A stretch of 64,000 nt of DNA, taken from positions 124,001 to 188,000 of the forward strand of contig CANQRF010000001.1 of NCBI GenBank assembly GCA_947626195.1. Reading direction: 5' to 3'. The translations under genes were made by a program, and so were the position numbers. Positions 1-64,000 of this stretch are shown here, one piece after another. Source of the stretch: an uncultured Eggerthellaceae bacterium. GTDB taxonomy: Bacteria > Actinomycetota > Coriobacteriia > Coriobacteriales > Eggerthellaceae. Position 1 is the first letter of the stretch, and each line of letters opens with the position of its first letter. The notes beneath the pieces were generated by a model. It was not told where the DNA came from. It saw nothing but the letters and a program-made list of their open reading frames with translations, and ran no database searches.

Positions 1-293
1 GAAAGTTTTTCGATGTTCTGGGCGGCTATCGTGCTGTTGGAACAGATGTAGGCGATCTTGACGAGATCGTCGCCTTCTTTGGAGCGCAGGCTCGCGATCT
101 TCGCAATTACGCCACGTGCAACGAGCGTCTTGCCAAGCCCCACCTCATCAGCGACAAGCACGCGTTTGCGCCCCTGCTCGTAGATGTTCGATACGTGCTC
201 GACGGTAGCACGTTGGAAAGGAGCGAGGCCATCGAGTACCTTTCGCTCGATTTCGGCAAGGCGGTTTTGGACATTGAAGGTTTTGTCCGTCAT
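1..293 (-). CDS. SNF2/DEAD-like helicase, N-terminal part (cut by window edge)
   Basis: Only the first 97 or so codons are present; the gene runs off the left edge. The start ATG lies at 293-291 and overlaps the stop of the upstream PLD gene as ATGA, so translation is probably coupled. The protein reads MTDKTFNVQNRLAEIERKVL and then carries a clear Walker A (motif I) near residues 48-60, ADEVGLGKTLVARG, in the form typical of superfamily 2 helicases of the SNF2/helicase-related group. It would hydrolyse ATP on nucleic acid. Last of three co-oriented genes (DUF6361 - PLD - helicase), a context that suggests a nucleic-acid-targeting defence system. The C-terminal helicase domain and any extra domains cannot be seen. 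Confidence 0.8.
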   Translation of the reverse strand, partial: MTDKTFNVQNRLAEIERKVLDGLAPFQRATVEHVSNIYEQGRKRVLVADEVGLGKTLVARGVIAKIASLRSKEGDDLVKIAYICSNSTIAAQNIEKL

Positions 294-2212
294 CGCTCCA
301 CCGCCGCTATGAAAGTACGGATCATTGCCTTAAGGGCTTCCACCTCTTCGGCGTCGACATCGTCGGGAATGAGGCTGATCAGATACTCCGCCTGCACAAT
401 CGATTCAGGATTTGAGTATGCCATTCTTAAAAGCCGTTCATAAAGGCCGTGGGGAATAAGTGCTCGAGAACGCGCGGTGCTGTGCGATAATTTCGATGTT
501 GGCTCTGTGTCACCACTATACTCGGCTTCCGGCATTCTGAACGCATGTGCAATATAGAGCGCAAGGGCACCCTGGTTAGCGGCCAGCATGGAATCGAGTA
601 ATGCGCGGCTGCGCATATCGAAATCCACCTCATCATCGTAAAACAGATCATGAGGACAGCAGAGAATGCATGATACAGCGTTATTGCCCTCGTCTTCCCC
701 CTCCACGATGAATATCGATGATACTTGCTCGAGCTTCAATGGGCCGAAGACGAGATGCTCGCTCCCTCCGTTTGAATTAATCCCAACCTTTTTCCACGAG
801 ACCGAGAGAAGCGGACGCATACGATACGAGATGCTGCCGCTCTCTTTGGTCGCTTTTTTCAATTTGTACGTGACGTCAAGGAAAATTGCGCCACCCTTCC
901 AGATTACCTTAACGGCTGTGAAGCTGATTGTTTTTACGCCGGCTTGAAATATTCGACTGAATTTCCGATTCTTTTCGTCGGCAGGTACAGGTGCGGGATC
1001 GGGTATATAGGGGGCAAACGCTCCTTTTGTCTTCTCGTCGCCGATGAATGATTTCGTGAATTGCTCGAATGTGAGCCGATGTGGCCTCACCGTAAGATGA
1101 AGCAGCGCTTCGACGTTGTTGATTGTGCCATTGCGGGAAGCATTGAGCGATCCGATATAGAGGTGGCGCTGAGAATTCGGCTCCTGCGCATAATAGATCT
1201 TCGCGTGGAGGTCTGAATAATCGGCTGCGAGAGGACCATCTTCTCCTTCGAGTTCTACATTTGCAAGCCACGAAACCGGCGCATAGCATTCATAGGCTTC
1301 CTTGAGCTCGTCGTCAATATTCTCAAGCGAGTCATCTCTGCTGATGAGCAGGTATTTTCCGCTCTGACCGCTGCGATGCTTCACAAATAATCGAAGCGGC
1401 GAATCTTCAGCACTGCTGAGAAACGGCGATACGACGAGTAGATGATGGTATTTTTGAGACAAAAGATCGATCGAACGAGCATCGAGCAGCATGCCCTCTT
1501 TGTCATCCACGGGACCGATCGGAAGAAACTCGACTGATGTGAAGTAGTTCTCATCGATCTCGAAATCGACGTGACTAACGGCGTCCGCGAGTTGTCGGAC
1601 ACGAGCCGAATGTGAGCCCCTCTTTCGCATGTTGTCTCTTTCCGTATCCGTGTACGAATCTCCTAAAGCGAGAAAATCAAGGAAGGCGGCAAGACGGTGG
1701 GCGCACTCGTCTCCCGCGCCGAGATGGCCATCAATGGAGATCGCAGCATCCCAAGAGGTGTCGAAGGTGAGATTGCGGCTCATCACGATGAGACGGTAGA
1801 GGTTTTCCTTATCCAGCTCAATCGGCTCGTATTCGACAACCCATACCTTAGGATGAAAGGACGAGAGTCCGTCTGCGGAGCGCTTATGGACGTGAACTTG
1901 GTGGATCATATTCTCAAGAAGAATCGCCAGACTTGAGGATCTCGCATCACCACCGATATCCGCGTTGATATGACCCTTATCGCAGTAGATGACGATTTTT
2001 CCTTGGAGCTCTTGTAGAGCGGCGAACAAGCTCACCGGATTGATGAATGCGAGCGATTCCGGTTCGAAGCCTAAGCCAAGGGGAATGCAGAGCCCAAGCA
2101 GAGCCCGCAGGTCGAGCGTGTATGTTGTGCCGACCGCAAATGAAGTTCTATATCCTTCAGGTGGTCTGAGCGTCTCGGGAAAGCTGAGACGGCCTTCGTC
2201 CATCTCAAGCAT
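290..2212 (-). CDS. Phospholipase D-fold protein of a putative defence operon
   Basis: About 640 residues. Two halves of an HKD-type phospholipase D active site are visible: FHPKVWVVEY near residue 120 followed by SRNLTFDTSWD, and DLHAKIYYAQ near residue 332 followed by YIGSLNASRNGTINNVE. Each half has the H-x-K with a downstream N/S-rich strand, so a paired PLD nuclease-like catalytic fold is likely. The C-terminal third is a beta-rich region of unknown role. I start it at the ATG at 2212, which has GGTGG five bases upstream and overlaps the DUF6361 stop by eight bases; a GTG at 2221 and an ATG at 2203 are alternatives. Its stop overlaps the helicase start. PLD plus helicase pairs recur in bacterial defence systems (DISARM DrmC is one case), but the companions here are different. 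Confidence 0.75.
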   Translation of the reverse strand: MLEMDEGRLSFPETLRPPEGYRTSFAVGTTYTLDLRALLGLCIPLGLGFEPESLAFINPVSLFAALQELQGKIVIYCDKGHINADIGGDARSSSLAILLENMIHQVHVHKRSADGLSSFHPKVWVVEYEPIELDKENLYRLIVMSRNLTFDTSWDAAISIDGHLGAGDECAHRLAAFLDFLALGDSYTDTERDNMRKRGSHSARVRQLADAVSHVDFEIDENYFTSVEFLPIGPVDDKEGMLLDARSIDLLSQKYHHLLVVSPFLSSAEDSPLRLFVKHRSGQSGKYLLISRDDSLENIDDELKEAYECYAPVSWLANVELEGEDGPLAADYSDLHAKIYYAQEPNSQRHLYIGSLNASRNGTINNVEALLHLTVRPHRLTFEQFTKSFIGDEKTKGAFAPYIPDPAPVPADEKNRKFSRIFQAGVKTISFTAVKVIWKGGAIFLDVTYKLKKATKESGSISYRMRPLLSVSWKKVGINSNGGSEHLVFGPLKLEQVSSIFIVEGEDEGNNAVSCILCCPHDLFYDDEVDFDMRSRALLDSMLAANQGALALYIAHAFRMPEAEYSGDTEPTSKLSHSTARSRALIPHGLYERLLRMAYSNPESIVQAEYLISLIPDDVDAEEVEALKAMIRTFIAAVER

Positions 2213-3485
2213 TGAAACCACCGGCTTGATCTATCTCTCGGATGATGGCAAGACCTTGATTGTAGCGATAAGGGAGCCTGAGACCGCCGCGCCAGCCAAT
2301 TTCTCCGAGATCGTCGCGACCGATTTTGACCTGCTGTTTTCTTTTGATGTCTCGCTCTCGCTCTCTCACTACACGTTTGAGCTTGTCAATATCGCTATCG
2401 AGCATCGCTTGCTGAGCCTTTTGCAGGAAATCTCTCAAAGGGAGGAAGCCTGCATGGTGGGTTAAATTGAGCTCGATTATCGTTTCGTCGATGCTGAGTT
2501 TGTGAGCGACTTCGCTTGCTCGGGGTGAGAACTGCTCCCAAGCATCGGCCCCTGCCCACTCGAGGCCCGTAAGCTGCATGTTGTAGGCGATGCGACAGCC
2601 GAGAACAAACTCACTGAAGCAATCAGCGAGCAAGCATAAGGCCGCCAACTTTGGGGATCGCTCTTCCAGCCTGTCGAAGCCGGCATGATGGAAGAAGGAG
2701 TGAAATGACGATTCCCCACCACCAAAATAATCATTCTCGTCAATCTGTTGCGATGCAAGGGCGATGGTACGGAGTGTTTCGTCCTGCATGAGAAGCGCAA
2801 AAAGCGATTTTGGCTGTTCCTTTATGATTTGAGTTTTGAGGAAGTCGGCTTCTTGGTCGGTGAGCGCGATCGAAGCGGAATCCCGCCAATTGCGCCATTG
2901 CTCTTCCCACGCATGCCAGCAGGTTGGCGGTATATTCCAGACGCTTCCAACGGCGACATTGTCATCATTTGCACCATCGTCGGTAGATTCGGACAGCGAT
3001 TCACGATAGCGCATGCGTGCATCTGAGGCATAAGCGAAGTAATGGGTGTAACTTGTGGGCGAGAACGGCTTCAGAAAACCAAGAGCATGCAGAGATGCCC
3101 AATAGATTTCGCCTGGCCCACGGCTTACCCACTTGCCTTGAGTAAGGGTGACTCTTCCGATGATGCCTTCATGGTTTTCTAAGCGGGAAAGCAGACCTCT
3201 TGCGCACTGTTCTTCAAGGTTGTTATATTCGGATCGGAGAGAACGCGGATCTCTGCGCTTTGAATCATTACCCGTTTCGAGCCCTTTCATGAGGTAGGCC
3301 GTCAAGAAGAAATACCGCGCCTTCGTAAACAACGTGGAGGTGCCGGGGAACAGTCGGTTCGCAAAAGCGTCTCGAACGACACCGATGCCGAGTTCATCGA
3401 CTGATCCGGGCTCCTGCAAGTTATGAAGCACCATCAGCGTCCGCTCGCGCTCCTCTGGGGAGAAATCTATCCAACCGATCTGCAT
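2205..3485 (-). CDS. DUF6361 family protein
   Basis: About 426 residues, first gene of the three-gene operon. The N-terminus IGWIDFSPEERERTL, then EPGSVDELGIG and FPGTSTLFTKARYFFLTAYL, matches what I remember of DUF6361, a family of unknown function found beside PLD-like proteins and helicases. No catalytic motif is recognised; the C-terminus is basic and helical (residues about 360-400, rich in K, R and E), compatible with nucleic acid contact. The start is uncertain: the ATG at 3485 lies just before the conserved segment and has a weak AGGA 12 bases upstream; a GTG at 3515 adds ten residues. I infer a sensor or adaptor role only from context. Confidence 0.7.
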   Translation of the reverse strand: MQIGWIDFSPEERERTLMVLHNLQEPGSVDELGIGVVRDAFANRLFPGTSTLFTKARYFFLTAYLMKGLETGNDSKRRDPRSLRSEYNNLEEQCARGLLSRLENHEGIIGRVTLTQGKWVSRGPGEIYWASLHALGFLKPFSPTSYTHYFAYASDARMRYRESLSESTDDGANDDNVAVGSVWNIPPTCWHAWEEQWRNWRDSASIALTDQEADFLKTQIIKEQPKSLFALLMQDETLRTIALASQQIDENDYFGGGESSFHSFFHHAGFDRLEERSPKLAALCLLADCFSEFVLGCRIAYNMQLTGLEWAGADAWEQFSPRASEVAHKLSIDETIIELNLTHHAGFLPLRDFLQKAQQAMLDSDIDKLKRVVRERERDIKRKQQVKIGRDDLGEIGWRGGLRLPYRYNQGLAIIREIDQAGGFNA

Positions 3486-3542
3486 GTTTTGGAAGGTTCC
3501 TAACTGCTGTGCCACGAGGTTACCCGCTTAATATTTTACAGC

Positions 3543-3794
3543 ATGCAAGCTTGTTGCATGACAGCATCGCCCTGTTTGCAGACTGTGTATAGTTTCGAGA
3601 TTAAGCATCACTCAAGGAAACCGAAGAACTCATTAAATGTTATGCGGTTAGTTCTTGACGACACGCCAAAGGCCAAAACGGAGCTGAAACGCCACCATAA
3701 CATGCATGTGCTCAAAGGAGACTGGTACGGAAATTTCGAATGTCATGTCGCAGACGCCGGAGATTGGTTACATTGGCATCTCAACTGCGGATAA
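3543..3794 (+). pseudogene. Degraded YafQ/RelE-type toxin remnant
   Basis: The short frame keeps pieces of the YafQ mRNA interferase family: YSFEI near the start, MRLVLDDTP in the middle and HVLKGDWYGNFECHVADAGDWL at the end (shown in parts: LKGDW, ECHV, DWL). Intact family members continue after DWL with a strand and a conserved His needed for catalysis; here the frame runs into HWHLNCG and stops. The linker between the first strand and the helices also looks scrambled. I read it as a toxin gene that has decayed by frameshift or deletion. It lies 58 bases from the start of the defence operon and converges with a ribbon-helix-helix remnant, so a complete toxin-antitoxin operon is not present. 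Confidence 0.45.
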
Positions 3795-3827
3795 CCCTTT
3801 TGAAGCGCCCTAAGCAAGCTTCGCTCT

Positions 3828-4061
3828 CTACGCGATGCCCGCCGTGCTGAGGTCCATTTCTACAAGATGGCGAAGGTAGTCGGAGCGTTTCATTCCGAGC
3901 TGTTTTGCCCGCTTGCCGAGCACTCGGAGCTTGAGGGAAGCTATCGCAATGATCTGGCTTCCTTCAGCAGTGCCTCCCGCTTCATGCCATCCTGCAAATG
4001 ACACGATATGACGTTGGCAATCGTAGTAGAATCGGGCGGGTCGGGATAGCTTCCCCGCCAA
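3828..4061 (-). CDS. Ribbon-helix-helix antitoxin-like small protein, possibly a remnant
   Basis: Seventy-seven codons. The last 35 residues, ASLKLRVLGKRAKQLGMKR then SDYLRHLVEMDLS, look like the ribbon-helix-helix fold of Arc/MetJ-type antitoxins (beta strand, helix with AKxLGMxRSDYLR, second helix). The first 40 residues do not look like such a domain and may come from an upstream fusion or frameshift, so the true start may be internal. It is convergent with the YafQ-like fragment, whereas antitoxin and toxin are normally co-directional. Probably a leftover of a rearranged toxin-antitoxin pair. Confidence 0.35.
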   Translation of the reverse strand: MAGKLSRPARFYYDCQRHIVSFAGWHEAGGTAEGSQIIAIASLKLRVLGKRAKQLGMKRSDYLRHLVEMDLSTAGIA

Positions 4062-4242
4062 GTCGACATGCGGCGGTCGATGCCGATAAGGCCTCTATTT
4101 TGCCAAGGGGCGCGGGGGTGATGGGGTGATGGGCTGAAGCGCGCGAATCCCCGTCACCTATACGCCGCCTTGTAGAAGGCGCATCATTGAAGTTGGGTTC
4201 GCAGCAAGCTGCGGTGCAAAAAGACGAAAGAGCGGGCATGCC
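4062..4242. other. Intergenic region before the methyltransferase
   Basis: About 180 bases between the small antitoxin-like gene and the divergent methyltransferase gene. I see no gene, tRNA or clear sigma-70 promoter. It presumably carries promoters for both flanking genes. Confidence 0.4.
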
Positions 4243-5148
4243 ATGAGTGAATTGAGCTTTTACGAGGCGATCGATTGGGCAAAGCTGTTTTGCGGCGTGG
4301 AGACGTTCCATCGCAAGGGCAAGCCTGGCAGCGAGCAGTCAAAGGCAGCTTGGAACGAGAAGGCGCCGTCGTTTGCCCACAAACCGGTGCGCTCCGGCTA
4401 TATCGCACAGCTCATCGAGGCGATGAATCTCGAGGAGGGCGAGACCGTCTTCGACATGGGCTGCGGCCCGGGAACGCTCGCGATCCCGCTCGCCCAGCAA
4501 GGCCACAGCGTCTGCGCGGTGGATTTCTCAGACGCCATGCTCGCCGAGCTCGAAAGAGCCTGCGCCCACGTTGGCGTCCCCCACATCGATGGCGACGCCA
4601 TGGCGGAGACCCTCGCGAATGTGGCCGACCTCCCCGCTGGAACGGTCGTGTCCTTCCGCCGCTCATGGCAGCAGGGCTGGGAGGGCCTCCCTGTTGCCGA
4701 CCGCGCCATCGCCTCACGCTCGCTTATTGTCGATGACCTCGCTGATGCGCTCGGGAAAATGGAGGCGCACGCCCACAAAAGCGTCGCCGTCACCGTCGGC
4801 GCAGGCGATCTTCCCAATCTCGATGCGCGCATCTTTCGCGCGATGAGCCGCGATCCTTACCCGATGCTCCATCGAGAGCTCATCTATCTCGTCAATTACC
4901 TGCTCGCCCAAAGACGGCCGCCGAAAATCGCCTACCTCTCCTACCCTGGCCGGTGGCATCGCCAAACCCGCGATGAGCTTGAAAAGGCGATTCGCCTTGC
5001 CCACGCGCCGAAAAACGATGCGGAGGAAGCGGCACTCGATGCCTATTTGAACGAGCACATCCGATTCAGCGAGGAACACGGCGACTACGAGCTCGATTAC
5101 CTGCGCGACGAGCGCTGGGCCTATGTCGAATACGATGTCGCCAACTGA
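4243..5148 (+). CDS. Class I SAM-dependent methyltransferase
   Basis: 301 residues. Motif I of the Rossmann-fold methyltransferases is plain at residues 67-77, VFDMGCGPGTL, followed by the acidic residue at the end of strand 2 in CAVDFSDAML. The N-terminus (FYEAIDWAKLFCGVE) and a central insert (SFRRSWQQGWEGLPVADRAI) resemble a group of Coriobacteria methyltransferases whose substrate I do not know. The C-terminus is acidic and helical. It stands alone between the toxin remnants and a hairpin at 5206-5233 and is convergent with the kinase-like gene. Substrate not assignable. Confidence 0.75.
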   Translation: MSELSFYEAIDWAKLFCGVETFHRKGKPGSEQSKAAWNEKAPSFAHKPVRSGYIAQLIEAMNLEEGETVFDMGCGPGTLAIPLAQQGHSVCAVDFSDAMLAELERACAHVGVPHIDGDAMAETLANVADLPAGTVVSFRRSWQQGWEGLPVADRAIASRSLIVDDLADALGKMEAHAHKSVAVTVGAGDLPNLDARIFRAMSRDPYPMLHRELIYLVNYLLAQRRPPKIAYLSYPGRWHRQTRDELEKAIRLAHAPKNDAEEAALDAYLNEHIRFSEEHGDYELDYLRDERWAYVEYDVAN

Positions 5149-5205
5149 ATCATTTGAAACGGCATGCGCCGGAACAGCTCGGCTTAACGCCCGTACACAA
5201 AATTT

Positions 5206-5233
5206 GTCCCGCCGTTCGCTGAAACGGCGGGAC
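5206..5233. terminator. Hairpin between convergent genes
   Basis: Perfect 11-bp stem GTCCCGCCGTT / AACGGCGGGAC with a 6-base loop, lying between the methyltransferase stop and the kinase-like gene stop. There is no strong T-run on the plus side; on the minus side AAATTTTG follows. Most likely a shared terminator. Confidence 0.6.
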
Positions 5234-5277
5234 ACGATTGCGGCGCCCGTGCGAACGCCGCACAAAGCCGCAGGAAA

Positions 5278-6030
5278 CTACAGATAATCGACGACGTTCG
5301 CCCAGCTCAGCAGGAAAGCCTTGTCCTTCTCGGCGGCCTCCACCGATTCGGCCGCAGCCGCGATCGGCATCCATTTCTCCACATATTGGCGGGCGGTGTC
5401 GCTCTTCTTGCAGAACAGCTCGAGGTACTTCTTCGCCATCTCCTCTTCCCCGTGCAGGCAGAAGCGCAGATAGGTCACCGCGGCGTCAGCCGAGGCGTTG
5501 CCCTGCGTCGCATGCGCCCAGTCGAGGATATAGGCGGTGCCGTCTTCGGCGATGACCACGTTCGATGGCTGGAAGTCGCCATGGCAGATCTTGCGATGCG
5601 TCGGCATGCCCTCGAGGCGAATATGCAGCTCATAGCGCGTGGTGGCGTCGAGACCCGAATTGCTGATGAGTTCGTTCATCTTGTCCTTCAATTGCCCCAA
5701 CACCGGACAGCGCATCGACTGCACCGAGAGCTGCAGGTCCACGAACTGTTCAAGGTAGTCGTCCTTCTGCTCGGGGTTCTCCTTCATGAGCTGTGCGAGG
5801 GTCTTCCCCTCGATGTAGTCGGCGATGAGCGTCCAGCGCCCGTCGGTCGTCGTCACCTCAAGCACGTGGGGGATCTTCAGATCGGTTCCCTCTTCGATGC
5901 GCGCATGGTTGAGCGCCTCGTTGAACACGTTCGACTTCGGGAAGCCCTCGACAAACACCTTCACGCACTTGTCGCCATCGCGATAGACGGTTTTGTTCGC
6001 ACGTTCAGCGATCACCTGATCGAATTTCAT
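5278..6030 (-). CDS. APH/choline-kinase-fold phosphotransferase
   Basis: 250 residues from the ATG at 6030, which has AGGAG seven bases upstream; a longer start six codons earlier lacks that site. The catalytic loop is CHGDFQPSNVVI (H-x-D-x5-N type) and the metal-binding segment YILDWAHATQG follows, both diagnostic of the aminoglycoside phosphotransferase/choline kinase superfamily. The N-lobe KTVYRDGDKCVKVF supplies the nucleotide-binding lysine. It follows adhE by 48 bases on the same strand and is probably the last gene of a rex-adhE transcript. No evidence points to antibiotic resistance; a small-molecule or ribosamine/choline-type kinase is equally likely. Confidence 0.75.
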   Translation of the reverse strand: MKFDQVIAERANKTVYRDGDKCVKVFVEGFPKSNVFNEALNHARIEEGTDLKIPHVLEVTTTDGRWTLIADYIEGKTLAQLMKENPEQKDDYLEQFVDLQLSVQSMRCPVLGQLKDKMNELISNSGLDATTRYELHIRLEGMPTHRKICHGDFQPSNVVIAEDGTAYILDWAHATQGNASADAAVTYLRFCLHGEEEMAKKYLELFCKKSDTARQYVEKWMPIAAAAESVEAAEKDKAFLLSWANVVDYL

Positions 6031-6078
6031 ATCATGCTCCTTCCGCATGAGAATCTTGTAGGTCAGCTTACCGCACGC

Positions 6079-8712
6079 CTATTCGGCTTTCGGCAGCTCC
6101 GCTTCCACAAAGGTCTTTCCATAGTACGCGTTCAGATACATCTGCTTGATCTCGCTCATGAGCGGATAGCGCGGGTTCGCGCCGGTGCACTGGTCGTCGA
6201 AGGCGTTCTCCACCATGTCGTCAAGGCGATCGAGGAAGTCCTGCTCGTCGGGCACATAGTCGCGGATAGTCGGCTTGATTCCCACCTTCTCCTTCAGATC
6301 GTCAAGGGCCGCGATGAGGTTGTTGAGCTTGTCTTGGTCGGTCTTGCCGCCGAGCCCGAGCGCATCGGCTATCTCGGCGTAGCGCTCAAGCGTGTGCGGA
6401 TACTCGTATTGCGGGAAGGTGCCCATCTTCGCCGGCACGTCCTGCGCGTTGTAGCGCAGCACCTCGTCAAGCAGGAGCGCGTTCGCAATCCCATGCGGAA
6501 TGTGGTGGAAGGCGCCCAGCTTGTGCGCCATGGAGTGGCACACGCCGAGGAAGGCGTTCGCGAAGGCCATGCCCGCCATCGTGGCGGCGTTCGCCATCTT
6601 CTCGCGGGCCTCGGGGTCGCGCTCGCCGTTCTCGTAGGCGCGCGGCAGGTATTCGAAGATCGTCTTCAGCGCGCCGATGGCCAGCGCGTCGGTGTATTCG
6701 GTCGCCATCATCGAGGCATAGGCTTCCAAGGCATGGCTCACAGCGTCGATGCCGGAGGCCGCGGTGAGGCCCTTCGGGGCCGTCATGTGGTAGTCGGCGT
6801 CGACAATCGCCATGTTCGGCAACAGCTGGTAGTCGGCGAGCGGGTATTTGATGCCCGTCGTCTCGTCGGTGATGACGGCGAACGGCGTCACCTCGCTGCC
6901 GGTGCCGGCAGAGGTCGGGATGGCGACGAAGTATGCCTTGTCGCCCATGCGTGGGAACGTGTACACACGTTTGCGAATGTCGGAGAAGCGCATCGCCATG
7001 TCCATGAAGTCGGCATCGGGATGCTCGTAGAGAACCCACATGATCTTCGCGGCGTCCATCGCCGAGCCGCCGCCGAGCGCGATGATGCAATCCGGCGCGA
7101 AGGTGGTCATCTGGGCGGCGCCCGCTTTCGCGGAGGCGAGCGTCGGGTCGGGCTCCACGTCGAAGAAGGTCATGTGCTCAATGCCCAGCTCATCGAGCTT
7201 GTCGGTGATGCCCTTCGTGTAGCCGTTCGCATAGAGGAAGCTGTCCGTCACGATGAACGCGCGCTTCTTGTCCATGACGGACTTCAGCTCATCGAGAGCG
7301 ACCGGCAGGCAGCCGGGCTTGATATAGACCTTCGGGGGCACCCTGAACCACAGCATATTCTTTCTTCTTTCTGCGACGGTTTTGATATTCAGCAGCTGGC
7401 GGATGCCAACGTTTTCCGAAACGGAGTTTCCGCCCCATGAACCGCACCCGAGCGTGAGCGAGGGCAGCAGCTTGAAGTTGTAGAGGTCGCCGATGCCGCC
7501 CTGAGAGGAGGGCGTGTTCACGAGGATGCGTCCCGTCATCATGCGAGCCGCGAATTTATCGATCTTGTCGCGCTCGGTCGTCTCGTTGAGATAGATGGAA
7601 GCCGTGTGGCCGAAGCCGCCATCTTGGATGAGGTGCTCCGCCTTGCTGAAGGCGTCCTCGAGATCGGTCGCGTGATACATCGCGAGCACGGGGGAAAGCT
7701 TCTCATGGGCGAATTCCTCCGAGATGTCGACGCTTTCCACCTCGCCGATGAGGATCTTCGTGCCCTCGGGCACGTTGACGCCGGCAAGGTCGGCGATGAA
7801 GTGCGCGGTTTGGCCGACGACCTTCGCGTTCACCGAGCCGTTGATTATCACGGTCTTGCGCACGCGATCGAGCTCATCGGGTTTGAGGAAATAGCAGCCG
7901 CGGCGCGCGAACTCAGAGCGCACCTCGTCATACACGCCGTCGAGCACGATGACCGACTGCTCGGAAGCGCAGATCATGCCGTTGTCGAAGGTCTTCGAAT
8001 GGATGATCGAGTTCACTGCCTGCAGCACATTCGCGCTGTCATCGATGATGGCGGGCGTGTTGCCGGCGCCGACGCCGACGGCAGGCTTGCCCGACGAATA
8101 GGCCGAACGCACCATTCCGGGGCCGCCCGTGGCGAGGATGAGGTCGGATTCGCGCATGAGGAGATTCGTCATCTCGAGGCTCGGCTCATCGATCCACGCG
8201 ATGATGCCCTCTGGCGCACCGGCGGCAACCGCCGCTTCGAGGACGACCTTGCCCGCCTCCACCGTGCAGCGCTTCGCGCGCGGATGGGGACTCAAGATGA
8301 TGCCGTTGCGCGTCTTGAGGCAGAGCAGCGCCTTGAAAATAGCCGTCGACGTGGGGTTCGTCGTCGGCACGACGGCACCGATCACCCCGATGGGCTCGGC
8401 GATCTTCTGGATGCCATAGGCTTTGTCGACCTCAATGACGCCGCAGGTCTTTGAGTTCTTGTAGGCGTTGTAGATATACTCGGCCGCATATTGGTTCTTG
8501 ATGACCTTGTCCTCCACCACGCCCATGCCGGTCTCTTCGACCGCGAGCTTGGCGAGCGGGATGCGCTGTTTGTTCGCAGCAGAGGCGGCTGCGAGGAAAA
8601 TAGCGTCAACCTGCTCTTGCGTGTAGGTGGAGAAGATCTTCTGGGCGGCTTTGACGCGGTCAATCGCCTCTTCCAGCTTCTCCACTCCGTCAACGATCTC
8701 ATAGGTTGTCAT
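6079..8712 (-). CDS. adhE: Bifunctional aldehyde-alcohol dehydrogenase AdhE
   Basis: 877 residues, the normal AdhE length. The N-terminal aldehyde dehydrogenase half (about 1-440) has PTTNPTSTAIFKALL and the catalytic cysteine in FDNGMICASEQSV; the C-terminal iron alcohol dehydrogenase half (about 450-877) has GGGSAMDAAKIMW and the metal-site CHSMAHKLGAFHHIPHG. It reduces acetyl-CoA to ethanol in two NADH-consuming steps and normally forms spirosomes in the cytoplasm. The ATG at 8712 has AAGGAGG ten bases upstream. The rex gene lies 99 bases upstream on the same strand, so control by NADH/NAD+ is expected. Confidence 0.97.
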   Translation of the reverse strand: MTTYEIVDGVEKLEEAIDRVKAAQKIFSTYTQEQVDAIFLAAASAANKQRIPLAKLAVEETGMGVVEDKVIKNQYAAEYIYNAYKNSKTCGVIEVDKAYGIQKIAEPIGVIGAVVPTTNPTSTAIFKALLCLKTRNGIILSPHPRAKRCTVEAGKVVLEAAVAAGAPEGIIAWIDEPSLEMTNLLMRESDLILATGGPGMVRSAYSSGKPAVGVGAGNTPAIIDDSANVLQAVNSIIHSKTFDNGMICASEQSVIVLDGVYDEVRSEFARRGCYFLKPDELDRVRKTVIINGSVNAKVVGQTAHFIADLAGVNVPEGTKILIGEVESVDISEEFAHEKLSPVLAMYHATDLEDAFSKAEHLIQDGGFGHTASIYLNETTERDKIDKFAARMMTGRILVNTPSSQGGIGDLYNFKLLPSLTLGCGSWGGNSVSENVGIRQLLNIKTVAERRKNMLWFRVPPKVYIKPGCLPVALDELKSVMDKKRAFIVTDSFLYANGYTKGITDKLDELGIEHMTFFDVEPDPTLASAKAGAAQMTTFAPDCIIALGGGSAMDAAKIMWVLYEHPDADFMDMAMRFSDIRKRVYTFPRMGDKAYFVAIPTSAGTGSEVTPFAVITDETTGIKYPLADYQLLPNMAIVDADYHMTAPKGLTAASGIDAVSHALEAYASMMATEYTDALAIGALKTIFEYLPRAYENGERDPEAREKMANAATMAGMAFANAFLGVCHSMAHKLGAFHHIPHGIANALLLDEVLRYNAQDVPAKMGTFPQYEYPHTLERYAEIADALGLGGKTDQDKLNNLIAALDDLKEKVGIKPTIRDYVPDEQDFLDRLDDMVENAFDDQCTGANPRYPLMSEIKQMYLNAYYGKTFVEAELPKAE

Positions 8713-8811
8713 TGCGGTTTTGCCTCCTTGGTAAACACTGACGGTTATCCTTCAACAGAACGCGAAGGCGTATGTTCCGTGTTCTGCCGTTTCCTTTTGC
8801 TATGGCGCTCC

Positions 8812-9465
8812 TCATTTTGCCGCCCGCCGCGCTTTCTCCTTCTGCCGAACGCTTCGCGTGAGCTGCGCGAGCGAGAGCGCCAAGTTCTCGTTTTTCACCG
8901 CGATGGACGGCGGGGTCTTAAGCGCTATCGGCGAGAAGTTCCAAATCGCCGCGACGCCGCTTTTCACGAGCTGGTCGCACACCTCCTGAGCCGCCTCGCG
9001 CGGGACCGTGATGATACCCACGTCCACGCTGTGCATCTGGCAGAAATGGCGAAGTCGATCAAGGCTATAGCAGGCGATGCCGCCATAGCGCTGGCCGATC
9101 TTGCGCTCGTCGATGTCGAACGCGGCGCGGATCTGCATGCCGTATGCGGCGAATCCGCTGTACTCAAGCAGCGCGCGGCCGAGCTTGCCCGCCCCCACGA
9201 GCACCGCCGAGGAACGGTTGTTGATGCCGAGCGTGCGCGTGATGTCGTTGACGAGATCCTTCTTCACATAGCCGATGCGCGGCTTGCCGGAGCCGCTCAC
9301 GACATGCAGGTCCTTGCGCACCTGCACTTCCCCTCGCCCGAGCTCCTTCGCGATCTTCGCGGACGAGATGTGCTTTTGGTCCGACGGGAGCGTCTGCAAA
9401 TAAGCGAGATAGAGGGGAAGCCGCCCGAGCGTCGCCCGCGGAATATGCGTCTGCTGATCGCCCAT
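8812..9465 (-). CDS. rex: Redox-sensing transcriptional repressor Rex
   Basis: 217 residues from the ATG at 9465, which has GGGAGGAGG with six bases spacing; a 24-residue longer reading lacks homology. The N-terminal winged helix (IPRATLGRLPLYLAYLQTL, then SAKIAKELGRGEVQVRKDL) and the NADH-binding Rossmann fold (AVLVGAGKLGRALLEY) are typical of Rex. Rex senses NADH/NAD+ and represses fermentation genes when NADH is low. The neighbour adhE is its classic target. A 7-bp inverted repeat (9549-9575) in its own promoter region may be an operator. Confidence 0.95.
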   Translation of the reverse strand: MGDQQTHIPRATLGRLPLYLAYLQTLPSDQKHISSAKIAKELGRGEVQVRKDLHVVSGSGKPRIGYVKKDLVNDITRTLGINNRSSAVLVGAGKLGRALLEYSGFAAYGMQIRAAFDIDERKIGQRYGGIACYSLDRLRHFCQMHSVDVGIITVPREAAQEVCDQLVKSGVAAIWNFSPIALKTPPSIAVKNENLALSLAQLTRSVRQKEKARRAAK

Positions 9466-9715
9466 CGCCAGCCTCCTCCCCTCTTCTTTCGTCTCACGGG
9501 GATGCCTGTTCGGAGCACCCCCTCGTTTTCCGCTCATTCGATACTATATATATCGATATTAACCAGCGCGATATAATACTCCTCCTCATCTTCCCTTTTC
9601 AAGTAACAATTTTTGGGATTCGCGATTTCTTCAAATCCCCTGCAAGAGCCATGCAGGAGCCATATAAGAACCATATAAGAACCAAAACGATTGGCTCAAT
9701 TGAACGCGAATGCGC
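9466..9715. other. rex upstream region with inverted repeat and short direct repeats
   Basis: Non-coding. It holds an inverted repeat TATATCG / CGATATA at 9549-9555 and 9569-9575 with AT-rich sequence that could be the rex promoter/operator, and three imperfect short direct repeats ending in CCATATAAGAACC between about 9646 and 9684. I see no gene. Confidence 0.4.
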
Positions 9716-9745
9716 GCAAAAACGCCGCCCTTTCGGACGGCGTTT
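9716..9745 (-). terminator. Rho-independent terminator of thpR
   Basis: Ten-base-pair stem AACGCCGTCC / GGGCGGCGTT with one mismatch and a 4-base loop; read on the minus strand it is followed by TTTTTGCG. It lies about 70 bases downstream of the thpR stop codon. Confidence 0.75.
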
Positions 9746-9812
9746 CGATAGCGAAGCGGATACTTCCCGTGTCACCCGGCGGCAAGCATTTGTGTCGTTC
9801 GAGATGCCTCCT

Positions 9813-10358
9813 TCACCTTAACGTCGCAGATGCCAACGGCGCATAATGGTTGATGCGCTGATCGTTTTGCTCGGTGCGCAGCAGCACGAGTTGGGAAACA
9901 CGCGCTGTGATCAACGGCATGCCCGCGCGAAGCTCATCGAGCGAAACGGCGGACTTTCCGCTCCACCGATAGCACATCGTGATATGGGGCGAGAACGCGC
10001 GCGGCGGAAGCAAGAACCCCTCCTCCTCGTAGGCTCGCTGAAGCCTGCGCTGGCAATCCGCGAGCGCGGGCGATTTGTCCACGCCCACCCAGAGCGTCTT
10101 GCTCACTCCGCGGCCAAACGTGCCGAAACCGCCGATGCGCACCTCAAACGGCGCTCCCGAAAACCCTTCGAGCACCTGAACGGCACGTTCGCTTTCGCCC
10201 TCCGTCAGCTTTCCCAAAAACGCGAGCGTGATATGCCAATTGTCGGGCCGCGTCGTACGGGTGCGCGGCGCAAGCTCAAGCAGATGATCGCGATAGGATT
10301 CCAGCGCCTCAAGCGTTTCCCCGTCGAACTGAATGGCGGCGAAAACGTTTCCGATCAT
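9813..10358 (-). CDS. thpR: RNA 2',3'-cyclic phosphodiesterase (2H family)
   Basis: 181 residues. The two H-x-T/S-x tetrapeptides of the 2H phosphoesterase superfamily are visible: NWHITLAFLG near residue 41 and FSPHITMCYR near residue 124. Spacing and length fit the bacterial 2'-5' RNA ligase/ThpR family, cytoplasmic enzymes that hydrolyse 2',3'-cyclic phosphate ends in RNA. The gene lies 25 bases downstream of the citrate synthase gene on the same strand and is followed by its own terminator, so it is probably the distal gene of that transcript. Physiological role is not known for most members. Confidence 0.88.
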   Translation of the reverse strand: MIGNVFAAIQFDGETLEALESYRDHLLELAPRTRTTRPDNWHITLAFLGKLTEGESERAVQVLEGFSGAPFEVRIGGFGTFGRGVSKTLWVGVDKSPALADCQRRLQRAYEEEGFLLPPRAFSPHITMCYRWSGKSAVSLDELRAGMPLITARVSQLVLLRTEQNDQRINHYAPLASATLR

Positions 10359-10383
10359 GCGGCACGCACTTCAACGTCGACGT

Positions 10384-11739
10384 CTAGCCGCGCTCGGCAA
10401 TCGGCACGTAGGTGCGCACGCCCGCGTGCGTCGTCTTGTAGGCGGGGCGGATAATGCGTCTGCCGGCGACGATCTCCTCGAAGCGATGCGCCGCCCAGCC
10501 GGCCATGCGACCGCAGGCGAACATCGGCGTAAAGAGCTCCTCGGGAATGCCCATCATCGAATAGACGAAGCCCGAGTACATGTCGATGTTTGCGCAGAGA
10601 TCCTTCGTCGATCCCTTCTCGTTCAAGAAGATCTCGGGCGAAAGGCGCTCAATGTTGCACAGCAGGTTGTACTCGCGCTCGTACTCGGTGCCTTTCGCCA
10701 GATGTTCGGCGAAGCGCTTGAGGATGACGGCGCGCGGGTCGCTCTTCGTGTAGACGGCATGCCCCATGCCGTAGATGAGCCCCGTATGGTCGAAAGCCTC
10801 TTTCCGCACGATCTTGGTGAGGTAGGAGGCTATCTCGTCGTCGTTTTCCCAGTCCCTCACGTTCTCCATGATCTCCTTGTGCATCGCGCGGATCTGGTGG
10901 TTCGCACCGCCGTGGCGCAGCCCCTTGAGCGAGCCGATCGCCGCCGCATAGGCAGAGTACGGGTCGGTGTCGGACGAGGAGAGCACGCGCGCGGTGAACG
11001 TGGAGTTGTTGCCGCCGCCATGCTCGGCATGCAGGCAGAGCATGATGTCGAGCATGCGCGCTTCCTCGGGCGTGAATTGGCGGTCGGGACGCAGCATGGA
11101 GAGGATCGTCTCGGCCGTCGATTGGCCGGGGATAAAGCGGTGCATGATCATCGAATCATGCTGATAGCGTGCGCGAATCGAATAGTAGGAAAGCACCATG
11201 ATGCGCGGCAGGCGCGAGATGAGGGAGAGCGCCGTGTGGATCTCGTGCTCATAGGAGCGATCCTCGGCTTTATCGTCGTAGCCATAGAGCAGAAGCACCG
11301 AGCGCGCGAGCACGTTCATGATGCTCGGCGGCGTGTCCTGCATTATCATGGAGGCCGTGAAGCCATCGGGAAGCTCGCGCTCGCTGTCAATGATCTCAAT
11401 CAGACGATCGAGCTGTTCCTGCGTCGGGAGCTCTCCCATGAGCAAGAGGTAGCAGATCTCCTCGAAGCTATACCGTCGCTCAGGCGATTCCTCTTCCAGC
11501 AAGTCGTAGATGTCGTAGCCGCGAAGCGTCAAGCGCCCCTCATCGGCCACTTTCTCGCCATCCGAAACCACGTAGCCATGCACGTTGGAGATGTTGGTCA
11601 TGCCGGCGAGCACGCCGGTTCCGTCGCCGTTGCGAAGCCCGCGTTTGACGTCGAAGCTCTCGTAGAACTCGGGTCCGATGCGGTTGATGTCGTTGAAATG
11701 TTGGTAGAGCTGAAGCTTTCTCTCGTTTTCTATCGTCAT
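10384..11739 (-). CDS. gltA: Citrate synthase
   Basis: 451 residues from the ATG at 11739, which has AAAGGA six bases upstream. Active-site regions are evident: LCLHAEHGGGNNSTFTARV (first histidine), the glycine-rich GSLKGLRHGGANHQI, and YGMGHAVYTKSDPRA (second histidine region). It condenses acetyl-CoA and oxaloacetate. The long N-terminal part and the GMTNISNVHGY segment fit the citrate synthase group of Clostridia and Coriobacteria, where the enzyme feeds glutamate synthesis rather than a full TCA cycle. A near-consensus promoter lies just upstream. thpR follows. Confidence 0.93.
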   Translation of the reverse strand: MTIENERKLQLYQHFNDINRIGPEFYESFDVKRGLRNGDGTGVLAGMTNISNVHGYVVSDGEKVADEGRLTLRGYDIYDLLEEESPERRYSFEEICYLLLMGELPTQEQLDRLIEIIDSERELPDGFTASMIMQDTPPSIMNVLARSVLLLYGYDDKAEDRSYEHEIHTALSLISRLPRIMVLSYYSIRARYQHDSMIMHRFIPGQSTAETILSMLRPDRQFTPEEARMLDIMLCLHAEHGGGNNSTFTARVLSSSDTDPYSAYAAAIGSLKGLRHGGANHQIRAMHKEIMENVRDWENDDEIASYLTKIVRKEAFDHTGLIYGMGHAVYTKSDPRAVILKRFAEHLAKGTEYEREYNLLCNIERLSPEIFLNEKGSTKDLCANIDMYSGFVYSMMGIPEELFTPMFACGRMAGWAAHRFEEIVAGRRIIRPAYKTTHAGVRTYVPIAERG

Positions 11740-11764
11740 GGGAATTCCTTTCGTTGATCGTTTA

Positions 11765-11793
11765 ATTATAGCGTATTCGGGGCCTTCGGTTAA
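11765..11793 (-). promoter_or_regulatory. Sigma-70-type promoter of gltA
   Basis: On the minus strand TTAACC, 17 bases, then a perfect TATAAT (forward 11765-11770). The predicted transcript start is about 20 bases before the gltA start codon. Confidence 0.65.
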
Positions 11794-11870
11794 ATCCCCC
11801 AAACGGGGAAATACACGACTCGCTGTGAAGCGTTGTTCCTTCGATATTCCGAGATCTCTCCGATTTTGCA

Positions 11871-11998
11871 CATTTGTTGGAATATGAAACGAAATACAAT
11901 CAGGTGCGATTCTCGAACGTGGGGGCGCATGGATGCCTTGGCTGTATATGACGGTTTCTTACAGAATGGCAGGGAGCATGGGAACAGAGCGCAGAAGA
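11871..11998. other. Intergenic stretch upstream of gltA
   Basis: About 130 bases without a visible gene. It contains an imperfect palindrome centred on GAGATCTC near 11855 but nothing I can assign. Confidence 0.3.
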
Positions 11999-12095
11999 TG
12001 GTAGAATAGGAGCTGGCAAAGCCCGATAGTGATTACAGGCACGGGCGGCGCCGGGTTATTATGTTAGGGCGATAGCAGCAACTATCGCCCTTCCC
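11999..12095 (+). ncRNA. Candidate antisense RNA opposite a small hydrophobic gene
   Basis: An extended -10 element TGGTAGAAT at 11999-12007 faces the small membrane protein gene from its 3' side. A transcript from about 12013 would run into the hairpin GGGCGATAG / CTATCGCCC at 12067-12090, which overlaps the stop codon of that gene, so it would be antisense to the 3' end of the mRNA. This is the arrangement of several type I toxin-antitoxin loci. No -35 box is clear. Inferred from layout only. Confidence 0.25.
12067..12090. terminator. Hairpin overlapping the 3' end of the small membrane protein gene
   Basis: Perfect 9-bp stem GGGCGATAG / CTATCGCCC with a 6-base loop; the stop codon of the small gene (12084-12082) lies inside it. 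No long T-run on either side. Confidence 0.5.
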
Positions 12096-12213
12096 GTCTA
12101 CCATCCGAATGTCGTTTTCTTGACCGATGTCTTCGCACCTCCCGCCACAGCTCCAAAAAGAACAGGGCAATCGTTGCCAATGCTGCCAAGGCAATTAGAA
12201 CTCGTTCAACCAT
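12082..12213 (-). CDS. Small single-span membrane protein, type I toxin-like
   Basis: 43 residues: MVERVLIALAALATIALFFL (one transmembrane helix) followed by a strongly basic tail ELWREVRRHRSRKRHSDGRR. The ATG at 12213 has AGGAG with seven bases spacing, a much better start than the upstream ATG at 12312. Size, a lone helix and a positive tail resemble Fst/TxpA-type or holin-like type I toxins. A TTGGCA-N18-TACCAT promoter lies upstream with a perfect palindrome over its -35 box, and a possible antisense RNA converges from the other side. It is not similar enough to a named family for me to assign one. Confidence 0.45.
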   Translation of the reverse strand: MVERVLIALAALATIALFFLELWREVRRHRSRKRHSDGRREGR

Positions 12214-12269
12214 AGCGGTGCTCCTTTCTACGAAGAAGCGCCGCCCGGCATCGGACTTGCCAGCCGGAA

Positions 12270-12310
12270 CATGGTAGCGCAGGAAGCGCTTGCGTGCCAA
12301 CATTGTTGGC
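12270..12310 (-). promoter_or_regulatory. Promoter and palindromic operator of the small membrane protein gene
   Basis: Minus-strand TTGGCA (12299-12294), 18 bases, TACCAT (12275-12270). The -35 box is half of a perfect palindrome TGCCAACAtTGTTGGCA at 12294-12310 (8-bp arms, 1-base centre), which looks like a repressor site. It is not a standard LexA box. Confidence 0.45.
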
Positions 12311-12408
12311 AAACCCCTATAAGGCCAGTTCGCGTGACTGAGGAAGGCTGCTGTTGCGTACGGACGTTGCCGTTATTCGGGGTTTTCGCAAAATCTTTCA
12401 AGTTTGAT

Positions 12409-12437
12409 TTGACAGAGCACCGGCGACCTGCCAAAAT
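12409..12437 (+). promoter_or_regulatory. Promoter of tRNA-Arg
   Basis: Perfect TTGACA at 12409-12414, a 17-base spacer and CAAAAT at 12432-12437, placing the transcript start about ten bases before the mature tRNA. Confidence 0.8.
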
Positions 12438-12455
12438 GACGGGTGCTGTTTCAGT

Positions 12456-12532
12456 GCGCCGTTACCTCAGCTGGATAGAGGGACTGACTACGAATCAGTA
12501 CGTCGGGGGTTCGAATCCCTCACGGCGCACCA
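12456..12532 (+). tRNA. tRNA-Arg (anticodon ACG)
   Basis: Full cloverleaf: acceptor stem GCGCCGT / ACGGCGC, D stem CCTC / GAGG, anticodon stem ACTGA / TCAGT with loop CTACGAA (anticodon ACG), T arm with TTCGAAT, discriminator A and an encoded CCA at 12530-12532. Decodes CGN arginine codons after deamination of the wobble A. It has its own strong promoter and is followed by a long hairpin. A 15-base inverted copy of its 3' end lies 60 bases downstream. Confidence 0.96.
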
Positions 12533-12544
12533 CGAACAGTTTTT

Positions 12545-12579
12545 TTGTTTTTAACAGCCCAAAGGGTTGTTAAAAACAA
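12545..12579 (+). terminator. Long hairpin after tRNA-Arg
   Basis: Sixteen-base-pair stem (TTGTTTTTAACAGCCC with its complement, one G-T pair) and an AAA loop. The T-run lies in the 5' arm, so it is not a textbook terminator, but it is the only strong hairpin between the tRNA and the next gene. Confidence 0.55.
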
Positions 12580-12591
12580 AAGTTGGGAGTC

Positions 12592-12758
12592 GGTGCGCCG
12601 TGAGGGCACCTGCGAACGAGCCAATAGTTTCAAAGGGCAATTACGAAAGGACAGACGGTGAAGGTTCGAAAACCGAAACCTCACAGTAAGTAATCCTCTG
12701 GTTGCCGTGCGCCTTGTGCCTTGGCAGCCGGGGATGCTGCGATGGACAAGGTGTTGAT
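12592..12758 (+). promoter_or_regulatory. Structured 5' leader of the Mg transport operon
   Basis: Three successive hairpins can be drawn: GGTGC / GCACC at 12592-12610, GTGAAGGTTCG / CGAAACCTCAC at about 12658-12683, and GGTTGCC / GGCAGCC at about 12699-12730, the last ending about 30 bases before the start codon. The leader does not match the M-box or yybP-ykoY consensus as I know them. Given the downstream Mg transporter, a metal-responsive RNA is possible but unproven. Confidence 0.4.
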
Positions 12759-14108
12759 ATGATCTATCTTTCTCAGATGCTGGGAAAACCGGTGGTCGAT
12801 TCCGCCGGTGAGAAAATCGGAACAATCTCGGATCTTGCGATCTCAACAGGCGAGGTGTTTCCCCGTATTACAAGCCTCGCCTTCCAAGGGCCCGGCCGCG
12901 TTCCGTTCATGATCTCGTGGCGCAAATACGTCGCCAACTTCGATGACGACGGCATCACGCTTTCGGTTCCTGCGCCGGACATCCGCTTCAGCTATCTGCA
13001 GCCCGAAGAGGTCCTTCTCGCGCGCGACCTGCTCAATCGCCAGATCGTTGACACGCAGGGCATGAAGGTCGTCCGCGTGAACGACCTCAAGCTCTCGCAA
13101 TCGGGAACGCAGCTGCGCCTCCTCGGCGCCGAAGTGGGCATGCGCGGCATTCTGCGTGGGCTGGCACCGTGGATAGAGCGCCTTGGCCAGAAGATCGCCA
13201 AGCTGCTGCACCGCCACTTCGACGAGCAGATCATCGCATGGAACTACATGGAGTTGCTCGATCGCGACCTCTCTGAAGTGCAGCTCTCCGTTTCGCACCG
13301 CCGCCTCGACGAATTGCATCCCGCCGACGTGGCAGACATCTTGGAGCAGCTCGATCCGCAGCAGCGCGCCTCCGTTTTCGAGCATCTTGACGAGTCGCGT
13401 GCCTCCGAGGCGATCTCCGAGATGGAAGACGAGTTCCAAGCTGAATTCATCGACGAGATGGACGACGCTCGCGCTGCCGGGCTGCTCGGTAAGATGGATC
13501 CGGACGACGCGGCCGACATCGTGCGCGACCTTCCCTACGAGAAGGCAGAAACGCTCTTGCGCCTGATGGGAGTGGAAGATGCAGCGGAGATCCGCAGCTT
13601 GCTCGGCTATAAGGACGGCACCGCCGGCGGCATGATGACGACGCAGTTCGTCGCCGTTCACAAGAACACGACCGTCGGCGAAACGGTGGAAGTGCTGCGC
13701 GCCCTTCCCGAAGACCACCCGACCGTGCACTACGTTTACGTCCTTGATGAATACGGCAAGCTCGTCGGCGTGCTTTCGCTGCGCACGCTCGTCCTCAACG
13801 ACGACAGCAAGCCCGTCGGCGACATCATGTATGACGAGCTCATCACCGCCACACCCTCCGAAACCGAGGAGGACGTGGCCGAAGACATCTTCAAATACAA
13901 CCTCCCCGCCATGCCCGTGGTCGATGAGGGCGGCGCGCTTTTGGGCATCGTCACCATCGACGACGCCTACGACGCCATCGAGGATGACGTGAGCGACGAC
14001 AAGACGCGCTCATCCATCGCCACCTATATCGGTATCGGCCTTGCCATCGTGCTTTTCCTCGTTCTCTACACCCTCGTGGTGGTGCGCATCGTGACGGCAG
14101 GAGCCTAA
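12759..14108 (+). CDS. PRC-barrel / MgtE N-domain / CBS protein with one membrane span
   Basis: 449 residues from the ATG at 12759 (AAGGTG six bases upstream). In order: a PRC-barrel-like domain (about 1-75, MIYLSQMLGKPVVDSAGEKI), a second similar segment (about 85-150), the MgtE intracellular N domain (about 195-300, with LHPADVADILEQLDPQQRA and helical repeats), a pair of CBS domains (about 305-420) and one C-terminal transmembrane helix. It lacks the five-helix MgtE channel, so it is not itself a Mg channel; it carries the Mg-sensing cytosolic module. The NRAMP-related transporter starts three bases after its stop, suggesting it is the regulatory partner of that transporter. Confidence 0.85.
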   Translation: MIYLSQMLGKPVVDSAGEKIGTISDLAISTGEVFPRITSLAFQGPGRVPFMISWRKYVANFDDDGITLSVPAPDIRFSYLQPEEVLLARDLLNRQIVDTQGMKVVRVNDLKLSQSGTQLRLLGAEVGMRGILRGLAPWIERLGQKIAKLLHRHFDEQIIAWNYMELLDRDLSEVQLSVSHRRLDELHPADVADILEQLDPQQRASVFEHLDESRASEAISEMEDEFQAEFIDEMDDARAAGLLGKMDPDDAADIVRDLPYEKAETLLRLMGVEDAAEIRSLLGYKDGTAGGMMTTQFVAVHKNTTVGETVEVLRALPEDHPTVHYVYVLDEYGKLVGVLSLRTLVLNDDSKPVGDIMYDELITATPSETEEDVAEDIFKYNLPAMPVVDEGGALLGIVTIDDAYDAIEDDVSDDKTRSSIATYIGIGLAIVLFLVLYTLVVVRIVTAGA

Positions 14109-14111
14109 GCC

Positions 14112-15473
14112 GTGGCCTTCGTGGAAAAAGACGGCGTGCTGCGGGCCAAGCAGCTCAGCGAGGCGAAGGAGAAGGCCGAGAAGGCGAAGAAGGCTGAAGC
14201 CCCTGAGAATGCCGAAAAGGCCGAGAAGGCGAAGGTTGCCGCGCGCAAGCCCAACAAGATGCTTCTCGTGCTTGCGGCGATGGGGCCCGGCATCATCACC
14301 GCGATGGCGGGAAACGACGCGGGCGGCATCTCCACCTATTCAACCGCCGGCGCGAACTTCGGCTTCGCAACGCTGTGGTCGATCCCCATCATGTGCATCC
14401 TCCTCATCCTCGTGGAGATGACGGCGGGGCGCATGGGCGCGGTCACCGGCAAGGGCTTCGCCGCCCTCATCCGCGAGCGCTTCGGCATCCGCCTCACCAC
14501 CCTTGCCATGGGCGCGCTTCTCATCGGCAACGTGGCGACGACCTTCTCTGAATTCGCCGGCATCGCCTCCGGCATGGAGATGTTCGGGGTCTCGAAATAC
14601 CTCTCGGTTCCCATCGCCGCATTCGCCGTCTGGGTGCTCATCGTCGGCGGCTCGTATCGGCGCGTGCAGAACGTCTTCCTCGTACTCTCGCTCGTCTTCG
14701 TCACCTACATTATCGCGGGCGTGCTTGCCGAGCCAAATTGGAGCGAGGCCCTCATCGACACCGTGAGGCCGCAGTTCGTCGAAGATCCGAGCTTCGCCGC
14801 CTTGGTGATCGCGCTCATCGGCACGACCATCGCACCGTGGATGATGTTTTTCACACAGAGCAACGTGGTGGAAAAGGGCCTCACGAGCAAAGACCTGCTT
14901 CCCCAGAAGATCGACGTCATCTCGGGATCGATCGCCTCGAACGTGGTCGCGTGGTTCATCATCGTGACGACCGGCGCCGTGCTCTTCCCCGCCGGCATCG
15001 CCGTCGATTCGGCAGCTGATGCGGCAGCGGCACTCGCTCCCTTCGCGGGGAAATATGCCGAGGCGCTCTTCGCGGTCGGCCTCATCGCGGCATCGTTTCT
15101 GGCGGCCTGCGTGCTGCCCCTCACGACGGCCTTCGTCATCTGCGAGGCCTTCGGCTGGGAAGCGAGCGTGTCGCTCTCTTGGAAGGAAGCGCCCACCTTC
15201 AAAGGCATCTTCACCTTCATCATCATCTTCTCGGCGGCGGTGGTGCTCATCCCCGACATCAACCTGCTCGGCGTGATGCTCGTCGCGCAGTTCGTGAACG
15301 GCATCATCCTGCCGGTGCTCCTCGCCTTCATGGCGATCATCTCGCGCGACAAGCGCGTGATGGGAAGCTATCGCTCCGGAAGAATTGCCACAGCGATCCT
15401 TTGGGTATCGGTGGGCATCGTGGCAGCCCTCGCGGCGGCGCTGCTCATCATGACCGTCCTCGGCATCGGCTAA
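14112..15473 (+). CDS. NRAMP-related divalent metal transporter, probably Mg2+ (NRMT-like)
   Basis: 453 residues, GTG start three bases after the upstream stop. A basic/acidic N-terminal tail rich in K, A and E (about 1-45) precedes about eleven membrane helices of the SLC11 fold. The metal-site motifs of true NRAMP proteins are changed: DPGN in helix 1 is replaced by AMAGNDAGG (about 55-63), and the helix 6 MPH segment by TIAPWMMFF. Such changes mark the NRAMP-related Mg transporters, of which the Eggerthella lenta protein has been characterised structurally. Pairing with an MgtE N/CBS module strengthens a Mg2+ role. Transport specificity is inferred. Confidence 0.85.
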   Translation: MAFVEKDGVLRAKQLSEAKEKAEKAKKAEAPENAEKAEKAKVAARKPNKMLLVLAAMGPGIITAMAGNDAGGISTYSTAGANFGFATLWSIPIMCILLILVEMTAGRMGAVTGKGFAALIRERFGIRLTTLAMGALLIGNVATTFSEFAGIASGMEMFGVSKYLSVPIAAFAVWVLIVGGSYRRVQNVFLVLSLVFVTYIIAGVLAEPNWSEALIDTVRPQFVEDPSFAALVIALIGTTIAPWMMFFTQSNVVEKGLTSKDLLPQKIDVISGSIASNVVAWFIIVTTGAVLFPAGIAVDSAADAAAALAPFAGKYAEALFAVGLIAASFLAACVLPLTTAFVICEAFGWEASVSLSWKEAPTFKGIFTFIIIFSAAVVLIPDINLLGVMLVAQFVNGIILPVLLAFMAIISRDKRVMGSYRSGRIATAILWVSVGIVAALAAALLIMTVLGIG

Positions 15474-15502
15474 GTGGCAAAAGGGCACTCCTCATGTCGC
15501 AT
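15474..15502 (-). repeat. REP-like palindrome, degenerate copy 1
   Basis: GTGGCAAAAGGGCACTCCTC then ATGTCGCAT aligns with the family consensus in the minus orientation with about six differences and is followed by the same ATGGCAAG as the copy at 16700. It directly follows the transporter stop codon. Confidence 0.6.
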
Positions 15503-15527
15503 GGCAAGTCCGAACTTTGGCTAACGA

Positions 15528-16580
15528 TCAATCGTTGAAAACAACAGCCACCTTGCCGCATTGGCCTTCGGCCATCAATGCATAGGCATCGGCGACCTGA
15601 GAAAGCGGAAATTGGTCGGTGACAAGATCGCCGGGGTGGATACCCCATCGCGCGATGCGTTCGGCGAGATCCTCCATCCGCCAGATGCTCGTGACCCACG
15701 AACCGTAGATTGTCTTCTGTCCGTGGATGATCGCCGGAGATGGCTCAAACGACACGGTGCCGCCCTCGCCGACGAAGGCGATCTTCCCCCACTCACGCGT
15801 CGCGAGGATCGCAAGCTCTCTGCCTGCGCTTGAAGCGCTGCAGTCGACCGCTTTCTCGACGCCTTTCCCTCCGGTCACCTCGCGGATGGCCTCGAGCGTG
15901 TTTTCGCCGGGCTCGAAGGCGTAATCGACAAGACCGAGTTCTTTGGCCAGAGCAATGCGGTGCTCGGCCAGCTCAACGCCGATCGTCGTCGAGACGCCCA
16001 TCGCGCGGGCAAGCTGCAATGTCGCCAGCCCAACAGGGCCGAGGCCCACGACGAGCAGCACGTCGTCGCCTGAGACATCGATCTTCTCGAGCGCCTCGTA
16101 AACGGTTCCGAAGCCGCAGGCGATCTGCGCGCCATCGAGGTAGGTAAGGGAATCCGGCAGCGGCACGAGATCCTTCTCATCGGCGAGAATGTATGGCGCC
16201 ATGCCGCCGTTGCGCTGCCATCCGTAAGCCGCCCTCAACGGGCTTGAGCAGGCGATCATATAGCCTTGGCGGCAGTTATAGCAGAGGCCGCAGCCGGAGA
16301 TGTGGTAGATGATGACCCGATCGCCCTCTTTGAAGCGCCTCATGCCCGCCCCTGTTTTGACGATTTGACCGCAAGGCTCATGGCCGCAGATAGTTCCGGG
16401 GATATAGGCTTCCGGTCCGCTGCCGAGATGCTCGCGGTAGATGCAACGGATGTCGCTGCCGCAAATGGTCGAGGCTTTCGTCTTGACGAGCACTTGGCCG
16501 GGTCCCGGCTCGGGAATCTCGAATTCCTGCAGTTCAACGGTGGAGTTTCCGGGAAGCACCGCGCCGAACATCGTAGCCAT
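15528..16580 (-). CDS. Zinc-dependent medium-chain alcohol dehydrogenase family
   Basis: 350 residues from the ATG at 16580 (AAAGGA seven bases upstream). Zinc-binding and MDR features: ICGSDIRC (catalytic Cys), ICGHEPCGQI (His-Glu), structural-site region GCGLCYNCRQGYMIAC with fewer cysteines than the classic four, and the NAD-binding VVGLGPVGLATLQLARAMG. The family includes threonine, sorbitol and glutathione-type dehydrogenases; the substrate here is not clear. The gene is monocistronic, flanked on both sides by REP-like palindromes. Confidence 0.85.
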   Translation of the reverse strand: MATMFGAVLPGNSTVELQEFEIPEPGPGQVLVKTKASTICGSDIRCIYREHLGSGPEAYIPGTICGHEPCGQIVKTGAGMRRFKEGDRVIIYHISGCGLCYNCRQGYMIACSSPLRAAYGWQRNGGMAPYILADEKDLVPLPDSLTYLDGAQIACGFGTVYEALEKIDVSGDDVLLVVGLGPVGLATLQLARAMGVSTTIGVELAEHRIALAKELGLVDYAFEPGENTLEAIREVTGGKGVEKAVDCSASSAGRELAILATREWGKIAFVGEGGTVSFEPSPAIIHGQKTIYGSWVTSIWRMEDLAERIARWGIHPGDLVTDQFPLSQVADAYALMAEGQCGKVAVVFND

Positions 16581-16699
16581 GGAAGGATCCTTTCTCGTTG
16601 CCGCCAAGATCGCATGCATTAAAACCTCACAGAAATTGTATTGAAAGGGCCTGTCGACCTCGAACCGATCCAAGCATACTGAAAGGGAAACGTTACAGA

Positions 16700-16727
16700 G
16701 TGACAAAGGGACACCCCTAATGTCACA
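16700..16727 (-). repeat. REP-like palindrome, copy 2
   Basis: Imperfect palindrome with arms GTGACA / TGTCACA and inner AGGG / CCCT; minus orientation relative to the copies at 17667 and 19551. It lies 43 bases downstream of the RAYT stop codon. Confidence 0.75.
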
Positions 16728-16769
16728 TGGCAAGCTCGCGCAAATCAGCTTGTAGCACGCGCGCATCGG

Positions 16770-17552
16770 TCAAGCCCTTGCTATTATCGACCGGCCGATC
16801 CCCGTCAGCCGCTCTATCTGGCGGATGGAGAGTCCGCAATTCTTAAGCGCGCGGAGAGCCGAATCCCGCTCTTCCCGCGGCTTGGCGGCGATAGCGTCGG
16901 CAAAGCCGTCGCCATAGCGGGCCGTTGCGATCTCAAGCGCCTCCGCGTCGTCGATGCGGGGACGGTAGCCGTCCAGGCGGGCGAAATCCACATGCTCGGC
17001 TCCGGCATGCAATCGGGCGAAGCCCTCCTCGCCGCCCACCAAGGAAAGCACCCGCGCACGGTCGCACAGGCCAGCGCCTTCAAGCGGGCCCTTTACGCCA
17101 GCGCTTTCCCGATAGCTGCTCCACGGGTAGTCCTCAGGCCGGCGACACCCTGCGTCCTCGGCGTTGGCGTGGATGTAGCGGATCGTCGCAAAGAGATGCT
17201 CGTCGCTTGTGATGGGCTGCGAGGAGAAGCGCTTTTGGAAGACCTTCCCGACATGCCCATGCCTGCCGTTGAAATACTGCGCGTAGCTCGTGCAGAGGCG
17301 GCCCATCACCGAAGTGACCTCATTGCCGGGATCGTGGACCAGAAGATGGACATGGTTGTCCATCAGGCACCACACGAGCACCGAGAGCCTTGTCGATTCG
17401 AGCTTGGCCCTGAGCGTTGCGAGGAACCATCTCCTGTCGCGATCGTCCTCGAACAGGATGCGCCTTCCCAGGCCCCGCGTGGTGACATGCAGGTAATCCG
17501 ACAAGATGAGCTGGCGGGGCTTGCGCAAGGGATGCCTCCGATCTTCGAGCAT
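16770..17552 (-). CDS. REP-associated tyrosine transposase (RAYT, Y1/HUH)
   Basis: 260 residues. The HUH nuclease motif is NHVHLLV (about residue 67) and the catalytic tyrosine region is SYAQYFNGRHGHVGKVFQ (about 90-106). GKVFQKRFSSQPI and the domain with IRYIHANAEDAG are typical of TnpA-REP (IS200-like) proteins. The C-terminus, SIRQIERLTGIGRSIIARA, is a helix-turn-helix seen in one RAYT group. RAYTs are domesticated single-strand transposases thought to spread REP palindromes; here matching palindromes flank the gene on both sides in opposite orientations. The start codon lacks a strong ribosome binding site. Confidence 0.9.
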   Translation of the reverse strand: MLEDRRHPLRKPRQLILSDYLHVTTRGLGRRILFEDDRDRRWFLATLRAKLESTRLSVLVWCLMDNHVHLLVHDPGNEVTSVMGRLCTSYAQYFNGRHGHVGKVFQKRFSSQPITSDEHLFATIRYIHANAEDAGCRRPEDYPWSSYRESAGVKGPLEGAGLCDRARVLSLVGGEEGFARLHAGAEHVDFARLDGYRPRIDDAEALEIATARYGDGFADAIAAKPREERDSALRALKNCGLSIRQIERLTGIGRSIIARA

Positions 17553-17605
17553 GATTTGCTACGTTGACAATTGTGGCATAAAGCGACACGAGAAGTGCCC
17601 TCGAT

Positions 17606-17630
17606 CGCCCTTTGAGTGCCCCTAATATCA
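17606..17630 (-). repeat. REP-like palindrome, degenerate copy 3
   Basis: GAGTGCCCCTAATATCACCA matches the right half of the family in the minus orientation; the left half is eroded. It lies upstream of the RAYT gene, about 40 bases from the intact copy at 17667. Confidence 0.45.
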
Positions 17631-17666
17631 CCATCCCATCACGGCATCGGCGCGCCTTTATAACCG

Positions 17667-17695
17667 TGTGACATTAGGGGTGTCCCTTTGTCACA
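17667..17695 (+). repeat. REP-like palindrome, copy 4
   Basis: 29 bases with arms TGTGACA / TGTCACA and inner AGGG-GTGT-CCCT. Identical to the copy at 19551-19579 and the inverse of the one at 16700-16727. It ends one base before the hcp stop codon. Confidence 0.8.
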
Positions 17696-17696
17696 A

Positions 17697-19289
17697 TCAC
17701 GCCAGCGTCTTCGCCAAATCCTCCGCAGGCGTGCTGATCGGCGAGATGTGGTAGTGCTCGACAAGGTAGTTGAGCACGTTGGGGGAAACGAATGCCGGCA
17801 GCGATGGCCCCAAGATGATGTTTTGAATCCCCAAGGAGAGGAGCGTCAGCAAAATGCAGACGGCCTTTTGCTCATACCATGAAAGCACCATCGACAGAGG
17901 GAGGTCGTTCACGCCGCAATCGAACGCATCCGCCAATGCCAGCGCCACCTGAATGGCGCTATAGGCATCGTTGCATTGACCCATGTCGAGGATGCGGGGA
18001 AGGGGTCCGATGGTTCCCAGGTCGAGATCGTTGAGACGGTACTTGCCGCAGGCGAGGGTGAGGATGACGCTGTCGGCAGGAGTCGCTTTTGCGAACTCGG
18101 TGTAGTAGTTGCGCCCCGGCGCCGCACCGTCACATCCGCCGATGAGGTAGAAGTGCTTGACGGCACCGCTTTTCACGGCATCGACAATCACGTCGGCGAC
18201 GCCGAGAACGGCGGCATGCCCAAAACCGGTTGTGACCTCATGGCCACCGTTGATGCCGGTCATCGGCTGGTCTTCCGCATATCCGCCAAGCTCCAGAGCC
18301 TTCTCGATCACGGGAGTGAAGTCCTTGTCAGCGCCGATATGGGTCGCGTTCGGGAAGGCCACGACTCCCGTCGTGAAGACGCGATCGGCATAGCTGTCTT
18401 TCGGCGGCATAAGGCAGTTGGTGGTATAGAGAATCGGAGCGGGGATGCCGGCGAATTCCCTTTGCTGATTCTGCCATGCAGTTCCGAAGTTGCCCTTCAG
18501 ATGCGGATATTTCTTCAGCTCGGGGTAGGCATGGGCGGGGAGCATCTCGCTGTGCGTATAAATGTTGATGCCCCTCCCTTCGGTCTGCTCCAGCAACAGC
18601 TGAAGATCATGGAGGTCGTGTCCCGTGATGACGATGAAAGGACCCGCTTCGATGGTGAGGCTGACCTCGGTAGGTTCGGGGTTGGCATAGGTCTCGGTGT
18701 TCGCTTTGTCCAGCAGCTCCATGCAAGCAAGATTGACTTCACCGGTCTTGAGCACAAGGGGAAGAAGTTCCTCCATGCCGAGGGTCTCGTTGCCGATGGC
18801 ACGAAGCGCCTCGTAAAAGAAGGCATTGACCTTGGGTTCGTGATAACCCAGAACGCTCGCATGATAGGCATACGCAGACATGCCACGGATGCCGAACAAA
18901 ACAAGGGACTTCAAAGAGCGGATGTCCTCGTCGGCATCCCAAAGGAAGCGCAGCGCATAATCTTCATCTGCCACGGATGGACCGTCCGCCAACGCGATGA
19001 ATCGATCTTTCTCGGTTTCAACCCGTTTGATGTAGTCGGCCACTCTGGCGTTGTCGAAATCGACATTGGTAACAGTTGTGAACAACGATTCGATGACGAG
19101 CTGATCCATCTCGGGCGTGATGGCGTCTTCATGGCCCTTGACGGCTCGGGCCAGTCCGATAAGCGCACCGGTCAGATCGTCTTGCAAATCGGCGGTGTCG
19201 GCCATTTTTCCGCATACGCCACGTGCGCCGGCGCACCCAGCATGACGCGCAGTTTGCTCGCATTGAAAACAAAACATCGGTGTGTCCAT
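17697..19289 (-). CDS. hcp: Hybrid-cluster protein (hydroxylamine reductase)
   Basis: 530 residues from the ATG at 19289 (GGGAG seven bases upstream). The N-terminal cysteine set MFCFQCEQTARHAGCAGARG then VCGK binds a 4Fe-4S cluster; hybrid-cluster ligands appear in GHDLHDLQ, TTNCLMPP, GGCDGAAPGRNYY and LACGKYRLN. Family members reduce hydroxylamine and act mainly as NO reductases during nitrosative stress, in the cytoplasm of anaerobes. A promoter TTGTGT-N17-TAGATT lies upstream, and an Rrf2 regulator is the next gene upstream on the same strand, about 285 bases away. Its 3' end abuts a REP-like palindrome. Confidence 0.96.
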   Translation of the reverse strand: MDTPMFCFQCEQTARHAGCAGARGVCGKMADTADLQDDLTGALIGLARAVKGHEDAITPEMDQLVIESLFTTVTNVDFDNARVADYIKRVETEKDRFIALADGPSVADEDYALRFLWDADEDIRSLKSLVLFGIRGMSAYAYHASVLGYHEPKVNAFFYEALRAIGNETLGMEELLPLVLKTGEVNLACMELLDKANTETYANPEPTEVSLTIEAGPFIVITGHDLHDLQLLLEQTEGRGINIYTHSEMLPAHAYPELKKYPHLKGNFGTAWQNQQREFAGIPAPILYTTNCLMPPKDSYADRVFTTGVVAFPNATHIGADKDFTPVIEKALELGGYAEDQPMTGINGGHEVTTGFGHAAVLGVADVIVDAVKSGAVKHFYLIGGCDGAAPGRNYYTEFAKATPADSVILTLACGKYRLNDLDLGTIGPLPRILDMGQCNDAYSAIQVALALADAFDCGVNDLPLSMVLSWYEQKAVCILLTLLSLGIQNIILGPSLPAFVSPNVLNYLVEHYHISPISTPAEDLAKTLA

Positions 19290-19342
19290 AAGGCTACTCC
19301 CATCTATTTGGATTGAGCTCATTTAAGGGTCGATACGGGATT

Positions 19343-19371
19343 AATCTAATATCGCACCCAAGAGAACACAA
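19343..19371 (-). promoter_or_regulatory. Probable hcp promoter
   Basis: Minus strand TTGTGT (19371-19366), 17-base spacer, TAGATT (19348-19343), about 50 bases upstream of the hcp start. The remaining upstream 180 bases hold no visible gene. Confidence 0.55.
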
Positions 19372-19550
19372 GTGTCAGTGGCAAATTACTTTTAAGGGAC
19401 AAAGGGGTGCATCTTACTGCATCGGTGGTTTGCCCTTCGTGCGTTGTCGCACTTGCGCTTTCCCGTGCGCATGGCGGCGTTGCGGACGTCGTGACAGGCA
19501 TACTCACACCTTCAGCTCTTACACTTTTTGCTCTTCGGCCTTTAGAGCCG

Positions 19551-19579
19551 TGTGACATTAGGGGTGTCCCTTTGTCACA
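19551..19579 (+). repeat. REP-like palindrome, copy 5
   Basis: Identical 29 bases to the copy at 17667. It overlaps the end of the Rrf2 gene: the TGA stop (19577-19575) lies inside the palindrome, so the insertion may have set the C-terminus of the regulator. Confidence 0.8.
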
Positions 19580-20042
19580 GGCCGAGGCGTTCGCTTTCCT
19601 CGGCGAGACGTTCGGCGAGGTACGCCTCCGCACTATCGACGTTGGTTGAACACTCGAGCAGCATCTCGATCGTGATGCTGTCCAGATAGGCATCGAAGCT
19701 TTCCATGATGAGGTCGTACACTTGACGAAGACCGCTCACAAGCGGCGCATCGCGGCGATCCTCACGGCGTTCGAGCGTAGATGCCTTCACATCGGCATCG
19801 ATCGCCTCGATGACCTGCAGGAGAGTGATGTCTTGCGGCGGCCTCGCCAAGAAATAGCCGCCGTGCTTTCCTGCCTTCGCATCGATAATGCCGGCACTGC
19901 GCAGCAGCTGTGCGAGTTGGATGAAGTAATCGCGCGGAATAGACATTTCCTCGGCGATGTCCTTCGATGAGCACATCGTGTTCTCGCGCGCGAGATAGAG
20001 CACCGCGCGAAGCCCGTAGTCGGTCGAAGCTTTAATCAGCAT
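19575..20042 (-). CDS. Rrf2 family transcriptional regulator
   Basis: 155 residues from the ATG at 20042 (AAGGAG seven bases upstream); upstream codons are not family-like. The winged helix is typical: MLIKASTDYGLRAVLYLAR, then SSKDIAEEMSIPRDYFIQL, and the wing GKHGGYFLARPPQDITLLQV. The C-terminal part has only one cysteine, so the three-cysteine Fe-S cluster site of IscR and NsrR is absent and sensing must differ. It lies between hcp and the NhaC gene; hcp is a plausible target by proximity only. Confidence 0.9.
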   Translation of the reverse strand: MLIKASTDYGLRAVLYLARENTMCSSKDIAEEMSIPRDYFIQLAQLLRSAGIIDAKAGKHGGYFLARPPQDITLLQVIEAIDADVKASTLERREDRRDAPLVSGLRQVYDLIMESFDAYLDSITIEMLLECSTNVDSAEAYLAERLAEESERLGL

Positions 20043-20142
20043 AGACGTGCTCCTTCCCTCGCAATAACACAGAGACACGCGATAGCCAGCCGCCGCTTTA
20101 AGCGGTCTGACGGCCGAGCAATCGCACGCCTCCCATTCGTAC

Positions 20143-21795
20143 TTACGAAGCTGCGGAAGTTTTTCTCTCGCCCATTTTCCGCATGACAAGCACCCCGACG
20201 ATGATCAGCACGACGCCCAGCGCGAGCGAGATCCACGGGTTCTTCGTGAAACCGGCGATGACATAACCGATGAAGCACACCACCATGACGAGCGAAGCAT
20301 AGGGGATCTGCGTCGCCACATGGCGCAGGTGGTTGCATTGGGCGCCAGCGGACGAGAGGATCGTCGTATCGGAGATCGGTGAGATGTGGTCGCCGTAGAC
20401 GGCGCCGGCGAGCGCCGAACCAACTGCCACGAGGAAGAGCGGATCCTCGGATTCGAACACACCGACGATGATCGGCAGGATGAGTGCGATCGTGCCCCAG
20501 GAGGTGCCCATGGCAAAGCCGATGAACGCCGCAACGAGGAAGATAATCGCAGGGAGCAGATCCAGCCCAACGCCGAGTCCGTTCAAGAAGCCGGAGACGA
20601 ACTCGCCCGTACCGAGCAGATAGCGGCAGGTTCCGCCGAGGCTCCAGGCCAGCACGAGGATCATGATAGCGCCAACCATCGAGCGCACGCCTTCCGACAT
20701 CGCCTCAACGAACTTGTTCAGTCCCATGAGCTTGCGCGGCAGGAACATGATGCCGGTGCAGCACAAACCAACGCAAGCACCAATGCAAAGGCCAGTCACC
20801 GGGTCTTCGCCGACAGCCGTGGCGAAGTCGACGCCTGAGAAGAAGCCGCCCACGAACAGCATGCCAAGGATCGAGAACACGATCAGTACGACGATCGGCA
20901 CGATCAGGTCGTACACCTTACCCTTCTCAGAAATGCCGAGGCCCTTGTATTCCTCGATAGCCGGAGCAGCAAGTTCTTCGAAATCGGAATGCTCGGTGAC
21001 GACCGAGGGAAGCTTTGTAGCGTCCTCCACCTCTTCAAATTCGACATCGTCGTCGATCCGCGCACGAGAGACCGCCTCAAGCGCCGAGCCCTTCGGAGGA
21101 ACGCGCTTGCTCGCATCCTCTTCCGCCGTACGCATGGAACCGAAGTCCTTGCCAACGATGATCATGAAGAACACGAAAAAGATCGTCAGCAGCGCATAGA
21201 AGTTATACGGGATGGAAGCCACGAAGGTGTTGAAGCCGCCTTCGCCCATATAACCACCGACGGCGACCGCCCACGATGACACTGGTGCGATGATGCAGAC
21301 CGGAGCCGCCGTCGAGTCGATGATCCATGCGAGTTTCTCGTGGGACACGCGGAAGCGGTCGGTTACGGGCCGCATCACGGCGCCAACCGTGAGGCAGTTG
21401 AAATAGTCGTCGACGAAGATGATGATGCCAAGTACCGCCGTGAGAAGCTGAGCCATGCGCGCGTTTTTAATGTGCGTGGAGACCCATTCCGCGTAGGCAC
21501 GAGAGCCGCCCGCCGTCGCGATGACGACGGTGAGCGCCCCGAGCAAAGCCAAGAACAAGAGCAAGGCCCCATTCCCCGCTATCTGCTCCGCCATCATTTG
21601 CGGAACCATCGTAAAGGAATCGATCACCTGCTCAACGCCGGGGCCGTTGAGCGTAAAGGTGTAGATCAGCATGCCCACGAAAACGCCGACCGTGAGCGAC
21701 GAATACACCTCTTTGGTGATAAGGGCCATCACCAGCGCCAACAAGGGCGGGACGATGGACCAAATACCGGTCGAGATAAGGTCAAAACCTTCCAT
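20143..21795 (-). CDS. NhaC family Na+/H+ antiporter
   Basis: 550 residues with about twelve membrane helices. Signature regions: FVDDYFNCLTVGAVMRPVTD (about residues 127-146), DSTAAPVCIIAPVSSWA, and GDHISPISDTTILSSAGA. A hydrophilic acidic loop (about 230-290) interrupts the middle. The ATG has AGGAGG and lies nine bases after the symporter stop, so the two are co-transcribed. Proton-driven Na+ export next to a Na+-driven uptake system suggests a sodium cycle. Confidence 0.88.
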   Translation of the reverse strand: MEGFDLISTGIWSIVPPLLALVMALITKEVYSSLTVGVFVGMLIYTFTLNGPGVEQVIDSFTMVPQMMAEQIAGNGALLLFLALLGALTVVIATAGGSRAYAEWVSTHIKNARMAQLLTAVLGIIIFVDDYFNCLTVGAVMRPVTDRFRVSHEKLAWIIDSTAAPVCIIAPVSSWAVAVGGYMGEGGFNTFVASIPYNFYALLTIFFVFFMIIVGKDFGSMRTAEEDASKRVPPKGSALEAVSRARIDDDVEFEEVEDATKLPSVVTEHSDFEELAAPAIEEYKGLGISEKGKVYDLIVPIVVLIVFSILGMLFVGGFFSGVDFATAVGEDPVTGLCIGACVGLCCTGIMFLPRKLMGLNKFVEAMSEGVRSMVGAIMILVLAWSLGGTCRYLLGTGEFVSGFLNGLGVGLDLLPAIIFLVAAFIGFAMGTSWGTIALILPIIVGVFESEDPLFLVAVGSALAGAVYGDHISPISDTTILSSAGAQCNHLRHVATQIPYASLVMVVCFIGYVIAGFTKNPWISLALGVVLIIVGVLVMRKMGERKTSAAS

Positions 21796-21804
21796 TCTTC
21801 CTCC

Positions 21805-23433
21805 TTATTCGTCCTGGTTGAGACGAATGCCAGCCGCCATGTCGGCAGCCACCCCTTCGCCGCCGATTTCCTCAGCAGCCGTCTGCTTGCCGTCGGAGTC
21901 CTTTGCGACCTCATCGAGGAAATCTCGGTCAACCGATCCGAGCGCCGACGGCTTTTTCACGTCAAACGGCACTGCCTTGGTAAACAGGCTGACAACAGGC
22001 ACGATGATAAGCGAGACCACCATGCAAATCGCCCCACAGTTGATAGGGCTTTCGATTAACGGCGTCCCTGCAAATCCCATTGCCATATTGATGACCGTTA
22101 GGCCGATGCCAAAGATAAATGACGACCACACCGCCGCTTTCGAAATCTTCCCAGAGTAGAGCCCCCAGAAGAACGGCCCAAGGAACGCGCCCGCCAGAGC
22201 GCCCCACGAATAGCCCATGAGCTGGGCGATAAACACAATCGACGAGTGGTATTGCACGAGCGCGATGCCGGCCGAAACGGCGATGAAGATGACGAGCAAA
22301 ATACGCATCGTGTGAATCTGGCGCTTTTCGGTCATGTTCTTCACGAAATTGTCCTTGATAAGGTCAATCGTCAAAGTGGACGACGACGTGAGAACGAGCG
22401 AGGAAAGCGTCGACATCGAAGCCGAGAGCACGAGCACGATCACGAGGCCGATAAGCAAATCAGGCAGATAAGAAAGCATCGTGGGAATCACCGAGTCGTA
22501 AATCGGCGTGCCGTTTGCGGCATAGTCGATTTGCCCTTCATAGAGTCTGCCGAAACCACCGAGGAAGTAGCTGCCGCCCGCCACGACAAAGGCGAAGATC
22601 GTGGAAATGATGGCACCCTGCTTCACCGCTGGGCCGCTCTTGATGGCATAGAACTTCTGCACCATCTGCGGAAGGCCCCAGGTACCAAGACTTGTGAGAA
22701 TGATGACGCCAAACAAATTCAAGAAATCGGGGCCGAAGAAGCTGACAAATGGCCCTTGGAGCTGACTGCCCTCCGCAGGAATCTGCGAGAGGTTCACGAT
22801 TGCCTCCGAGATGCCACCATTCGCCGCAAGCACCGCGACGATCACCGCCGTGATGCCGAAGAGCATGACGACGCCCTGGATGAAGTCATTCATCACCGTG
22901 GCCATATAGCCGCCCAACACCACATAGATGCAGGTGACCACCGCCATGCCGATGACGCAAACATCGTAGGGCAAGCCGAACGCCATGCCGAACAGGCGAG
23001 AAAGACCGTTATACACCGAGGCGGTGTACGGAATGAGGAACACAAAGATGATCGCCGCCGCCGCGATGCGCAGTGCCTTTGAGCCGTATCGCTCGCCGAA
23101 GAACTCCGGCATCGTCTGCGCGCCGAGGCGGTGAGTCATCTCACGCGTGCGCGGGCCTAAGACCCACCACGCAAGCAAGCTGCCGAGGATTGCGTTGCCA
23201 ATGCCCGCCCAGGTGGCCGCCAAGCCGTATTTAAAGCCGAACTGGCCTGCATAGCCGACGAACACGACAGCCGAGAAATAGCTTGTGCCGTAGGCAAACG
23301 CACTCATCCACGGGCCGACGTTGCGCCCGCCGAGAACAAAGCCGTCAACCGTCTTCGTGGTGCGCCGGCAATAGATGCCCACGCCCACAGCTACGGCGAC
23401 GAAAACAATCACGAGAAGAATCTTCAAAAACAT
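21805..23433 (-). CDS. Sodium:solute symporter (SSS family)
   Basis: 542 residues, about thirteen membrane helices. The N-terminal GGRNVGPWMSAFAYGTSYFS and the later TWAGIGNAILG and SASMSTLSSLVLTSSS segments are typical of the PutP/PanF-like SSS family; the latter carries the Na2-site serines. The C-terminal tail is hydrophilic. The solute is not evident. Upstream lie a promoter, a 15-codon leader frame and a terminator-like hairpin, pointing to attenuation control. NhaC follows. Confidence 0.88.
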   Translation of the reverse strand: MFLKILLVIVFVAVAVGVGIYCRRTTKTVDGFVLGGRNVGPWMSAFAYGTSYFSAVVFVGYAGQFGFKYGLAATWAGIGNAILGSLLAWWVLGPRTREMTHRLGAQTMPEFFGERYGSKALRIAAAAIIFVFLIPYTASVYNGLSRLFGMAFGLPYDVCVIGMAVVTCIYVVLGGYMATVMNDFIQGVVMLFGITAVIVAVLAANGGISEAIVNLSQIPAEGSQLQGPFVSFFGPDFLNLFGVIILTSLGTWGLPQMVQKFYAIKSGPAVKQGAIISTIFAFVVAGGSYFLGGFGRLYEGQIDYAANGTPIYDSVIPTMLSYLPDLLIGLVIVLVLSASMSTLSSLVLTSSSTLTIDLIKDNFVKNMTEKRQIHTMRILLVIFIAVSAGIALVQYHSSIVFIAQLMGYSWGALAGAFLGPFFWGLYSGKISKAAVWSSFIFGIGLTVINMAMGFAGTPLIESPINCGAICMVVSLIIVPVVSLFTKAVPFDVKKPSALGSVDRDFLDEVAKDSDGKQTAAEEIGGEGVAADMAAGIRLNQDE

Positions 23434-23488
23434 CGAACTATCCTTTTCACCTTTCTGTCTTCCTGCCTTACCTGCTTCTCACCGCGCA

Positions 23489-23518
23489 TAAAAAGAGCCC
23501 GCGGTAAAACCGAGGGCT
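23489..23518 (-). terminator. Attenuator-like terminator in the symporter leader
   Basis: On the minus strand AGCCCTCGG-TTTTA-CCGCGGGCT with one central mismatch, followed by CTTTTTATG. It sits 56 bases before the symporter start and 15 bases after the leader frame stop. Confidence 0.7.
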
Positions 23519-23532
23519 TCAAAGTCTTTCAG

Positions 23533-23580
23533 CTATGCACCCGAGATCACCTGCGACTGCATGGCGAAAACCTCGCTCAT
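23533..23580 (-). CDS. Short leader peptide before the symporter operon
   Basis: Fifteen residues, MSEVFAMQSQVISGA, with GGAGG eleven bases before the ATG (a TTG one codon earlier is better spaced at eight). It lies between a promoter and a terminator hairpin. The peptide is not enriched in one amino acid. Confidence 0.4.
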   Translation of the reverse strand: MSEVFAMQSQVISGA

Positions 23581-23641
23581 CAAAGCGTGTTCCTCCGCGC
23601 AGGTGAATTCTCTGTTATCCGTGAAATGAAGCATAGCGGAC

Positions 23642-23672
23642 ACTCTAGCACAATAAAGCAGACGCACGCCAA
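23642..23672 (-). promoter_or_regulatory. Extended -10 promoter of the symporter operon
   Basis: Minus strand TTGGCG, 19 bases, then TAGAGT preceded by TGC (extended -10). The same TGC-TAGA-T element occurs before lysA. Confidence 0.5.
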
Positions 23673-23697
23673 GAAATCGCGAAGTTTTGAATGCCGC

Positions 23698-24378
23698 CTA
23701 ATACCTACCAACCAAATCAAGGAAGGTCTCGGCTGAGAGCTCATCGAAAGAGCGCACGCAAAAGTCGGCCGCCTGCTTGAGCTCGTCGTAGGTGCCCGAG
23801 GCGTCGCAGTCATACACCGCCAACGTATGATAGCCAGCGTTCTTGAGCGTATGGATGGCGTAAATCGAGTCCTCGAAGCCCCACGTGGTCTCAAGCGGCG
23901 TTCCCATGATCTCGCGCGCGCGGTCATACACATCGGGGCTGCGTTTCGAGCGCCCCACGTCATCCACCGAGACGATGGCCTTCAGATACGGAGCGGCGCC
24001 GATGTGGGCAAGCCCCGCCACGAGCAAAGGCCGCGGCGTGGAAGAGGCCACGCTCATCGAGACGCCCCGCTCCGCAAGGCCCTTGATGAAGCGCATCGCT
24101 CCCGAGCGTGCCTGGGCCTTCGTGCGGTAGTAGTCGTTCATGAAGGAGCGGATGATGTCGGCGACGGCCTCCCCGCTCTCCGCCAGCCCGAAATGCTCAT
24201 GGAAATAGGCACCGCATTCGGGAATCGTCATCGTGTTGATGGCGTCGCGATCGGCCTTCGTGAGCGTCGCATGGGCGCGCTCCGCAAAATCGGCCTCGAG
24301 CGCGCGCCAAGCCGCCATCGAGTCGATGACGGTGCCGTCGCAGTCGAAGATGACGCCAATCGATCGGCTTTCGCACAT
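23698..24378 (-). CDS. HAD superfamily phosphatase/phosphoglucomutase-like
   Basis: 226 residues. Motif I FDCDGTVIDSM holds the two catalytic aspartates; motif II is VASSTPRP; motif III/IV lies in KRSPDVYDRAREIMG and WGFEDSIYAIH. The cap is the helical type found in beta-phosphoglucomutase and related phosphatases. It starts five bases after the homoserine dehydrogenase stop, so it is co-expressed. A role in amino acid phosphoester metabolism is possible but not shown by sequence. Confidence 0.85.
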   Translation of the reverse strand: MCESRSIGVIFDCDGTVIDSMAAWRALEADFAERAHATLTKADRDAINTMTIPECGAYFHEHFGLAESGEAVADIIRSFMNDYYRTKAQARSGAMRFIKGLAERGVSMSVASSTPRPLLVAGLAHIGAAPYLKAIVSVDDVGRSKRSPDVYDRAREIMGTPLETTWGFEDSIYAIHTLKNAGYHTLAVYDCDASGTYDELKQAADFCVRSFDELSAETFLDLVGRY

Positions 24379-24383
24379 GGGCG

Positions 24384-25667
24384 CTAATCCTCCACGCGGA
24401 TGACCGACGGCTCGGCGAGCAGCACGTCGTCAAGCGAGGCGATCTCCTCAAGCACCGCGCTCACATCGGCCTCGCAGGCGGTGTGCGTCACATACACCAG
24501 ATCGACCTTGCCGCCCACCTTCTTGCCGCGCTGCACCACCGAATACACGCTCACGTTGTGCTCGGCGAAGATCGAGGCGATTGACGCGAGGACGCCGATG
24601 CGATCATGCACGGTGAAGCGGACGTAGTATTTCATCTTGAGCTCTTTCATCGGGATGATCGGCACCTTGTCGGTGCAGGTGCAGCCCACGAGCGGCTTGA
24701 CGCCCGCCATCACGTGGCGCGCCACCTCGAGCACATCGCCCATGACCGCGCTCGCCGCCGGACCCGAGCCAGCGCCCTGGCCGAAGAACATCGTCTCGCC
24801 CACCGCGTCGCCGGTCACGTAGATCGCGTTGAACACGCCGCTCACGGTGGAGAGCTGATGGTTGAGCGGCAGCATCGTCGGATGCACGCGCACGTCGATG
24901 CCCTCGGGGCGGCGATGGCCGATGGCCAGCAGCTTCACGCAATAGCCCATGTCGGAGGCGGCCTCGAGGTCAACCGGCGAGATGTTGCGGATGCCCTCGG
25001 TGTACACATCCCCGATGACGACGCGCGAATTGAAGGCGATGGATGAGAGGATGGCGATCTTTGCCGCAGCGTCGAGGCCGTCCACGTCGGCCGTGGGGTT
25101 CGCCTCCGCGAAGCCCTGCGCCTGCGCCTCCCTCAGCGCCTCATCGTAGGAGAGCCCCGCCTCGCCCATGCGCGTGAGCATGTAGTTCGTCGTGCCGTTC
25201 ACGATGCCCATCACCGAGGAGATCTCGTTGGAGATGAGGGAGTGCTTCAGCGGATCGATGATCGGGATTCCCCCGCCCACGCTCGCCTCGAAGGCGATCT
25301 CCTTCCCCGCGGCATCGGCGGCATCGAAGACCTCTTGACCGAAGGTCGCCATGAGCGCCTTGTTCGCCGTGACGACGTTTTTGCCCGCTGCAAGCGAATC
25401 TAACACGATGCTTTTCGCCACCGTCGTTCCGCCGACGAGCTCGATGATGATGTCGATGGAATCGTCCGCGAGCAGCTCATGGTAGTCCTGCGTGAAGATG
25501 TCGCTCACGCCATGCTCAACCGCCTGCTCCGGATTGTGCGAGCAGACGCGCACGAGCTCCAAATCGATGCCGTAATGGCGGATGAAATCGTCATGATGCT
25601 TCTTCAATATCTCAATGCACCCTCCCCCGACGGTTCCGGTGCCCACTAATCCGATGCGTACGCTCAT
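24384..25667 (-). CDS. hom: Homoserine dehydrogenase
   Basis: 427 residues. NAD(P)-binding GLVGTGTVGGGCIEIL, catalytic and substrate regions NKALMATFG, FEASVGGGIPI and GIVNGTTNYMLTRMGE are all present, with a C-terminal ACT domain (about 345-425, VRFTVHDRIGVLASIASIF) that normally binds threonine for feedback inhibition. It makes homoserine for threonine and methionine. The ATG has AAGGAG six bases upstream. It is followed by the HAD gene and preceded by lysA on the same strand. Confidence 0.96.
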   Translation of the reverse strand: MSVRIGLVGTGTVGGGCIEILKKHHDDFIRHYGIDLELVRVCSHNPEQAVEHGVSDIFTQDYHELLADDSIDIIIELVGGTTVAKSIVLDSLAAGKNVVTANKALMATFGQEVFDAADAAGKEIAFEASVGGGIPIIDPLKHSLISNEISSVMGIVNGTTNYMLTRMGEAGLSYDEALREAQAQGFAEANPTADVDGLDAAAKIAILSSIAFNSRVVIGDVYTEGIRNISPVDLEAASDMGYCVKLLAIGHRRPEGIDVRVHPTMLPLNHQLSTVSGVFNAIYVTGDAVGETMFFGQGAGSGPAASAVMGDVLEVARHVMAGVKPLVGCTCTDKVPIIPMKELKMKYYVRFTVHDRIGVLASIASIFAEHNVSVYSVVQRGKKVGGKVDLVYVTHTACEADVSAVLEEIASLDDVLLAEPSVIRVED

Positions 25668-25687
25668 GCTTTGCTCCTTTATGTTTT

Positions 25688-25729
25688 GCTCTTGCGCGTT
25701 GCTAGCTCGCTTCGCTCTTGCGCGTTGCT
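25688..25729. repeat. 16-bp direct repeat in the lysA-hom gap
   Basis: GCTCTTGCGCGTTGCT occurs at 25688-25703 and again at 25714-25729. The surrounding 117-base gap contains further CGCTTCGCTC-like words. No promoter or hairpin is obvious. Confidence 0.6.
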
Positions 25730-25784
25730 GGTTTGCTTCGCCCCTGCCGCACTGTCGGCGCTTTTCGAGCGCTTCGCTCCTCTT

Positions 25785-27140
25785 CTAACAATCCCGCCCG
25801 TAGAGATCCTCATAGGTCTCGCGACGCGTGGTCACGCGTGCTTTGCCGTCCTTCACGAAAACGACCGCGGGACGGGGCTGACCATTATAGTTGCTCGCCA
25901 TGGTCGGACAATAGGCGCCCGTCCCGAACACGCAGACGACGTCTCCGAGGTCGGGATGCTGTATCGCCGCGTCGATGGCCACGGCGTCGCCACTCTCGCA
26001 GTGCTTGCCCACGATCGTCACGATCTCCGTGCGCGGTTCGTCGGCCTTGTTCGCGATCACCGCCTCGTAATCGGCGTCATAGAGCGCCGTGCGGATGTTG
26101 TCGGACATGCCGCCGTCCACCGCGATGTATTTGCGGATGTTGGGAAGCGTCTTGATGATGCCGAGCGTATAGAGCGTCACGCCGGCGGTGGCCACAAGCG
26201 AGCGCCCGGGCTCCACGAGAAGCCGGGGGAGCTCCACGCCGTATTCGCCGCAGAAGTCGCGCACCGCCTCCACGGTCACGCGCGCGAACTCGTTGATCGT
26301 CGAGGGACGGTCGTGCGTCGTATAGGCGATGCCCAAGCCGCCGCCCAAATCGAGCTCGGTGAGCTCATAGCCGTATTCGCGCTTCACGTCGGCCATAAAC
26401 TTCACCATCACGCGCGCCGCCTCGCGGAAGGAGTCGAGCGCGAAGATCTGCGATCCGATGTGGCAGTGGATGCCCACGAGCTGGACGTTCGGCGCCTCAA
26501 GGGCGTCCTTCACACAGCGGAAGGCGAAGTCCTCAAGCATCGTGAAACCGAACTTCGAGTCCTCGCAGCCCGTGCGAATGTATTCGTGCGTGTCGGCCTC
26601 GACGCCCGGCGTGATGCGTAGATAGATCGGCTGCGTGACGCCGAGCCTGCCGGCGATCTCGGAGACCCGCGCAAGCTCGATGCGGCTGTCAACCACGATG
26701 CGCCCGACACCTGCCGAGATCGCTTCTTCAAGCTCCTGCGGCGTCTTGTTGTTGCCGTGCACGAACACGCGCTCCATCGGAAACCCCGCCATGCGGGCGC
26801 AGGCGAGCTCGCCGCCTCCCGACACGTCGAGGCAGAGACCATACACAGCGGCAAGGCGCGCCATCTCCTTGTTGAGAAACGCCTTCGACGCATAGAGGAC
26901 GTCGGCGTGGGGATAGATGCTTCTGAAGCTTTCGCGATAAAGGCGCATCCGCGTCTCGACGTCCTCTTGGTCGTAGACGTAGAGCGCGGTGCCCTCTTCA
27001 CGTGCGAGCTTCACCATGTCCACCCCGCCGATGTAGAGATCGCCTTCGCGCACCTCGGCGGTGAGCGGAAGGCAGGCACCGAGCTCCATGGTGGTGCGGT
27101 TGTCCGGTTTCTTCGAATGGTCGGCAGCGCGAAGCGACAT
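25785..27140 (-). CDS. lysA: Diaminopimelate decarboxylase
   Basis: 451 residues. PLP lysine in VLYASKAFLNKEM (about residue 86), the HCHIGSQI substrate region, the glycine-rich LDLGGGLGIAY and the EPGRSLVATAG segment that binds the phosphate are typical fold III decarboxylase features. The catalytic Cys is in KHCESGD and FGTGAYC closes the site. It makes lysine from meso-DAP. RBS AGAGGA precedes the ATG and an extended -10 element (27195-27203) is upstream. The histidine kinase gene is divergent. Confidence 0.96.
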   Translation of the reverse strand: MSLRAADHSKKPDNRTTMELGACLPLTAEVREGDLYIGGVDMVKLAREEGTALYVYDQEDVETRMRLYRESFRSIYPHADVLYASKAFLNKEMARLAAVYGLCLDVSGGGELACARMAGFPMERVFVHGNNKTPQELEEAISAGVGRIVVDSRIELARVSEIAGRLGVTQPIYLRITPGVEADTHEYIRTGCEDSKFGFTMLEDFAFRCVKDALEAPNVQLVGIHCHIGSQIFALDSFREAARVMVKFMADVKREYGYELTELDLGGGLGIAYTTHDRPSTINEFARVTVEAVRDFCGEYGVELPRLLVEPGRSLVATAGVTLYTLGIIKTLPNIRKYIAVDGGMSDNIRTALYDADYEAVIANKADEPRTEIVTIVGKHCESGDAVAIDAAIQHPDLGDVVCVFGTGAYCPTMASNYNGQPRPAVVFVKDGKARVTTRRETYEDLYGRDC

Positions 27141-27194
27141 GGGGATCCTCTCTTAACTAACCTCACTGGTTTGATTGTCCGTCGTGAAGCTGTA

Positions 27195-27203
27195 AGTCTA
27201 GCA
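27195..27203 (-). promoter_or_regulatory. Extended -10 element of lysA
   Basis: Minus-strand TGCTAGACT, about 55 bases before the lysA start codon; no good -35 box. Confidence 0.4.
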
Positions 27204-27463
27204 CGAAAGTAACGTTCATGCCCCTCGACTGCTCGCGCCACGCGCGCCTTTCGCTCGTCGTTTCGCATTTTTCCGCCTTTTTCGCCGCTGCCGGAGGAAA
27301 AGATGCTTTTCGCATGGTCGCCGATACTTCGCCGAATCTCTCCCCAAATTCCGCTACAATAAGGGGTGGTTTGCCGCTCTGGTAAACGGTGTTGTACTGG
27401 GGAAACGCCCAATGTAATCCTTCCCCGGCACACGTGACAATCGGTGAGGTGGTTGATGAGCCG

Positions 27464-29104
27464 ATGGTGAATAGCACACTGGACGAGGGATGGGAAGAGA
27501 GCAACCGGCGTCTCAATGCGCTGGTGAGCTACAACTTGCTCAGGAACATGTTCACTGGGCTTTTCCTCATCGACCTCAAACACGACAGATTCGAACATCT
27601 GAGCCTGACGGACGACGACGAACGCGTCGACACCGAGATTTCCCATGAGTCCTACACGGGCCACATGAACGCCTACGGATCGATCTTCGTCCATCCCGCC
27701 GACCGCGCGCGGTTCCGCAGCGATCTGAGCATCGAGCACATCAAACAGAGCTTCTCCCAGAACAAGCCGATCGCCTGCACCTACCGCCGCATCTACGGCG
27801 ATTCGTTCGGCTATGAACGCATGTATGTCATCTTCGTCAAAGAAGATCCCGACCTCGCCATTCTCATCCAGCGCAACGTGACGGTGGAGGTCACCGACGA
27901 AAACCGCCAGATGGCGCTCGTCCAAGACGCGCTCGAGCTCGCGCAAAACGCCATCCAGGAGAAAGACACCTTCATGGCGAACATGTCGCACGACCTGCGG
28001 ACGCCGATGAACGCCATCATCGGCTTTGCGGACATGGCGAAGCGCCATATTGACGACAGAGAGCGCGTGGAGGACTGCCTCGACAAGATCACCCTCTCGA
28101 GCAACCATCTCGTGAGCCTCATCAACGACATCGTGGACGTCAGCCGCATCGAGGGCGGCAAGATAGAGCTCGAGGAAGCGCCTTTGAGCATCTCGAACCT
28201 CATGCGCGACCTCGCGAGCATTTTCCAGGCGTCGATCGAGCAGCGCAAGATCGATTTCACGGTGGACTACGAGAACATAGAGAACGACGACATCTACGGA
28301 GACGCCCTTCGGTTGAACCAGATATTCATGAATATCGTCGGCAACGCGATGAAATTCACGCGTCCCGGCGGCTCGGTGCACATTCGCGCCGAGCAAATCG
28401 AGCCAGCTTATAAGGGCAAGGCGGCCTACCGCTTCACCTTCGAGGACAGCGGCCGTGGCATGAGTCCGGAGTTCTTGAAGAAGCTCTGGCTGCCGTTTGA
28501 GCGCGAGGTGCTGCCGCACGAGAACATCGAGGGCACCGGACTCGGCATGACGATCACGAAAAACCTTGTCGAGCTGATGGGCGGGACGATCGACGTTGAA
28601 AGCGAGGTCGGGCGCGGGACGCGCTTCACTCTCGAGCTTGCCTTCCGCGTGCACAACACGAGAAACGAGCGGGGATCGAATGCCGACGGCTCCGCCCTGC
28701 GCGACGTGGCGCTCGACGGTGCCTCGCAGCGCGTGCTCGTCGTGGACGACGACATGCTCTCACGCGAGATCGTCGGCGAACTTCTGCGCGAGCACGGCTT
28801 CACCGTGGAGGAGGCCGAAGACGGCGTTGAGGCGGTGGAGACCTTCGAAAACTCTCCCGAGGGCTACTACCAGTTCATCCTCATGGACGTGCGCATGCCG
28901 CGGAAAAGCGGCTACGACGCCACGCGCGAGATCCGCGCCTTTGAACGCGAGGACGCGAAGACCATCCCCATCATCGCCACGACGGCCGACGCGCTCGAAG
29001 AGGATCAGAAGAAGGCGCTTGCCAATGGGATGACGGCCCATCTCTCAAAGCCGCTGAACATCCACGATCTGCTGACGCTTCTGAAAGGCGAGGCCGCGCT
29101 TTAG
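27464..29104 (+). CDS. Hybrid sensor histidine kinase / response regulator
   Basis: 546 residues from the ATG at 27464 (GAGGTGG eleven bases upstream); a GTG at 27389 would add 25 residues. No membrane helix is seen, so it is probably cytosolic. N-terminal about 150 residues look like a PAS-type sensor; H box MSHDLRTPMNAIIG with the phospho-His near 175; N box GNAMKFTRPGG; G1/F/G2 boxes FEDSGRGMSP, LWLPFEREV and GTGLGMTITKNLVELMGG; then a receiver domain with VVDDDMLS and the phospho-Asp in LMDVRMP near 474. The internal receiver without an output domain implies phosphorelay to a partner not in this window. Confidence 0.9.
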   Translation: MVNSTLDEGWEESNRRLNALVSYNLLRNMFTGLFLIDLKHDRFEHLSLTDDDERVDTEISHESYTGHMNAYGSIFVHPADRARFRSDLSIEHIKQSFSQNKPIACTYRRIYGDSFGYERMYVIFVKEDPDLAILIQRNVTVEVTDENRQMALVQDALELAQNAIQEKDTFMANMSHDLRTPMNAIIGFADMAKRHIDDRERVEDCLDKITLSSNHLVSLINDIVDVSRIEGGKIELEEAPLSISNLMRDLASIFQASIEQRKIDFTVDYENIENDDIYGDALRLNQIFMNIVGNAMKFTRPGGSVHIRAEQIEPAYKGKAAYRFTFEDSGRGMSPEFLKKLWLPFEREVLPHENIEGTGLGMTITKNLVELMGGTIDVESEVGRGTRFTLELAFRVHNTRNERGSNADGSALRDVALDGASQRVLVVDDDMLSREIVGELLREHGFTVEEAEDGVEAVETFENSPEGYYQFILMDVRMPRKSGYDATREIRAFEREDAKTIPIIATTADALEEDQKKALANGMTAHLSKPLNIHDLLTLLKGEAAL

Positions 29105-29136
29105 CCCTCCCCCGCTATACTGGGCAGATGATTGGA

Positions 29137-29185
29137 GCGCTTGGTGCGTGAGGCGCTTTTTGTGCGTTGGACGCGCTTGGTGCGT
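29137..29185. repeat. Direct repeats before msrAB
   Basis: GCGCTTGGTGCGT occurs at 29137-29149 and 29173-29185, with more GTGCGTT-like words between. Similar in style to the repeat in the lysA-hom gap. Confidence 0.5.
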
Positions 29186-29227
29186 TTCGTGCGTTTGGCA
29201 CGGCTGTCTGGTGAAATGGAGGGCGTT

Positions 29228-30196
29228 ATGGACGAACGGGAGATCTATCTGGCAGGCGGTTGCTTTTGGGGAACCGAGGCATACGTTCGCAAGCTGCCCG
29301 GCATCCTGCGAACCGAGGTGGGCTATGCGAACTCCCTCATCGAGAACCCGACCTACGAGCAGGTGTGCTCAGGGGAGACGCATGCGGCCGAGACGGTGAA
29401 GGTGTCTTACGAAGACAGCGTGATCACCCTTCCCCTTCTGCTTGAAGCATATTTTCGCACGATCGACCCCACGAGCGTGAACCGCCAGGGAAACGATCGC
29501 GGCACGCAATATCGCACCGGCATCTATTGGACCGACGAGGCGGACAGGCCCGTCGTTGAGGCAGCACTCTTGAAACTGAGATCGCAGGTGGGAAGGCCGC
29601 TTGCCATCGAGGCGAAGCCGCTTGAGAACTTTTATCCGGCCGAGGAATACCATCAAGACTATTTGGCGAGCAATCCTTTCGGCTATTGTCACGTGAACCT
29701 CAAAGACGCCGATAACTTCATCGCCGAGCACCGGCTCGATTTCGCGATCGCCGCACGGGGCTACGAGAGACCCGACGACGAGACGCTGCGCAAGCACTTG
29801 AGCCCCGAGGAATACGAGGTGACGCAGCACGCGGCCACCGAGCGCCCCTTCACACACCCCTACGACCACACCTTCGAGCGGGGAATCTATGTGGACGTTG
29901 TCACCGGCGAGCCGCTGTTCTCATCGAAGGACAAGTTCGACTCCGGCTGCGGTTGGCCGTCATTCTCCAAGCCCGTCGCCGAGAGCGTCGTCACCGAGCA
30001 CGCCGACAATTCGCTTCTCATGCAGCGCACCGAGGTTCGGAGCAGCGCGGGTGATAGCCATTTGGGGCACGTGTTCGATGACGGGCCCGTCGAAACCGGC
30101 GGCTTGCGCTATTGCATCAACGGCTCCGCCCTGCGCTTCGTACCTTACGACCAGATGGACGAAGAGGGCTTGGGCTACGTGAAGCCGTATGTTTAA
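29228..30196 (+). CDS. msrAB: MsrA-MsrB fusion methionine sulfoxide reductase
   Basis: 322 residues from the ATG at 29228 (GGAGG five bases upstream). MsrA domain about 1-160 with the catalytic Cys12 in GGCFWGTEA and the [18 protein letters not shown] segment; MsrB domain about 180-320 with [16 protein letters not shown] and the catalytic Cys in [11 protein letters not shown]. The zinc CxxC pairs of some MsrB proteins are absent. It repairs both epimers of oxidised methionine. No signal peptide, so cytosolic. Its TAA overlaps the TAA of the convergent NYN gene as TTAA. Confidence 0.95.
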
Positions 30197-30729
30197 GAAG
30201 CGGAATCGCGCAGCTTGATGAGCTGCTCACGCACGCGCGGGTCGATGCGCTCCGCCACGGTGCGCTTGAAGGCGATCTCGGGGGAATTGTCGAGCTTCGA
30301 ATCCTCGTCGTAGGCCGCCATCTCGCGCGAGAAGCCCTCGGCGCTCATGCGGTCGACCCCGCCGCCGAACACGGTGTCTTGGATCGAGGCGTCGCTCGTG
30401 ACGACCATCGTCTCGATGTTCTGCTCGCGAGCGACACGGGCAAGGCGCTCAATCACCTTATCAGCGCTCTGTCCCGTTGCCGAGAATATCACGCGAACGT
30501 TTCCCACCTGCTGCTCCTGACCGGCCGATTCAGGGCGCTGCGCGGCATCGAAGACGATGGTCGCCCGAAAGTTTGCGCCCGCATAGCGCGCCACATCGTT
30601 GATGAGGCGCTCGCGCGCTTGGTTGAAATAGTCGGTCGTGTAGTCGGGAAACGTCGCGGGCTGATAGCGGCTGCCCGAGCGCAAGACGTTGTATCCGTCA
30701 ACGAGAAGAAGACCTTTACCGCGCTTCAT
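30193..30729 (-). CDS. NYN domain ribonuclease (YacP/Rae1-like)
   Basis: 178 residues from the ATG at 30729, one base after the rlmB stop. The start [13 protein letters not shown] carries the first acidic residue of the PIN-like NYN fold; further acidic residues lie in [12 protein letters not shown] and [15 protein letters not shown], the latter being the third-strand TSD motif. Family proteins such as Bacillus Rae1 cleave mRNA on the ribosome. Coupling with rlmB is a conserved arrangement in Firmicutes and Actinobacteria. Confidence 0.88.
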
Positions 30730-30730
30730 C

Positions 30731-31564
30731 TTAAAGCACGGCGCCTTCCGTCGGGGCGCCTTCCGCTGACGCTTCCTCAATGGGAGATTGCCCACCCGCT
30801 GCCGTCCCTTGCGCAGCCGGCGTGTTCTGGCGCAGCCATTCGTAGAACAGCGCCGTCGCCGCCTGCGCGACGTTGAGCGAGGAGACCTTGCCGAGCTGAG
30901 GGAGCGCAACGGTGAAGTCGCAGGATTCGCGCACGAGCCGGCTGACGCCTTCCCCCTCGCTTCCCATGACGATCACGATCTTGCCCCGCAAATCGCAGCC
31001 CCATACGAGCTGCTCAGCGTGCTCGGTCGCCGCGACGCACCAAAAGCCCTCGTCCTTGAAGCGCTTCAATGCCTGCGTGAGGTTTGCCACCTGAGCGACG
31101 GGAAGATGCGCGACGGCGCCGGCCGAGGTCTTATACGTCACCGACGTCACGCCCGCAGCGCGCTTCTGGGGGATCACGACGCCCGAAGCTCCCACCGCCT
31201 CGGCGCTCCGGATAATCGCACCGAGATTGCCCGCATCGGTGATGTGGTCGAGCATTACGATGAGCGCCCGGCCCTCATGCTCAACGGCGAACTCCTCGGC
31301 GCGTCGCTCAATCTGGGCGATGTTCACATAATGATAAGGCTCCACCTCAGCGACGGCGCCGAAGTGCGCACCCGAGGCGGACATGGTTTCAAGACGAGCG
31401 CGCGGCATGAAGCGAACGGGGACGCCGCGCTTCACAGCCGCCCGCTGGATTTCGGCGACCGCCTCATCACGACGGAGATTGTCGGCGAGAAACACCGACT
31501 TTACGGGCGTATCGGACAGAAGCGCCTCGATGATGGGACGCTTCCCCTCTATATAGTCAGCCAT
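30731..31564 (-). CDS. rlmB: 23S rRNA 2'-O-methyltransferase RlmB (TrmH/SpoU family)
   Basis: 277 residues. N-terminal L30e-like RNA-binding domain (about 1-75) and a SPOUT domain with motif 1 LDHITDAGNLGAIIRSAEAVG, motif 2 VIVMGSEGEGVSRLVRE and motif 3 LPQLGKVSSLNVAQAATALFYE. These are diagnostic of the SpoU family that methylates G2251 of 23S rRNA. An acidic low-complexity C-terminal tail (about 240-277) is unusual. Co-transcribed with the NYN nuclease. Confidence 0.93.
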   Translation of the reverse strand: MADYIEGKRPIIEALLSDTPVKSVFLADNLRRDEAVAEIQRAAVKRGVPVRFMPRARLETMSASGAHFGAVAEVEPYHYVNIAQIERRAEEFAVEHEGRALIVMLDHITDAGNLGAIIRSAEAVGASGVVIPQKRAAGVTSVTYKTSAGAVAHLPVAQVANLTQALKRFKDEGFWCVAATEHAEQLVWGCDLRGKIVIVMGSEGEGVSRLVRESCDFTVALPQLGKVSSLNVAQAATALFYEWLRQNTPAAQGTAAGGQSPIEEASAEGAPTEGAVL

Positions 31565-31624
31565 GGAACCCTACTTGCTTATCGAATTGCGGGAAAACGA
31601 AGCTTGTGGCAGCTTGCCTTGCGG

Positions 31625-32134
31625 CTATTCGGCCGTCTCTTCCACGACAACATCTGCCTCGACGACCTCTGCCTGCGCGGCATCAGAGGTGGCGGCATCG
31701 GGCGCGCTCGTGGGGACAGCATCCGCATCGGCAGCGGTCGCCAAGTCGGTGACCTTCTGCACGAAGCTCGCGCGATCCTCGGGTTTCATCGATTTGATGT
31801 AGGCCCCGAGCATATCGTCATGGATATTGTTCGCCACCGCGCCGGCCTTGTTGGCGAGCTCCTCGGTGAGCTGTTTGCCTTGGTCAACGGTGATCTCACC
31901 GCGTGCGGCGAGCTGATTGATGAGGTCTTTCGACTTATCCGCACCAATGCTCAAGGCGCCAATGCCGGCGAGGAAGATGTTCTTGAAGCCGTTCACGACT
32001 TCCTCGGGAGAGGGAATCGGGATCTGCGGTTGCGTGCTCTGCTGATCGGTGCTTGCGGCAGCCTGCGCAGCGGCGTCTGCCGTGCTCGCGGCGTTTGCAT
32101 CATTGGCTGCTGCGGTCGTGGTCTCGTCTGCCAT
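31625..32134 (-). CDS. Phasin-like protein
   Basis: 169 residues. Alanine-, threonine- and glutamine-rich ends flank a helical core, VVNGFKNIFLAGIGALSIGA then DKSKDLINQLAARGEI and QGKQLTEELANKAG, similar to phasins of the PhaF/PhaI type that coat polyhydroxyalkanoate granules. No polyester synthase is in the window, so the function may instead be a general amphipathic helical protein. Strong RBS AAGGAGG. About 60 bases upstream of rlmB on the same strand. Confidence 0.65.
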   Translation of the reverse strand: MADETTTAAANDANAASTADAAAQAAASTDQQSTQPQIPIPSPEEVVNGFKNIFLAGIGALSIGADKSKDLINQLAARGEITVDQGKQLTEELANKAGAVANNIHDDMLGAYIKSMKPEDRASFVQKVTDLATAADADAVPTSAPDAATSDAAQAEVVEADVVVEETAE

Positions 32135-32250
32135 GGAGGGCCTCCTTTACGTCAAGATATTTTTGCAAGCATAGCAGAAAAGGGCGCTGCGGATTTTCAG
32201 GAGGTGAAATCGTATGCCGATGCGTTACATTGCAATTCCAACTCATATTA

Positions 32251-32281
32251 AAAGGCACAGCGACCCTTTCGGGCCGCTGTG
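32251..32281 (-). terminator. Rho-independent terminator
   Basis: CACAGCG-ACCC / GGGC-CGCTGTG hairpin with a TTTC loop; on the minus strand it is followed by CCTTTTAAT. No minus-strand gene precedes it in the present sequence; the IS110 element lies where one might have been. Confidence 0.6.
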
Positions 32282-32475
32282 TGTGTTCAGTTCGCTTTTC
32301 GGCATGCGAACAAGTATCGAGAAAGTACTTGCGAGTATCTTAACACAAGATATGCGTTCCACCACGTGAAATCGCCCCTATCTTGTAAATGCCACCAATT
32401 TGCTCGATGAGCTTGATGACCCAGCGCCTTTCTGTTGCTTTCGCTGTCAATTTGTAGCTTCAAGTATTTGCTAAT

Positions 32476-32520
32476 AGACGATATGAGTAGAACATTGTGA
32501 GCCCCTGCTTCATATCGTCT
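32476..32520 (+). ncRNA. Leader hairpin of the IS110 element, candidate bridge-RNA segment
   Basis: Perfect 11-bp stem AGACGATATGA / TCATATCGTCT around a 23-base loop. The loop contains GTGAGCCCCT (32497-32506), the exact complement of AGGGGCTCAC (32600-32609) spanning the transposase ribosome binding site. A second hairpin GGCAACC / GGTTGCC lies at about 32572-32590. IS110-family elements encode a structured bridge RNA in a non-coding end; this region is the natural place for it. Assignment is inferred. Confidence 0.45.
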
Positions 32521-32610
32521 TTTCATATAACCGTGGGCCGAGGCTGATAATGGTCGTGTCTTACAAACCGGCAACCAGCCAGGTTGCCACAAATACGAGA
32601 GGGGCTCACT

Positions 32611-33726
32611 ATGAACCATCTTACCTCCATCGGCCTTGATGTACACGCCCGATCCATCACCGCGGTCGCACTCGACTCGTTTACAGGCGAGATCAGCTCG
32701 AAGAAGTTCAGGTATTCGCCTTCGGAAGTGGCGGAGTGGATCTTGTCCTTTGAGTCCCCCAAAGCGGTATATGAGTCCGGCGTCACGGGGTTTTATCTGG
32801 TTCGCGAACTCAGAGATCTTGGCGTGGACTGCATCGTGGGCGCCGTCTCCAAGATGCAGCGTCCGGCTGCCGACAAGCGCAAGAAAAACGACCGCAACGA
32901 CGCCGAGTTCCTAGCCCGGCAGCTTCTCGCCCACAACGTCATCGAGGTGTTCGTGCCCGACGTTGAGACCGAAGGCGCCCGCAACCTCTCACGCGTGCTC
33001 GAGGATATCCGCGACGACCTCACCCGAGCCAAGAACCGCCTCACACATCTGCTCATCCGCTGGGGATATGTCTGGAGCGAGTTCAGCGAAGAGGGCAAGC
33101 GCCGCGGCAGCTGGACGCGCGCGCATTGGGAATGGATACGCGCGATAGAGCTTCCGGACAGCGCAGCTCAAGAATCCCTCGACTACTACATCTCGGAGGT
33201 GCGCCATATCGAAGCGCAGAAGAAAGCCATAGAAAAGCGGATCGCCCAATACGCGCGGAGACCGCGCTGGAGGGAGCGCGTGGAGGCGCTTCGCTGCATG
33301 AAGGGCATAGAGACCATGACGGCATTCGCATTCGTGGTGGAGGCGGGCGTGTTCTCCCGATTCGACTCGGCGCGCGCTTTCGCGAGCTGGCTGGGGCTTG
33401 CGCCATCCGAGCATTCGAGCGGTGAGCGCATCTCACGTGGCGGTATCACCAAGGCCGGCAACTCCCATTTGAGAAAACTGCTCGTAGAGGCCTCCTGGCA
33501 CTACACGCGTGCCACCAAGGAGCGCAAGCGATCGCTCTTTGACGACTCGGTGCCGACGTCTGTATCCAACCACGCGGCTGCCGGCGTCAAGCGCCTCGTT
33601 GAGAGAAGGTCGCATCTTACCCACGATCTTCGCAAGCGACCCGTCGTCGCCAATGTGGCCACGGCGCGGGAGCTTGCCTGCTGGATATGGGCGCTCGGGC
33701 GCATGAGCGAAGGAACGCTTGCCTAA
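32611..33726 (+). CDS. IS110 family transposase (DEDD plus serine)
   Basis: 371 residues from the ATG at 32611 (GAGGGG seven bases upstream). DEDD RuvC-like N-terminal domain: IGLDVHARSI (first Asp), YESGVTGFYLVREL (Glu), KNDRNDAEFLAR (last two Asp). C-terminal Tnp_IS110/IS116 domain: LRCMKGIETMTAFAFVVE, FASWLGLAPSEHSSGE and AGNSHLRKLLVEASW with the proposed catalytic serine. Appears full length and intact. GC is like the host's, so the element is not obviously recent. Confidence 0.93.
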   Translation: MNHLTSIGLDVHARSITAVALDSFTGEISSKKFRYSPSEVAEWILSFESPKAVYESGVTGFYLVRELRDLGVDCIVGAVSKMQRPAADKRKKNDRNDAEFLARQLLAHNVIEVFVPDVETEGARNLSRVLEDIRDDLTRAKNRLTHLLIRWGYVWSEFSEEGKRRGSWTRAHWEWIRAIELPDSAAQESLDYYISEVRHIEAQKKAIEKRIAQYARRPRWRERVEALRCMKGIETMTAFAFVVEAGVFSRFDSARAFASWLGLAPSEHSSGERISRGGITKAGNSHLRKLLVEASWHYTRATKERKRSLFDDSVPTSVSNHAAAGVKRLVERRSHLTHDLRKRPVVANVATARELACWIWALGRMSEGTLA

Positions 33727-34046
33727 GGACAAGAACCGCTCCATAGCCATCATTCCCCGAACCTTTTCCCTATCGACTGGTCGTTGGATGCGATCCCAGA
33801 TCTAATTTTGAGCATCGGCAAGTCCGACACGCTCGTCAATAGACTCTTCCAATGTCGATGGTGCGCGCATCCAGCCGTAGCAACGAAATGCGAAGCCAGG
33901 CCATCCAACATATTCGGGCCCTGATGCAGCTTGCTTTCGACAGCAAGCGCTAGTCTGAGGATGGCAACCCGCGAATATGAAACTGCGAATACGAGCGTCG
34001 GTTTGAGGACACTGCCTGTCGGAAGAGGCCATCGGGTGATGATAGA
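33727..34046. other. Non-coding region after the IS110 transposase
   Basis: About 320 bases with no convincing gene. It must contain the right end of the IS110 element. The word GGTCGT plus TG follows at 33779 and also occurs in the left flank near 32550. Confidence 0.3.
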
Positions 34047-34086
34047 AAAGGCCCAGGTCGGGAATTTCTTCCCGGCCGGGGCCTTT
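34047..34086. terminator. Strong bidirectional terminator
   Basis: Long stem AAAGGCCC-aGgtCGGGAA / TTCCCGgCCg-GGGCCTTT with a TTTC loop; followed by ATTG on the plus side and TTTTCTAT on the minus side. It insulates the TetR gene from the IS region. Confidence 0.75.
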
Positions 34087-34178
34087 ATTGCCTCTTGACC
34101 ATGTTCTACTCATATGAAAATTATAGGCGTAGAATGTTGCGGAAACGAATCAATCAATCTATCGGAGGGTCGGCACTA

Positions 34179-34925
34179 ATGGTTCGCAAAGCACAGGGCG
34201 AGAAGAAAAAAGAGCTTATCATCGACGTGAGTAAACCTCTCTTCTATTCGAAGGGATACACCGACACAACCTATGGCGATATCGCCGAAGCGGCAGATAT
34301 TCCCGTTGGGTCAATTGCTTACCACTTTCAGTCTAAGCGCAATCTCGCGGCGGTAATTCAAGAGGAATATCAGAAGCAAAATAAGCGCTATATGGAGAAC
34401 CTTCTCGGTGACAAATACAGTAAGACCGTTCTTATGGCGCTTGAAATCCTCAATATGTGGAAACGCTACTTCGAAGACGTTCGACTGCGAAGGTTCATGC
34501 TCGAGCTCAATATGGAACATGAACTCGTGAATTACTGTTTCGATTACATCAAATATTTGTTTGAACTGGTAAAAGAAGAACAAGGCATTACGATTCCCGA
34601 ATCTGAAATGGATTTCATTACAGTAACTCAAGTAAATTTGACTTCTGAGTTAATGATTCTCATCAATTCGAATCCGGGTAAATACAGTTATCATGAGGTC
34701 GCAGAATATGCCATCCGAACGTTTTGCAATCTCATTCACATGAATCCGGAGATAACCGCAGCAGTGATTACTTTCGCGGAACAAGTCTACGAACTACTTC
34801 CTATCGACAACCGATATTTTTCAGATTTTGAATACAGCAAAAAATATATACATAAGGTCGATTTAGAAGACCTTCCTAACGAGAGCCCGGAACTTGCTCC
34901 TTACAGAAAAACTAACAATTCGTAA
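34179..34925 (+). CDS. TetR/AcrR family regulator
   Basis: 248 residues from the ATG at 34179 (GGAGG nine to ten bases upstream). TetR helix-turn-helix: KKKELIIDVSKPLFYSKGY, TDTTYGDIAEAADIPVGSIA and YHFQSKRNLAAVI. The ligand domain (about 60-230) is unlike any subtype I know. Codon use is AT-richer than the neighbours. It is convergent with the MFS-hydrolase operon, which has a perfect 22-bp palindrome over its promoter, so it is the likely repressor of that operon. Confidence 0.88.
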   Translation: MVRKAQGEKKKELIIDVSKPLFYSKGYTDTTYGDIAEAADIPVGSIAYHFQSKRNLAAVIQEEYQKQNKRYMENLLGDKYSKTVLMALEILNMWKRYFEDVRLRRFMLELNMEHELVNYCFDYIKYLFELVKEEQGITIPESEMDFITVTQVNLTSELMILINSNPGKYSYHEVAEYAIRTFCNLIHMNPEITAAVITFAEQVYELLPIDNRYFSDFEYSKKYIHKVDLEDLPNESPELAPYRKTNNS

Positions 34926-34963
34926 TTAGACTCGAGTTACGATCGTTCGCTCCTTTTAAATAC

Positions 34964-34996
34964 TATGGCTCCCAGCGCTAGGAGCAGGGAGCCATA
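34964..34996. terminator. Hairpin between convergent TetR and MFS genes
   Basis: Perfect 10-bp stem TATGGCTCCC / GGGAGCCATA with a 13-base loop. No T-run follows. After it on the plus strand is AAGGAGGGG and an ATG with only one further codon before a stop, possibly a broken gene start. Confidence 0.45.
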
Positions 34997-35065
34997 CAAG
35001 GAGGGGAGATAGGGTTATGAACTGAGCCTACCAGGTCTTTAATTGAGTTTTGTGTTTTTTTGCAA

Positions 35066-36304
35066 CTAAGCGGCCTTATCCAAAGCAACCCTGGCATTCT
35101 TCTTTTTCATCGCAAAGACATAGGCGATGCCAAACAGAATTCCGAGGATTCCAACGCCAACGAATACCCACGTTATGGCAAGCCAACCATAAGTCTGGAT
35201 AATGGCACCATTCACACTGCCGGCAATGATGCCGCCAATGTTCTGACAAAGGGAAATGATGCCCATAGCCACACCTGCCAAGGCCGGTGTCGGCATGGTA
35301 TCGGGGGCGTTATTAAATAGAATTGCAGGCACAAACTGAAGCAATAATCCACCTACGGCTGCAAAGATAACCACCGTGTCGGTCGTGTAGAGGAACGACA
35401 ATGAATAAATAATCATGTCGATAATCAGAAAAATCAGATACACCAACGGATGATATTCGCGCTTAACCCTTCTTAACATCGCACCGCAAACGAAACCGCC
35501 AACAATCATCGCGAAAGTGAGAATACTGGTATAAAGATTCGCCGATGCGGAATCAACGTTAAGAACCTGATTCAGATAAGTTGGCATAAATGTGGTGAGG
35601 CCAATAAAAGCAAAGGTGTAGCACATAAATGATATACACATGAGCCAGACAGGCACCGATTTAAGCCCAGCGACAATAGACACTTTTGGTTTTGCCGGGC
35701 CTTCCTCGCTCTTAGCAGGCCGTACTACAATGAAGAATGCAATCGCAAGCACAAGCAGAATGAAGCTAATTGCCCACCACACTCTTGACCAAGTAACCGG
35801 ATCATCGAAATTCACAACGCCATTAGTGAGCAGCAAAACGAGAAACGCGCCGGCACCGACATTGGTCGACCAGAGGCCCATAGGGAGACCTCTTTTTTCC
35901 GGTGGGAAATAATAAGCGATGAGGCTTGGGGCGGCGGGTAGAAATGTGCCAAAACCAGCACCCTCGATAATGCGACTCGTGAACAACATTGCATAATTTG
36001 TTCCCGAAATAGCACCTAAAACATTTCCGAGAATTGCGAAACCGAACGCAGCAAGAATAATGTTTCTTGCGCCGAACTTCGCCACCATGCCACCGATAGG
36101 AAGCGCAAGAATTACACTTAAGATCGAAATGGCCGAGACCAACGAGCCACCAGCGGCGGGGCCAATTTCAAACGCAGGCATGAGCAACAACATGGTGCCT
36201 GCGATCTTTTTGAGCATCATGCCAAACGCCCATCCTGAAAGAATAATAATTGCAGCTACGAGCCAGGCTTTGCCCATGCTCTGCTGGTTTTCTTTAGTAT
36301 CCAT
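35066..36304 (-). CDS. MFS transporter
   Basis: 412 residues, twelve predicted membrane helices in two blocks around a loop near 195-210. Conserved MFS elements: GGMVAKFGARNIILA after helix 2, SRIIEGAGFGTFLPAAPSLIAYYFPPEKRG in helices 4-5, MLRRVKREYHP at the second-half loop. It resembles anion or carboxylate porters in general style but the substrate is not clear. It follows the hydrolase gene by 32 bases on the same strand, suggesting it imports that enzyme's substrate. AT-richer than the backbone. Confidence 0.9.
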   Translation of the reverse strand: MDTKENQQSMGKAWLVAAIIILSGWAFGMMLKKIAGTMLLLMPAFEIGPAAGGSLVSAISILSVILALPIGGMVAKFGARNIILAAFGFAILGNVLGAISGTNYAMLFTSRIIEGAGFGTFLPAAPSLIAYYFPPEKRGLPMGLWSTNVGAGAFLVLLLTNGVVNFDDPVTWSRVWWAISFILLVLAIAFFIVVRPAKSEEGPAKPKVSIVAGLKSVPVWLMCISFMCYTFAFIGLTTFMPTYLNQVLNVDSASANLYTSILTFAMIVGGFVCGAMLRRVKREYHPLVYLIFLIIDMIIYSLSFLYTTDTVVIFAAVGGLLLQFVPAILFNNAPDTMPTPALAGVAMGIISLCQNIGGIIAGSVNGAIIQTYGWLAITWVFVGVGILGILFGIAYVFAMKKKNARVALDKAA

Positions 36305-36336
36305 GTTTGTTTCCCTTGCAATAAATTTGAAATTGC

Positions 36337-37251
36337 CTATTTGTCGTTACAGGCGTCTTTTGAAGGAATTTCGCCGTAATTGAGGATGTATGGGTTGTTC
36401 TCGACGAGAACGCCGTAGGTTCCGGGGCGTCTATCTTTAAGAAGATCAGAACCAGCCATGCCAGAAAGACGAGCTTTCAGTATTTCACCTTTGATATCGA
36501 CATCGGCGATAGCCATTTCCTCGTCATATCCCGTTTCGGCGAAAACTTGATTGGGGTTCGGACCCACGACGCGACTGTGGCCAGAGCGCATCTGGCCGCC
36601 TTGCGTCGCCTCGACGTAAAAGACCATGTTCTCCATGGCACGAGCAAGGGCAAATACTTTTGAAAGTTGGAAATCGTTATCGTTCTCGTCCCGGGTTTCA
36701 GCACGCCATGCTGTCGGGGCTACGATAATTTCGGCGCCTTTGATGGCGAGGATTCGGGCTACTTCAGGAAATGCCTTATCGAAGCAGACCGAAAGACCGA
36801 TTTTGCCAAGTCTCGTGTCGAATACTGGATAGTCACCATTTCCAGCGTACAAATAGAGACGCTCGGCGAGCGCTTGGTGCACTTTGCGATATTTACCGAC
36901 GAACCCTTCAGGACCAACGAGTACGCAGGTGTTATACAAAACATCAAAGCGATCCTCGTCCTGTTCAAGCGTCCCGTAGGCGATATACATATTGTTCTCT
37001 TTTGCAAGGCCGATGATTTTTTGTGTGCTTTCGCCTTCAGGCACGAGCTCCGCAATTTGATGGGCCTTAATCGCCGATTGTGGATTGAAATCACGCAAAC
37101 CGAGATGCATGCCGGGGAGCGCGAACTCAGGAAAGACGATGAGGTCCACGTTTTCTTTTGCCGCCTCGGTTATGTAATGCTCGAATTTCTTAAGGTTTTC
37201 CTCCTTTTCTGTACCGGCTACGTCCAGAGATACCACCGCGATCTTGCTCAT
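36337..37251 (-). CDS. Carbon-nitrogen hydrolase (nitrilase superfamily)
   Basis: 304 residues. The Glu-Lys-Cys triad is visible: FPEFALPG (Glu42), GKYRKVHQ (Lys123) and LSVCFDKAFPE (Cys156). The family hydrolyses amides, carbamoyl compounds or nitriles; HSRVVGPN and the PTAWR region fit amidase-type members. The ATG has AGAGGAGG with six bases spacing. First gene of a two-gene operon with the MFS transporter; the promoter is covered by a perfect palindrome that the nearby TetR protein may bind. Confidence 0.9.
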   Translation of the reverse strand: MSKIAVVSLDVAGTEKEENLKKFEHYITEAAKENVDLIVFPEFALPGMHLGLRDFNPQSAIKAHQIAELVPEGESTQKIIGLAKENNMYIAYGTLEQDEDRFDVLYNTCVLVGPEGFVGKYRKVHQALAERLYLYAGNGDYPVFDTRLGKIGLSVCFDKAFPEVARILAIKGAEIIVAPTAWRAETRDENDNDFQLSKVFALARAMENMVFYVEATQGGQMRSGHSRVVGPNPNQVFAETGYDEEMAIADVDIKGEILKARLSGMAGSDLLKDRRPGTYGVLVENNPYILNYGEIPSKDACNDK

Positions 37252-37280
37252 TGAACCTCCTCTAAATTTGAGTGTCTTCT

Positions 37281-37302
37281 AAACTTGAATACATTCAAGT
37301 TT
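37281..37302. promoter_or_regulatory. 22-bp palindromic operator
   Basis: AAACTTGAAT-AC-ATTCAAGTTT, perfect 10-bp arms with a 2-base centre, 30 bases upstream of the hydrolase start. On the minus strand it lies between and overlaps possible TTGAGC and TATTCA boxes. A typical TetR-family operator geometry. Confidence 0.7.
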
Positions 37303-37784
37303 TGATTACGCTCAATATAAATGAGGAATTTCGCAAAGTCAACAAAATTTCAGAAATTGATCCCACTTTTTGGGCCAGAAATAACCAGAACATCCCGCAT
37401 GTTCTGCACGCAAAGATGTTGCATTTGCATAGCTATTACTGATGAGAATGAAAATCGAAGGAATTGAGGAGGCAAAAAGCCGGGTGCCATACCTGGAGGA
37501 TGGAAGAGCCCAGAAATCCCGTTAAATAAATTTCAAGCGGTTAGAGAATTTTTTACTGTTAAATTGGAGCCTTTACCAGCATATATTGAGTATTTTGCAC
37601 GTTGCCATTACTCCCGTCCCCATGGCAACCTGTGGCGCGCGAGCGGCATGTGGATTCGCGGTGTATCGCAAAACCTCCACGTTTACTGGCTGTTTTTGGC
37701 CCGTATACTTTCCGTTATTGAATTATCGGCAACGAAGGGAGGGTTTATGAAGTTATCCCCCACACCCGCAACTTTTACTCTACG
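37303..37784. other. AT-rich non-coding region with an orphan promoter and mini-frame
   Basis: Mostly empty of genes. Near its right end are TTTACT (37682-37687), a 16-base spacer, TATACT (37704-37709), then GGGAGG and an ATG at 37747 opening a 13-codon frame (MKLSPTPATFTLR) that stops at 37788, across the stop of the opposing gene. It could be a leader peptide or the stump of a lost gene. Confidence 0.35.
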
Positions 37785-38057
37785 CTAGACAAAAACGTCG
37801 GAACGAATAATCTCCTCAACGAACCAGCGCGGATTTTCGTACCAGAGCAGCGTCTCGATGCGGCCGATGCGCACGAGGTAGCGCATGCCCGTGCCGCCAA
37901 CCTTGAGCGACGCCGCCTGCCGCGCGTCGAGAATCTTGTCGATGGGGAAAACGCGCCCGTCGTACCAAGTGATGGAGAGGGGGCGCACCACGCCGTCCTC
38001 GTCGGTGTGCGAGGTGACCTCCACGTAGCGCTTCTTTCTGTACGAAATATTCCTCAT
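37785..38057 (-). CDS. DUF6504-like small protein beside dinB
   Basis: 90 residues: basic N-terminus RNISYRKKRYVEVTSHTDE, then PLSITWYDGRVFPIDKILDA and YLVRIGRIETLLWYENPRWF. This beta-rich short protein is commonly found next to DNA polymerase IV or similar Y-family genes and has been given the DUF6504 name as I recall it. It lies 12 bases after the dinB stop, so it shares the SOS-regulated transcript. Function unknown. Confidence 0.65.
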   Translation of the reverse strand: MRNISYRKKRYVEVTSHTDEDGVVRPLSITWYDGRVFPIDKILDARQAASLKVGGTGMRYLVRIGRIETLLWYENPRWFVEEIIRSDVFV

Positions 38058-38069
38058 ACGACGTAGCTT

Positions 38070-39335
38070 CTACACATGGAAATAACCGACGGGATGCACG
38101 GTGTTCTCGTCCTTGATGTCGAGCGGCGCGATCGCCTCGTCGGTTATCTCGCAGCCCCGCATGACGCACTTGTTGCCGAAGCGCCGGCGAAGGTCGTCGA
38201 TCGCCCCGTCGAGACGCTCGGCGCGCGCGGTGGCATCGTCGAAAAGCTCCAGCTGGGAGCTCTCGGGCGCCGGCACAAGGTTCGTCGCACGCACGTGGAG
38301 CGCGCGGATCGGATGCTCCCCGTCGATCGTCTGGCTGGCGCAGAGCAGCGCCCACGCGGCCTGCGCGATATCGGAGGTCGCCATCGAAGGATGCGGCAGC
38401 GGCACCTGCCGCTCAAAGCCCGAAAGATCGAGCTGGCTGCGCACGCCGATGGAAACCGTACGCGCGCGGAAGTGATGCTCGCGCAGCCGCTGAGCGACCG
38501 ATTCGGAGAGCAGCCACAGAAGCGCCTTCGCATCCTGCGGCGTCTCGATGTTATGCGGCGCGGTCAGGCCGTTTCCGATCGATTTGATGGCGCGCGCGAC
38601 GTTGTGGGCGTGCGGGTCGTAGGGCTTCACCGGCGTGGCGTCCTCGCCCCGCGCGAAGGACCGCAGGATGAATCCCACTTTCCCGAACCGATGCTGGAGG
38701 AAGTAGTCGCTTGCCCGCGCCAGATCACCGATGGTGAAGCAGGCGGCAGCGCGCAGCTTCCGCTCGGTGGCAGCCCCCACATAAAGGAGGCTGCGAACCG
38801 GCGCCTCCCACACCACGCGACGGTAGTTCTCCTTCGTGATCACCGTGATGGCGTCGGGCTTTTTGTAATCAGAACCGAACTTCGCGAAGATCTTGTTCCA
38901 CGAGACGCCGATCGATACCGTGACGCCCAATTCGGCCTTCGTCCGCTCCGAGATCTCCTGCGCGACGCGCAAGACGTTTCCCCCGTGCAGCGCTTTCGCG
39001 CCCGTGATGTCGAGCCAGCACTCATCGAGGCCGAAGGGCTCCACAAGGTCGGTGTACTGATAGTAGATCTCCTGCGCGAGCCGCGAATAGCGCTGGTAGA
39101 GCTTGTAGCGCGGCGGCAGCACGATGAGCCCCGGGCACTTCCGCCGCGCCTCCCAAAGCGCCTCGCCCGTCTTGATGCCGTAAGGCTTCGCCTCCGTCGA
39201 TTTCGTGAGAACGATGCCGTGGCGCAGCTCCTCCTTTCCCGCAACCACGAGGGGCTTCCCGCGCAGCTCGGGGCGCTCCGCCTGCTCAACGGAGGCATAG
39301 AACGAGTTCATGTCCACATGGAAAATCGTGCGCAA
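38070..39335 (-). CDS. dinB: DNA polymerase IV (Y-family, translesion)
   Basis: 421 residues. Palm motifs FHVDMNSFYASVEQ (first Asp) and FGLDECWLDITG (Asp-Glu) give the catalytic carboxylates; YSRLAQEIYYQYTDLVEP precedes, the helix-hairpin-helix region YVGAATERKLRAA follows, and the little-finger domain lies at about 240-350. The start appears to be TTG at 39335, after GGGGGCGG, because no in-frame ATG precedes the conserved FHVDMN. A promoter with a LexA-type box lies 85 bases upstream, indicating SOS control. Followed by the DUF6504-like gene. Confidence 0.95.
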   Translation of the reverse strand: MRTIFHVDMNSFYASVEQAERPELRGKPLVVAGKEELRHGIVLTKSTEAKPYGIKTGEALWEARRKCPGLIVLPPRYKLYQRYSRLAQEIYYQYTDLVEPFGLDECWLDITGAKALHGGNVLRVAQEISERTKAELGVTVSIGVSWNKIFAKFGSDYKKPDAITVITKENYRRVVWEAPVRSLLYVGAATERKLRAAACFTIGDLARASDYFLQHRFGKVGFILRSFARGEDATPVKPYDPHAHNVARAIKSIGNGLTAPHNIETPQDAKALLWLLSESVAQRLREHHFRARTVSIGVRSQLDLSGFERQVPLPHPSMATSDIAQAAWALLCASQTIDGEHPIRALHVRATNLVPAPESSQLELFDDATARAERLDGAIDDLRRRFGNKCVMRGCEITDEAIAPLDIKDENTVHPVGYFHV

Positions 39336-39418
39336 CCAGTCCGCCCCCTTCCGTAAGGCTCCGCGATTCGATTCTGCTGTGATCCAAGCTGCGTTTTATG
39401 TGCGATGCGTTTGTTTAT

Positions 39419-39462
39419 GGAACACATGTTCGCATAATATCGCGCACTAAACAAGCGAACAA
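39419..39462 (-). promoter_or_regulatory. dinB promoter with LexA box
   Basis: Minus strand TTGTTC (39462-39457), 17-base spacer, TATTAT (39439-39434), immediately followed by the LexA-type box GGAACACATGTTCG (39419-39432 forward), one mismatch from the Gram-positive consensus CGAAC-N4-GTTCG. The operator covers the transcript start. Confidence 0.75.
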
Positions 39463-39632
39463 ACGATGGAGATTATTTCAGCGGCAGGAAGAGATCGCCG
39501 GCGCCCTCTTCCACAGCCAACGAGCGGCAGGCGGATAGGAATCGGCGGATTTATATGCCCGCATCAGCAGAGTCTTGTAGCTTTCATCTCCAATACAAAT
39601 GCATTTTGTATCTTTTGTTCGTTTAGGAATTT
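39463..39632. other. Intergenic stretch between dinB promoter and membrane protein gene
   Basis: No gene seen. It contains an inverted repeat ATACAAA / TTTGTAT near 39592-39610, possibly part of a weak terminator for the membrane protein gene. Confidence 0.3.
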
Positions 39633-41171
39633 CTAATCAATCGAAGCTCTCGATTTGCCCCAGAGGTCGTAGCCGTGGCCGCTGATGAGGATCTCGTATT
39701 CGTCGGAGCCTTCCAGATAGGTGCTCATGGCTGTTTTCGTGTCCACCACCATATAGTCGAAATCGAACTCCTCCACCACGCTCTCAGGCGAGGTGTTTCC
39801 CTTCGCGAAGTCGACGAAATCGTAGTAATACTGACGGTCGATGCCGGTGATCGGCTCGTTGAACAGCTCGGGGCGCGCGTCGATGAACACCTTATAGCCG
39901 TGGAACTCGAGGAACCCGCCGGCGTTGAAGAAGTTGAAGAGCCTCGCCTGCTCCTTGTCGACGTCGAGCGAATCGAGGAACTCCACCGCCACCACCGGCG
40001 TCGATTTCCCATCGGTGTACGGTTCGGCCACTTTGTCGGTCACGCTGACGAAGCCCACCGCGACGACCACGCCCGTTCCCACCAACACGATGGCCGCCAT
40101 CATCGTCTGATATTGCTCGAATATGCGACCGATGAGCGAGGCGAGCCGCTCGAAGGAGAAGGAAGCATGGCGCGTCGCGTACACGATAAGCGGATACGCG
40201 AAAAACGCGATGAGCCACACGTTGCGGATGGCGGCAAACCCCAGATAGGAGCACACGACGAAGAGGATGGTGAACGGCAGGTTGACGTGCCGCGCTCCAA
40301 GCCGCCCCATCGCGATCATGCCGAGCGCGAAGCAGATGACCGCGGAGAACCCGTAGTCGCACCACACGTCGAGATGACCCATCTCGGAGATGTAGTTGCC
40401 GTAACTCGGCGCCTCAAGGCTGAGCAGCAGATACGCCGCGCCCTTCCATCCATAGGGGTTGATGAAGAGCACCGCCACGCAGGCAAGCAGGCATATGAGC
40501 AGCGGAAGCCGCGGGTAGCGCGCGGCGTCGAAGGCGATACCTGAAAGCTTGCCCTTGCGATGCGCTCGTGCGAGGAAATCGGGAATGAGATAGCACGCGA
40601 TCATCGCGCAATCGAACGGCGCCATCGCGGCATGGAAGTTCACATGGACGCAGACGAGCGCGGGAAGCAGGCAGAGGAAGACGCGCCGTCCTGTCTGACG
40701 ATAGCGTTCGAGCAAGATGAGGACCCACGTGAACGCGATCATCGTATAGACATGGGGCCGCACGGAGAGGTAGGCGGCCAAACAGGGCAAGGCGATGACG
40801 AGCACCCAGAGCATTATCTCGCCGCCGCTTCGGTTTTGCCTGATCACGCGCCCTAAGCGATAGAGCAATGCCATGAGCGCGGCGACGCAGACGATAAGCC
40901 ACAGGCCCAGCCCCACAAAACCCGCCGCTTGATAGATGCCCCACGCGATCACATCGGGCAGCCACTGCTGGATGACGATGCCCATGTCGGGGACGATGGT
41001 GAAGGGGTTCGTTTGCGGGAAGCCGTGCTCGACGATGTATTCGCCGCTCGCGAGGATGAACCAGATGTCGTTGTCGTAGGAGCGCTGATAGAGCCCGATG
41101 GAGTAGACGGCCATGACGACGATGGCCAACGCCATGAGAAAGGTGTTGTTTTTCCGCCGATCCTGCGTCAT
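39633..41171 (-). CDS. Polytopic membrane protein of unknown function (GT-C-like)
   Basis: 512 residues from the ATG at 41171. About ten or more membrane helices fill residues 10-390, followed by a soluble C-terminal domain of about 120 residues (VEFLDSLDVDKEQARLFNFF, FIDARPELFNEPITGI). The first loop after helix 1 has NDIWFILASGEYIVEHG and NPFTIVPD, with acidic residues positioned as in GT-C glycosyltransferases and mannosyltransferase-like proteins. I cannot name the family with certainty. It follows proS by about 60 bases on the same strand and may be part of the envelope operon. Confidence 0.65.
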   Translation of the reverse strand: MTQDRRKNNTFLMALAIVVMAVYSIGLYQRSYDNDIWFILASGEYIVEHGFPQTNPFTIVPDMGIVIQQWLPDVIAWGIYQAAGFVGLGLWLIVCVAALMALLYRLGRVIRQNRSGGEIMLWVLVIALPCLAAYLSVRPHVYTMIAFTWVLILLERYRQTGRRVFLCLLPALVCVHVNFHAAMAPFDCAMIACYLIPDFLARAHRKGKLSGIAFDAARYPRLPLLICLLACVAVLFINPYGWKGAAYLLLSLEAPSYGNYISEMGHLDVWCDYGFSAVICFALGMIAMGRLGARHVNLPFTILFVVCSYLGFAAIRNVWLIAFFAYPLIVYATRHASFSFERLASLIGRIFEQYQTMMAAIVLVGTGVVVAVGFVSVTDKVAEPYTDGKSTPVVAVEFLDSLDVDKEQARLFNFFNAGGFLEFHGYKVFIDARPELFNEPITGIDRQYYYDFVDFAKGNTSPESVVEEFDFDYMVVDTKTAMSTYLEGSDEYEILISGHGYDLWGKSRASID

Positions 41172-41233
41172 GGAAAACTTACCTTCGCGCACGCCGCGAA
41201 TTGCATGGCGATGCTCAAACCCCGCTGAGCCGC

Positions 41234-42940
41234 TTAGCAGGTGGCGAGAATCGCCTTCGTCTCGGGCACGAGCGCATCGATGGCGACTTCGGTCTTCTCG
41301 CCTGTCGCACGCTTCTTGATCTCGACGGTTCCCTTCGCCAAGCCGCGCGACCCGACGACCACCTGCACCGGCCAGCCGATGAGATCGGCGTCCGCGAACT
41401 TCACGCCCGCGCGCTCATCTCGGTCGTCAAGGACCACCTCGATACCAGCCTCAGCAAGCTCTTCAGCCAAACGTTCGGCGGTTCGCGCATCTTCGCTTCC
41501 CGCCTTCGCCAAAACGACGACGCACACCTCGGCCGGCGCCACTGAAGCGGGCCAGATGATGCCGTGCTCGTCGTTGTGCTGCTCGACGATAGCCGCGAGC
41601 GTGCGCGAGACGCCCACGCCGTAACATCCCATGATGAAGGGTTTTTCCTTCCCGTCCTCATCCATGAAGGTGGCGCCGAGTGCCTTGGAATAGGTGTCGC
41701 CCAGCTGGAACACCTGGGAGACCTCGATGCCGCGCGCGCCCTCCAACGGCTTGCCGCACTGCGGGCACCCATCGCCGGGCTTCACGACGACGAGGTCGGC
41801 CCATTCGTCAACCTCGAAATCGCGCCCAGGCGCTGCGCCCACGAAATGGAAGCCCTCCTCGTTCGCGCCGACCACCCAACGGTCGACGCTTTTGAGGGAC
41901 TCGTCGGCATAGATTTTCGCGCTCTTTGGCAGACCAACCGGGCCCATCGAGCCCTTGTGCAAGCCGAAGGCGAGCATCTCCTCATCGGTCAGAAGCTCGA
42001 AGCCCTTGATGGCGCCCATGGCCTTGATCTCGTTGAGTTCGTGGTCGCCGGGGATGAAGAGCACGACGAGGTTGCCCGCGCCGTCTTTCGCGGAAAGCGC
42101 CTTCACCGTCGCCGCCTCGGGAATGTTGAGGAAGTTTGCAAGATCCTCGATGGTATGGATGTTCGGCGTCGAGATCTTCTCCAACTCCTCCGCGCCCTGT
42201 TCGAGCGGATGGGCGACGCCGCGCCCCGCTTCCACATCGGCTGCGTAGCCGCAGGCGCAATGGACGATCTCGGCTTCGCCGGCATCGGCGAGCGCCATGA
42301 ACTCGCAGGTCACCTTGCCGCCGATCTGGCCTGAGTCAGCCTCGACGGGCCGCCAGACGAGCCCGCAGCGATCGCATATCTTGCCATACGCCTCGCTCAT
42401 GTCATCGTAGGTCTCCTGCAGCGATTCGTGCGTGGCATGGAAGCTGTAGGCATCCTTCATGATGAACTCGCGGCTGCGCATCACGCCGAAGCGCGGGCGG
42501 ATCTCGTCGCGGAACTTCACTTGGATCTGATAGAGCGAGCAGGGCAGCTCCTTGTAGGAACGCAGCTCGCTGCGCACAAGCGCCGTGATGAGCTCCTCGT
42601 GCGTCGGCCCGAGGCAATAGGCGTGCCCGTGGCGGTCTTCGAGGCGCAGCAGCTCGGGACCGTATTTCTCCCACCGACCGCTCTCCTCCCAGAGCTCCGC
42701 CGGCTGCACAAACGGCATGAGGATCTCCTGCGAGCCAATGGCGTTCATTTCCTCGCGGACGATGTTCTCGATTTTCTGGATGACACGGTAGCCGAGCGGA
42801 AGCCACGCGTAGAGGCCGGTGGCCTGCTTGCGCAGCATTCCCGCACGCAGGAGCAGGCGATGGCTCGCTATCTCCGCTTCGGTCGGGACTTCTTTGAGGG
42901 TGGGTGCGTAGACGTTGCTTAATCGAAGTAGGTCGCTCAT
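41234..42940 (-). CDS. proS: Prolyl-tRNA synthetase (bacterial type)
   Basis: 568 residues from the ATG at 42940, which overlaps the ispG stop as ATGA. Class II motifs: TGLYAWLPLGYRVIQKIENI with MPFVQPAELWEESGR (motif 1-2 region), FRDEIRPRFGVMRSREFIMKD (motif 2) and CYGVGVSRTLAAIVEQH (motif 3). The bacterial editing insert lies at about 225-400 (KALSAKDGAGNLVVLFIPGDHELNE) and the anticodon-binding domain is C-terminal. Last gene of the rseP-ispG-proS set. Confidence 0.97.
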   Translation of the reverse strand: MSDLLRLSNVYAPTLKEVPTEAEIASHRLLLRAGMLRKQATGLYAWLPLGYRVIQKIENIVREEMNAIGSQEILMPFVQPAELWEESGRWEKYGPELLRLEDRHGHAYCLGPTHEELITALVRSELRSYKELPCSLYQIQVKFRDEIRPRFGVMRSREFIMKDAYSFHATHESLQETYDDMSEAYGKICDRCGLVWRPVEADSGQIGGKVTCEFMALADAGEAEIVHCACGYAADVEAGRGVAHPLEQGAEELEKISTPNIHTIEDLANFLNIPEAATVKALSAKDGAGNLVVLFIPGDHELNEIKAMGAIKGFELLTDEEMLAFGLHKGSMGPVGLPKSAKIYADESLKSVDRWVVGANEEGFHFVGAAPGRDFEVDEWADLVVVKPGDGCPQCGKPLEGARGIEVSQVFQLGDTYSKALGATFMDEDGKEKPFIMGCYGVGVSRTLAAIVEQHNDEHGIIWPASVAPAEVCVVVLAKAGSEDARTAERLAEELAEAGIEVVLDDRDERAGVKFADADLIGWPVQVVVGSRGLAKGTVEIKKRATGEKTEVAIDALVPETKAILATC

Positions 42941-44073
42941 AGGTTCTCTAATTCCTCCATCAGGGCACTGACGATGTCGCTCTCGGCGACTTTTCGCACG
43001 ATTGTACCATGACGGAAGAGAACACCGGAGCCTTTCCCGCACGCAACGCCAATATCGGCATCGGCGGCTTCGCCGGGGCCGTTCACGACGCAGCCCATGA
43101 CCGCGACCTTCACCGGTTTGCTGATGGTGGCAAGGCGCTCCTCCACCTCGCGGGCGAGCGCCATCAAATTCACTTGGCACCTGCCGCAGGTCGGGCAGCT
43201 GATGAGTTCGGGAAGCCGGCGCCTGAGATTGAGCGCCGCGAGGAGCGTCCATGCCGCGCGCACCTCGGCTTCCGGCTCGTCAGTGAGCGAGATGCGCAGG
43301 GTGTCGCCAATGCCCTCCACAAGGAGGATCCCCAGACCAGAGGCCGATTTGATGAGACCTTGGAACGTGGTGCCCGCCTCGGTGACGCCGATGTGGAGCG
43401 GGATGCGCGGAATCCTCTGCGCAAGCAGACGATAGGTCTCCACCGTGGTCATCACGTCGTGCGCCTTCGCGGAGACGACGATGTCGAAGAAGCCGTTGGC
43501 CTCGAAGAACTCCACGTAGTCGGCCGCTGAGGCGGCGAGCTTCTCGGGAAGCGAGAGATCAGTGCGCGCTGCGTAAGCATCATCGAGCGAACCCGCGTTC
43601 ACGCCGATGCGTATCGGAATGTGCGCTTTTCGCGCTGCCTCAAGGATGGGAAGCGTGGCATCCAACCCGCCGATGTTGCCCGGATTGATACGCAGCTTCG
43701 CCGCGCCGGCCTCGACCGCGCCGAGGGCGATCTGCGCGTCGAAGTGGATGTCGGCGACCACAGGAAGCGGAGACGCCTCGCAGACCTCGCGAAAGATGCG
43801 CAGGTGCTTTTTCGAGGGAATCGCCATGCGGACCACCTCACAACCTGCCTCGGCGAGGCGCGCGATCTGCGCGAGGTTCTCCCGCGCATCGTCGGGCGGT
43901 GCCGAAAGCATCGACTGCACGACCACCGGCGCTCCCCCGCCGAGCGCCACGTTGCCGACATGCACCTGACGGGTCTGAGTTCTGTCGCCCATCGGTTGAT
44001 TGGTTTGAGTTCGGGCGCTGTTGCAGTTTCCCTCTGTTTCGCGCTCAGATCGCTTTCGGGTCGCCTCCTCCAT
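42937..44073 (-). CDS. ispG: 4-hydroxy-3-methylbut-2-enyl-diphosphate synthase
   Basis: 378 residues. TIM-barrel segment VQSMLSAPPDDARENLAQI, VADIHFDAQIALGA, LRINPGNIGG and IGVNAGSLD, then the Fe-S cysteines in SCPTCGRCQVNL and the final VAVMGCVVNGPGEAADADIG. It performs the penultimate MEP-pathway step, in the cytoplasm, with a 4Fe-4S cluster. The N-terminal about 28 residues are poorly conserved; the ATG at 44073 follows the rseP stop by six bases. Together with dxr across the inserted surface gene it supplies isoprenoid precursors for uppS. Confidence 0.96.
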   Translation of the reverse strand: MEEATRKRSERETEGNCNSARTQTNQPMGDRTQTRQVHVGNVALGGGAPVVVQSMLSAPPDDARENLAQIARLAEAGCEVVRMAIPSKKHLRIFREVCEASPLPVVADIHFDAQIALGAVEAGAAKLRINPGNIGGLDATLPILEAARKAHIPIRIGVNAGSLDDAYAARTDLSLPEKLAASAADYVEFFEANGFFDIVVSAKAHDVMTTVETYRLLAQRIPRIPLHIGVTEAGTTFQGLIKSASGLGILLVEGIGDTLRISLTDEPEAEVRAAWTLLAALNLRRRLPELISCPTCGRCQVNLMALAREVEERLATISKPVKVAVMGCVVNGPGEAADADIGVACGKGSGVLFRHGTIVRKVAESDIVSALMEELENL

Positions 44074-44078
44074 GCCGG

Positions 44079-45191
44079 CTAACTCCAGAATCCCGTGAGG
44101 ATGCGCTGAATGTCTTGGTTCAACATGACGATGAAGAATCCCACGAAAAGGATCATGCCGGCAACCGACATATAGCTCATCGCCCGCGTGGAAACCACCT
44201 TCGAGGTGATCTTCTGGAAGATCTCGACCACGAAGCGCCCTCCGTCAAGCGGCGGGATCGGCAGCAAATTCATGAGGCCGAGCGACACTGAGATCATCGC
44301 CGTGAACTCGAGCGCCGGAATAACGCCCGCCGCAAACCACTGCTGGCTCAACACCGCGATGCCGATGATCGAGGTGGACTCGGAAACGGTCTGGGCCGCC
44401 GTTGCCGGATTAAACAGTCCAAGGATTGCCTGGAAGACGGCAGCGATATAGTAGAAGCCCATCTGGATCGACTGCAGCGGCGCGAGCGTGCGATGGACGA
44501 TCTCCCCGCTATCCGGCATCTGGATGTCGAAGCCGATCACGGAGTAGATGAAAATAAAGACGGCGATCGCGAAGAGCAGGTTCACCGTGATGCCCGCGAG
44601 CAGGATGATCGAGCGCTTCCAGAAGGGCTTGGAACGGTACTGCTGGCTGTATTCGCTCTCATAGAGCTCGTGGGCGTTTTCCACCACGCGCGGCGAGCCG
44701 AGCTCGGTCGATTGGGGAGCCGGCAGGTGCCGCTTGAGGGCCTTGCGGATTTGGCGCTTCGTCGGTTTCACCTCGGGCGTGCGATAGGTGTTGAACTTGT
44801 CGGCCTTCGTGGGCGGCTCGACGCTTCCCCACTCGACGAGCTCCTCAAGTGCCTCGTACGCCTCATCGTCGGTGATGCCGCAGTCGGCGGCCACTTCCTC
44901 CATGGTCGCCGTGCCGCGCCGATAGATGGACGCGAGCACCTGCTCGATATGCGGTTTGATCTCCCCGCCCTCCATGCCGCACACCTTCGCATAGCCGCCG
45001 AGCGGCACGCAGGTGACGCCGAAGCGTGTCTCGCCCCGTTTGAAGCTGATTCGCGGGCCGGGCATGCCGAGCATGAACTCCGTCACGCGCACGCCGAAGG
45101 CGCGAGCGGCGAGATAATGCCCGCCCTCGTGGATAAACACCAAGACGCCCAACACGATCGTGGCGCATATGATCATCATTACAACATTCAT
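44079..45191 (-). CDS. rseP: Site-2 metalloprotease RseP-like with an unusual insert
   Basis: 370 residues. Zinc-site HEGGHYLAAR in the first helix (His21, His25) and the second-site LMNLLPIPPLDGGRF in the penultimate helix are those of RIP metalloproteases; three to four membrane helices. In place of a recognisable PDZ domain the middle (about 80-125) reads IEQVLASIYRRGTATMEEVA, ADCGITDDEAYEALEELVEW, a winged-helix-like fold, followed by a basic linker. Membrane protease probably controlling envelope stress or processing signal peptides. First gene of rseP-ispG-proS. Confidence 0.88.
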   Translation of the reverse strand: MNVVMMIICATIVLGVLVFIHEGGHYLAARAFGVRVTEFMLGMPGPRISFKRGETRFGVTCVPLGGYAKVCGMEGGEIKPHIEQVLASIYRRGTATMEEVAADCGITDDEAYEALEELVEWGSVEPPTKADKFNTYRTPEVKPTKRQIRKALKRHLPAPQSTELGSPRVVENAHELYESEYSQQYRSKPFWKRSIILLAGITVNLLFAIAVFIFIYSVIGFDIQMPDSGEIVHRTLAPLQSIQMGFYYIAAVFQAILGLFNPATAAQTVSESTSIIGIAVLSQQWFAAGVIPALEFTAMISVSLGLMNLLPIPPLDGGRFVVEIFQKITSKVVSTRAMSYMSVAGMILFVGFFIVMLNQDIQRILTGFWS

Positions 45192-45613
45192 CGACTGCTC
45201 CCCTGAAATTTGCTCGAAGCCCTCTCCCTTGCTTCTCGCGGTTACTGCTTCTCGCGGTTATCGCTTTCGTCTTTCGTCGTTTTCGCTTTTTTCCGTTCTC
45301 GTTTTTCACCGTTTTCCGCTGCCATTATACGAAGTTGGCAAGGGCTTTTCGCATCCTTCGGGAAAAACCTACAAGCACCCCATGCCTCCTCCTTCATTGA
45401 CATTCGACAGATTCACGCCATCTGGCAGACAGCTGTGCGGCAACGACGCGCACACCCCAAACGTTGTCTTGCGGCTCGTTTCAGGCGAAGCTCCAAATTC
45501 TCTCCGACGCTCTGAAGGCCCGCTTCCGACATTTCCGCAAGATGCAAGCGGATGCTTGCGATTGAACAACGAGAACAGGTGCGCGCAAAGCTTCGTGTGA
45601 AAGGAGACGGAAG
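45192..45613. other. Divergent promoter region between rseP and the surface protein gene
   Basis: About 420 bases without a gene. A consensus TATAAT for rseP reads on the minus strand at 45329-45324. GCTTCTCGCGGTTA is repeated at 45231-45244 and 45247-45260 in the rseP leader. The surface gene has AAAGGAG seven bases before its ATG; a TTGACA at 45397-45402 is a possible -35 element without a good -10. Confidence 0.45.
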
Positions 45614-48600
45614 ATGAAGAAACGTTTTTGGAGAAGATCACCTGAGGAACCGCTCTCATCCACACCCTGCCACCGGTGCTCCCCTTGGGGAAAAGCGTTT
45701 CTTCGGGCCTTATGCATCGCGGTGGCGAGCCTTGCCTGCGTCATCGGGGGCATCACCTTCCATGGCCTCGGCCTGCTCCATTCCACGGCAGACGCCGACG
45801 ATGCCGTCGTCTCCCGCATTGAGGAGACGTTCATGCACGAGCGCAACCGCGTGCTCCTCAATGGCATGACAACGCTTCGCACAAGCGACATCGTGGTCAC
45901 CAACGGCAATGGCCCCGTTGTCGTTGATCGCACGGTCGCCCCTAACGAATCGGGTAATCACGAGGAATATGTCATCGATCTGAGCAATGCGGCGTCGCGC
46001 GCTCTGTCGGTGACGGCAACCTATCCCAATATCGGAATCGACCCGCAAACGGGACGCATGGTGGGATGCCGTGTGTCGTTTTCCAATTTCATCTTAGCGC
46101 CCAGCGACTACTGGCAACTCTGCGCCGATTGGTACGCGGGGCCGAAGAACCCCAATATACCCTCCAGTTGGAACCACGATGCCACGATCATGGAGTATCC
46201 CCAGCTGAGGCTCGCGGCCAATTTCGATGGCGGGTTCTGGCTCTTTGGGGCCGAACATGCAAAAATCGACATGATCTTCTTCTATGACGACAATCCGCAA
46301 GATCGCGTCGATCTCTCGCAGGCGTTCCTTACCATTCAATCACTCGATTACGACGACAATGGGGTCACCAACCCAGGCGACGGCCGCAGCGAAGGCATTG
46401 AGGCCGCGAAACCCGAGGACATCTACGAGAAGATCTACCTCACGCCCGAAAGCCTTGTCGGACGTTGGGGCGACCTCACCGGTTTCTCAGGAACGGTTTA
46501 TCCATCGCGCCATGGCGATACAAGCAGCTCAGACGAGGTGAACAACTACTTCTATCAGAGGGTGCTCAACGAAGATACCGATGTCAGCGAATCGGCGCGA
46601 TCCATGACGCTCTATGGCGTGAAAAACGGCTCGAACCAGTTCAGTTTCGATGTCGTCGACACCGAATCGTGGTTCCACTTCATGCCCTACTTCGGCACGA
46701 TCGGAGCCGTGCAGCCCGCCGCCCCCGTCAAGGAGGTCGATGATTCGCATCCCTACAAGCTCGGCGATCCGGTGCAGTTCCGCGTCACGCAGGAAGTACC
46801 CGGGCGCGACGAGATGCTGGGGAATTACACGAAAGTCCTGCTGGAAGATGACATTCCCGCCGAATTGCGCGTCGATAAGATCACGGTGCTGCGCGAAGAC
46901 GGCACCGAGGTCTCAAGCGGCCAGAAAAGCCCGGCAGGCCAAAACCACGTTTCCTATCAGTTCGATCTTGATTCTGAGGACATCTATGGCCACACCTACA
47001 CCCTTCTCATCGACACCACGGTCGTCGACTACCCCACCGACCCCGCGCTTACCCTGACCAACAAGGCGCAGGCGACGTTCAGCGACCATACAAGCGAGAG
47101 CAACGAGGTGTCCATTGAGCTTGTGCCGCCCGAACTCCAAGTGGAAAAGCACGCGGATCTCACCAACAAGCTTGCGAGCGCCATCGCCGGCTTCGAGTAT
47201 TTGAGCCATGACCAGCATCCCGACGACCATTCCACGGTCCATTTCGTCGGAGTCGTGGAAAACGTCGTCGACGACACACGGGCACGCTCATTCACGATCG
47301 AAGACATCCTGCCAGAGGGTTTGAGCCTCGTCAAAGGCTCGGTGAAGGCGAACGGTGTTGAGGGGCTCGTGATAAGGGAAGAGGGCAACGGCTTCCAAAT
47401 TACCGGCAATGCGCTCGATGCCGGCACGAAGATCACCTTCGAATACGATGCGACGACCACCGACGCCGGCAACGGTAAGGAGATAATCAACACCGTGCGG
47501 TTCTGGGCGGAAAACATCCCCCACGGTCTGCCAGGGGCGAAGACCACGCCTGCGGCCGATGATGGCGAGATATACATCAACGACCCTGAGATAGCCATCA
47601 AGAAGACCGTCAGCGAATCGGCCATCCAAAACAGCGACTATCAGGAAACCGATGGGCAGCAACGTGAAGAGTACCGCGTGGGAGACGAGATCACCTACAC
47701 CGTCGTTGTCGAGAACACCGCGCCAGGCACCTTTGCCCACAACCTCCGCATCGCGGACGAAGATATGCCTGAGGGCTTTGAGCTGGTGGGTGACGTTCGC
47801 GTGACGGGGCTCGACGAGAATGGCGCTCCCAAGGAGATCTTCTATCCGATGGCGGGCGTCAACGACACCATCCACGATGAGGGCGAGACGCGCTCGATCC
47901 ACAGCGCACTCGATGCCCTGCGAAACGAGGATCAGGGAAGCTGGGGATGGGAGCTCAACATCGATTACCTTCCCGCTTCCTGCCCGGTGACGATCACGTG
48001 GACGGTGGTAGCAGGCGAAGAGCTCAATGGCTGGGAGATCTATAACCAGGCAAACGCCATCGCCGAGAATCAACCCGGCGACATAGAGCTTTCCGAAAAG
48101 CCCTGCGTTTGGATCAACACGCCGGAATTCGTTCTCGATAAAACGGTGGCAAAGACGGATGCCGCTTACGAGGTGGGCTCGATCGCCTCCTATGAGGTGA
48201 CGCTTTTCGGCCTCAAGACCCCGGGCACGGTGGCCCGCCATACGACGCTCTCCGATGAGTTCACCACCGAAGGTTGCGACATCCTTGAACGGAGCTTCGT
48301 CATCACCGACAAAGAGGAAGGCGCACAGGACATCCACGATCAGGTGGACCTGCATCGAAGCGTTGGCGAGAACCGCTGGTCCATCGATATGGCGCAGGTC
48401 TATGGCGACGATACGGGCTATTGGGTCAATCCGGAAAAGTACTTTGTCTGGGATTCCGGTACACGTATTGAAAAAGAAGTGCAGAATCCCCTCGGGGTCA
48501 GCGAACACCAATATTTCAAGGTGCATTACGAAGCGGCTATCAACGACATGGCCTTGCAGAACGACCGCATCGTGAACACGGCGCAAGCGACGAGCGACGA

Positions 48601-49801
48601 AGGATACCCGCAAGAAGACACCGAGGAAGTCACCGTCATCGGCCCGCAGCTCTCCCTGACGAAGACCTCCACCGACGACGGCTCGTTCGAGGTGGGCGAA
48701 ACGGCGACCTACGAGCTCACCGTGCGAAACCTCGCCACCGGCACCGTGGCGGAAAACGTCGTCATCCAAGACGACTTGGCGACGGCAAAGGCCGGCGCGG
48801 CGGAGATCGTCGACGGCTCGCTCGCGCTGCTCGACGGAAACGGCGAGGCAATCGAGGGCTTCGAGGTGGAATACCGCGACAACGAGGCGGCGAGCCACAT
48901 CGGCTTCGTTCTCACCACCCATCGAGACCTCGCATCCTCCGATGTGCTCGTCGTGCGCTACGAAGTGAAATATTTGACGAACAACGGCTTCGACGTCTTG
49001 AGAAACGTCGCCTCTGCCTGGGCGGACAATGCACCGGAGGTTACCGACGACCATGAGACGTGGCCCGCAGACGCCGATCAGTCGGACCTCGTCATCGACA
49101 AGGGCTCTGACCGCTTCGCCTATGAGCGAGGAAGCGTGGCGGAATACACGCTGCATGTGACGAACACGAATCTCGATGAGCCGGCGCGCAACGTCGTCAT
49201 CCGCGACGATTTGGATGAGGCGATCCGCGACGTCGCCGAACTTGTCAAAGGGTCGGTGCAAGCATTTGATGAGGCGGGCAACGCGATCTCGGGACGCGTG
49301 ACCTACCACGCGAACGGAACGGGGGGATTCTGCGGGTTCACGTTGGAGACCGAACGCGATCTCTCAAGCGACGAGGCAATCGACGTGAAATACCAGATCC
49401 GCTTTTCCGACGACGTGGAGCAGCCGACTGCCGTTCACAACGAGAGCTGGGCAGCGGCCGACAACACGGGCAGGGCCACCGACGACAACGAGGTGACCAT
49501 CGGAGGCACGGCGCCCGTCGAAGACGAGATGCCGAGCGGCAATGAGAACATCTCGCCGCAAAACGTGAACGAGCCCTTCTACGACGGCATGGGTGGAGAC
49601 GATTGGAACCCGAGCTACCCCATCTCATCATTCGGAAAGACGCTCGCTCAAACAGGAGACGCGCTCATGCAACTGCTTCGGGCGTATTGGCCGCTTGCGC
49701 TTCTCGTCGTTTTGCTGGGCATCGTCGGTATCCATGTCGCCCGCAAGCGCATTCGGAGAAGCCGCAAAGCAGCTGCTCTCATACGGCGGATCACCCCCTA
49801 G
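45614..49801 (+). CDS. Large cell-wall-anchored surface protein with repeated DUF11/isopeptide-type domains
   Basis: 1395 residues. A signal-anchor-like hydrophobic segment at about 28-55 (ALCIAVASLACVIGGITF), an N-terminal head of about 320 residues with acidic, possibly Ca-binding stretches (SLDYDDNGVTNPGDG), then at least six immunoglobulin-like domains beginning near residues 372, 505, 656, 835, 1010 and 1156 with starts such as PELQVEKHADL, DPEIAIKKTV, TPEFVLDKTV, GPQLSLTKTS and SDLVIDKGSD (the Lys is the usual isopeptide donor) and NxA/NxV ends. The C-terminus is LAQTGD near 1341, a hydrophobic span and a basic tail: an LAxTG sortase signal, as for class E sortases of Actinobacteria. 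It interrupts the dxr-rseP gene order on the opposite strand. Confidence 0.85.
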   Translation: MKKRFWRRSPEEPLSSTPCHRCSPWGKAFLRALCIAVASLACVIGGITFHGLGLLHSTADADDAVVSRIEETFMHERNRVLLNGMTTLRTSDIVVTNGNGPVVVDRTVAPNESGNHEEYVIDLSNAASRALSVTATYPNIGIDPQTGRMVGCRVSFSNFILAPSDYWQLCADWYAGPKNPNIPSSWNHDATIMEYPQLRLAANFDGGFWLFGAEHAKIDMIFFYDDNPQDRVDLSQAFLTIQSLDYDDNGVTNPGDGRSEGIEAAKPEDIYEKIYLTPESLVGRWGDLTGFSGTVYPSRHGDTSSSDEVNNYFYQRVLNEDTDVSESARSMTLYGVKNGSNQFSFDVVDTESWFHFMPYFGTIGAVQPAAPVKEVDDSHPYKLGDPVQFRVTQEVPGRDEMLGNYTKVLLEDDIPAELRVDKITVLREDGTEVSSGQKSPAGQNHVSYQFDLDSEDIYGHTYTLLIDTTVVDYPTDPALTLTNKAQATFSDHTSESNEVSIELVPPELQVEKHADLTNKLASAIAGFEYLSHDQHPDDHSTVHFVGVVENVVDDTRARSFTIEDILPEGLSLVKGSVKANGVEGLVIREEGNGFQITGNALDAGTKITFEYDATTTDAGNGKEIINTVRFWAENIPHGLPGAKTTPAADDGEIYINDPEIAIKKTVSESAIQNSDYQETDGQQREEYRVGDEITYTVVVENTAPGTFAHNLRIADEDMPEGFELVGDVRVTGLDENGAPKEIFYPMAGVNDTIHDEGETRSIHSALDALRNEDQGSWGWELNIDYLPASCPVTITWTVVAGEELNGWEIYNQANAIAENQPGDIELSEKPCVWINTPEFVLDKTVAKTDAAYEVGSIASYEVTLFGLKTPGTVARHTTLSDEFTTEGCDILERSFVITDKEEGAQDIHDQVDLHRSVGENRWSIDMAQVYGDDTGYWVNPEKYFVWDSGTRIEKEVQNPLGVSEHQYFKVHYEAAINDMALQNDRIVNTAQATSDEGYPQEDTEEVTVIGPQLSLTKTSTDDGSFEVGETATYELTVRNLATGTVAENVVIQDDLATAKAGAAEIVDGSLALLDGNGEAIEGFEVEYRDNEAASHIGFVLTTHRDLASSDVLVVRYEVKYLTNNGFDVLRNVASAWADNAPEVTDDHETWPADADQSDLVIDKGSDRFAYERGSVAEYTLHVTNTNLDEPARNVVIRDDLDEAIRDVAELVKGSVQAFDEAGNAISGRVTYHANGTGGFCGFTLETERDLSSDEAIDVKYQIRFSDDVEQPTAVHNESWAAADNTGRATDDNEVTIGGTAPVEDEMPSGNENISPQNVNEPFYDGMGGDDWNPSYPISSFGKTLAQTGDALMQLLRAYWPLALLVVLLGIVGIHVARKRIRRSRKAAALIRRITP

Positions 49802-49876
49802 CTCAGAGTAGACGTTGGAATGCGACGGAGGAATGCGCGAGAGGATTGCGAAAGCTGAGAAAGATATCGGTACCGG

Positions 49877-51067
49877 CTAAAGAAGCTGATGCTCTTTGAC
49901 AAAGCTGCGGGCAACGCCGCGCGCCCATCGATCGACTTCCTCGAGCTGATCGAGGCTCTCGACCGAAGCGGTCTGATGGGTGCCCATGACCTCCTCGACG
50001 CAGGAGGCGATGCCCAAAAACCCGAGACGCCGCTCGAGAAACGCCGCCACGGCCACCTCGTTCGCGGCGTTCATCGCGCAGGGAAGCGTCCCGCCCGCCT
50101 TTCCCGCCTCTCGCGCAAGAGCAAGGCAGCGGAAGGTTTTGGTGTCGGGACGCTCGAACGTGAGCGACGAAAGCTCGCAGAAATCAAGCGTCGGAGCCAG
50201 AGCATTCCAGCGCGCAGGAAAGGAAAGGGCGAATTGGATGGGGATTCTCATATCGGCAACGCCGAGATGGGCCTTCACCGAGCCATCGATGAATTCCACC
50301 ATCGAATGGATGATGCTCTGGGGATGCACGACCACGCTGATCTTGTCATATGGCATGGCGAAAAGATGGTGCGCCTCGATGACCTCGAGCCCTTTGTTCA
50401 TCATCGTCGCCGAATCGATGGTGATCTTCGCCCCCATCGACCAGTTGGGATGTTTGAGGGCATCTTCCGGCCCCACCGTTTGAAGCTCCTCAACCGTTCG
50501 CCCGCGGAAGGGCCCGCCCGATGCCGTCACCCACAGCCGAGCCACCTCGCTCTGGCGTTCCCCTATCAGGCATTGGAATATCGCGCCGTGTTCCGAGTCG
50601 ATCGGCATCAGAGCCGTCCTGTCTGCCGAAGCGCTCTTCGCAAGCGGCATGATGAGGTCGCCGGCAACGACGAGGGACTCCTTGTTCGCCAGCGCGAGCG
50701 TCTTTCTCGCTGCCAGCGCCGCATAGCTCGCGCGCATGCCGGCAGCGCCCACGAGCGCGTTCACCACGACGTCAACCTCGTCGAGCGTCGCCAGATCGAC
50801 GATGGCGTCGCGCCCATAGCCGAGCCGAACGGTCCCCTGCGAGGCGGTGTTTTCCAGCTCGCCCGTCAACGCTGTTCCCGCCAAATCATCACGGGCTATC
50901 GCCAGATGCCGCACAGCGAAATCGCGGGCCTGCCTAGCGAGCAGATCGACCTTCCCATTGGTGGAAAGCGCCACGACCTTCAATTCATCCGGATGAGCGG
51001 CAATGATTTCAAGCGTCTGCGTCCCGATCGAGCCGGTTGAGCCGAGCACCGCAACGCGTCTCTGCAT
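49877..51067 (-). CDS. dxr: 1-deoxy-D-xylulose 5-phosphate reductoisomerase
   Basis: 396 residues from the ATG at 51067 (GAGGGG five bases upstream; an ATG seven codons earlier is also possible). NADPH-binding VAVLGSTGSIGTQTLEII, the metal/substrate motifs PIDSEHGAIFQCL and TASGGPFRG, NWSMGAKITIDSATMMNKGLE split in the loop, and PQSIIHSMVEFIDGS. Makes MEP in isoprenoid synthesis. It ends the pyrH-frr-uppS-cdsA-dxr run; ispG, normally nearby, is on the other side of the surface gene. Confidence 0.96.
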   Translation of the reverse strand: MQRRVAVLGSTGSIGTQTLEIIAAHPDELKVVALSTNGKVDLLARQARDFAVRHLAIARDDLAGTALTGELENTASQGTVRLGYGRDAIVDLATLDEVDVVVNALVGAAGMRASYAALAARKTLALANKESLVVAGDLIMPLAKSASADRTALMPIDSEHGAIFQCLIGERQSEVARLWVTASGGPFRGRTVEELQTVGPEDALKHPNWSMGAKITIDSATMMNKGLEVIEAHHLFAMPYDKISVVVHPQSIIHSMVEFIDGSVKAHLGVADMRIPIQFALSFPARWNALAPTLDFCELSSLTFERPDTKTFRCLALAREAGKAGGTLPCAMNAANEVAVAAFLERRLGFLGIASCVEEVMGTHQTASVESLDQLEEVDRWARGVARSFVKEHQLL

Positions 51068-51102
51068 GGCATCCCCTCTCGCTTGCATGGTTGTCCCCTC
51101 GC

Positions 51103-52194
51103 CTACCACATCGCAAGCGGGATGCACCCGAAGCCGCCAAGCAGGATCACCGAGGTGATGGACGCGAGAAAAAGCGCGTCGCACCGATCGAACAGCCCAC
51201 CGTGACCCGGCATGATCGTTCCTGAATCCTTCACGCCCGAGCCGCGCTTGATGCGGCTTTCCGCCAAGTCGCCGAGCACCGAGGCAAGGCCGACGATCAA
51301 ACCGAACACAAGTGCTTGGGGAATGCTCATGGTGACGCCGGGGATAAAGGCAAGCGGAATCCAAACGACCATCGTCGTCAGGATTCCCGCGATGAATCCT
51401 TCCCAGCTCTTCTTCGGCGAGGTCCGCGGCGCAAGCTTATGCTTGCCCCATTTGCTTCCGACCAGATAGGCCGCCACATTGTTCCCCTCCACCCCCACAA
51501 AGATGAGCAGCAGGGCCACACCGCCCCAAATCCCGCCGATCGCATGGCGGATGACCAAGAGCCCGCTGAGAAAGAGCCCCGTGTAGGCTGCGCCGAAAAA
51601 GCTGATCGAAACGTCGCTTATGCGCGAACGCATCCAAAAGACATACCAGATGGTGAGTCCGAGCAGCGCGATCACCGTCACATAGAGAGCGCCCGTCAGG
51701 CCGAGCCAATACACCCCGACGGGATAGAGCACGGCGGCAATCACGCCAAGCGCCTCATTGGGGAGCTTCGCGTCGGCGCGCAGGATGAAATAGAACTCTC
51801 CCGCGCAGATTCCCGAAACGGCCATGATCCACAGCATCGTGGGGACATCTCCCCCCAAGATGCAGATGACGCTGATGGCAACGTACACGAATCCCGTACG
51901 GAACCGCACTTGGAAATCCGAGGGATTGCGGAGACGATCAGGCGTTTTGTCGAGCGCCTTCTGCTTGATGCGCTCGTTGCGCATCTTGCGGCGCTTCCTT
52001 TTCTGATCCTTGACGATGAGCTCTTCCGGCGTGCGCTCGCGGCGCTTCGGCCCATCGACCATCTCGCGCTGCTGCTCATACTCGCGCATTTTCATCTGCA
52101 CGCTGCGGCGATGCGTTTCCTCGCCACCGCTCACGTCGGCCTCGCGGCCGCCTTCATCAAGCTCTGCGCTCTCGCGACGGAATTCCTCGTCCAT
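51103..52194 (-). CDS. cdsA: Phosphatidate cytidylyltransferase
   Basis: 363 residues. A long hydrophilic N-terminus (about 1-95, highly charged, EEFRRESAELDEGGREADV and many K/R) precedes eight or so membrane helices. The signature is intact: SPKKSWEGFIAG and GDLAESRIKRGSGVKDSGTI then MPGHGGLFDRCD. It makes CDP-diacylglycerol for phospholipids in the membrane. It starts one base after the uppS stop. The charged extension is longer than in model CdsA proteins. Confidence 0.95.
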   Translation of the reverse strand: MDEEFRRESAELDEGGREADVSGGEETHRRSVQMKMREYEQQREMVDGPKRRERTPEELIVKDQKRKRRKMRNERIKQKALDKTPDRLRNPSDFQVRFRTGFVYVAISVICILGGDVPTMLWIMAVSGICAGEFYFILRADAKLPNEALGVIAAVLYPVGVYWLGLTGALYVTVIALLGLTIWYVFWMRSRISDVSISFFGAAYTGLFLSGLLVIRHAIGGIWGGVALLLIFVGVEGNNVAAYLVGSKWGKHKLAPRTSPKKSWEGFIAGILTTMVVWIPLAFIPGVTMSIPQALVFGLIVGLASVLGDLAESRIKRGSGVKDSGTIMPGHGGLFDRCDALFLASITSVILLGGFGCIPLAMW

Positions 52195-52195
52195 G

Positions 52196-52978
52196 TCAGC
52201 TCACCGCTCCATAGCGCCGGCGACGCCCTTGATATTCCAGCAAACAGCGCAGGAGCTCGTAGCGATCGAAATCGGGCCAGAGCGCATCCGAGCACACGAA
52301 TTCGGCGTAGGCTATCTGCCACAGCAAGAAGTTCGAGACACGCATCTCGCCGCTCGTCCGAATGACGAGATCGGGGTCGGGAATCCCCGCCGTCCAGAGA
52401 TGGGACGAAAACTCCGCTTCGCCAATCGGCGCAACCGAATCGGCGGCCTCTCCCCTCTCGATCGCCTCGCGAACACAGGCATTCGCCGCACGCAAGATCT
52501 CGGCGCGCCCGCCGTAGTTCGCCGCAATCACCAATCTCATGCCGTCGTTTTGCCGCGTTCGCTCTTTCGCCTTCTCAAAGGCGTTTCGCGTCGCCGCGGG
52601 GAGCCTCTGCATGTCGCCGATGGTCATCACGCGCACGCCCTCTTCATGCAGCCCCTCGGTTTCGGCAAGCATCGTCTTCGCGAACAGGCCCATAAGGCCG
52701 CCCACCTCGTCTGCAGGGCGTTTCCAGTTTTCCGTTGAAAACGAATAGATGGTCAGATATTCCACGCCGACGTCGTTTGCGCAGCGAATCGTCTCGCGCA
52801 CCGCCTCGATGCCCGCCCGATGGCCCTCCAAGCGCTTCTTTCCGCGAAGCTTCGCCCACCGCCCATTGCCATCCATGATGACGGCGATATGGCTGGGCAC
52901 CCGTTCGGCATCGAGCAAGGCCGGATCCAAATCGGCCGGCGCTGAGGGGAATATGTCGAAGAGGGGCTTCTTGAACAT
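52196..52978 (-). CDS. uppS: Isoprenyl (undecaprenyl) diphosphate synthase
   Basis: 260 residues from the ATG at 52978; a GTG at 53065 would add 29 poorly conserved residues, and neither has a strong ribosome binding site. Family motifs: HIAVIMDGNGRWAK (catalytic Asp), GHRAGIEAVRETI, TIYSFSTENWKRP, ANYGGRAEI, and PDLVIRTSGEMRVSNFLLWQ with the Mg-binding Glu later. It elongates farnesyl diphosphate for peptidoglycan and teichoic acid carriers, with precursors from dxr/ispG nearby. Confidence 0.94.
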   Translation of the reverse strand: MFKKPLFDIFPSAPADLDPALLDAERVPSHIAVIMDGNGRWAKLRGKKRLEGHRAGIEAVRETIRCANDVGVEYLTIYSFSTENWKRPADEVGGLMGLFAKTMLAETEGLHEEGVRVMTIGDMQRLPAATRNAFEKAKERTRQNDGMRLVIAANYGGRAEILRAANACVREAIERGEAADSVAPIGEAEFSSHLWTAGIPDPDLVIRTSGEMRVSNFLLWQIAYAEFVCSDALWPDFDRYELLRCLLEYQGRRRRYGAVS

Positions 52979-53091
52979 GCTGGCCTGCGCAATCGCAACG
53001 CTTCCGCTCCGCGCGTGAAGAGCAGCCAGCGCGCCATGCGCGGAAAGCCGCTTTCCGTCTGCCACACGCTTAGCGGTCGAGTTCGGTCGAG

Positions 53092-53655
53092 CTAGATCTC
53101 CATGACCTCGGCTTCTTTTTTCTTGAGCGCCGCCTCAACTTCGCCGATGTATTTATCGGTGAGCTTTTGAACCTCCGCCGTCGCCCGTTTCGCGTCGTCT
53201 TCGCGCAGACCCTCGTCCTTCTCCATCTTCTCGATCGTCGCATTCGCATCGCGGCGAGCATTGCGCACGGCCACGCGCGCCTCCTCCGAATAGGTGCGGC
53301 AGAGCTTCACGAGCTCCTTGCGGCGCTCCTCGGTGAGGCTCGGAAACGGCAGGCGGATGCAGGTTCCGTCGTTTGACGGGGTGACGCCCAAATCGCTTTG
53401 CATGATGGCATGCTCGATCGAGCGGATCATCGATTTCTCCCAGGGCTCGATCACCAAAAGATGGGCGTCGGGTGTTTTGATCGCGGCCATCTGGTTGATG
53501 GGCGTCGGCACTCCGTAGTAGTCGACACGGATCTTGTCGAGCACCATCGCGTTCGCGCGACCCGTGCGCACCGCGGCAAAGCCGTCGGAAAGCGAAGCCA
53601 GCGCCTTTTGCATCCGCTCTTCTGCGGAAACCAACACGTCGTCTACCATCACCAT
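53092..53655 (-). CDS. frr: Ribosome recycling factor
   Basis: 187 residues from the ATG at 53655 (AAGGAG six bases upstream). Three-helix bundle and alpha/beta domain features: RMQKALASLSDGFAAVRTGR, YGVPTPINQMA, SMIRSIEHAIMQSDLGVTPS, RLPFPSLTEERRKELVKL and a C-terminal EVEAALKKKEAEVME. Releases 50S subunits after termination with EF-G. Usual position between pyrH and uppS. Confidence 0.97.
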   Translation of the reverse strand: MVMVDDVLVSAEERMQKALASLSDGFAAVRTGRANAMVLDKIRVDYYGVPTPINQMAAIKTPDAHLLVIEPWEKSMIRSIEHAIMQSDLGVTPSNDGTCIRLPFPSLTEERRKELVKLCRTYSEEARVAVRNARRDANATIEKMEKDEGLREDDAKRATAEVQKLTDKYIGEVEAALKKKEAEVMEI

Positions 53656-53691
53656 TGCAAACTCCTTCTCCTCAAACCTGAGCTTGACAAA

Positions 53692-54423
53692 TTATTCTAC
53701 CGTTGTTCCCACGTTCTCGCCGCGAAGCACTCGCGAAATGTTGCCTTTCTTCGTGAGGTCGAACACGATCATGGGAATCTCGTTGTCCATGCAAAGCGAG
53801 GTCGCTGTCGTGTCCATCACATGCAGACCCTGGGCAAGAACCTCCTGATAGGAGATGCGCTCGTAGCGGACCGCGTCGGGATTCTTCACGGGATCGTCGC
53901 TGTAGATGCCATCCACCTTCGTCGCCTTCAGCAGCACATCGACGTCCAGCTCGCAGGCACGGAGCGCCGCGGTGGTGTCGGTCGTGAAATAGGGGTTCCC
54001 CGTTCCCGCCGCCAAAATGATGACACGCCCCTTCTCCAGATGCCGAATCGCACGGCGCCGTATGAAGGGCTCGCAGACCTCTTGCATGGTGATGGCGCTC
54101 TGCACGCGGGAGAAAATGCCGTGGCGCTCGAAGGCATCTTGAAGCGCGAGCGAGTTCATCACCGTCGCCAGCATGCCGATGTAGTCGGCCTGTGCGCGGT
54201 CCATGCCCTCGGCCGCCCCTGCCAAGCCGCGGAAGATGTTGCCGCCGCCCACGACCACGGCCACCTGCACGTTGGCGAGCACGATCTCCGCGATGTCCTC
54301 GGCGAGCGAGTTCACAACCTTCGGATCGATGCCGTAGCCAAGGTCGCCGGCCAACGCCTCCCCCGACAGCTTCAGCAACACGCGGTGATACTTGTAATTC
54401 GACGCTTCAGGGGTTTGGGTCAT
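53692..54423 (-). CDS. pyrH: Uridylate kinase
   Basis: 243 residues. Amino-acid kinase fold: [27 protein letters not shown], and [21 protein letters not shown] with GTGNPYFTT. Hexameric cytosolic UMP kinase of the bacterial type. First gene of the pyrH-frr-uppS-cdsA-dxr block. The expected rpsB-tsf genes are not upstream; an SLH surface gene lies there on the opposite strand. A hairpin terminator sits 67 bases before its start. Confidence 0.96.
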
Positions 54424-54489
54424 CGCAGTCTCCTTCGTCGCGCTTTCCTATCGCTTCCATATTACCCGAAACCGCCCTGCTCGCCGACG

Positions 54490-54518
54490 AAAAAGGGCCG
54501 CGCCTTTCGACGCAGCCC
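54490..54518 (-). terminator. Terminator upstream of pyrH
   Basis: Minus strand GGGCTGCGTC-GAAA-GGCGCGGCCC (two G-T pairs) followed by TTTTTCG. It lies in the pyrH leader with no minus-strand gene upstream, so it is either an attenuator or the leftover terminator of a displaced gene such as tsf. Confidence 0.65.
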
Positions 54519-54778
54519 AGAATCACCATCGAATCGCCGCATGACCCCTCAGAGAGATTCCCGAACAACGCGTTCTACCGATTCGGCGCTTACCCCCGCG
54601 TCTGAAGGAATGCCCGACTGATCCGAGGCGCCACGGCAACATGGTTGAAACGTCCAAAACATAGTATGATTTTCATCGCCACACAAGCCCTATGGTAGGG
54701 AGAATGATCGAGCGACCTCATCCGCACATAAGCATGGAGCGAGATGAGCGCGGAAGGACTCCGAGAAAGGAGAGCTTC

Positions 54779-56617
54779 ATGGGAAACAGCCAACTACCAA
54801 ACCGAGCGGCAACCTTGAAGGGAGGGGTCCCATCGCGCATGGCGACGGCGCTCGCGGCCATTTCCTTCGCTTGCCTCGCCGCAGTCATGCTCACGCTTTT
54901 CGCGCTGCCGGCAACGTCGTATGCGGCAGAGCAGCATGAGGTGGAGGCCGTCACCGACGAAACGGTTGGGCTTAAGGTCCTCCAGCCACCCTCGGACAAT
55001 GGGGAGATCCAGCCGACCGCCGCATCCGATGCGGCCCTGAGCGACTATGAGAACCTTCTCGCCACCGGTTATATCGCAACGGCGAAAACCTTCAACGAAG
55101 CAGCGGGGCTTAAGCCCGATGATCCCGGATCTCTTCCCGAGGACTCGACCAACATCTTCCTCGTCATAAATCACGGGTCTATGAGCGGGGAAACCACCTA
55201 CTGCATGCTCATCATGACCGAAGAGGGCACCTATCTCATCGGCAGGCCGTATGCCGCCGATCAATATGAGGGAGCATGGGTCAGCGGCATGTATTCTTCG
55301 CTCGATGCGAATTCCTATAAGGAAAACCTCGTGTTCTATTCCCCGACCACGCTGAGCGAGCAGCTCGATGAGAACCAGTTCATCAGCTCCCACATCCTCG
55401 ACATACTCAAATCGATGACGAAGGTGACGGCAGCGAACGTGGGCACGATCCCGTTCCCCGATCCTGCAACGTTCTCTGCAGAGAGCCCCGAGACGTTCCT
55501 TCTCATCCCCCTGCTGTATGACGCCCCGGCGCTGCCGCAGGACTTCAACCCCGCGAAGCTGGAAGCTGCCGATTCGCTGGGGGGCGTAGGTTCAGGGGCC
55601 TCCGATACCGATAGCTCGCTCTACTACTTGCCGTGTTATACCGTCTTTACGGCAGCCTCCCCTGATGAGGTCGTCGGGCATGACATGGTATCAGGAGCAT
55701 TCGAGATAAACGACAAGCTGCTGAGCTCCGGAATGGTGAGCAGCTATCTTTGGTCTCCCGAGCTGGACAGCAACATAGGAGCCGGCTATCTTTCAGACGA
55801 TGACGGCATACTGTCGGGGATCTATGAATGGAAGGTGCCCGAGGGCTCTGAGATCACTTTCGCCTCATGGATCGAAAACGATACCACCATCTCCACCGGC
55901 GCCGCGCTCTCAAAGGCGAGCAATCCGAGCATGGTCACCCCGCTAACTGACATCTATTTCTCCCCAGACCGCAGTAATTGCCAATTCTATGGCTTCACTC
56001 CCGAATACGACTTCAAGGTCGGCATCACCGAGCTGGTGCCCTACCCCGGCAAGTACGGCTTCATCGACGTGCCGGCCAGCGCGTGGTACAGCAGCGTGGT
56101 CGCGCAGGCGAACCGCTACGGATACATGACCGGCTGGGACGTGTGGTACTTCGGTCCCGAGCAGACGCTCTCGCGCGCTATGGCTGCGACGATCACCTAC
56201 CGGTTGGCGGGCGAGCCCGGCTTGGGAGACGAGGCACCGCAGGTGTTCAGCGACGTGCCCACCGACCAGTGGTACTCCTACCCCATCTACTGGGCGAGCG
56301 ATGAGGGGATCGTGCACGGCTACGGCGACGGCACCTTCGCGCCGGATGCGAACTGCACCCGCGAGCAGTTCGCCGTGATGCTCTTCAACTGGGCGAAGGC
56401 GCATGAGGGGGCGAGCGCCCCGGCCGACCCCGCCGCCGCGATCGCGAAGTACCGCGACGCCTCGAAGGTGAGCGCATGGGCGCTCGACGCCGTCGCGTGG
56501 GCGGCCGAGAGCGGCATCATGGGGCTGAACACCTCGTCTCTTAGCCCCCAGGGCAGCATCCTGCGCTGCGAGGCTGCCGCCATGTCCGTCCGCGCCCACC
56601 TCGCCAGCATCAACTGA
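54779..56617 (+). CDS. Secreted protein with C-terminal S-layer homology domains
   Basis: 612 residues from the ATG at 54779 (AAAGGAG six bases upstream). Signal peptide at about 1-49 (RMATALAAISFACLAAVML then LPATSYAAEQ). A unique domain of about 370 residues of unknown function (NIFLVINHGSMSGETTYCML, DEGILSGIYEW-like segments) is followed by three SLH repeats from about residue 425: FIDVPASAWYSSVVAQANRYG, FSDVPTDQWYSYPIYWASDEG and YRDASKVSAWALDAVAWAAE. SLH domains bind secondary wall polymers. The SLH part is visibly more GC-rich than the first part, suggesting modular assembly. Confidence 0.85.
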   Translation: MGNSQLPNRAATLKGGVPSRMATALAAISFACLAAVMLTLFALPATSYAAEQHEVEAVTDETVGLKVLQPPSDNGEIQPTAASDAALSDYENLLATGYIATAKTFNEAAGLKPDDPGSLPEDSTNIFLVINHGSMSGETTYCMLIMTEEGTYLIGRPYAADQYEGAWVSGMYSSLDANSYKENLVFYSPTTLSEQLDENQFISSHILDILKSMTKVTAANVGTIPFPDPATFSAESPETFLLIPLLYDAPALPQDFNPAKLEAADSLGGVGSGASDTDSSLYYLPCYTVFTAASPDEVVGHDMVSGAFEINDKLLSSGMVSSYLWSPELDSNIGAGYLSDDDGILSGIYEWKVPEGSEITFASWIENDTTISTGAALSKASNPSMVTPLTDIYFSPDRSNCQFYGFTPEYDFKVGITELVPYPGKYGFIDVPASAWYSSVVAQANRYGYMTGWDVWYFGPEQTLSRAMAATITYRLAGEPGLGDEAPQVFSDVPTDQWYSYPIYWASDEGIVHGYGDGTFAPDANCTREQFAVMLFNWAKAHEGASAPADPAAAIAKYRDASKVSAWALDAVAWAAESGIMGLNTSSLSPQGSILRCEAAAMSVRAHLASIN

Positions 56618-56695
56618 GGGCAGACAGACGGCAGAGGAACACACGCGTAACGGCTAAACGGTCGCGCACTTAAACTGCCAGCAGAGCCACACGCC

Positions 56696-56730
56696 AAGGT
56701 GCCGAGGGAATCGCTCCCTCGGCACCTTTT
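56696..56730 (+). terminator. Rho-independent terminator after the SLH gene
   Basis: Perfect 13-bp stem AGGTGCCGAGGGA / TCCCTCGGCACCT, 5-base loop, then TTT C. Read on the other strand it may also serve the HtrA gene. Confidence 0.85.
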
Positions 56731-56771
56731 CATTTCAATCTCGCCTGATATTTTCCCGCTATGAAAAGCTC

Positions 56772-58307
56772 TTAGAACCCGAAGTTGAATCCGAAGCCGT
56801 CGCCAAGGCCGTAGCCGTAGCCGTCGCCCTGGCCGGAGCCGCTACCGTCACCCTGGCCATAACCGTAGCCATAGCCGTTCGAGCCGTTCTGGCCCTGCTG
56901 GACCGAGCCGGATTGCGAGCTCTCACCCAGCGTCACCTCGACCTCTTGGGTCTGGCCGTCGCGGTTCAGGGTGACCGTCACCTTGTCGCCCGGGTTCTTC
57001 GTGCGCACGTCAAGCGTCAAATCGCTCGAGGAGGAAACCGTCTGCCCATCGAAGGCGGTGATGATGTCGCCCTCTTGGATGCCGGCAGCCTCAGCGCCCG
57101 AACCCGCCGCAACAGAAGTCACATAGGCGCCCGAGTTAACCGAGAAGCCATAGCGCTGCGCCGTGGAGGCGTCGATCGTGGAGACCGTCACGCCAAGCTG
57201 CGCATGGGTGAGCTCTTTGCCGTCGATGATCTGCTGCGCAAGGTTCACCGCATAGTTCACCGGAATCGCGAACCCGACGCCGGAGTAGTTGCCCGAGTTC
57301 GAGGTGATCAGCGTGTTGATGCCGATCAGCTCACCCTTCGAGTTCACCAGCGCACCGCCCGAATTGCCGGGGTTGATGGCGGCGTCGGTCTGGATCATGT
57401 TCGGATAGTAGGTCACTTCCCCGCTCGTCTCGGAGTTCATGATCTGGGAACGGCTCGTCGCGGAGACGATGCCGGTGGCAACCGACTGCTCAAGGCCGAA
57501 GGGGCTGCCGAGGGTCATCACCCATTCACCGATCGTGAGGTTGTCGGAATTGCCCAGCTGCATCGGCGTGAGGCCGCTCGCGTTCTGCGCCTTCAAAACC
57601 GCCACGTCGGAGGAGGGGTCGGCCCCCACGAGCTGCGCGTCGTACTCTTCGCCCTCGATGGTCACCTTATAGGCGCTTCCACCCTCAACCACATGGTTGT
57701 TCGTGATGATATAGCCATCGGCGGTCAGCACAACACCGCTGCCGAGCGAATACTTCGTCAGGCCGGATTGCGACGAACCGGAGATACCGTACATGCTGCT
57801 GAGCTGGCTCGCGTCCACATACACATCCACAGCCACCACGGAGGGCAGGCATTTCGCCGCCACGGCCTCGGCGAGCGTGTCGGTCTCGCCCGGATCGATG
57901 TTGATGGTCGTCGCGGTCGTCTCGCCACCGAGGACGGTCTGACCCGTGGCATTTTGCGAGCCGGCGCTTTGCCCGCTGTTGGCCACCGCGTTGTATGCGC
58001 CGGAGACGCCGAACGCGAGCACGCAGGCCACGGCTGCTCCCGCAAATCCCGCGAGAAACGTCTTGCCGGTGCTCTTCTTCTGCGGCTGCTGAACGGCATT
58101 GGTGTTCAGCGGAGCAGGCGCCACATGGCTCACCACTTTGGGGGCCGTCGTTTGATAGGCGCCCTGCGGGGCCGACGACACAGGAGATGCGGTTGAAACG
58201 TTGTCCTGCTGCGGGAAGTTCGGCTGCACGGGAATCGGCTGCGTGCTCGGAGGGTTGCTTCCAACCTGAGAAGAGGGGTTCTGGTTGGTGTTGTTGAGTT
58301 CTGTCAT
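56772..58307 (-). CDS. HtrA/DegP-type serine protease with a glycine-tyrosine tail
   Basis: 511 residues from the ATG at 58307 (AAGGAG seven bases upstream). Cytosolic N-terminal region rich in N, Q, P and S (about 1-90), one membrane anchor (TFLAGFAGAAVACVLAFGVS), trypsin-like domain with catalytic His in IITNNHVV, Asp in DPSSDVAVLKA and Ser in NPGNSGGALVN, then one PDZ domain (about 365-455). The last 40 residues alternate G, Y, D, S and Q. An extracellular quality-control protease. A palindrome at 58422-58437 lies near its promoter. Confidence 0.93.
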   Translation of the reverse strand: MTELNNTNQNPSSQVGSNPPSTQPIPVQPNFPQQDNVSTASPVSSAPQGAYQTTAPKVVSHVAPAPLNTNAVQQPQKKSTGKTFLAGFAGAAVACVLAFGVSGAYNAVANSGQSAGSQNATGQTVLGGETTATTINIDPGETDTLAEAVAAKCLPSVVAVDVYVDASQLSSMYGISGSSQSGLTKYSLGSGVVLTADGYIITNNHVVEGGSAYKVTIEGEEYDAQLVGADPSSDVAVLKAQNASGLTPMQLGNSDNLTIGEWVMTLGSPFGLEQSVATGIVSATSRSQIMNSETSGEVTYYPNMIQTDAAINPGNSGGALVNSKGELIGINTLITSNSGNYSGVGFAIPVNYAVNLAQQIIDGKELTHAQLGVTVSTIDASTAQRYGFSVNSGAYVTSVAAGSGAEAAGIQEGDIITAFDGQTVSSSSDLTLDVRTKNPGDKVTVTLNRDGQTQEVEVTLGESSQSGSVQQGQNGSNGYGYGYGQGDGSGSGQGDGYGYGLGDGFGFNFGF

Positions 58308-58421
58308 TGCATTGCTCCTTCTCTCGGTAAAACCGGTCTGCTGTTTGACGGGGCATATCTTAGGGGGCATTTCAAGCCTTTTGAGGCAAAATCAAGAACC
58401 GTCATACCTCAGACACCGAGA

Positions 58422-58437
58422 TACACCAGATGGTGTA
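58422..58437. promoter_or_regulatory. Palindrome upstream of the HtrA gene
   Basis: TACACCA-GA-TGGTGTA, perfect 7-bp arms, 115 bases before the htrA start and within the divergent region to the lipid/aldehyde operon. Possible operator. Confidence 0.45.
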
Positions 58438-58572
58438 CACCACGTAAATGAGCCGTGAGGTCATTTCCCCGCGCACAGCCCCCTTTCATCGAATTTCATG
58501 GGGAATTCACGTGTGGGATAACGTCTCGCCTACAATGGGGGCAGAGGCAATTGCGTTGCCTGAAAGGCCGCC

Positions 58573-58644
58573 ATGCGCATCGCCCGAGAAGTCATCGACG
58601 CATGGGAAACGCTCGCCCGCCGAGCGCAACGAGGAAAGGACTGA
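58573..58644 (+). CDS. Short frame before the SCP2-like gene
   Basis: 23 codons, MRIAREVIDAWETLARRAQR then GKD, with GAAAGG just upstream of the ATG, ending four bases before the GTG start of the next gene. Its end carries the AAAGGA site for that gene, so it may couple translation. Confidence 0.4.
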   Translation: MRIAREVIDAWETLARRAQRGKD

Positions 58645-58648
58645 GCCT

Positions 58649-59197
58649 GTGGAAAACGCCCGTACCTACGAAACGATCCCCATGAAGCCGACGCCGTATA
58701 ACGCGGTGGTCGCGCATTCGTCCGCCGTGGACCATCCGCTGCAGGGCGTCTATGTGAGTGTGCTTTGCGCCCTGCTGCCGACGCTCCTCAACGTGTGCCG
58801 CCACATCTGCGCCGACATCCAAACCGAGCTCGACTATCTGCCCGCCGGCTTCACCTTCAAGCTCGAGGTAAAGGGAACGAACATCTCCTGCATCTGCCGA
58901 AAGAGCGAGCAGGGAACATTTCACCACATCTCCCGAACCAACGTGGCGACCGACGTCGAATCGGGAAGCGGCATTAAAAGCAACGACCCGACGAAAGTGA
59001 ACGTCGATTACGTCATCTGCTTCCGCTCGCTCGCCTATGCGTTCGACACCTTCATCGGCAACATGTCGCTGCAAGCAGCGCTCGCGTCCCGCGCGTTCTC
59101 GACCCGCGGCCCCAACGACGCCGGCGTCGCCCTCACCTATATGTTCACCGCGCTGCTCGAGATCTTCTTCGGTTGGCGCAGGGCCTACCGCAACTAA
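58649..59197 (+). CDS. Small SCP2-like protein of the aldehyde/alcohol operon
   Basis: 182 residues from the GTG at 58649. It has a conserved-looking core: LNVCRHICADIQTELDYLPA then FTFKLEVKGTNISCICRKSE, and VDYVICFRSLAYAFDTFIGN followed by SLQAALASRAFSTRGPNDAG. The alternating strands, the helix after CFRSL and the AxxxRxFxxRG turn resemble SCP2 sterol/lipid-carrier domains, but I am not certain of the family. No membrane helix or signal. It is the first of three genes; the next begins nine bases after its stop. A hydrophobic-ligand carrier is an inference. Confidence 0.5.
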   Translation: MENARTYETIPMKPTPYNAVVAHSSAVDHPLQGVYVSVLCALLPTLLNVCRHICADIQTELDYLPAGFTFKLEVKGTNISCICRKSEQGTFHHISRTNVATDVESGSGIKSNDPTKVNVDYVICFRSLAYAFDTFIGNMSLQAALASRAFSTRGPNDAGVALTYMFTALLEIFFGWRRAYRN

Positions 59198-59206
59198 GGA
59201 GGAGCC

Positions 59207-60394
59207 ATGGAAAGTTTTGAGTTCAGCTGCCCGGGAAAGATCATCTGCGGGAAAGACGCGCTGGAGAAGACGCCCGACGAGCTGGCGTCCCTCGGCGTGA
59301 CGCATCCGCTGCTCGCCACCGATGCCGGCCTCATGCGCCTCGGCGTGCCGAAGAAGCTCACCGACGTGCTCGACCGCGCAGGCGTCACCTACACGATCTA
59401 CGAGGACATTCCCGCCGATTCGTCGCTCAATGTGGTGGAAAACGTCGCGGAGACCTATCGCGATTTGGGCTGCGACGGCTTTCTCGCGCTCGGCGGCGGC
59501 TCGGTCATCGACACCTGCAAGGGCGCGGCGGCCTCCATCGCCTACGCCGGCGCCGACCTCGCATCGCTTCAGGGCTCCGAGATCCTCACGCGCGACCTTC
59601 CGCCGCTCATCGCCCTTCCCACGACGGCGGGAACGGGAAGCGAGGTCACGCTCGTGGCTGTCGTGAAGGACACCGAACATTCGATGAAGCTCTCCTTCAC
59701 CTCCTATAAGCTCGTGCCCCACGTGGCGATCCTCGATCCGAAGCTCACCGCCTCGCTGCCGCCGAAGCTCACCGCGACGACCGGCATGGACGCGCTCACG
59801 CATGCCATCGAGGCGTACACCTCCATCCAGAAGAACCCCGTCTCCGACGCCTTCGCCGTGAAGGCGATCGAGCTCATCGCCGCGAACATCAAGCAGGCGT
59901 GCGCCCACGGCGAGGATGCCGACGCCCGCTGCGCACTTGCGCTCGGATCGCTTCTTGCCGGCGCCGCCTTCAGCAACGCGATGGTCGGCGTCGTGCACGC
60001 GCTCGGGCACTCTTTGGGCGGGCTTCATCGCATTCCCCATGGTCAGGCCATGATGCTGCTTCTGCCCCATTGCATCGATTTCAACATCCAGCGGCAGATC
60101 CATACGGGGCTCTATGGCGAGCTGCTCCCCGCACTCGCGCCCGAGCTTGCCGCAACGCTCAACGTTCACACGACGAGCCAGACGCGCGATCGCCTCTTCC
60201 TCGAGGAGATCCAGAAGCTCAACGCGTTCTTCCACGAGATCTATGGCGTGCCGATTGCGCTCTCATCGTTCGGCCTCACCGAAAACGACCTGCCTGGCGT
60301 GGCAAAGCAGGCGCGCTACGACGGCGCGGCGCTCTACAATAGCGCTAACATCTCGCTGGAAGATGCCCAGACGATTTTGGAGGCGGCCCTATGA
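59207..60394 (+). CDS. Iron-containing alcohol dehydrogenase
   Basis: 395 residues, ATG with AAGGAGG upstream. NAD(P)-binding LALGGGSVIDTCKGAA and TTAGTGSEVT; metal ligands in MDALTHAIEAYTS and HALGHSLGGLHRIPHGQAMML. Family III Fe-alcohol dehydrogenase, cytoplasmic. It overlaps the next gene by ATGA and follows the SCP2-like gene by nine bases, so all three are one translational unit. Likely interconverts an alcohol and the aldehyde used by its neighbour. Confidence 0.93.
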   Translation: MESFEFSCPGKIICGKDALEKTPDELASLGVTHPLLATDAGLMRLGVPKKLTDVLDRAGVTYTIYEDIPADSSLNVVENVAETYRDLGCDGFLALGGGSVIDTCKGAAASIAYAGADLASLQGSEILTRDLPPLIALPTTAGTGSEVTLVAVVKDTEHSMKLSFTSYKLVPHVAILDPKLTASLPPKLTATTGMDALTHAIEAYTSIQKNPVSDAFAVKAIELIAANIKQACAHGEDADARCALALGSLLAGAAFSNAMVGVVHALGHSLGGLHRIPHGQAMMLLLPHCIDFNIQRQIHTGLYGELLPALAPELAATLNVHTTSQTRDRLFLEEIQKLNAFFHEIYGVPIALSSFGLTENDLPGVAKQARYDGAALYNSANISLEDAQTILEAAL

Positions 60395-61839
60395 GCGAAA
60401 ACATCCAGTCCACCGCGCGCGCGTACTATCCCACCATGCACCCCGTCTTCGAATCTCAGGAAGACGTTTGCGCGCAAGCCGAGCGTATGGCGAAGTTCTA
60501 TCTCACCGGCGCCACGCGTCCGATCGACCACCGGCGCGCCGCCCTTATGAAACTCAAAGCCTATCTGAAGGCGAACGAGGAGCAGGTGCTCGGCGTGCTG
60601 CATGAGGATTTGGGGAAAGCGCCATTTGAGGCGTACGCCACCGAGCTCGGCATTGTGTATGACGAAATCAACACCTGCCTGAAAAACCTCAGCACATGGA
60701 TGCGCCCGCGCAAGGTTCCCACGTCTATCGTCCATTTCCCCTCGTTCTCAACGATCTACCCCTCACCGATGGGCGTCGTGCTTGTGCTGGCACCGTGGAA
60801 CTACCCCATCCAGCTCGCACTCGTGCCCCTCGTGGATGCGATCGCCGCAGGCAACTGCGTTGCCGTAAAGCCCTCGCGCACCTCTTCGGCAACGGGCAAC
60901 TTCATTGTGAACATGCTCGCCGACCTCTTCCCCTCCGAATTCATCTGCGGCTTTCCCGGCTCGGGCGATATGAATGATTGGCTGTTAAAACCTCATTGGG
61001 ATTTCGTCTGCTTCACCGGAAGTCCCGCCGTCGGCAAGACCATCATGGGCGCCGCCGCCGAGCACCTCACCCCCGTGCTGCTTGAGCTTGGCGGGAAGAG
61101 CCCCTGCATCATCGACAAGACTGCGAACATCACCCGCGCCGCCCAGCGCATCGCGTGGGGCAAGGGCGTGAACTCCGGGCAAACCTGCGTGGCGCCGGAC
61201 TACCTACTCGTTCATGAGGACGTGGCGGTCGACCTCGCTGCGGCGCTCGACGTGTGGTTCCACCAATACTACGGCGACGACATCCTCGCCTGCCCCGAAT
61301 GGCCGCACATCATCACGCAGCACCACTTCGAGCGCATCATGGGGCTCATCGAAAACCACAACCCGAAGGCGTTCGTCGCCTTCGGCGGTCATGGCGATCC
61401 GGCGACGCGCAAGATCGAGCCGACGTGCCTGATGAACGTCACGCTCGATGACCCCGTGATGGGCGAGGAGATCTTCGGCCCCGTGCTGCCGATGCTCACC
61501 TACCGCACGCTCGATGAGGCGTTCGACCTCATCCGCCACTTCCCCACGCCGCTTGCCAGCTACATCTTCTCCGACGACACGGCAGTGCAGCAGCGCGTCA
61601 TCCAAGAGCTCGCCTTCGGCGGCTGCACGATCAACGACGTGCTGATTCACTTGGCGAACAACCATATGGGATTCGGCGGCTTCGGAAACTCGGGCATGGG
61701 ACAGTACCACGGCAAAGTCGGGTTCGACACCTTCACGCACTACAAGTCGACGTTGCGGAAATCGAACCTCATCGAGATGCCCATCCGCGTTCCCCCGTTC
61801 GGCGACAAGATCAAACTCCTCCGCCTGCTAATGCCATAG
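60391..61839 (+). CDS. ALDH3-type aldehyde dehydrogenase
   Basis: 482 residues. ALDH landmarks: LAPWNYPIQLALVPLVDAIA, GNCVAVKPSRTSSAT, catalytic Glu in LELGGKSPCII and Cys in NSGQTCVAPDYLLV. The C-terminal GNSGMGQYHGKVGFDTFTHY is diagnostic of the ALDH3 (fatty aldehyde) group, and the final KIKLLRLLMP is an amphipathic end as in membrane-associated members. NAD(P)-dependent oxidation of medium- or long-chain aldehydes is expected. Last gene of the operon, followed by a strong terminator. Confidence 0.93.
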   Translation: MSENIQSTARAYYPTMHPVFESQEDVCAQAERMAKFYLTGATRPIDHRRAALMKLKAYLKANEEQVLGVLHEDLGKAPFEAYATELGIVYDEINTCLKNLSTWMRPRKVPTSIVHFPSFSTIYPSPMGVVLVLAPWNYPIQLALVPLVDAIAAGNCVAVKPSRTSSATGNFIVNMLADLFPSEFICGFPGSGDMNDWLLKPHWDFVCFTGSPAVGKTIMGAAAEHLTPVLLELGGKSPCIIDKTANITRAAQRIAWGKGVNSGQTCVAPDYLLVHEDVAVDLAAALDVWFHQYYGDDILACPEWPHIITQHHFERIMGLIENHNPKAFVAFGGHGDPATRKIEPTCLMNVTLDDPVMGEEIFGPVLPMLTYRTLDEAFDLIRHFPTPLASYIFSDDTAVQQRVIQELAFGGCTINDVLIHLANNHMGFGGFGNSGMGQYHGKVGFDTFTHYKSTLRKSNLIEMPIRVPPFGDKIKLLRLLMP

Positions 61840-61845
61840 ATAACT

Positions 61846-61892
61846 TGAGGTCGTTTGGGGGACTATCGCCCAAACGACCTCATTTATTTTTT
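61846..61892 (+). terminator. Strong terminator of the aldehyde/alcohol operon
   Basis: Perfect 14-bp stem TGAGGTCGTTTGGG / CCCAAACGACCTCA followed by TTTATTTTTTC, seven bases after the ALDH stop. Confidence 0.9.
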
Positions 61893-61913
61893 CACAAACT
61901 TCTTTTTGCAACT

Positions 61914-63677
61914 TTATTCATTTTCAGCAATATACTTGCCGGTCACATAGCCATGGGCAATGAAACTGCCAAGTGTCAGACCGGGAATCATCGCGGTGTA
62001 GCCACTGTGGAACATGTCGCCAGCCATACTTCCGACGTTGTAAAGGCCGGGAATAGGTTCATCATCCTCATTGCAGACCTGCATTAAATCATTGGTGCGA
62101 AGACCGCCCAACACTGTCAGGAACGGGTTCGTGCTATCGACAGAGCCGTAGAACGGACCTTCCTCTACAGGGATCATCAGCTCAGGACTCTTATGGAACT
62201 CAGTATCTTCGCCGGCAGCGCACATTGCGTTGTAATTCTTGATCGTTTCAAGCGTTGTGTCAGGCAACCCCAGATCCTTTATGAGATCTTCCAAGGTATC
62301 TGCCTTGTGGAAGAGCCCGTTCTCCACGAATCCGTCCCAACCGGCGATAACCTGTTCTGGCGTCAGCCGTGGCTCGCCTGTCGAAGTTGCGGTCCAACGC
62401 GGAGCATCACCCAACCAAGGAAGCGGGAACTTGCTTGCAAGCCCGGTATCCCAAATGGCGTAAACCGTATGGCCGGGTGTGGAAATGTACTTTTCAAAAG
62501 GACCATTGCCCAAGTTGGTGTATTCATTGCAGAAGCGAACGCCATCGCGCGTTACGTTGACGGCAGGCATCAGCATGCCGTTGTTGACCGGTGGACATGC
62601 CTTTGCACCACCGCCGTTATAACCGCAGGTCCAGCCTCTCTGCCAAGCAGCACCGACCCAAAGACCCATCTTCTGACCATCGCCATAGTAAAGGCCACCG
62701 AAAACAAATTCTTTGTCATAATTCGGCTTTTCATCAAAAAGTGCCTCATCAATAAAGTGATAGGTGTCGGGCGAATACTTCGCCATCATGTCGCGATTAA
62801 GAGAAAAGTCGCCAGTGGCCAAAACCACAGCCTTAGTTCCGACATATTTCGCATAGGTGCCGTCTTCGCGCTCAGCAATGATAGCCGTTACGCGACCTTC
62901 TGTGCCATTCGGCTGATCGCCGCGAACAAGCTGGCGTCCGATGTTCTTGTAGTAAATTGGATGGCTGGTCTTTTCCTCTAAGCGAGTTGCGAGAGTCTTC
63001 ACAACAAGTGGTTGATTCATTGGACCGACGGGATTGTCCTGATCAACCCAACCGTGAGCACCAACTGCATTGTAAATCGCACCGTCTTCAATAATTGACA
63101 TCTGGGCTTCGATGACGGTTTCATAGCCTGCGTCTTCCATGATATCGATCAGCCAGTTCATGGCTTCTTCGCTGTTATTGTAGTACTTGTACCATTTCCG
63201 CGCATCAACAAGGCTCCCGTTAACGCGGATCTCCTTCTCGTAATCGACCGCAGGATCCTTTGGGCAATTGAGGCGCTCCTTCGCCTTTGAATATACGGCG
63301 TGATTCGAACCACCACGGCCAATGGGAATCGAACTTGCAGAGATAAGAATTGTATCAGCACCAGCGTCTGCCGCCGAATTCGCGGTAACAAGACCTGCCG
63401 TTCCGGCACCCACGACAACTACTTCGGCTTCAATAGTTTCTGCAATATCGGTGATTGGCTCGGGCGGAATCTCGAAACTCCACTTACTGAAATACTCTTT
63501 TGCCGTCATTCCACCCGACGTTGAAGAAGCATCCGTTGATACCAGTGTGTTGGAAGCTTTTTCTTGGGTTTCACTGCCTGTGCTGCCAGAGCATGCCGTC
63601 AAACCGGCACCCGCAACAGCTAAGCCAGCAGCTCCCATTCCAGCAAGAAAACTCCTTCGTGAAAGTTCTTTTTCCAA
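61914..63677 (-). CDS. Tat-exported lipoprotein flavin reductase (fumarate reductase/urocanate reductase-like)
   Basis: 587 residues. Twin-arginine signal with lipobox: LSRRSFLAGMGAAGLAVAGA then GLTACSGS. FAD-binding VVVVGAGTAGLVTANSAADA near 85-105, the substrate-loop HAVYSKAKERLNCPK region, and the C-terminal SMAGDMFHSGYTAMIPGLTL and GSFIAHGYVTG that close the flavin site. This is the fumarate-reductase flavoprotein family, greatly expanded in Eggerthellaceae with many substrate specialists (steroids, digoxin, catechols, urocanate and others). No heme or FMN domain is seen. Substrate unknown. AT-richer than the backbone; a probable regulator gene starts divergently at 63854. Confidence 0.85.
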   Translation of the reverse strand: MEKELSRRSFLAGMGAAGLAVAGAGLTACSGSTGSETQEKASNTLVSTDASSTSGGMTAKEYFSKWSFEIPPEPITDIAETIEAEVVVVGAGTAGLVTANSAADAGADTILISASSIPIGRGGSNHAVYSKAKERLNCPKDPAVDYEKEIRVNGSLVDARKWYKYYNNSEEAMNWLIDIMEDAGYETVIEAQMSIIEDGAIYNAVGAHGWVDQDNPVGPMNQPLVVKTLATRLEEKTSHPIYYKNIGRQLVRGDQPNGTEGRVTAIIAEREDGTYAKYVGTKAVVLATGDFSLNRDMMAKYSPDTYHFIDEALFDEKPNYDKEFVFGGLYYGDGQKMGLWVGAAWQRGWTCGYNGGGAKACPPVNNGMLMPAVNVTRDGVRFCNEYTNLGNGPFEKYISTPGHTVYAIWDTGLASKFPLPWLGDAPRWTATSTGEPRLTPEQVIAGWDGFVENGLFHKADTLEDLIKDLGLPDTTLETIKNYNAMCAAGEDTEFHKSPELMIPVEEGPFYGSVDSTNPFLTVLGGLRTNDLMQVCNEDDEPIPGLYNVGSMAGDMFHSGYTAMIPGLTLGSFIAHGYVTGKYIAENE

Positions 63678-63853
63678 TGGTTTCCCCTCTCATACGTGGT
63701 TATACCGTCATGTGCAAGAATAAGGCGTGGTCAACCACTTGCCATCGCCTAAAACAGCGGTATTCGCAGTTTCATACTTTTTGTGCTATGTCCTTATCTG
63801 CTCTTGGCAGTAGAATTCACTAACGCAGAGGGGAATTTCGGAGAGGATAGTGC
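63678..63853. other. Divergent region at the right edge
   Basis: About 175 bases between the reductase gene and a rightward frame; no complete gene. It should contain promoters for both. Confidence 0.4.
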
Positions 63854-64000
63854 TTGGTGCTCGACAAACAGACGGTACTGGGTATTGTCGGATATGCCGC
63901 AAGTCTCTCTATCGTCCAAACCGTCTCTCGCGCAATCCCGCTGCTTAGCTCGTGCTTTGGCGCTTTGCCAAATCCCTCATTCGAAAGCGCCCCTTTCTTC
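63854..64000 (+). CDS. Start of a probable membrane protein or LuxR-type regulator (cut by window edge)
   Basis: Forty-nine codons remain open to the window edge, TTG or GTG start at 63854/63857 after GGAGAGG. The segment LDKQTVLGIVGYAASLSIVQ TVSRAIPLLSS is hydrophobic with a short helix. In Eggerthellaceae, flavin reductases are often divergent to membrane-bound LuxR-type regulators with such N-termini; the assignment is by context. Confidence 0.35.
   Translation, partial: MVLDKQTVLGIVGYAASLSIVQTVSRAIPLLSSCFGALPNPSFESAPFF

Follow-up and report, generated by a model that had tools for sequence, protein, structure and literature searches.

A three-gene operon of an uncultured Eggerthellaceae bacterium matches the published Azaca defence system in all three proteins

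Results

The window described here is the whole 64,000-nucleotide stretch at positions 124001-188000 of contig C1 in the 1.83 Mb draft genome of an uncultured Eggerthellaceae bacterium. Three overlapping open reading frames on the minus strand, labelled zacA, zacB and zacC below, lie within its first 3.5 kb. The zacA gene (2205..3485, minus strand) encodes a DUF6361 protein of 426 aa when translated from ATG 3485 or of 436 aa from GTG 3515, and the ATG is the likelier start because homologues at two other loci (L032 and L033) begin there. The zacB gene (290..2212, minus strand) encodes a PLD (HKD) protein of about 640 aa with two half-sites, and has GTG 2221 as an alternative start (ORF 290-2221). 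Only the first 97 of the 1119 aa of the SF2 helicase encoded by zacC fall inside the window (1..293, minus strand), where the gene runs off the left edge; its remainder occupies contig C1 120934-124000, and with this left flank added the whole gene (C1 120934-124293, or L002:12934-16293) is complete and has no internal stop. An earlier sequence-only reading had described three minus-strand genes overlapping by eight bases and then by ATGA, and this agrees with what is found when the overlaps are counted from the ATG starts (8 bases between zacA and zacB, whose ATG is at 2212, and ATGA between zacB and zacC).

Beyond zacA lie two toxin-antitoxin remnants, which the same reading had called debris and which are real but modest: the C-terminal part only of a YafQ-type toxin (3543..3794, plus strand; Pfam YafQ_toxin E=8e-6, profile 22-65/88, below cutoff), and an antitoxin-like fragment of ribbon-helix-helix type (3828..4061, minus strand; weak VapB_Myco match, E=0.005, and NikA-like match, E=0.05). 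The 3' end of the latter is one copy of an 89-bp direct repeat (right copy, window 3824..3912), which encodes the C-terminus of the antitoxin-like gene with its weak VapB/NikA-like matches. The left copy (contig C1 120689-120777) lies just past the zacC stop, and the two copies, 94% identical, bracket the operon and are the only strong ones in the source genome, which holds in addition a weak 45-bp match at C1:228836.

The operon is flanked on its left, downstream side by two genes, one with a VWA domain and one for a 426-aa macro-domain protein of ADP-ribose hydrolase type (L002:10287-12308, contig C1 118287-120308), and on its right by genes for a methyltransferase-fold protein and an APH-type kinase as well as by adhE. 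Copies of the macro-domain gene occur in a congeneric genome and in two further family members (57-95% identity). A conserved functional link between it and the operon was considered and dropped, as it is not beside the homologous operons in L031-L037, where the only macro-domain neighbour is DarG of a separate DarTG pair (L035). No second complete defence system was found among the neighbouring genes tested, and the operon is not obviously part of a large defence island.

All three proteins match PADLOC models of the Azaca system (ZacABC, PDLC03828/29/30) over their full length: ZacA with E=2.2e-71 (protein 12-431, profile 4-393/396), ZacB with E=1.6e-103 (profile 1-581/586) and ZacC with E=8.4e-255 (protein 16-1114/1119, profile 6-1017/1019). 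Chance cannot account for matches of this strength (E-values down to 1e-254), and the adjacency, common strand and A-B-C order of the genes are those of Azaca; zacC is present once in the source genome. The DUF6361-PLD-helicase trio is therefore, judged from sequence, almost certainly Azaca. Pfam assigns ZacA to DUF6361 above cutoff (PF19888, E=6e-22), as had been proposed for the first gene, and detects PLDc_2 in ZacB below threshold (18.1 vs 27 bits), and a search of ZacA, ZacB and ZacC against NCBIfam returned no family naming any of the three. The trio could seem unnamed because Pfam offers no more than DUF6361, a sub-threshold PLD domain and a helicase and NCBIfam names none of them, and no paper naming DUF6361 appeared in the literature searched. 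The proposal that it forms an undescribed three-gene system nevertheless has next to no chance of being right, since full-length matches to three Azaca models (E 2e-71 to 8e-255) come together with a published name, and the proposal itself was to fail if the trio already had one. The accompanying claim, that of a compact defence operon made of these three parts, stands.

The catalytic positions are conserved throughout. In ZacB, half-site 1 (H123-P-K125 ... N150) and half-site 2 (H339-A-K341 ... G-S-x-N360 ... E371) are both invariant in 7 homologues, in keeping with the two H-x-K half-sites read from the sequence earlier. The predicted SF2 helicase start of the third gene likewise holds for the full 1119 aa protein: motifs I (GLGK), II (DEFQ), III (SAT), V (GQEG.DFH) and VI (QREGR) are invariant in 6 homologues, with Walker A K55 and D288/E289 mapped as catalytic residues. 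Whole-length alignments give identities to the window proteins of 22-41% for ZacA, 24-36% for ZacB and 29-46% for ZacC. The clearly decayed YafQ and antitoxin fragments at the border might suggest that the operon too is a non-functional remnant, a reading that we consider very improbable given three frames that are full length against the models, lack internal stops and keep every catalytic residue. The locus is real, complete and intact-looking, and belongs to a known kind of system, not a new one.

Against solved structures, the ZacB profile found 7clg (4e-4), which is a putative helicase that includes a PLD part, as well as NucT (0.007), BfiI (0.0098) and NgoVII (1.2). No lipases were among these matches, only nuclease-type PLD proteins, which points to nuclease rather than lipid chemistry for ZacB; the profile scores that suggest this assignment are weak and lie around the second half-site. 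The ZacC profile found RapA in the PDB, and its family-model matches are to DrmD/DpdE-type helicases. No relative of known structure was detectable with the ZacA profile, and single-sequence PDB searches with ZacA and ZacB gave nothing meaningful. AlphaFold2 models of ZacA and ZacB had mean pLDDT values of 32.5 and 29.1, from alignments with two eligible sequences each, and are poor because eligible homologues are too few.

Triads in the same A-B-C order are found at six other loci: L033 in the same family, L034, L035 and L037 in the same phylum, L032 in Lacrimispora, and L041 (MT835621.1) on a faecal scaffold with the unverified label "Bacteriophage sp.". The last holds all of Azaca immediately after a complete type I RM operon (L041 4026-19346), and probably represents bacterial DNA or a mobile island and not a genuine phage. 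Viral contigs gave no matches when scanned with profiles of ZacA, ZacB and ZacC and with one relative. Within the phylum, ZacA models match in 8 of 396 genomes; within the family, ZacB is full length in 2 of 138, and in a third, the sister genome G042, the system is cut by a contig end. Defence genes also adjoin the triads of L034 (a type I restriction enzyme), L035 (DruE of Druantia and a DarTG pair), L032 (a BnzB-like protein) and L037 (RTasNERD-Hel, a reverse-transcriptase-associated NERD helicase). With L041, these neighbours indicate that the Azaca family generally resides in defence islands, and the nearness of homologous triads to defence genes that the sequence-only reading had made a condition is seen with type I RM, Druantia, DarTG, Bunzi-like and RT-type neighbours. 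Its defence island thus stands for the homologous triads, but not obviously for the window's own copy, which has no second complete system among its tested neighbours. At the level of sequence, the identity of the components, the intact frames, the intact SF2 and PLD catalytic motifs, the gene overlaps and the conserved A-B-C co-occurrence are all apparent.

Two further observations concern relatives of single components. At L038:7138-17754, a lone ZacA-like (DUF6361) N-terminal gene adjoins DISARM-type DrmMII, DrmA and DrmB, and DUF6361 proteins may thus occur outside Azaca as well. Many genomes of the family (G003, G051, G076 and others; L006-L022) contain open frames of about 1000 aa with weak matches to half-site 2 of ZacB; these are possibly single-chain PLD-helicase proteins.

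No other 7 kb of the surrounding 80 kb is as poor in G+C as the operon (51.4%, against a mean of 58.4%, sd 2.7). A congeneric contig (L031, CANQTB010000059.1) carries ZacC residues 513-1119 up to the contig end, 94% identical over that part, with one repeat copy beside zacC (L031:2310-2395) at a locus other than the window's. G042 has the repeat at the same position beyond zacC; the rest of its zacC contig matches parts of contigs C3, C4 and C2 of the source genome, and the copies of the genes that flank Azaca in the window are on other contigs without Azaca. A binning error may lie behind this differing locus, both genomes being drafts and G042 having 4% contamination. The view that G042 lacks Azaca, which a negative ZacB search had suggested, was dropped, as its contig C59 bears the repeat as in L031 and zacC is cut at the contig end. 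Recent transfer was likewise not taken as proven by the ZacC DNA identity to G042 (97-98%), because other shared stretches have 89-98%. Together with the repeats, the composition makes the operon look like horizontally moved defence cargo, and the reading as a whole, a complete Azaca operon in Eggerthellaceae that is mobile cargo between short direct repeats, is in our judgement highly probable.

In G042, two sites that match both Azaca flanks (G042:C150 and G042:C162; L054 and L055) have other sequence present instead, with an antitoxin-like gene and an apparent AAA ATPase fragment, hinting that the site is a variable insertion hotspot. A more specific proposal, in which Azaca and its repeat-derived borders form a self-contained mobile unit that repeatedly inserts at, or by recombining with, a VapB-like antitoxin gene at its 3' end, we hold to be distinctly unlikely. 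If true, toxin-antitoxin remnants in Eggerthellaceae would provide defence cargo with landing pads.

Discussion

The Azaca anti-phage system was reportedly first described and named by Millman et al. 2022, which we take to be reference [7] of PMC10121019. The name is used in four papers (PMC10121019, PMC12278908, PMC10952713, PMC10482375), of which the first draws Azaca, with other systems, from that reference [7], the second lists ZacC among defence helicases and the third notes a PLD-like domain in Azaca. The window trio is alike to Azaca in all three proteins end to end and in gene order; what sets this copy apart is its 22-46% identity to homologues in other genera, the direct repeats that bracket it, and a locus without any other recognised complete defence system.

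Other systems share parts of this design. DISARM likewise joins helicases of SF2 type (DrmA/DrmD) to a PLD protein (DrmC), and ZacC has DrmD-like helicase motifs, but against the DrmD model it scores 65.5, where the cutoff is 610, the ZacB-DrmC match has E=0.029, and neither DrmB (DUF1998), a DrmA-level match nor DrmM was found in the trio or its tested neighbours with Pfam, PADLOC and NCBIfam. Single-chain PLD-helicase proteins (PADLOC PLD_Helicase, NF042964, 7clg) and Mokosh have the same PLD and SF2 helicase chemistry. The single-chain proteins, however, are one polypeptide whose definition includes no DUF6361 partner, whereas the trio consists of separate genes; the NF042964 score is 41.6, with a cutoff of 1100, and Mokosh models are absent from the best 25 ZacC matches and from the ZacA and ZacB matches. 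Hachiman (HamAB) resembles the trio by analogy only, in its logic of an effector and an SF2 helicase, and differs in having another nuclease, a Ski2-like helicase and two genes (PMC12278908). No match to HsdM, HsdS or HsdR of type I RM was found in the trio or the immediate neighbours tested.

As a mechanism, we propose that ZacC, a predicted ATP-driven translocase of the RapA/DrmD/DpdE-like SF2 (Swi2/Snf2-type) group, would recognise and travel along invading or abnormal DNA. ZacB would be a PLD-family endonuclease, its two HKD half-sites building one active site within the chain, and would cut the DNA that ZacC exposes; ZacA (DUF6361) would serve as a bridge or adaptor, or as a sensor, with the nuclease silent until ZacC engages. 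We infer this division of labour from the conserved motifs and remote relatives of ZacB and ZacC. Hachiman is a precedent for a helicase-gated nuclease (PMC12278908). We would give an even chance to a ZacB nuclease directed by ZacC, divided between cutting confined to the invader and cutting without discrimination.

Two other mechanisms bear on the role of ZacB. DISARM can do without its PLD protein DrmC (PMC9142583), so ZacB might not be the essential effector; DrmC also does not co-purify with DrmAB, for which a roadblock has been proposed (PMC9142583), and ZacC is most like RapA/DrmD/DpdE-type SF2 helicases. Azaca may accordingly act as a helicase roadblock, in which ZacAC loads on phage DNA and blocks replication or transcription while ZacB is an auxiliary, dispensable clean-up nuclease, but we think this rather unlikely. 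No complete triad was found without ZacB, whose gene overlaps or directly adjoins those of both partners; this argues against dispensability, since a dispensable part would sometimes be lost, and all four H/K catalytic residues of ZacB are invariant.

The other mechanism is that of an abortive system, in which the ZacB nuclease, freed on infection, would destroy DNA (or RNA) of host and phage without distinction in a Hachiman-like manner. Such a helicase-gated indiscriminate nuclease has been demonstrated for Hachiman (PMC12278908), and no companion DNA methyltransferase with which host DNA might be marked was recognised among the genes next to the trio, which suggests that self-discrimination probably relies on DNA state and not on modification. 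ZacB is, however, a PLD-type protein, apparently unlike the Hachiman effector HamA, and we see the abortive mode as possible without expecting it.

That the supposedly undescribed trio is a published system saves discovery effort. Since the mechanism of Azaca is still given as unknown (PMC10482375, PMC12926258), the useful yield lies in the mapped residues (H123, K125, H339 and K341 of ZacB; K55 and D288/E289 of ZacC), in the reading of ZacB as a probable nuclease rather than a lipase, and in a compact, complete Azaca copy from a gut actinobacterium in which these predictions may be tested.

What the first reader, a model, noticed from the sequence alone, without database searches (positions are those of the whole stretch)
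32476..32609. IS110 leader hairpin whose loop is the exact complement of the transposase RBS
An 11-bp perfect stem presents a 23-base loop with GTGAGCCCCT; the reverse complement AGGGGCTCAC covers the Shine-Dalgarno of the transposase 94 bases downstream. IS110 elements encode bridge RNAs in this end. The pairing suggests the same RNA could also repress translation, in cis or in trans, a dual function not described to my knowledge.
Basis: partly seen in the sequence, partly recalled or inferred. Interest (0 to 1): 0.65.

Follow-up and report, generated by a model that had tools for sequence, protein, structure and literature searches.

The report
Jumping gene that mutes its transposase
The start of this bacterial jumping gene's message carries a stretch that base-pairs with its own ribosome-binding site, and relatives change both partners together, so it most likely keeps the transposase scarce; a similar switch is already known in one relative, and the guide RNA lies at the other end.

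Summary
In detail: an 11-bp stem (32476-32486/32510-32520) with a 23-nt loop whose GTGAGCCCCT (32497-32506) complements AGGGGCTCAC (32600-32609), covering the transposase Shine-Dalgarno (SD); the match extends to 13 of 14 through the AUG.

The pairing is conserved and compensated. Of 85 non-redundant IS110-family leaders, 65 pair at <=10/200 shuffles, against 3 of 39 ordinary genes. For 33 leaders with distinct SDs, 0 of 20,000 reassignments pair as well. Unguided alignment folding recovers anti-SD:SD plus a GUGG:CCAC helix in three of four hand-made subgroups (58 of the 85 leaders).

Best reading: a cis-acting leader that buries the RBS. A predicted circle-junction promoter would usually put the anti-SD near the mRNA's 5' end. 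Synonymous choices in tnp codons build an antisense -10 box, suggesting an antisense RNA.

The bridge-RNA premise fails: the long non-coding region is downstream of tnp, folds with covariation, and only it matches its own right target flank (0/5000 permutations). The 11-bp stem is not the conserved part. RBS burial plus antisense RNA is published for ISPpu9 (PMC8450116); new here are breadth and compensatory evidence. Nothing is shown experimentally.

The parts
32477..34115 (+). IS110-family element, left tip GACGATATG to right tip CATAT (ends +/- 2 nt core)
   Evidence: inverted repeat 32481-32498/34098-34115, 17 of 18, first 15 bp perfect; ends set by multicopy relatives
32493..32506 (+). 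anti-Shine-Dalgarno segment CATTGTGAGCCCCT
   Evidence: 13/14 complementary to 32600-32613; conserved and compensated in relatives
32600..32613 (+). transposase RBS and start codon AGGGGCTCACTATG
32476..32520 (+).
   Evidence: in nested folding it forms in this element's read-through RNA
32533..32590 (+). helix GTGG (32533-32536) : CCAC (32587-32590) inside the leader
   Evidence: 100% of cells paired in 20 leaders, U-A to C-G in 3
32511..32597 (+). middle helix CATAT (32511-32515) : ATACG (32593-32597), 4 of 5 pairs in this element
   Evidence: all 5 pairs have compensatory changes in the group of 20
32477..32482 (+). -10-like GACGAT at the left tip (half of the predicted junction promoter); predicted start about 32489
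   Evidence: start site is inference
34095..34100 (+). -35-like TTGACC at the right tip (other half of the predicted junction promoter, about 17-nt spacer in the circle)
32611..33726 (+). transposase gene, 371 aa (DEDD_Tnp_IS110 + Transposase_20)
32618..32623 (-). predicted antisense -10 box TAAGAT in codons 3-5, pointing back over the RBS and leader
   Evidence: synonymous-site excess in relatives, control genes; position
33727..34115 (+). downstream non-coding region holding the bridge/seekRNA-like RNA; target-binding domain about 33773-33886, guide-like TAATTTT 33803-33809 against right flank AAAATTA 34117-34123

Best explanation
The feature is the 5' leader of an IS110-family transposase gene, in an element with IS1111-type architecture. 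A 10-14 nt segment of the leader (anti-SD) pairs with the ribosome-binding site and AUG, and this helix closes a structured leader that also contains a GUGG:CCAC helix. In cis, the fold hides the RBS and keeps transposase synthesis low, also on mRNA from the promoter that forms when the two ends join in the circular intermediate. An antisense promoter built into tnp codons 3-5 probably makes an RNA over the same leader that modulates the fold, as Asr9 does in ISPpu9. The guide (bridge/seek) RNA is a separate RNA encoded downstream of tnp. Shown here by comparison: the pairing and its compensation, the ends, the downstream guide-like RNA, the synonymous-site bias. Inferred: transcription starts, repression, the existence and effect of an antisense RNA.
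For: Pairing <=10/200 dinucleotide shuffles in 65 of 85 non-redundant leaders and <=2/200 in 42 of 85, against 3 of 39 and 1 of 39 (mononucleotide shuffles) for ordinary genes of the window. Covariation: 33 leaders whose SDs differ by >=4 of 15 bases score 25.0 on average with their own SD against 19.1 (sd 0.56) when reassigned, 0 of 20,000 permutations. Examples of changed pairs: GTGAGCCCC/GGGGCTCAC, GGAAGCCCC/GGGGCTTCC, TCGGGACCTC/GAGGTCCCGA, GGCAGACCTC/GAGGTCTGCC, GAGAAGACCCC/GGGGTCTTCTC. Unguided RNAalifold recovers anti-SD:SD and GUGG:CCAC (GCGG:CCGC in A5) in A1 (20 leaders), A3 (16) and A5 (9). On A1, 95.7% of cells are paired, against 85.0% in shuffles (0/500) and at most 58.8% when slid. 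Nested folding: RBS unpaired probability 0.167 on the predicted junction transcript against 0.374 with the anti-SD complemented; lower in 69 of 84. Antisense -10: 5.11 against a synonymous null of 1.36, above null in 84 of 85, flat in six later codon windows; 39 control genes 1.69 against 0.92. Third-base T 0.77 vs 0.13 (n=73) and 0.64 vs 0.09 (n=72) at the two codons concerned, with no excess of third-base A there (motif found in 73 of 85). Precedent: mutations weakening the ISPpu9 5'-UTR fold raised reporter activity 26-fold (PMC8450116, section 18).
Against: 20 of 85 leaders exceed 10/200 shuffles, one of them (L031) 188/200. Unguided folding of A4 (13 leaders) does not find the helix, and 27 of the 85 leaders were put in no alignment. 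In A1 most compensation is in the middle helix; of the 4 anti-SD:SD pairs only one has changes on both sides (2 sequences), and two of the five measures separate weakly from shuffles (10/500 and 119/500). Of 11 scored plasmid-borne distant relatives only 4 score >=27; the other 7 score 14-20.5, near the control mean, and no shuffles were run on them. Leaders are related, so the 85 are not independent. The anti-SD used in the folding control was itself chosen for complementarity. The finder of the ends required T[TA]GAC and GA---TAT, so the counts of promoter hexamers are partly by construction; in L001 and L117 the scoring preferred TTGCC(T/A)-17-CATATT. In nested folding this element's read-through RNA has a more open RBS (0.32) than its junction transcript (0.04); over all leaders the two do not differ much (0.180 against 0.167). 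The full antisense promoter scores only 5.65 against 4.57 shuffled, above in 47 of 61, and the sense strand also shows -10 excess in codons 2-9 (2.88 against 0.75). Smaller third-base T excesses occur at other offsets (0.26 vs 0.06 one codon earlier, 0.25 vs 0.09 just before the Asp). No transcript or protein was measured.
Confidence: 0.7

Rival explanations
1. Read-through guard as in IS10/IS50 (recalled): only transcripts entering from outside, or from the circle junction, carry the anti-SD and are silenced, while the element's own internal promoter starts after it and is translated.
For: A promoter-like TTCATA-18-GATAAT (32522-32551) lies between anti-SD and SD in the window, and the same site gives the best internal score (8.4) in L001, L009 and L010. 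A transcript starting after the anti-SD has a more open RBS (0.391 against 0.167; junction transcript lower in 70 of 84).
Against: Over 61 elements the internal promoter score barely exceeds shuffles (4.56 against 3.67, above in 40 of 61), while the joined ends score 8.92 against 4.08 (61 of 61, with the caveat that the ends were selected on TTGAC). One subgroup lacks the GATAAT block (A3, by eye).
Confidence: 0.2
2. The leader is itself a functional small RNA (bridge/seekRNA or a second transposase-bound RNA) whose closing stem happens to overlap the RBS; folding as RNA and translation exclude each other.
For: The leader is compact and structured with covarying helices.
Against: No match of either flank to the leader beyond permuted assignment in four tests (lowest 797 of 5000), whereas the downstream region matches the right flank (0 of 5000). 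The downstream region is the longer one in each of the 61 complete elements listed and folds with covariation in the 17 aligned.
Confidence: 0.07
3. The complementarity is a DNA-level inverted repeat (transposase or host factor site, or cruciform) and not an RNA pairing.
For: The segment overlaps the subterminal inverted repeat at the left end.
Against: The matched partner tracks the SD/AUG position in very different sequences, and further nested helices covary in the same register.
Confidence: 0.06

Closest known systems
ISPpu9 tnp leader with Asr9 and Ssr9 (Pseudomonas putida KT2440; PMC8450116)
   Same: IS110-family element; structured tnp 5'-UTR predicted to bury the RBS; antisense promoter in the first tnp codons; a downstream RNA on the tnp strand.
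   Different: 5'-UTR of 244 nt there (mapped), about 122 nt predicted here. In ISPpu9 the antisense -10 overlaps the RBS, so that RNA can open the fold; here the predicted antisense start is near the AUG and its RNA would also cover the RBS, so its effect could be the opposite (inference). That paper says the family shows no clear terminal inverted repeats; this element has a 15-bp perfect one. ISPpu9 has experiments; here only comparison. The ISPpu9 sequence itself was not examined.
IS1111-group elements with bridge/seekRNA in the right end (PMC11187229, PMC11208160)
   Same: Short left end, long downstream non-coding region, subterminal inverted repeats, promoter formed at the circle junction.
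   Different: Transposase of 371 aa against 330-350 aa stated for IS1111. The passages and sections I read of those papers do not mention an anti-SD leader.
IS10, IS50 and IS200 translational control (recalled; antisense control of IS10, IS30 and IS200 also in the PMC8450116 discussion)
   Same: Transposase start signals hidden by RNA structure and/or antisense RNA.
   Different: Unrelated DDE or HUH elements; there the hiding structure is tied to read-through transcripts (recalled).

Membership tests
IS110 family (DEDD transposases) | DEDD_Tnp_IS110 N-terminal and Transposase_20 C-terminal domains | tested here: met
   PF01548 49.3 bits (cut-off 29) and PF02371 84.2 bits (cut-off 21.3)
IS1111 group | subterminal inverted repeats of 7-17 bp (PMC11208160) | tested here: met
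   32481-32498/34098-34115, 17 of 18 complementary, 15 bp perfect; repeats also in relatives
IS1111 group | longer non-coding region, with the guide RNA, downstream of tnp | tested here: met
   389 nt downstream against 134 nt upstream; covarying fold; guide match to right flank 0/5000
IS1111 group | transposase of 330-350 aa (PMC11187229) | tested here: not met
   371 aa; so I say IS1111-type architecture, not IS1111 member
IS1111 group | placement in the transposase phylogeny | not tested
   no tree was built; no curated reference set was at hand
   leader against left/right flank, both senses: 797 to 4270 of 5000 permutations at least as high
ISPpu9-type RBS-burying leader with antisense RNA | leader fold that pairs the RBS | tested here: met
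   by comparison and folding only
ISPpu9-type RBS-burying leader with antisense RNA | antisense promoter in the first tnp codons | tested here: inconclusive
   -10 box strongly favoured by synonymous choice, -35 and full-promoter score weak; no RNA measured
ISPpu9-type RBS-burying leader with antisense RNA | weakening the fold raises translation | not testable with these tools
   needs reporter fusions

The most novel reading that the evidence does not exclude
A general off-switch of IS110/IS1111-type elements in several phyla (Actinomycetota, Pseudomonadota and, from one Butyrivibrio element, Bacillota): the promoter formed at the circle junction makes an mRNA whose own 5' end silences its RBS, while an antisense promoter written into the synonymous sites of the first tnp codons, just before the first catalytic Asp, controls that fold. 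Guide RNA and transposase output would thus be uncoupled on one circle.
Probability: 0.35. Interest if true: 0.65.

Novelty: new variant of a known kind. Interest (0 to 1): 0.5.

Why it matters
IS110/IS1111 recombinases are being developed as RNA-guided genome-writing tools, but how the natural elements keep their recombinase in check has been studied in few cases. A covarying RBS-occluding leader plus a codon-embedded antisense promoter would make the ISPpu9 mechanism a family-wide rule that can be tested with simple fusions, and would explain part of the low transposase expression of integrated copies.

Tried and rejected
Bridge RNA in the left end: rejected on architecture, fold and flank matching. 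Rfam: only a tRNA at 12456-12529 reaches its cut-off in the window; on 32400-34200 two sub-threshold hits, a picornavirus CRE and a lncRNA, judged chance. The internal GATAAT as a general promoter: not supported over 61 elements, kept as a rival. Sequence similarity between leader and downstream region, as a sponge pair would need: own 7.54 against 7.42 (375 of 2000) and 7.66 against 7.49 (204 of 2000), not significant. Pairing of codons 3-5 with the left tip as the reason for the T bias: seen by eye in some relatives (L117, L021) but not in others (L088, L105, L128), so not general. Viral contigs: 5 stretches matched, none encodes a relative. Phage records: 7 hits, all <60% identity, not followed. 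Unguided folding of A4 did not support the helix. Sampling: the matches fetched were picked by hand from listed ones; the list was capped, and not all listed places were fetched. Loci dropped: L066 (no N-terminus), L099 (start not credible), L002 (no tnp hit), leaders shorter than 125 nt and near-duplicates; 1 of 85 without a recognised left tip was left out of the 84 folded; 24 of 85 without both ends recognised were left out of the 61; 12 of 85 without the codon anchor motif were left out. L163 was fetched but not scored. The ten library searches are listed in the full report.

Full report
What was checked. The match reaches 13 of 14 bases and includes the start codon. It exceeds chance in this sequence: 0 of 200 dinucleotide shuffles, 4 of 3000 mononucleotide shuffles.

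What it sits in. The gene 32611-33726 encodes a 371-aa transposase with both IS110-family Pfam domains. An inverted repeat (17 of 18, 15 bp perfect) and comparison of multicopy relatives place the ends at GACGATATG (32477) and CATAT (34115). The upstream non-coding end is 134 nt and the downstream one 389 nt. A short left end, a long right end and long subterminal repeats are what the literature gives for the IS1111 group, whose guide RNA is in the right end (PMC11187229: abstract, sections 6 and 13 and passages seen; PMC11208160: passages seen). The transposase is longer than the 330-350 aa stated for that group, so I claim IS1111-type architecture only.

Relatives. Matches at E <= 1e-40 were found in 32 of 138 genomes searched of the family, 87 of 395 of the order and 13 of 396 drawn from the phylum, and in 8 loci of named genome contigs (Ellagibacter, Adlercreutzia, Gordonibacter, Rubneribacter, uncultured Eggerthellaceae, Butyrivibrio). 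A hand-picked part of the listed matches was fetched.

Where the guide RNA is. The downstream region of 17 relatives folds unguided into a long stem around variable loops, with 10 of 24 pairs showing compensatory change. In 58 elements with distinct downstream regions, the reverse complement of the right target flank matches the element's own downstream region better than reassigned ones (6.78 against 5.77 nt, 0 of 5000). The right flank in the same sense and the left flank in both senses do not reach significance (355, 451 and 4274 of 5000), and the leader shows nothing in four tests (797 to 4270 of 5000). In the window the match is TAATTTT (33803-33809) against AAAATTA (34117-34123) (by eye). 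So the premise that the bridge RNA lies in the left end does not hold here.

The leader in relatives. Of 159 loci, 157 gave a transposase start; after removal of near-duplicates, short leaders and one bad start, 85 leaders remained, the window's among them. The 3' end of the best upstream partner of the -18..+5 region lies between -120 and -71 in 77 of 85. The score reaches <=10/200 dinucleotide shuffles in 65 of 85 and <=2/200 in 42 of 85; 20 of 85 do not reach 10/200. For 39 ordinary genes of the window the figures, with mononucleotide shuffles, are 3 and 1. The sequences differ widely while pairing is kept. For 33 leaders with distinct SDs, reassignment lowered the mean from 25.0 to 19.1 and never reached the observed value in 20,000 permutations.

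Fold. I put 58 of the 85 leaders into four subgroups by eye. RNAalifold, given no hint, found anti-SD:SD, a middle helix and GUGG:CCAC in A1 (20 leaders) and the same plan in A3 (16) and A5 (9, there GCGG:CCGC). It did not find it in A4 (13). Named-structure counts on A1: 95.7% of cells paired against 85.0% in shuffles (0 of 500) and at most 58.8% when slid; 28 cells changed on both sides against 7.4 (0 of 500); pairs with such a change 7 against 4.2 (10 of 500); further pair types 15 against 13.6 (119 of 500). In A1 most compensation is in the middle helix; one of the four anti-SD:SD pairs has it. In A3 several anti-SD:SD pairs do, such as C-G to U-A in 6 and 7 of 16. In nested folding it competes with the RBS block in this element's read-through RNA (RBS unpaired 0.32 against 0.04 in the junction transcript), but over all leaders read-through and junction transcripts are similar (0.180 and 0.167). 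Pseudoknots were not modelled.

Promoters. Joining the ends gives TTGACA-N17-GACGAT-like junctions. The TTGAC core is in 61 of 61 complete non-redundant elements (TTGACA 52, TTGACG 6, TTGACC 2, TTGACT 1), but the finder required T[TA]GAC and GA---TAT, and the score gain over shuffles (8.92 against 4.08) shares that bias. When the right end was sought by inverted repeat alone, ttgac was visible before the repeat in nearly all good matches of the part of the output shown. With a start about 7 nt after the -10 (assumed), the anti-SD begins 1-20 nt after the start in 44 of 61 elements, 23-68 nt after it in 14, and before it in 3.

An antisense promoter in the coding sequence. At the two codons just before the T-x-I-G-L-D motif (found in 73 of 85) the third base is T in 0.77 and 0.64 of cases, against 0.13 and 0.09 for the same amino acids elsewhere in the gene, with no excess of A; other offsets show at most 0.26 against 0.06. 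Read on the other strand, this makes -10 boxes such as TAACAT, TATACT, TACGAT, TAGAAT and TATAAT. The score is 5.11 against a synonymous null of 1.36 (84 of 85 above null; 55 of 85 at p<=0.05), and flat in six later windows. Control genes give 1.69 against 0.92, 4 of 39 at p<=0.05. The sense strand shows a smaller excess (2.88 against 0.75), so part may be A+T bias near the start; the full antisense promoter scores 5.65 against 4.57 shuffled, with the -10 at +10 to +19 in 44 of 61. I regard an antisense RNA as likely, not shown.

Reach. Four of 11 scored plasmid-borne distant relatives (Gordonia, ISSso6 in Shigella boydii, Salipiger, Klebsiella) score >=27; the other seven score 14-20.5, near the control mean. 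One Butyrivibrio element (L040) scores 23.5, 3 of 200 shuffles. The sampling was not designed to measure frequency.

Known or new. Ten library searches were made (one search failed). The closest precedent is ISPpu9 (PMC8450116; abstract, sections 16, 18, 24 and passages seen): the tnp 5'-UTR likely buries the RBS, weakening it raised activity 26-fold, antisense Asr9 helps and Ssr9 counteracts. In these searches I saw no report of compensatory anti-SD pairing across IS110-family elements, or of synonymous-site evidence for antisense promoters in them; most subscription papers are not in the library and most listed papers were not opened. Hence 'new variant of a known kind'.

Noticed in passing
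G000:C13:37599-38648 and G000:C9:41518-42567 (L054, L059): Two further IS110-family transposases (39% and 37% identical) in the same genome; the L054 leader pairs its own SD with a different sequence (GGAGCCCCTTTT/GAAGGGGGCTCC).
   Followed up: partly
right flanks of G672, G369 and G101 copies (L091, L151-L154, L048, L012): Target flanks often start with a run of A followed by G+C-rich sequence, as if elements insert at intrinsic terminators (by eye).
   Followed up: no
window 32522-32551 (+): Promoter-like TTCATA-18-GATAAT between anti-SD and RBS; a transcript from it would lack the anti-SD.
   Followed up: partly
L040 (Butyrivibrio), right end: The terminal repeat itself contains GGAGGTCAT, so terminal repeat and anti-SD overlap almost wholly.
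   Followed up: no
G000:C4:58656-58730 (L002): A 75-base stretch 81% identical to query bases 352-426 (within the transposase gene), the only other DNA match in the genome at E <= 0.001.
   Followed up: no
tnp codon of the Val after the first catalytic Asp (about 32641): Third-base A is raised at this codon in relatives (0.19 against 0.05), unexplained by the -35 idea.
   Followed up: no
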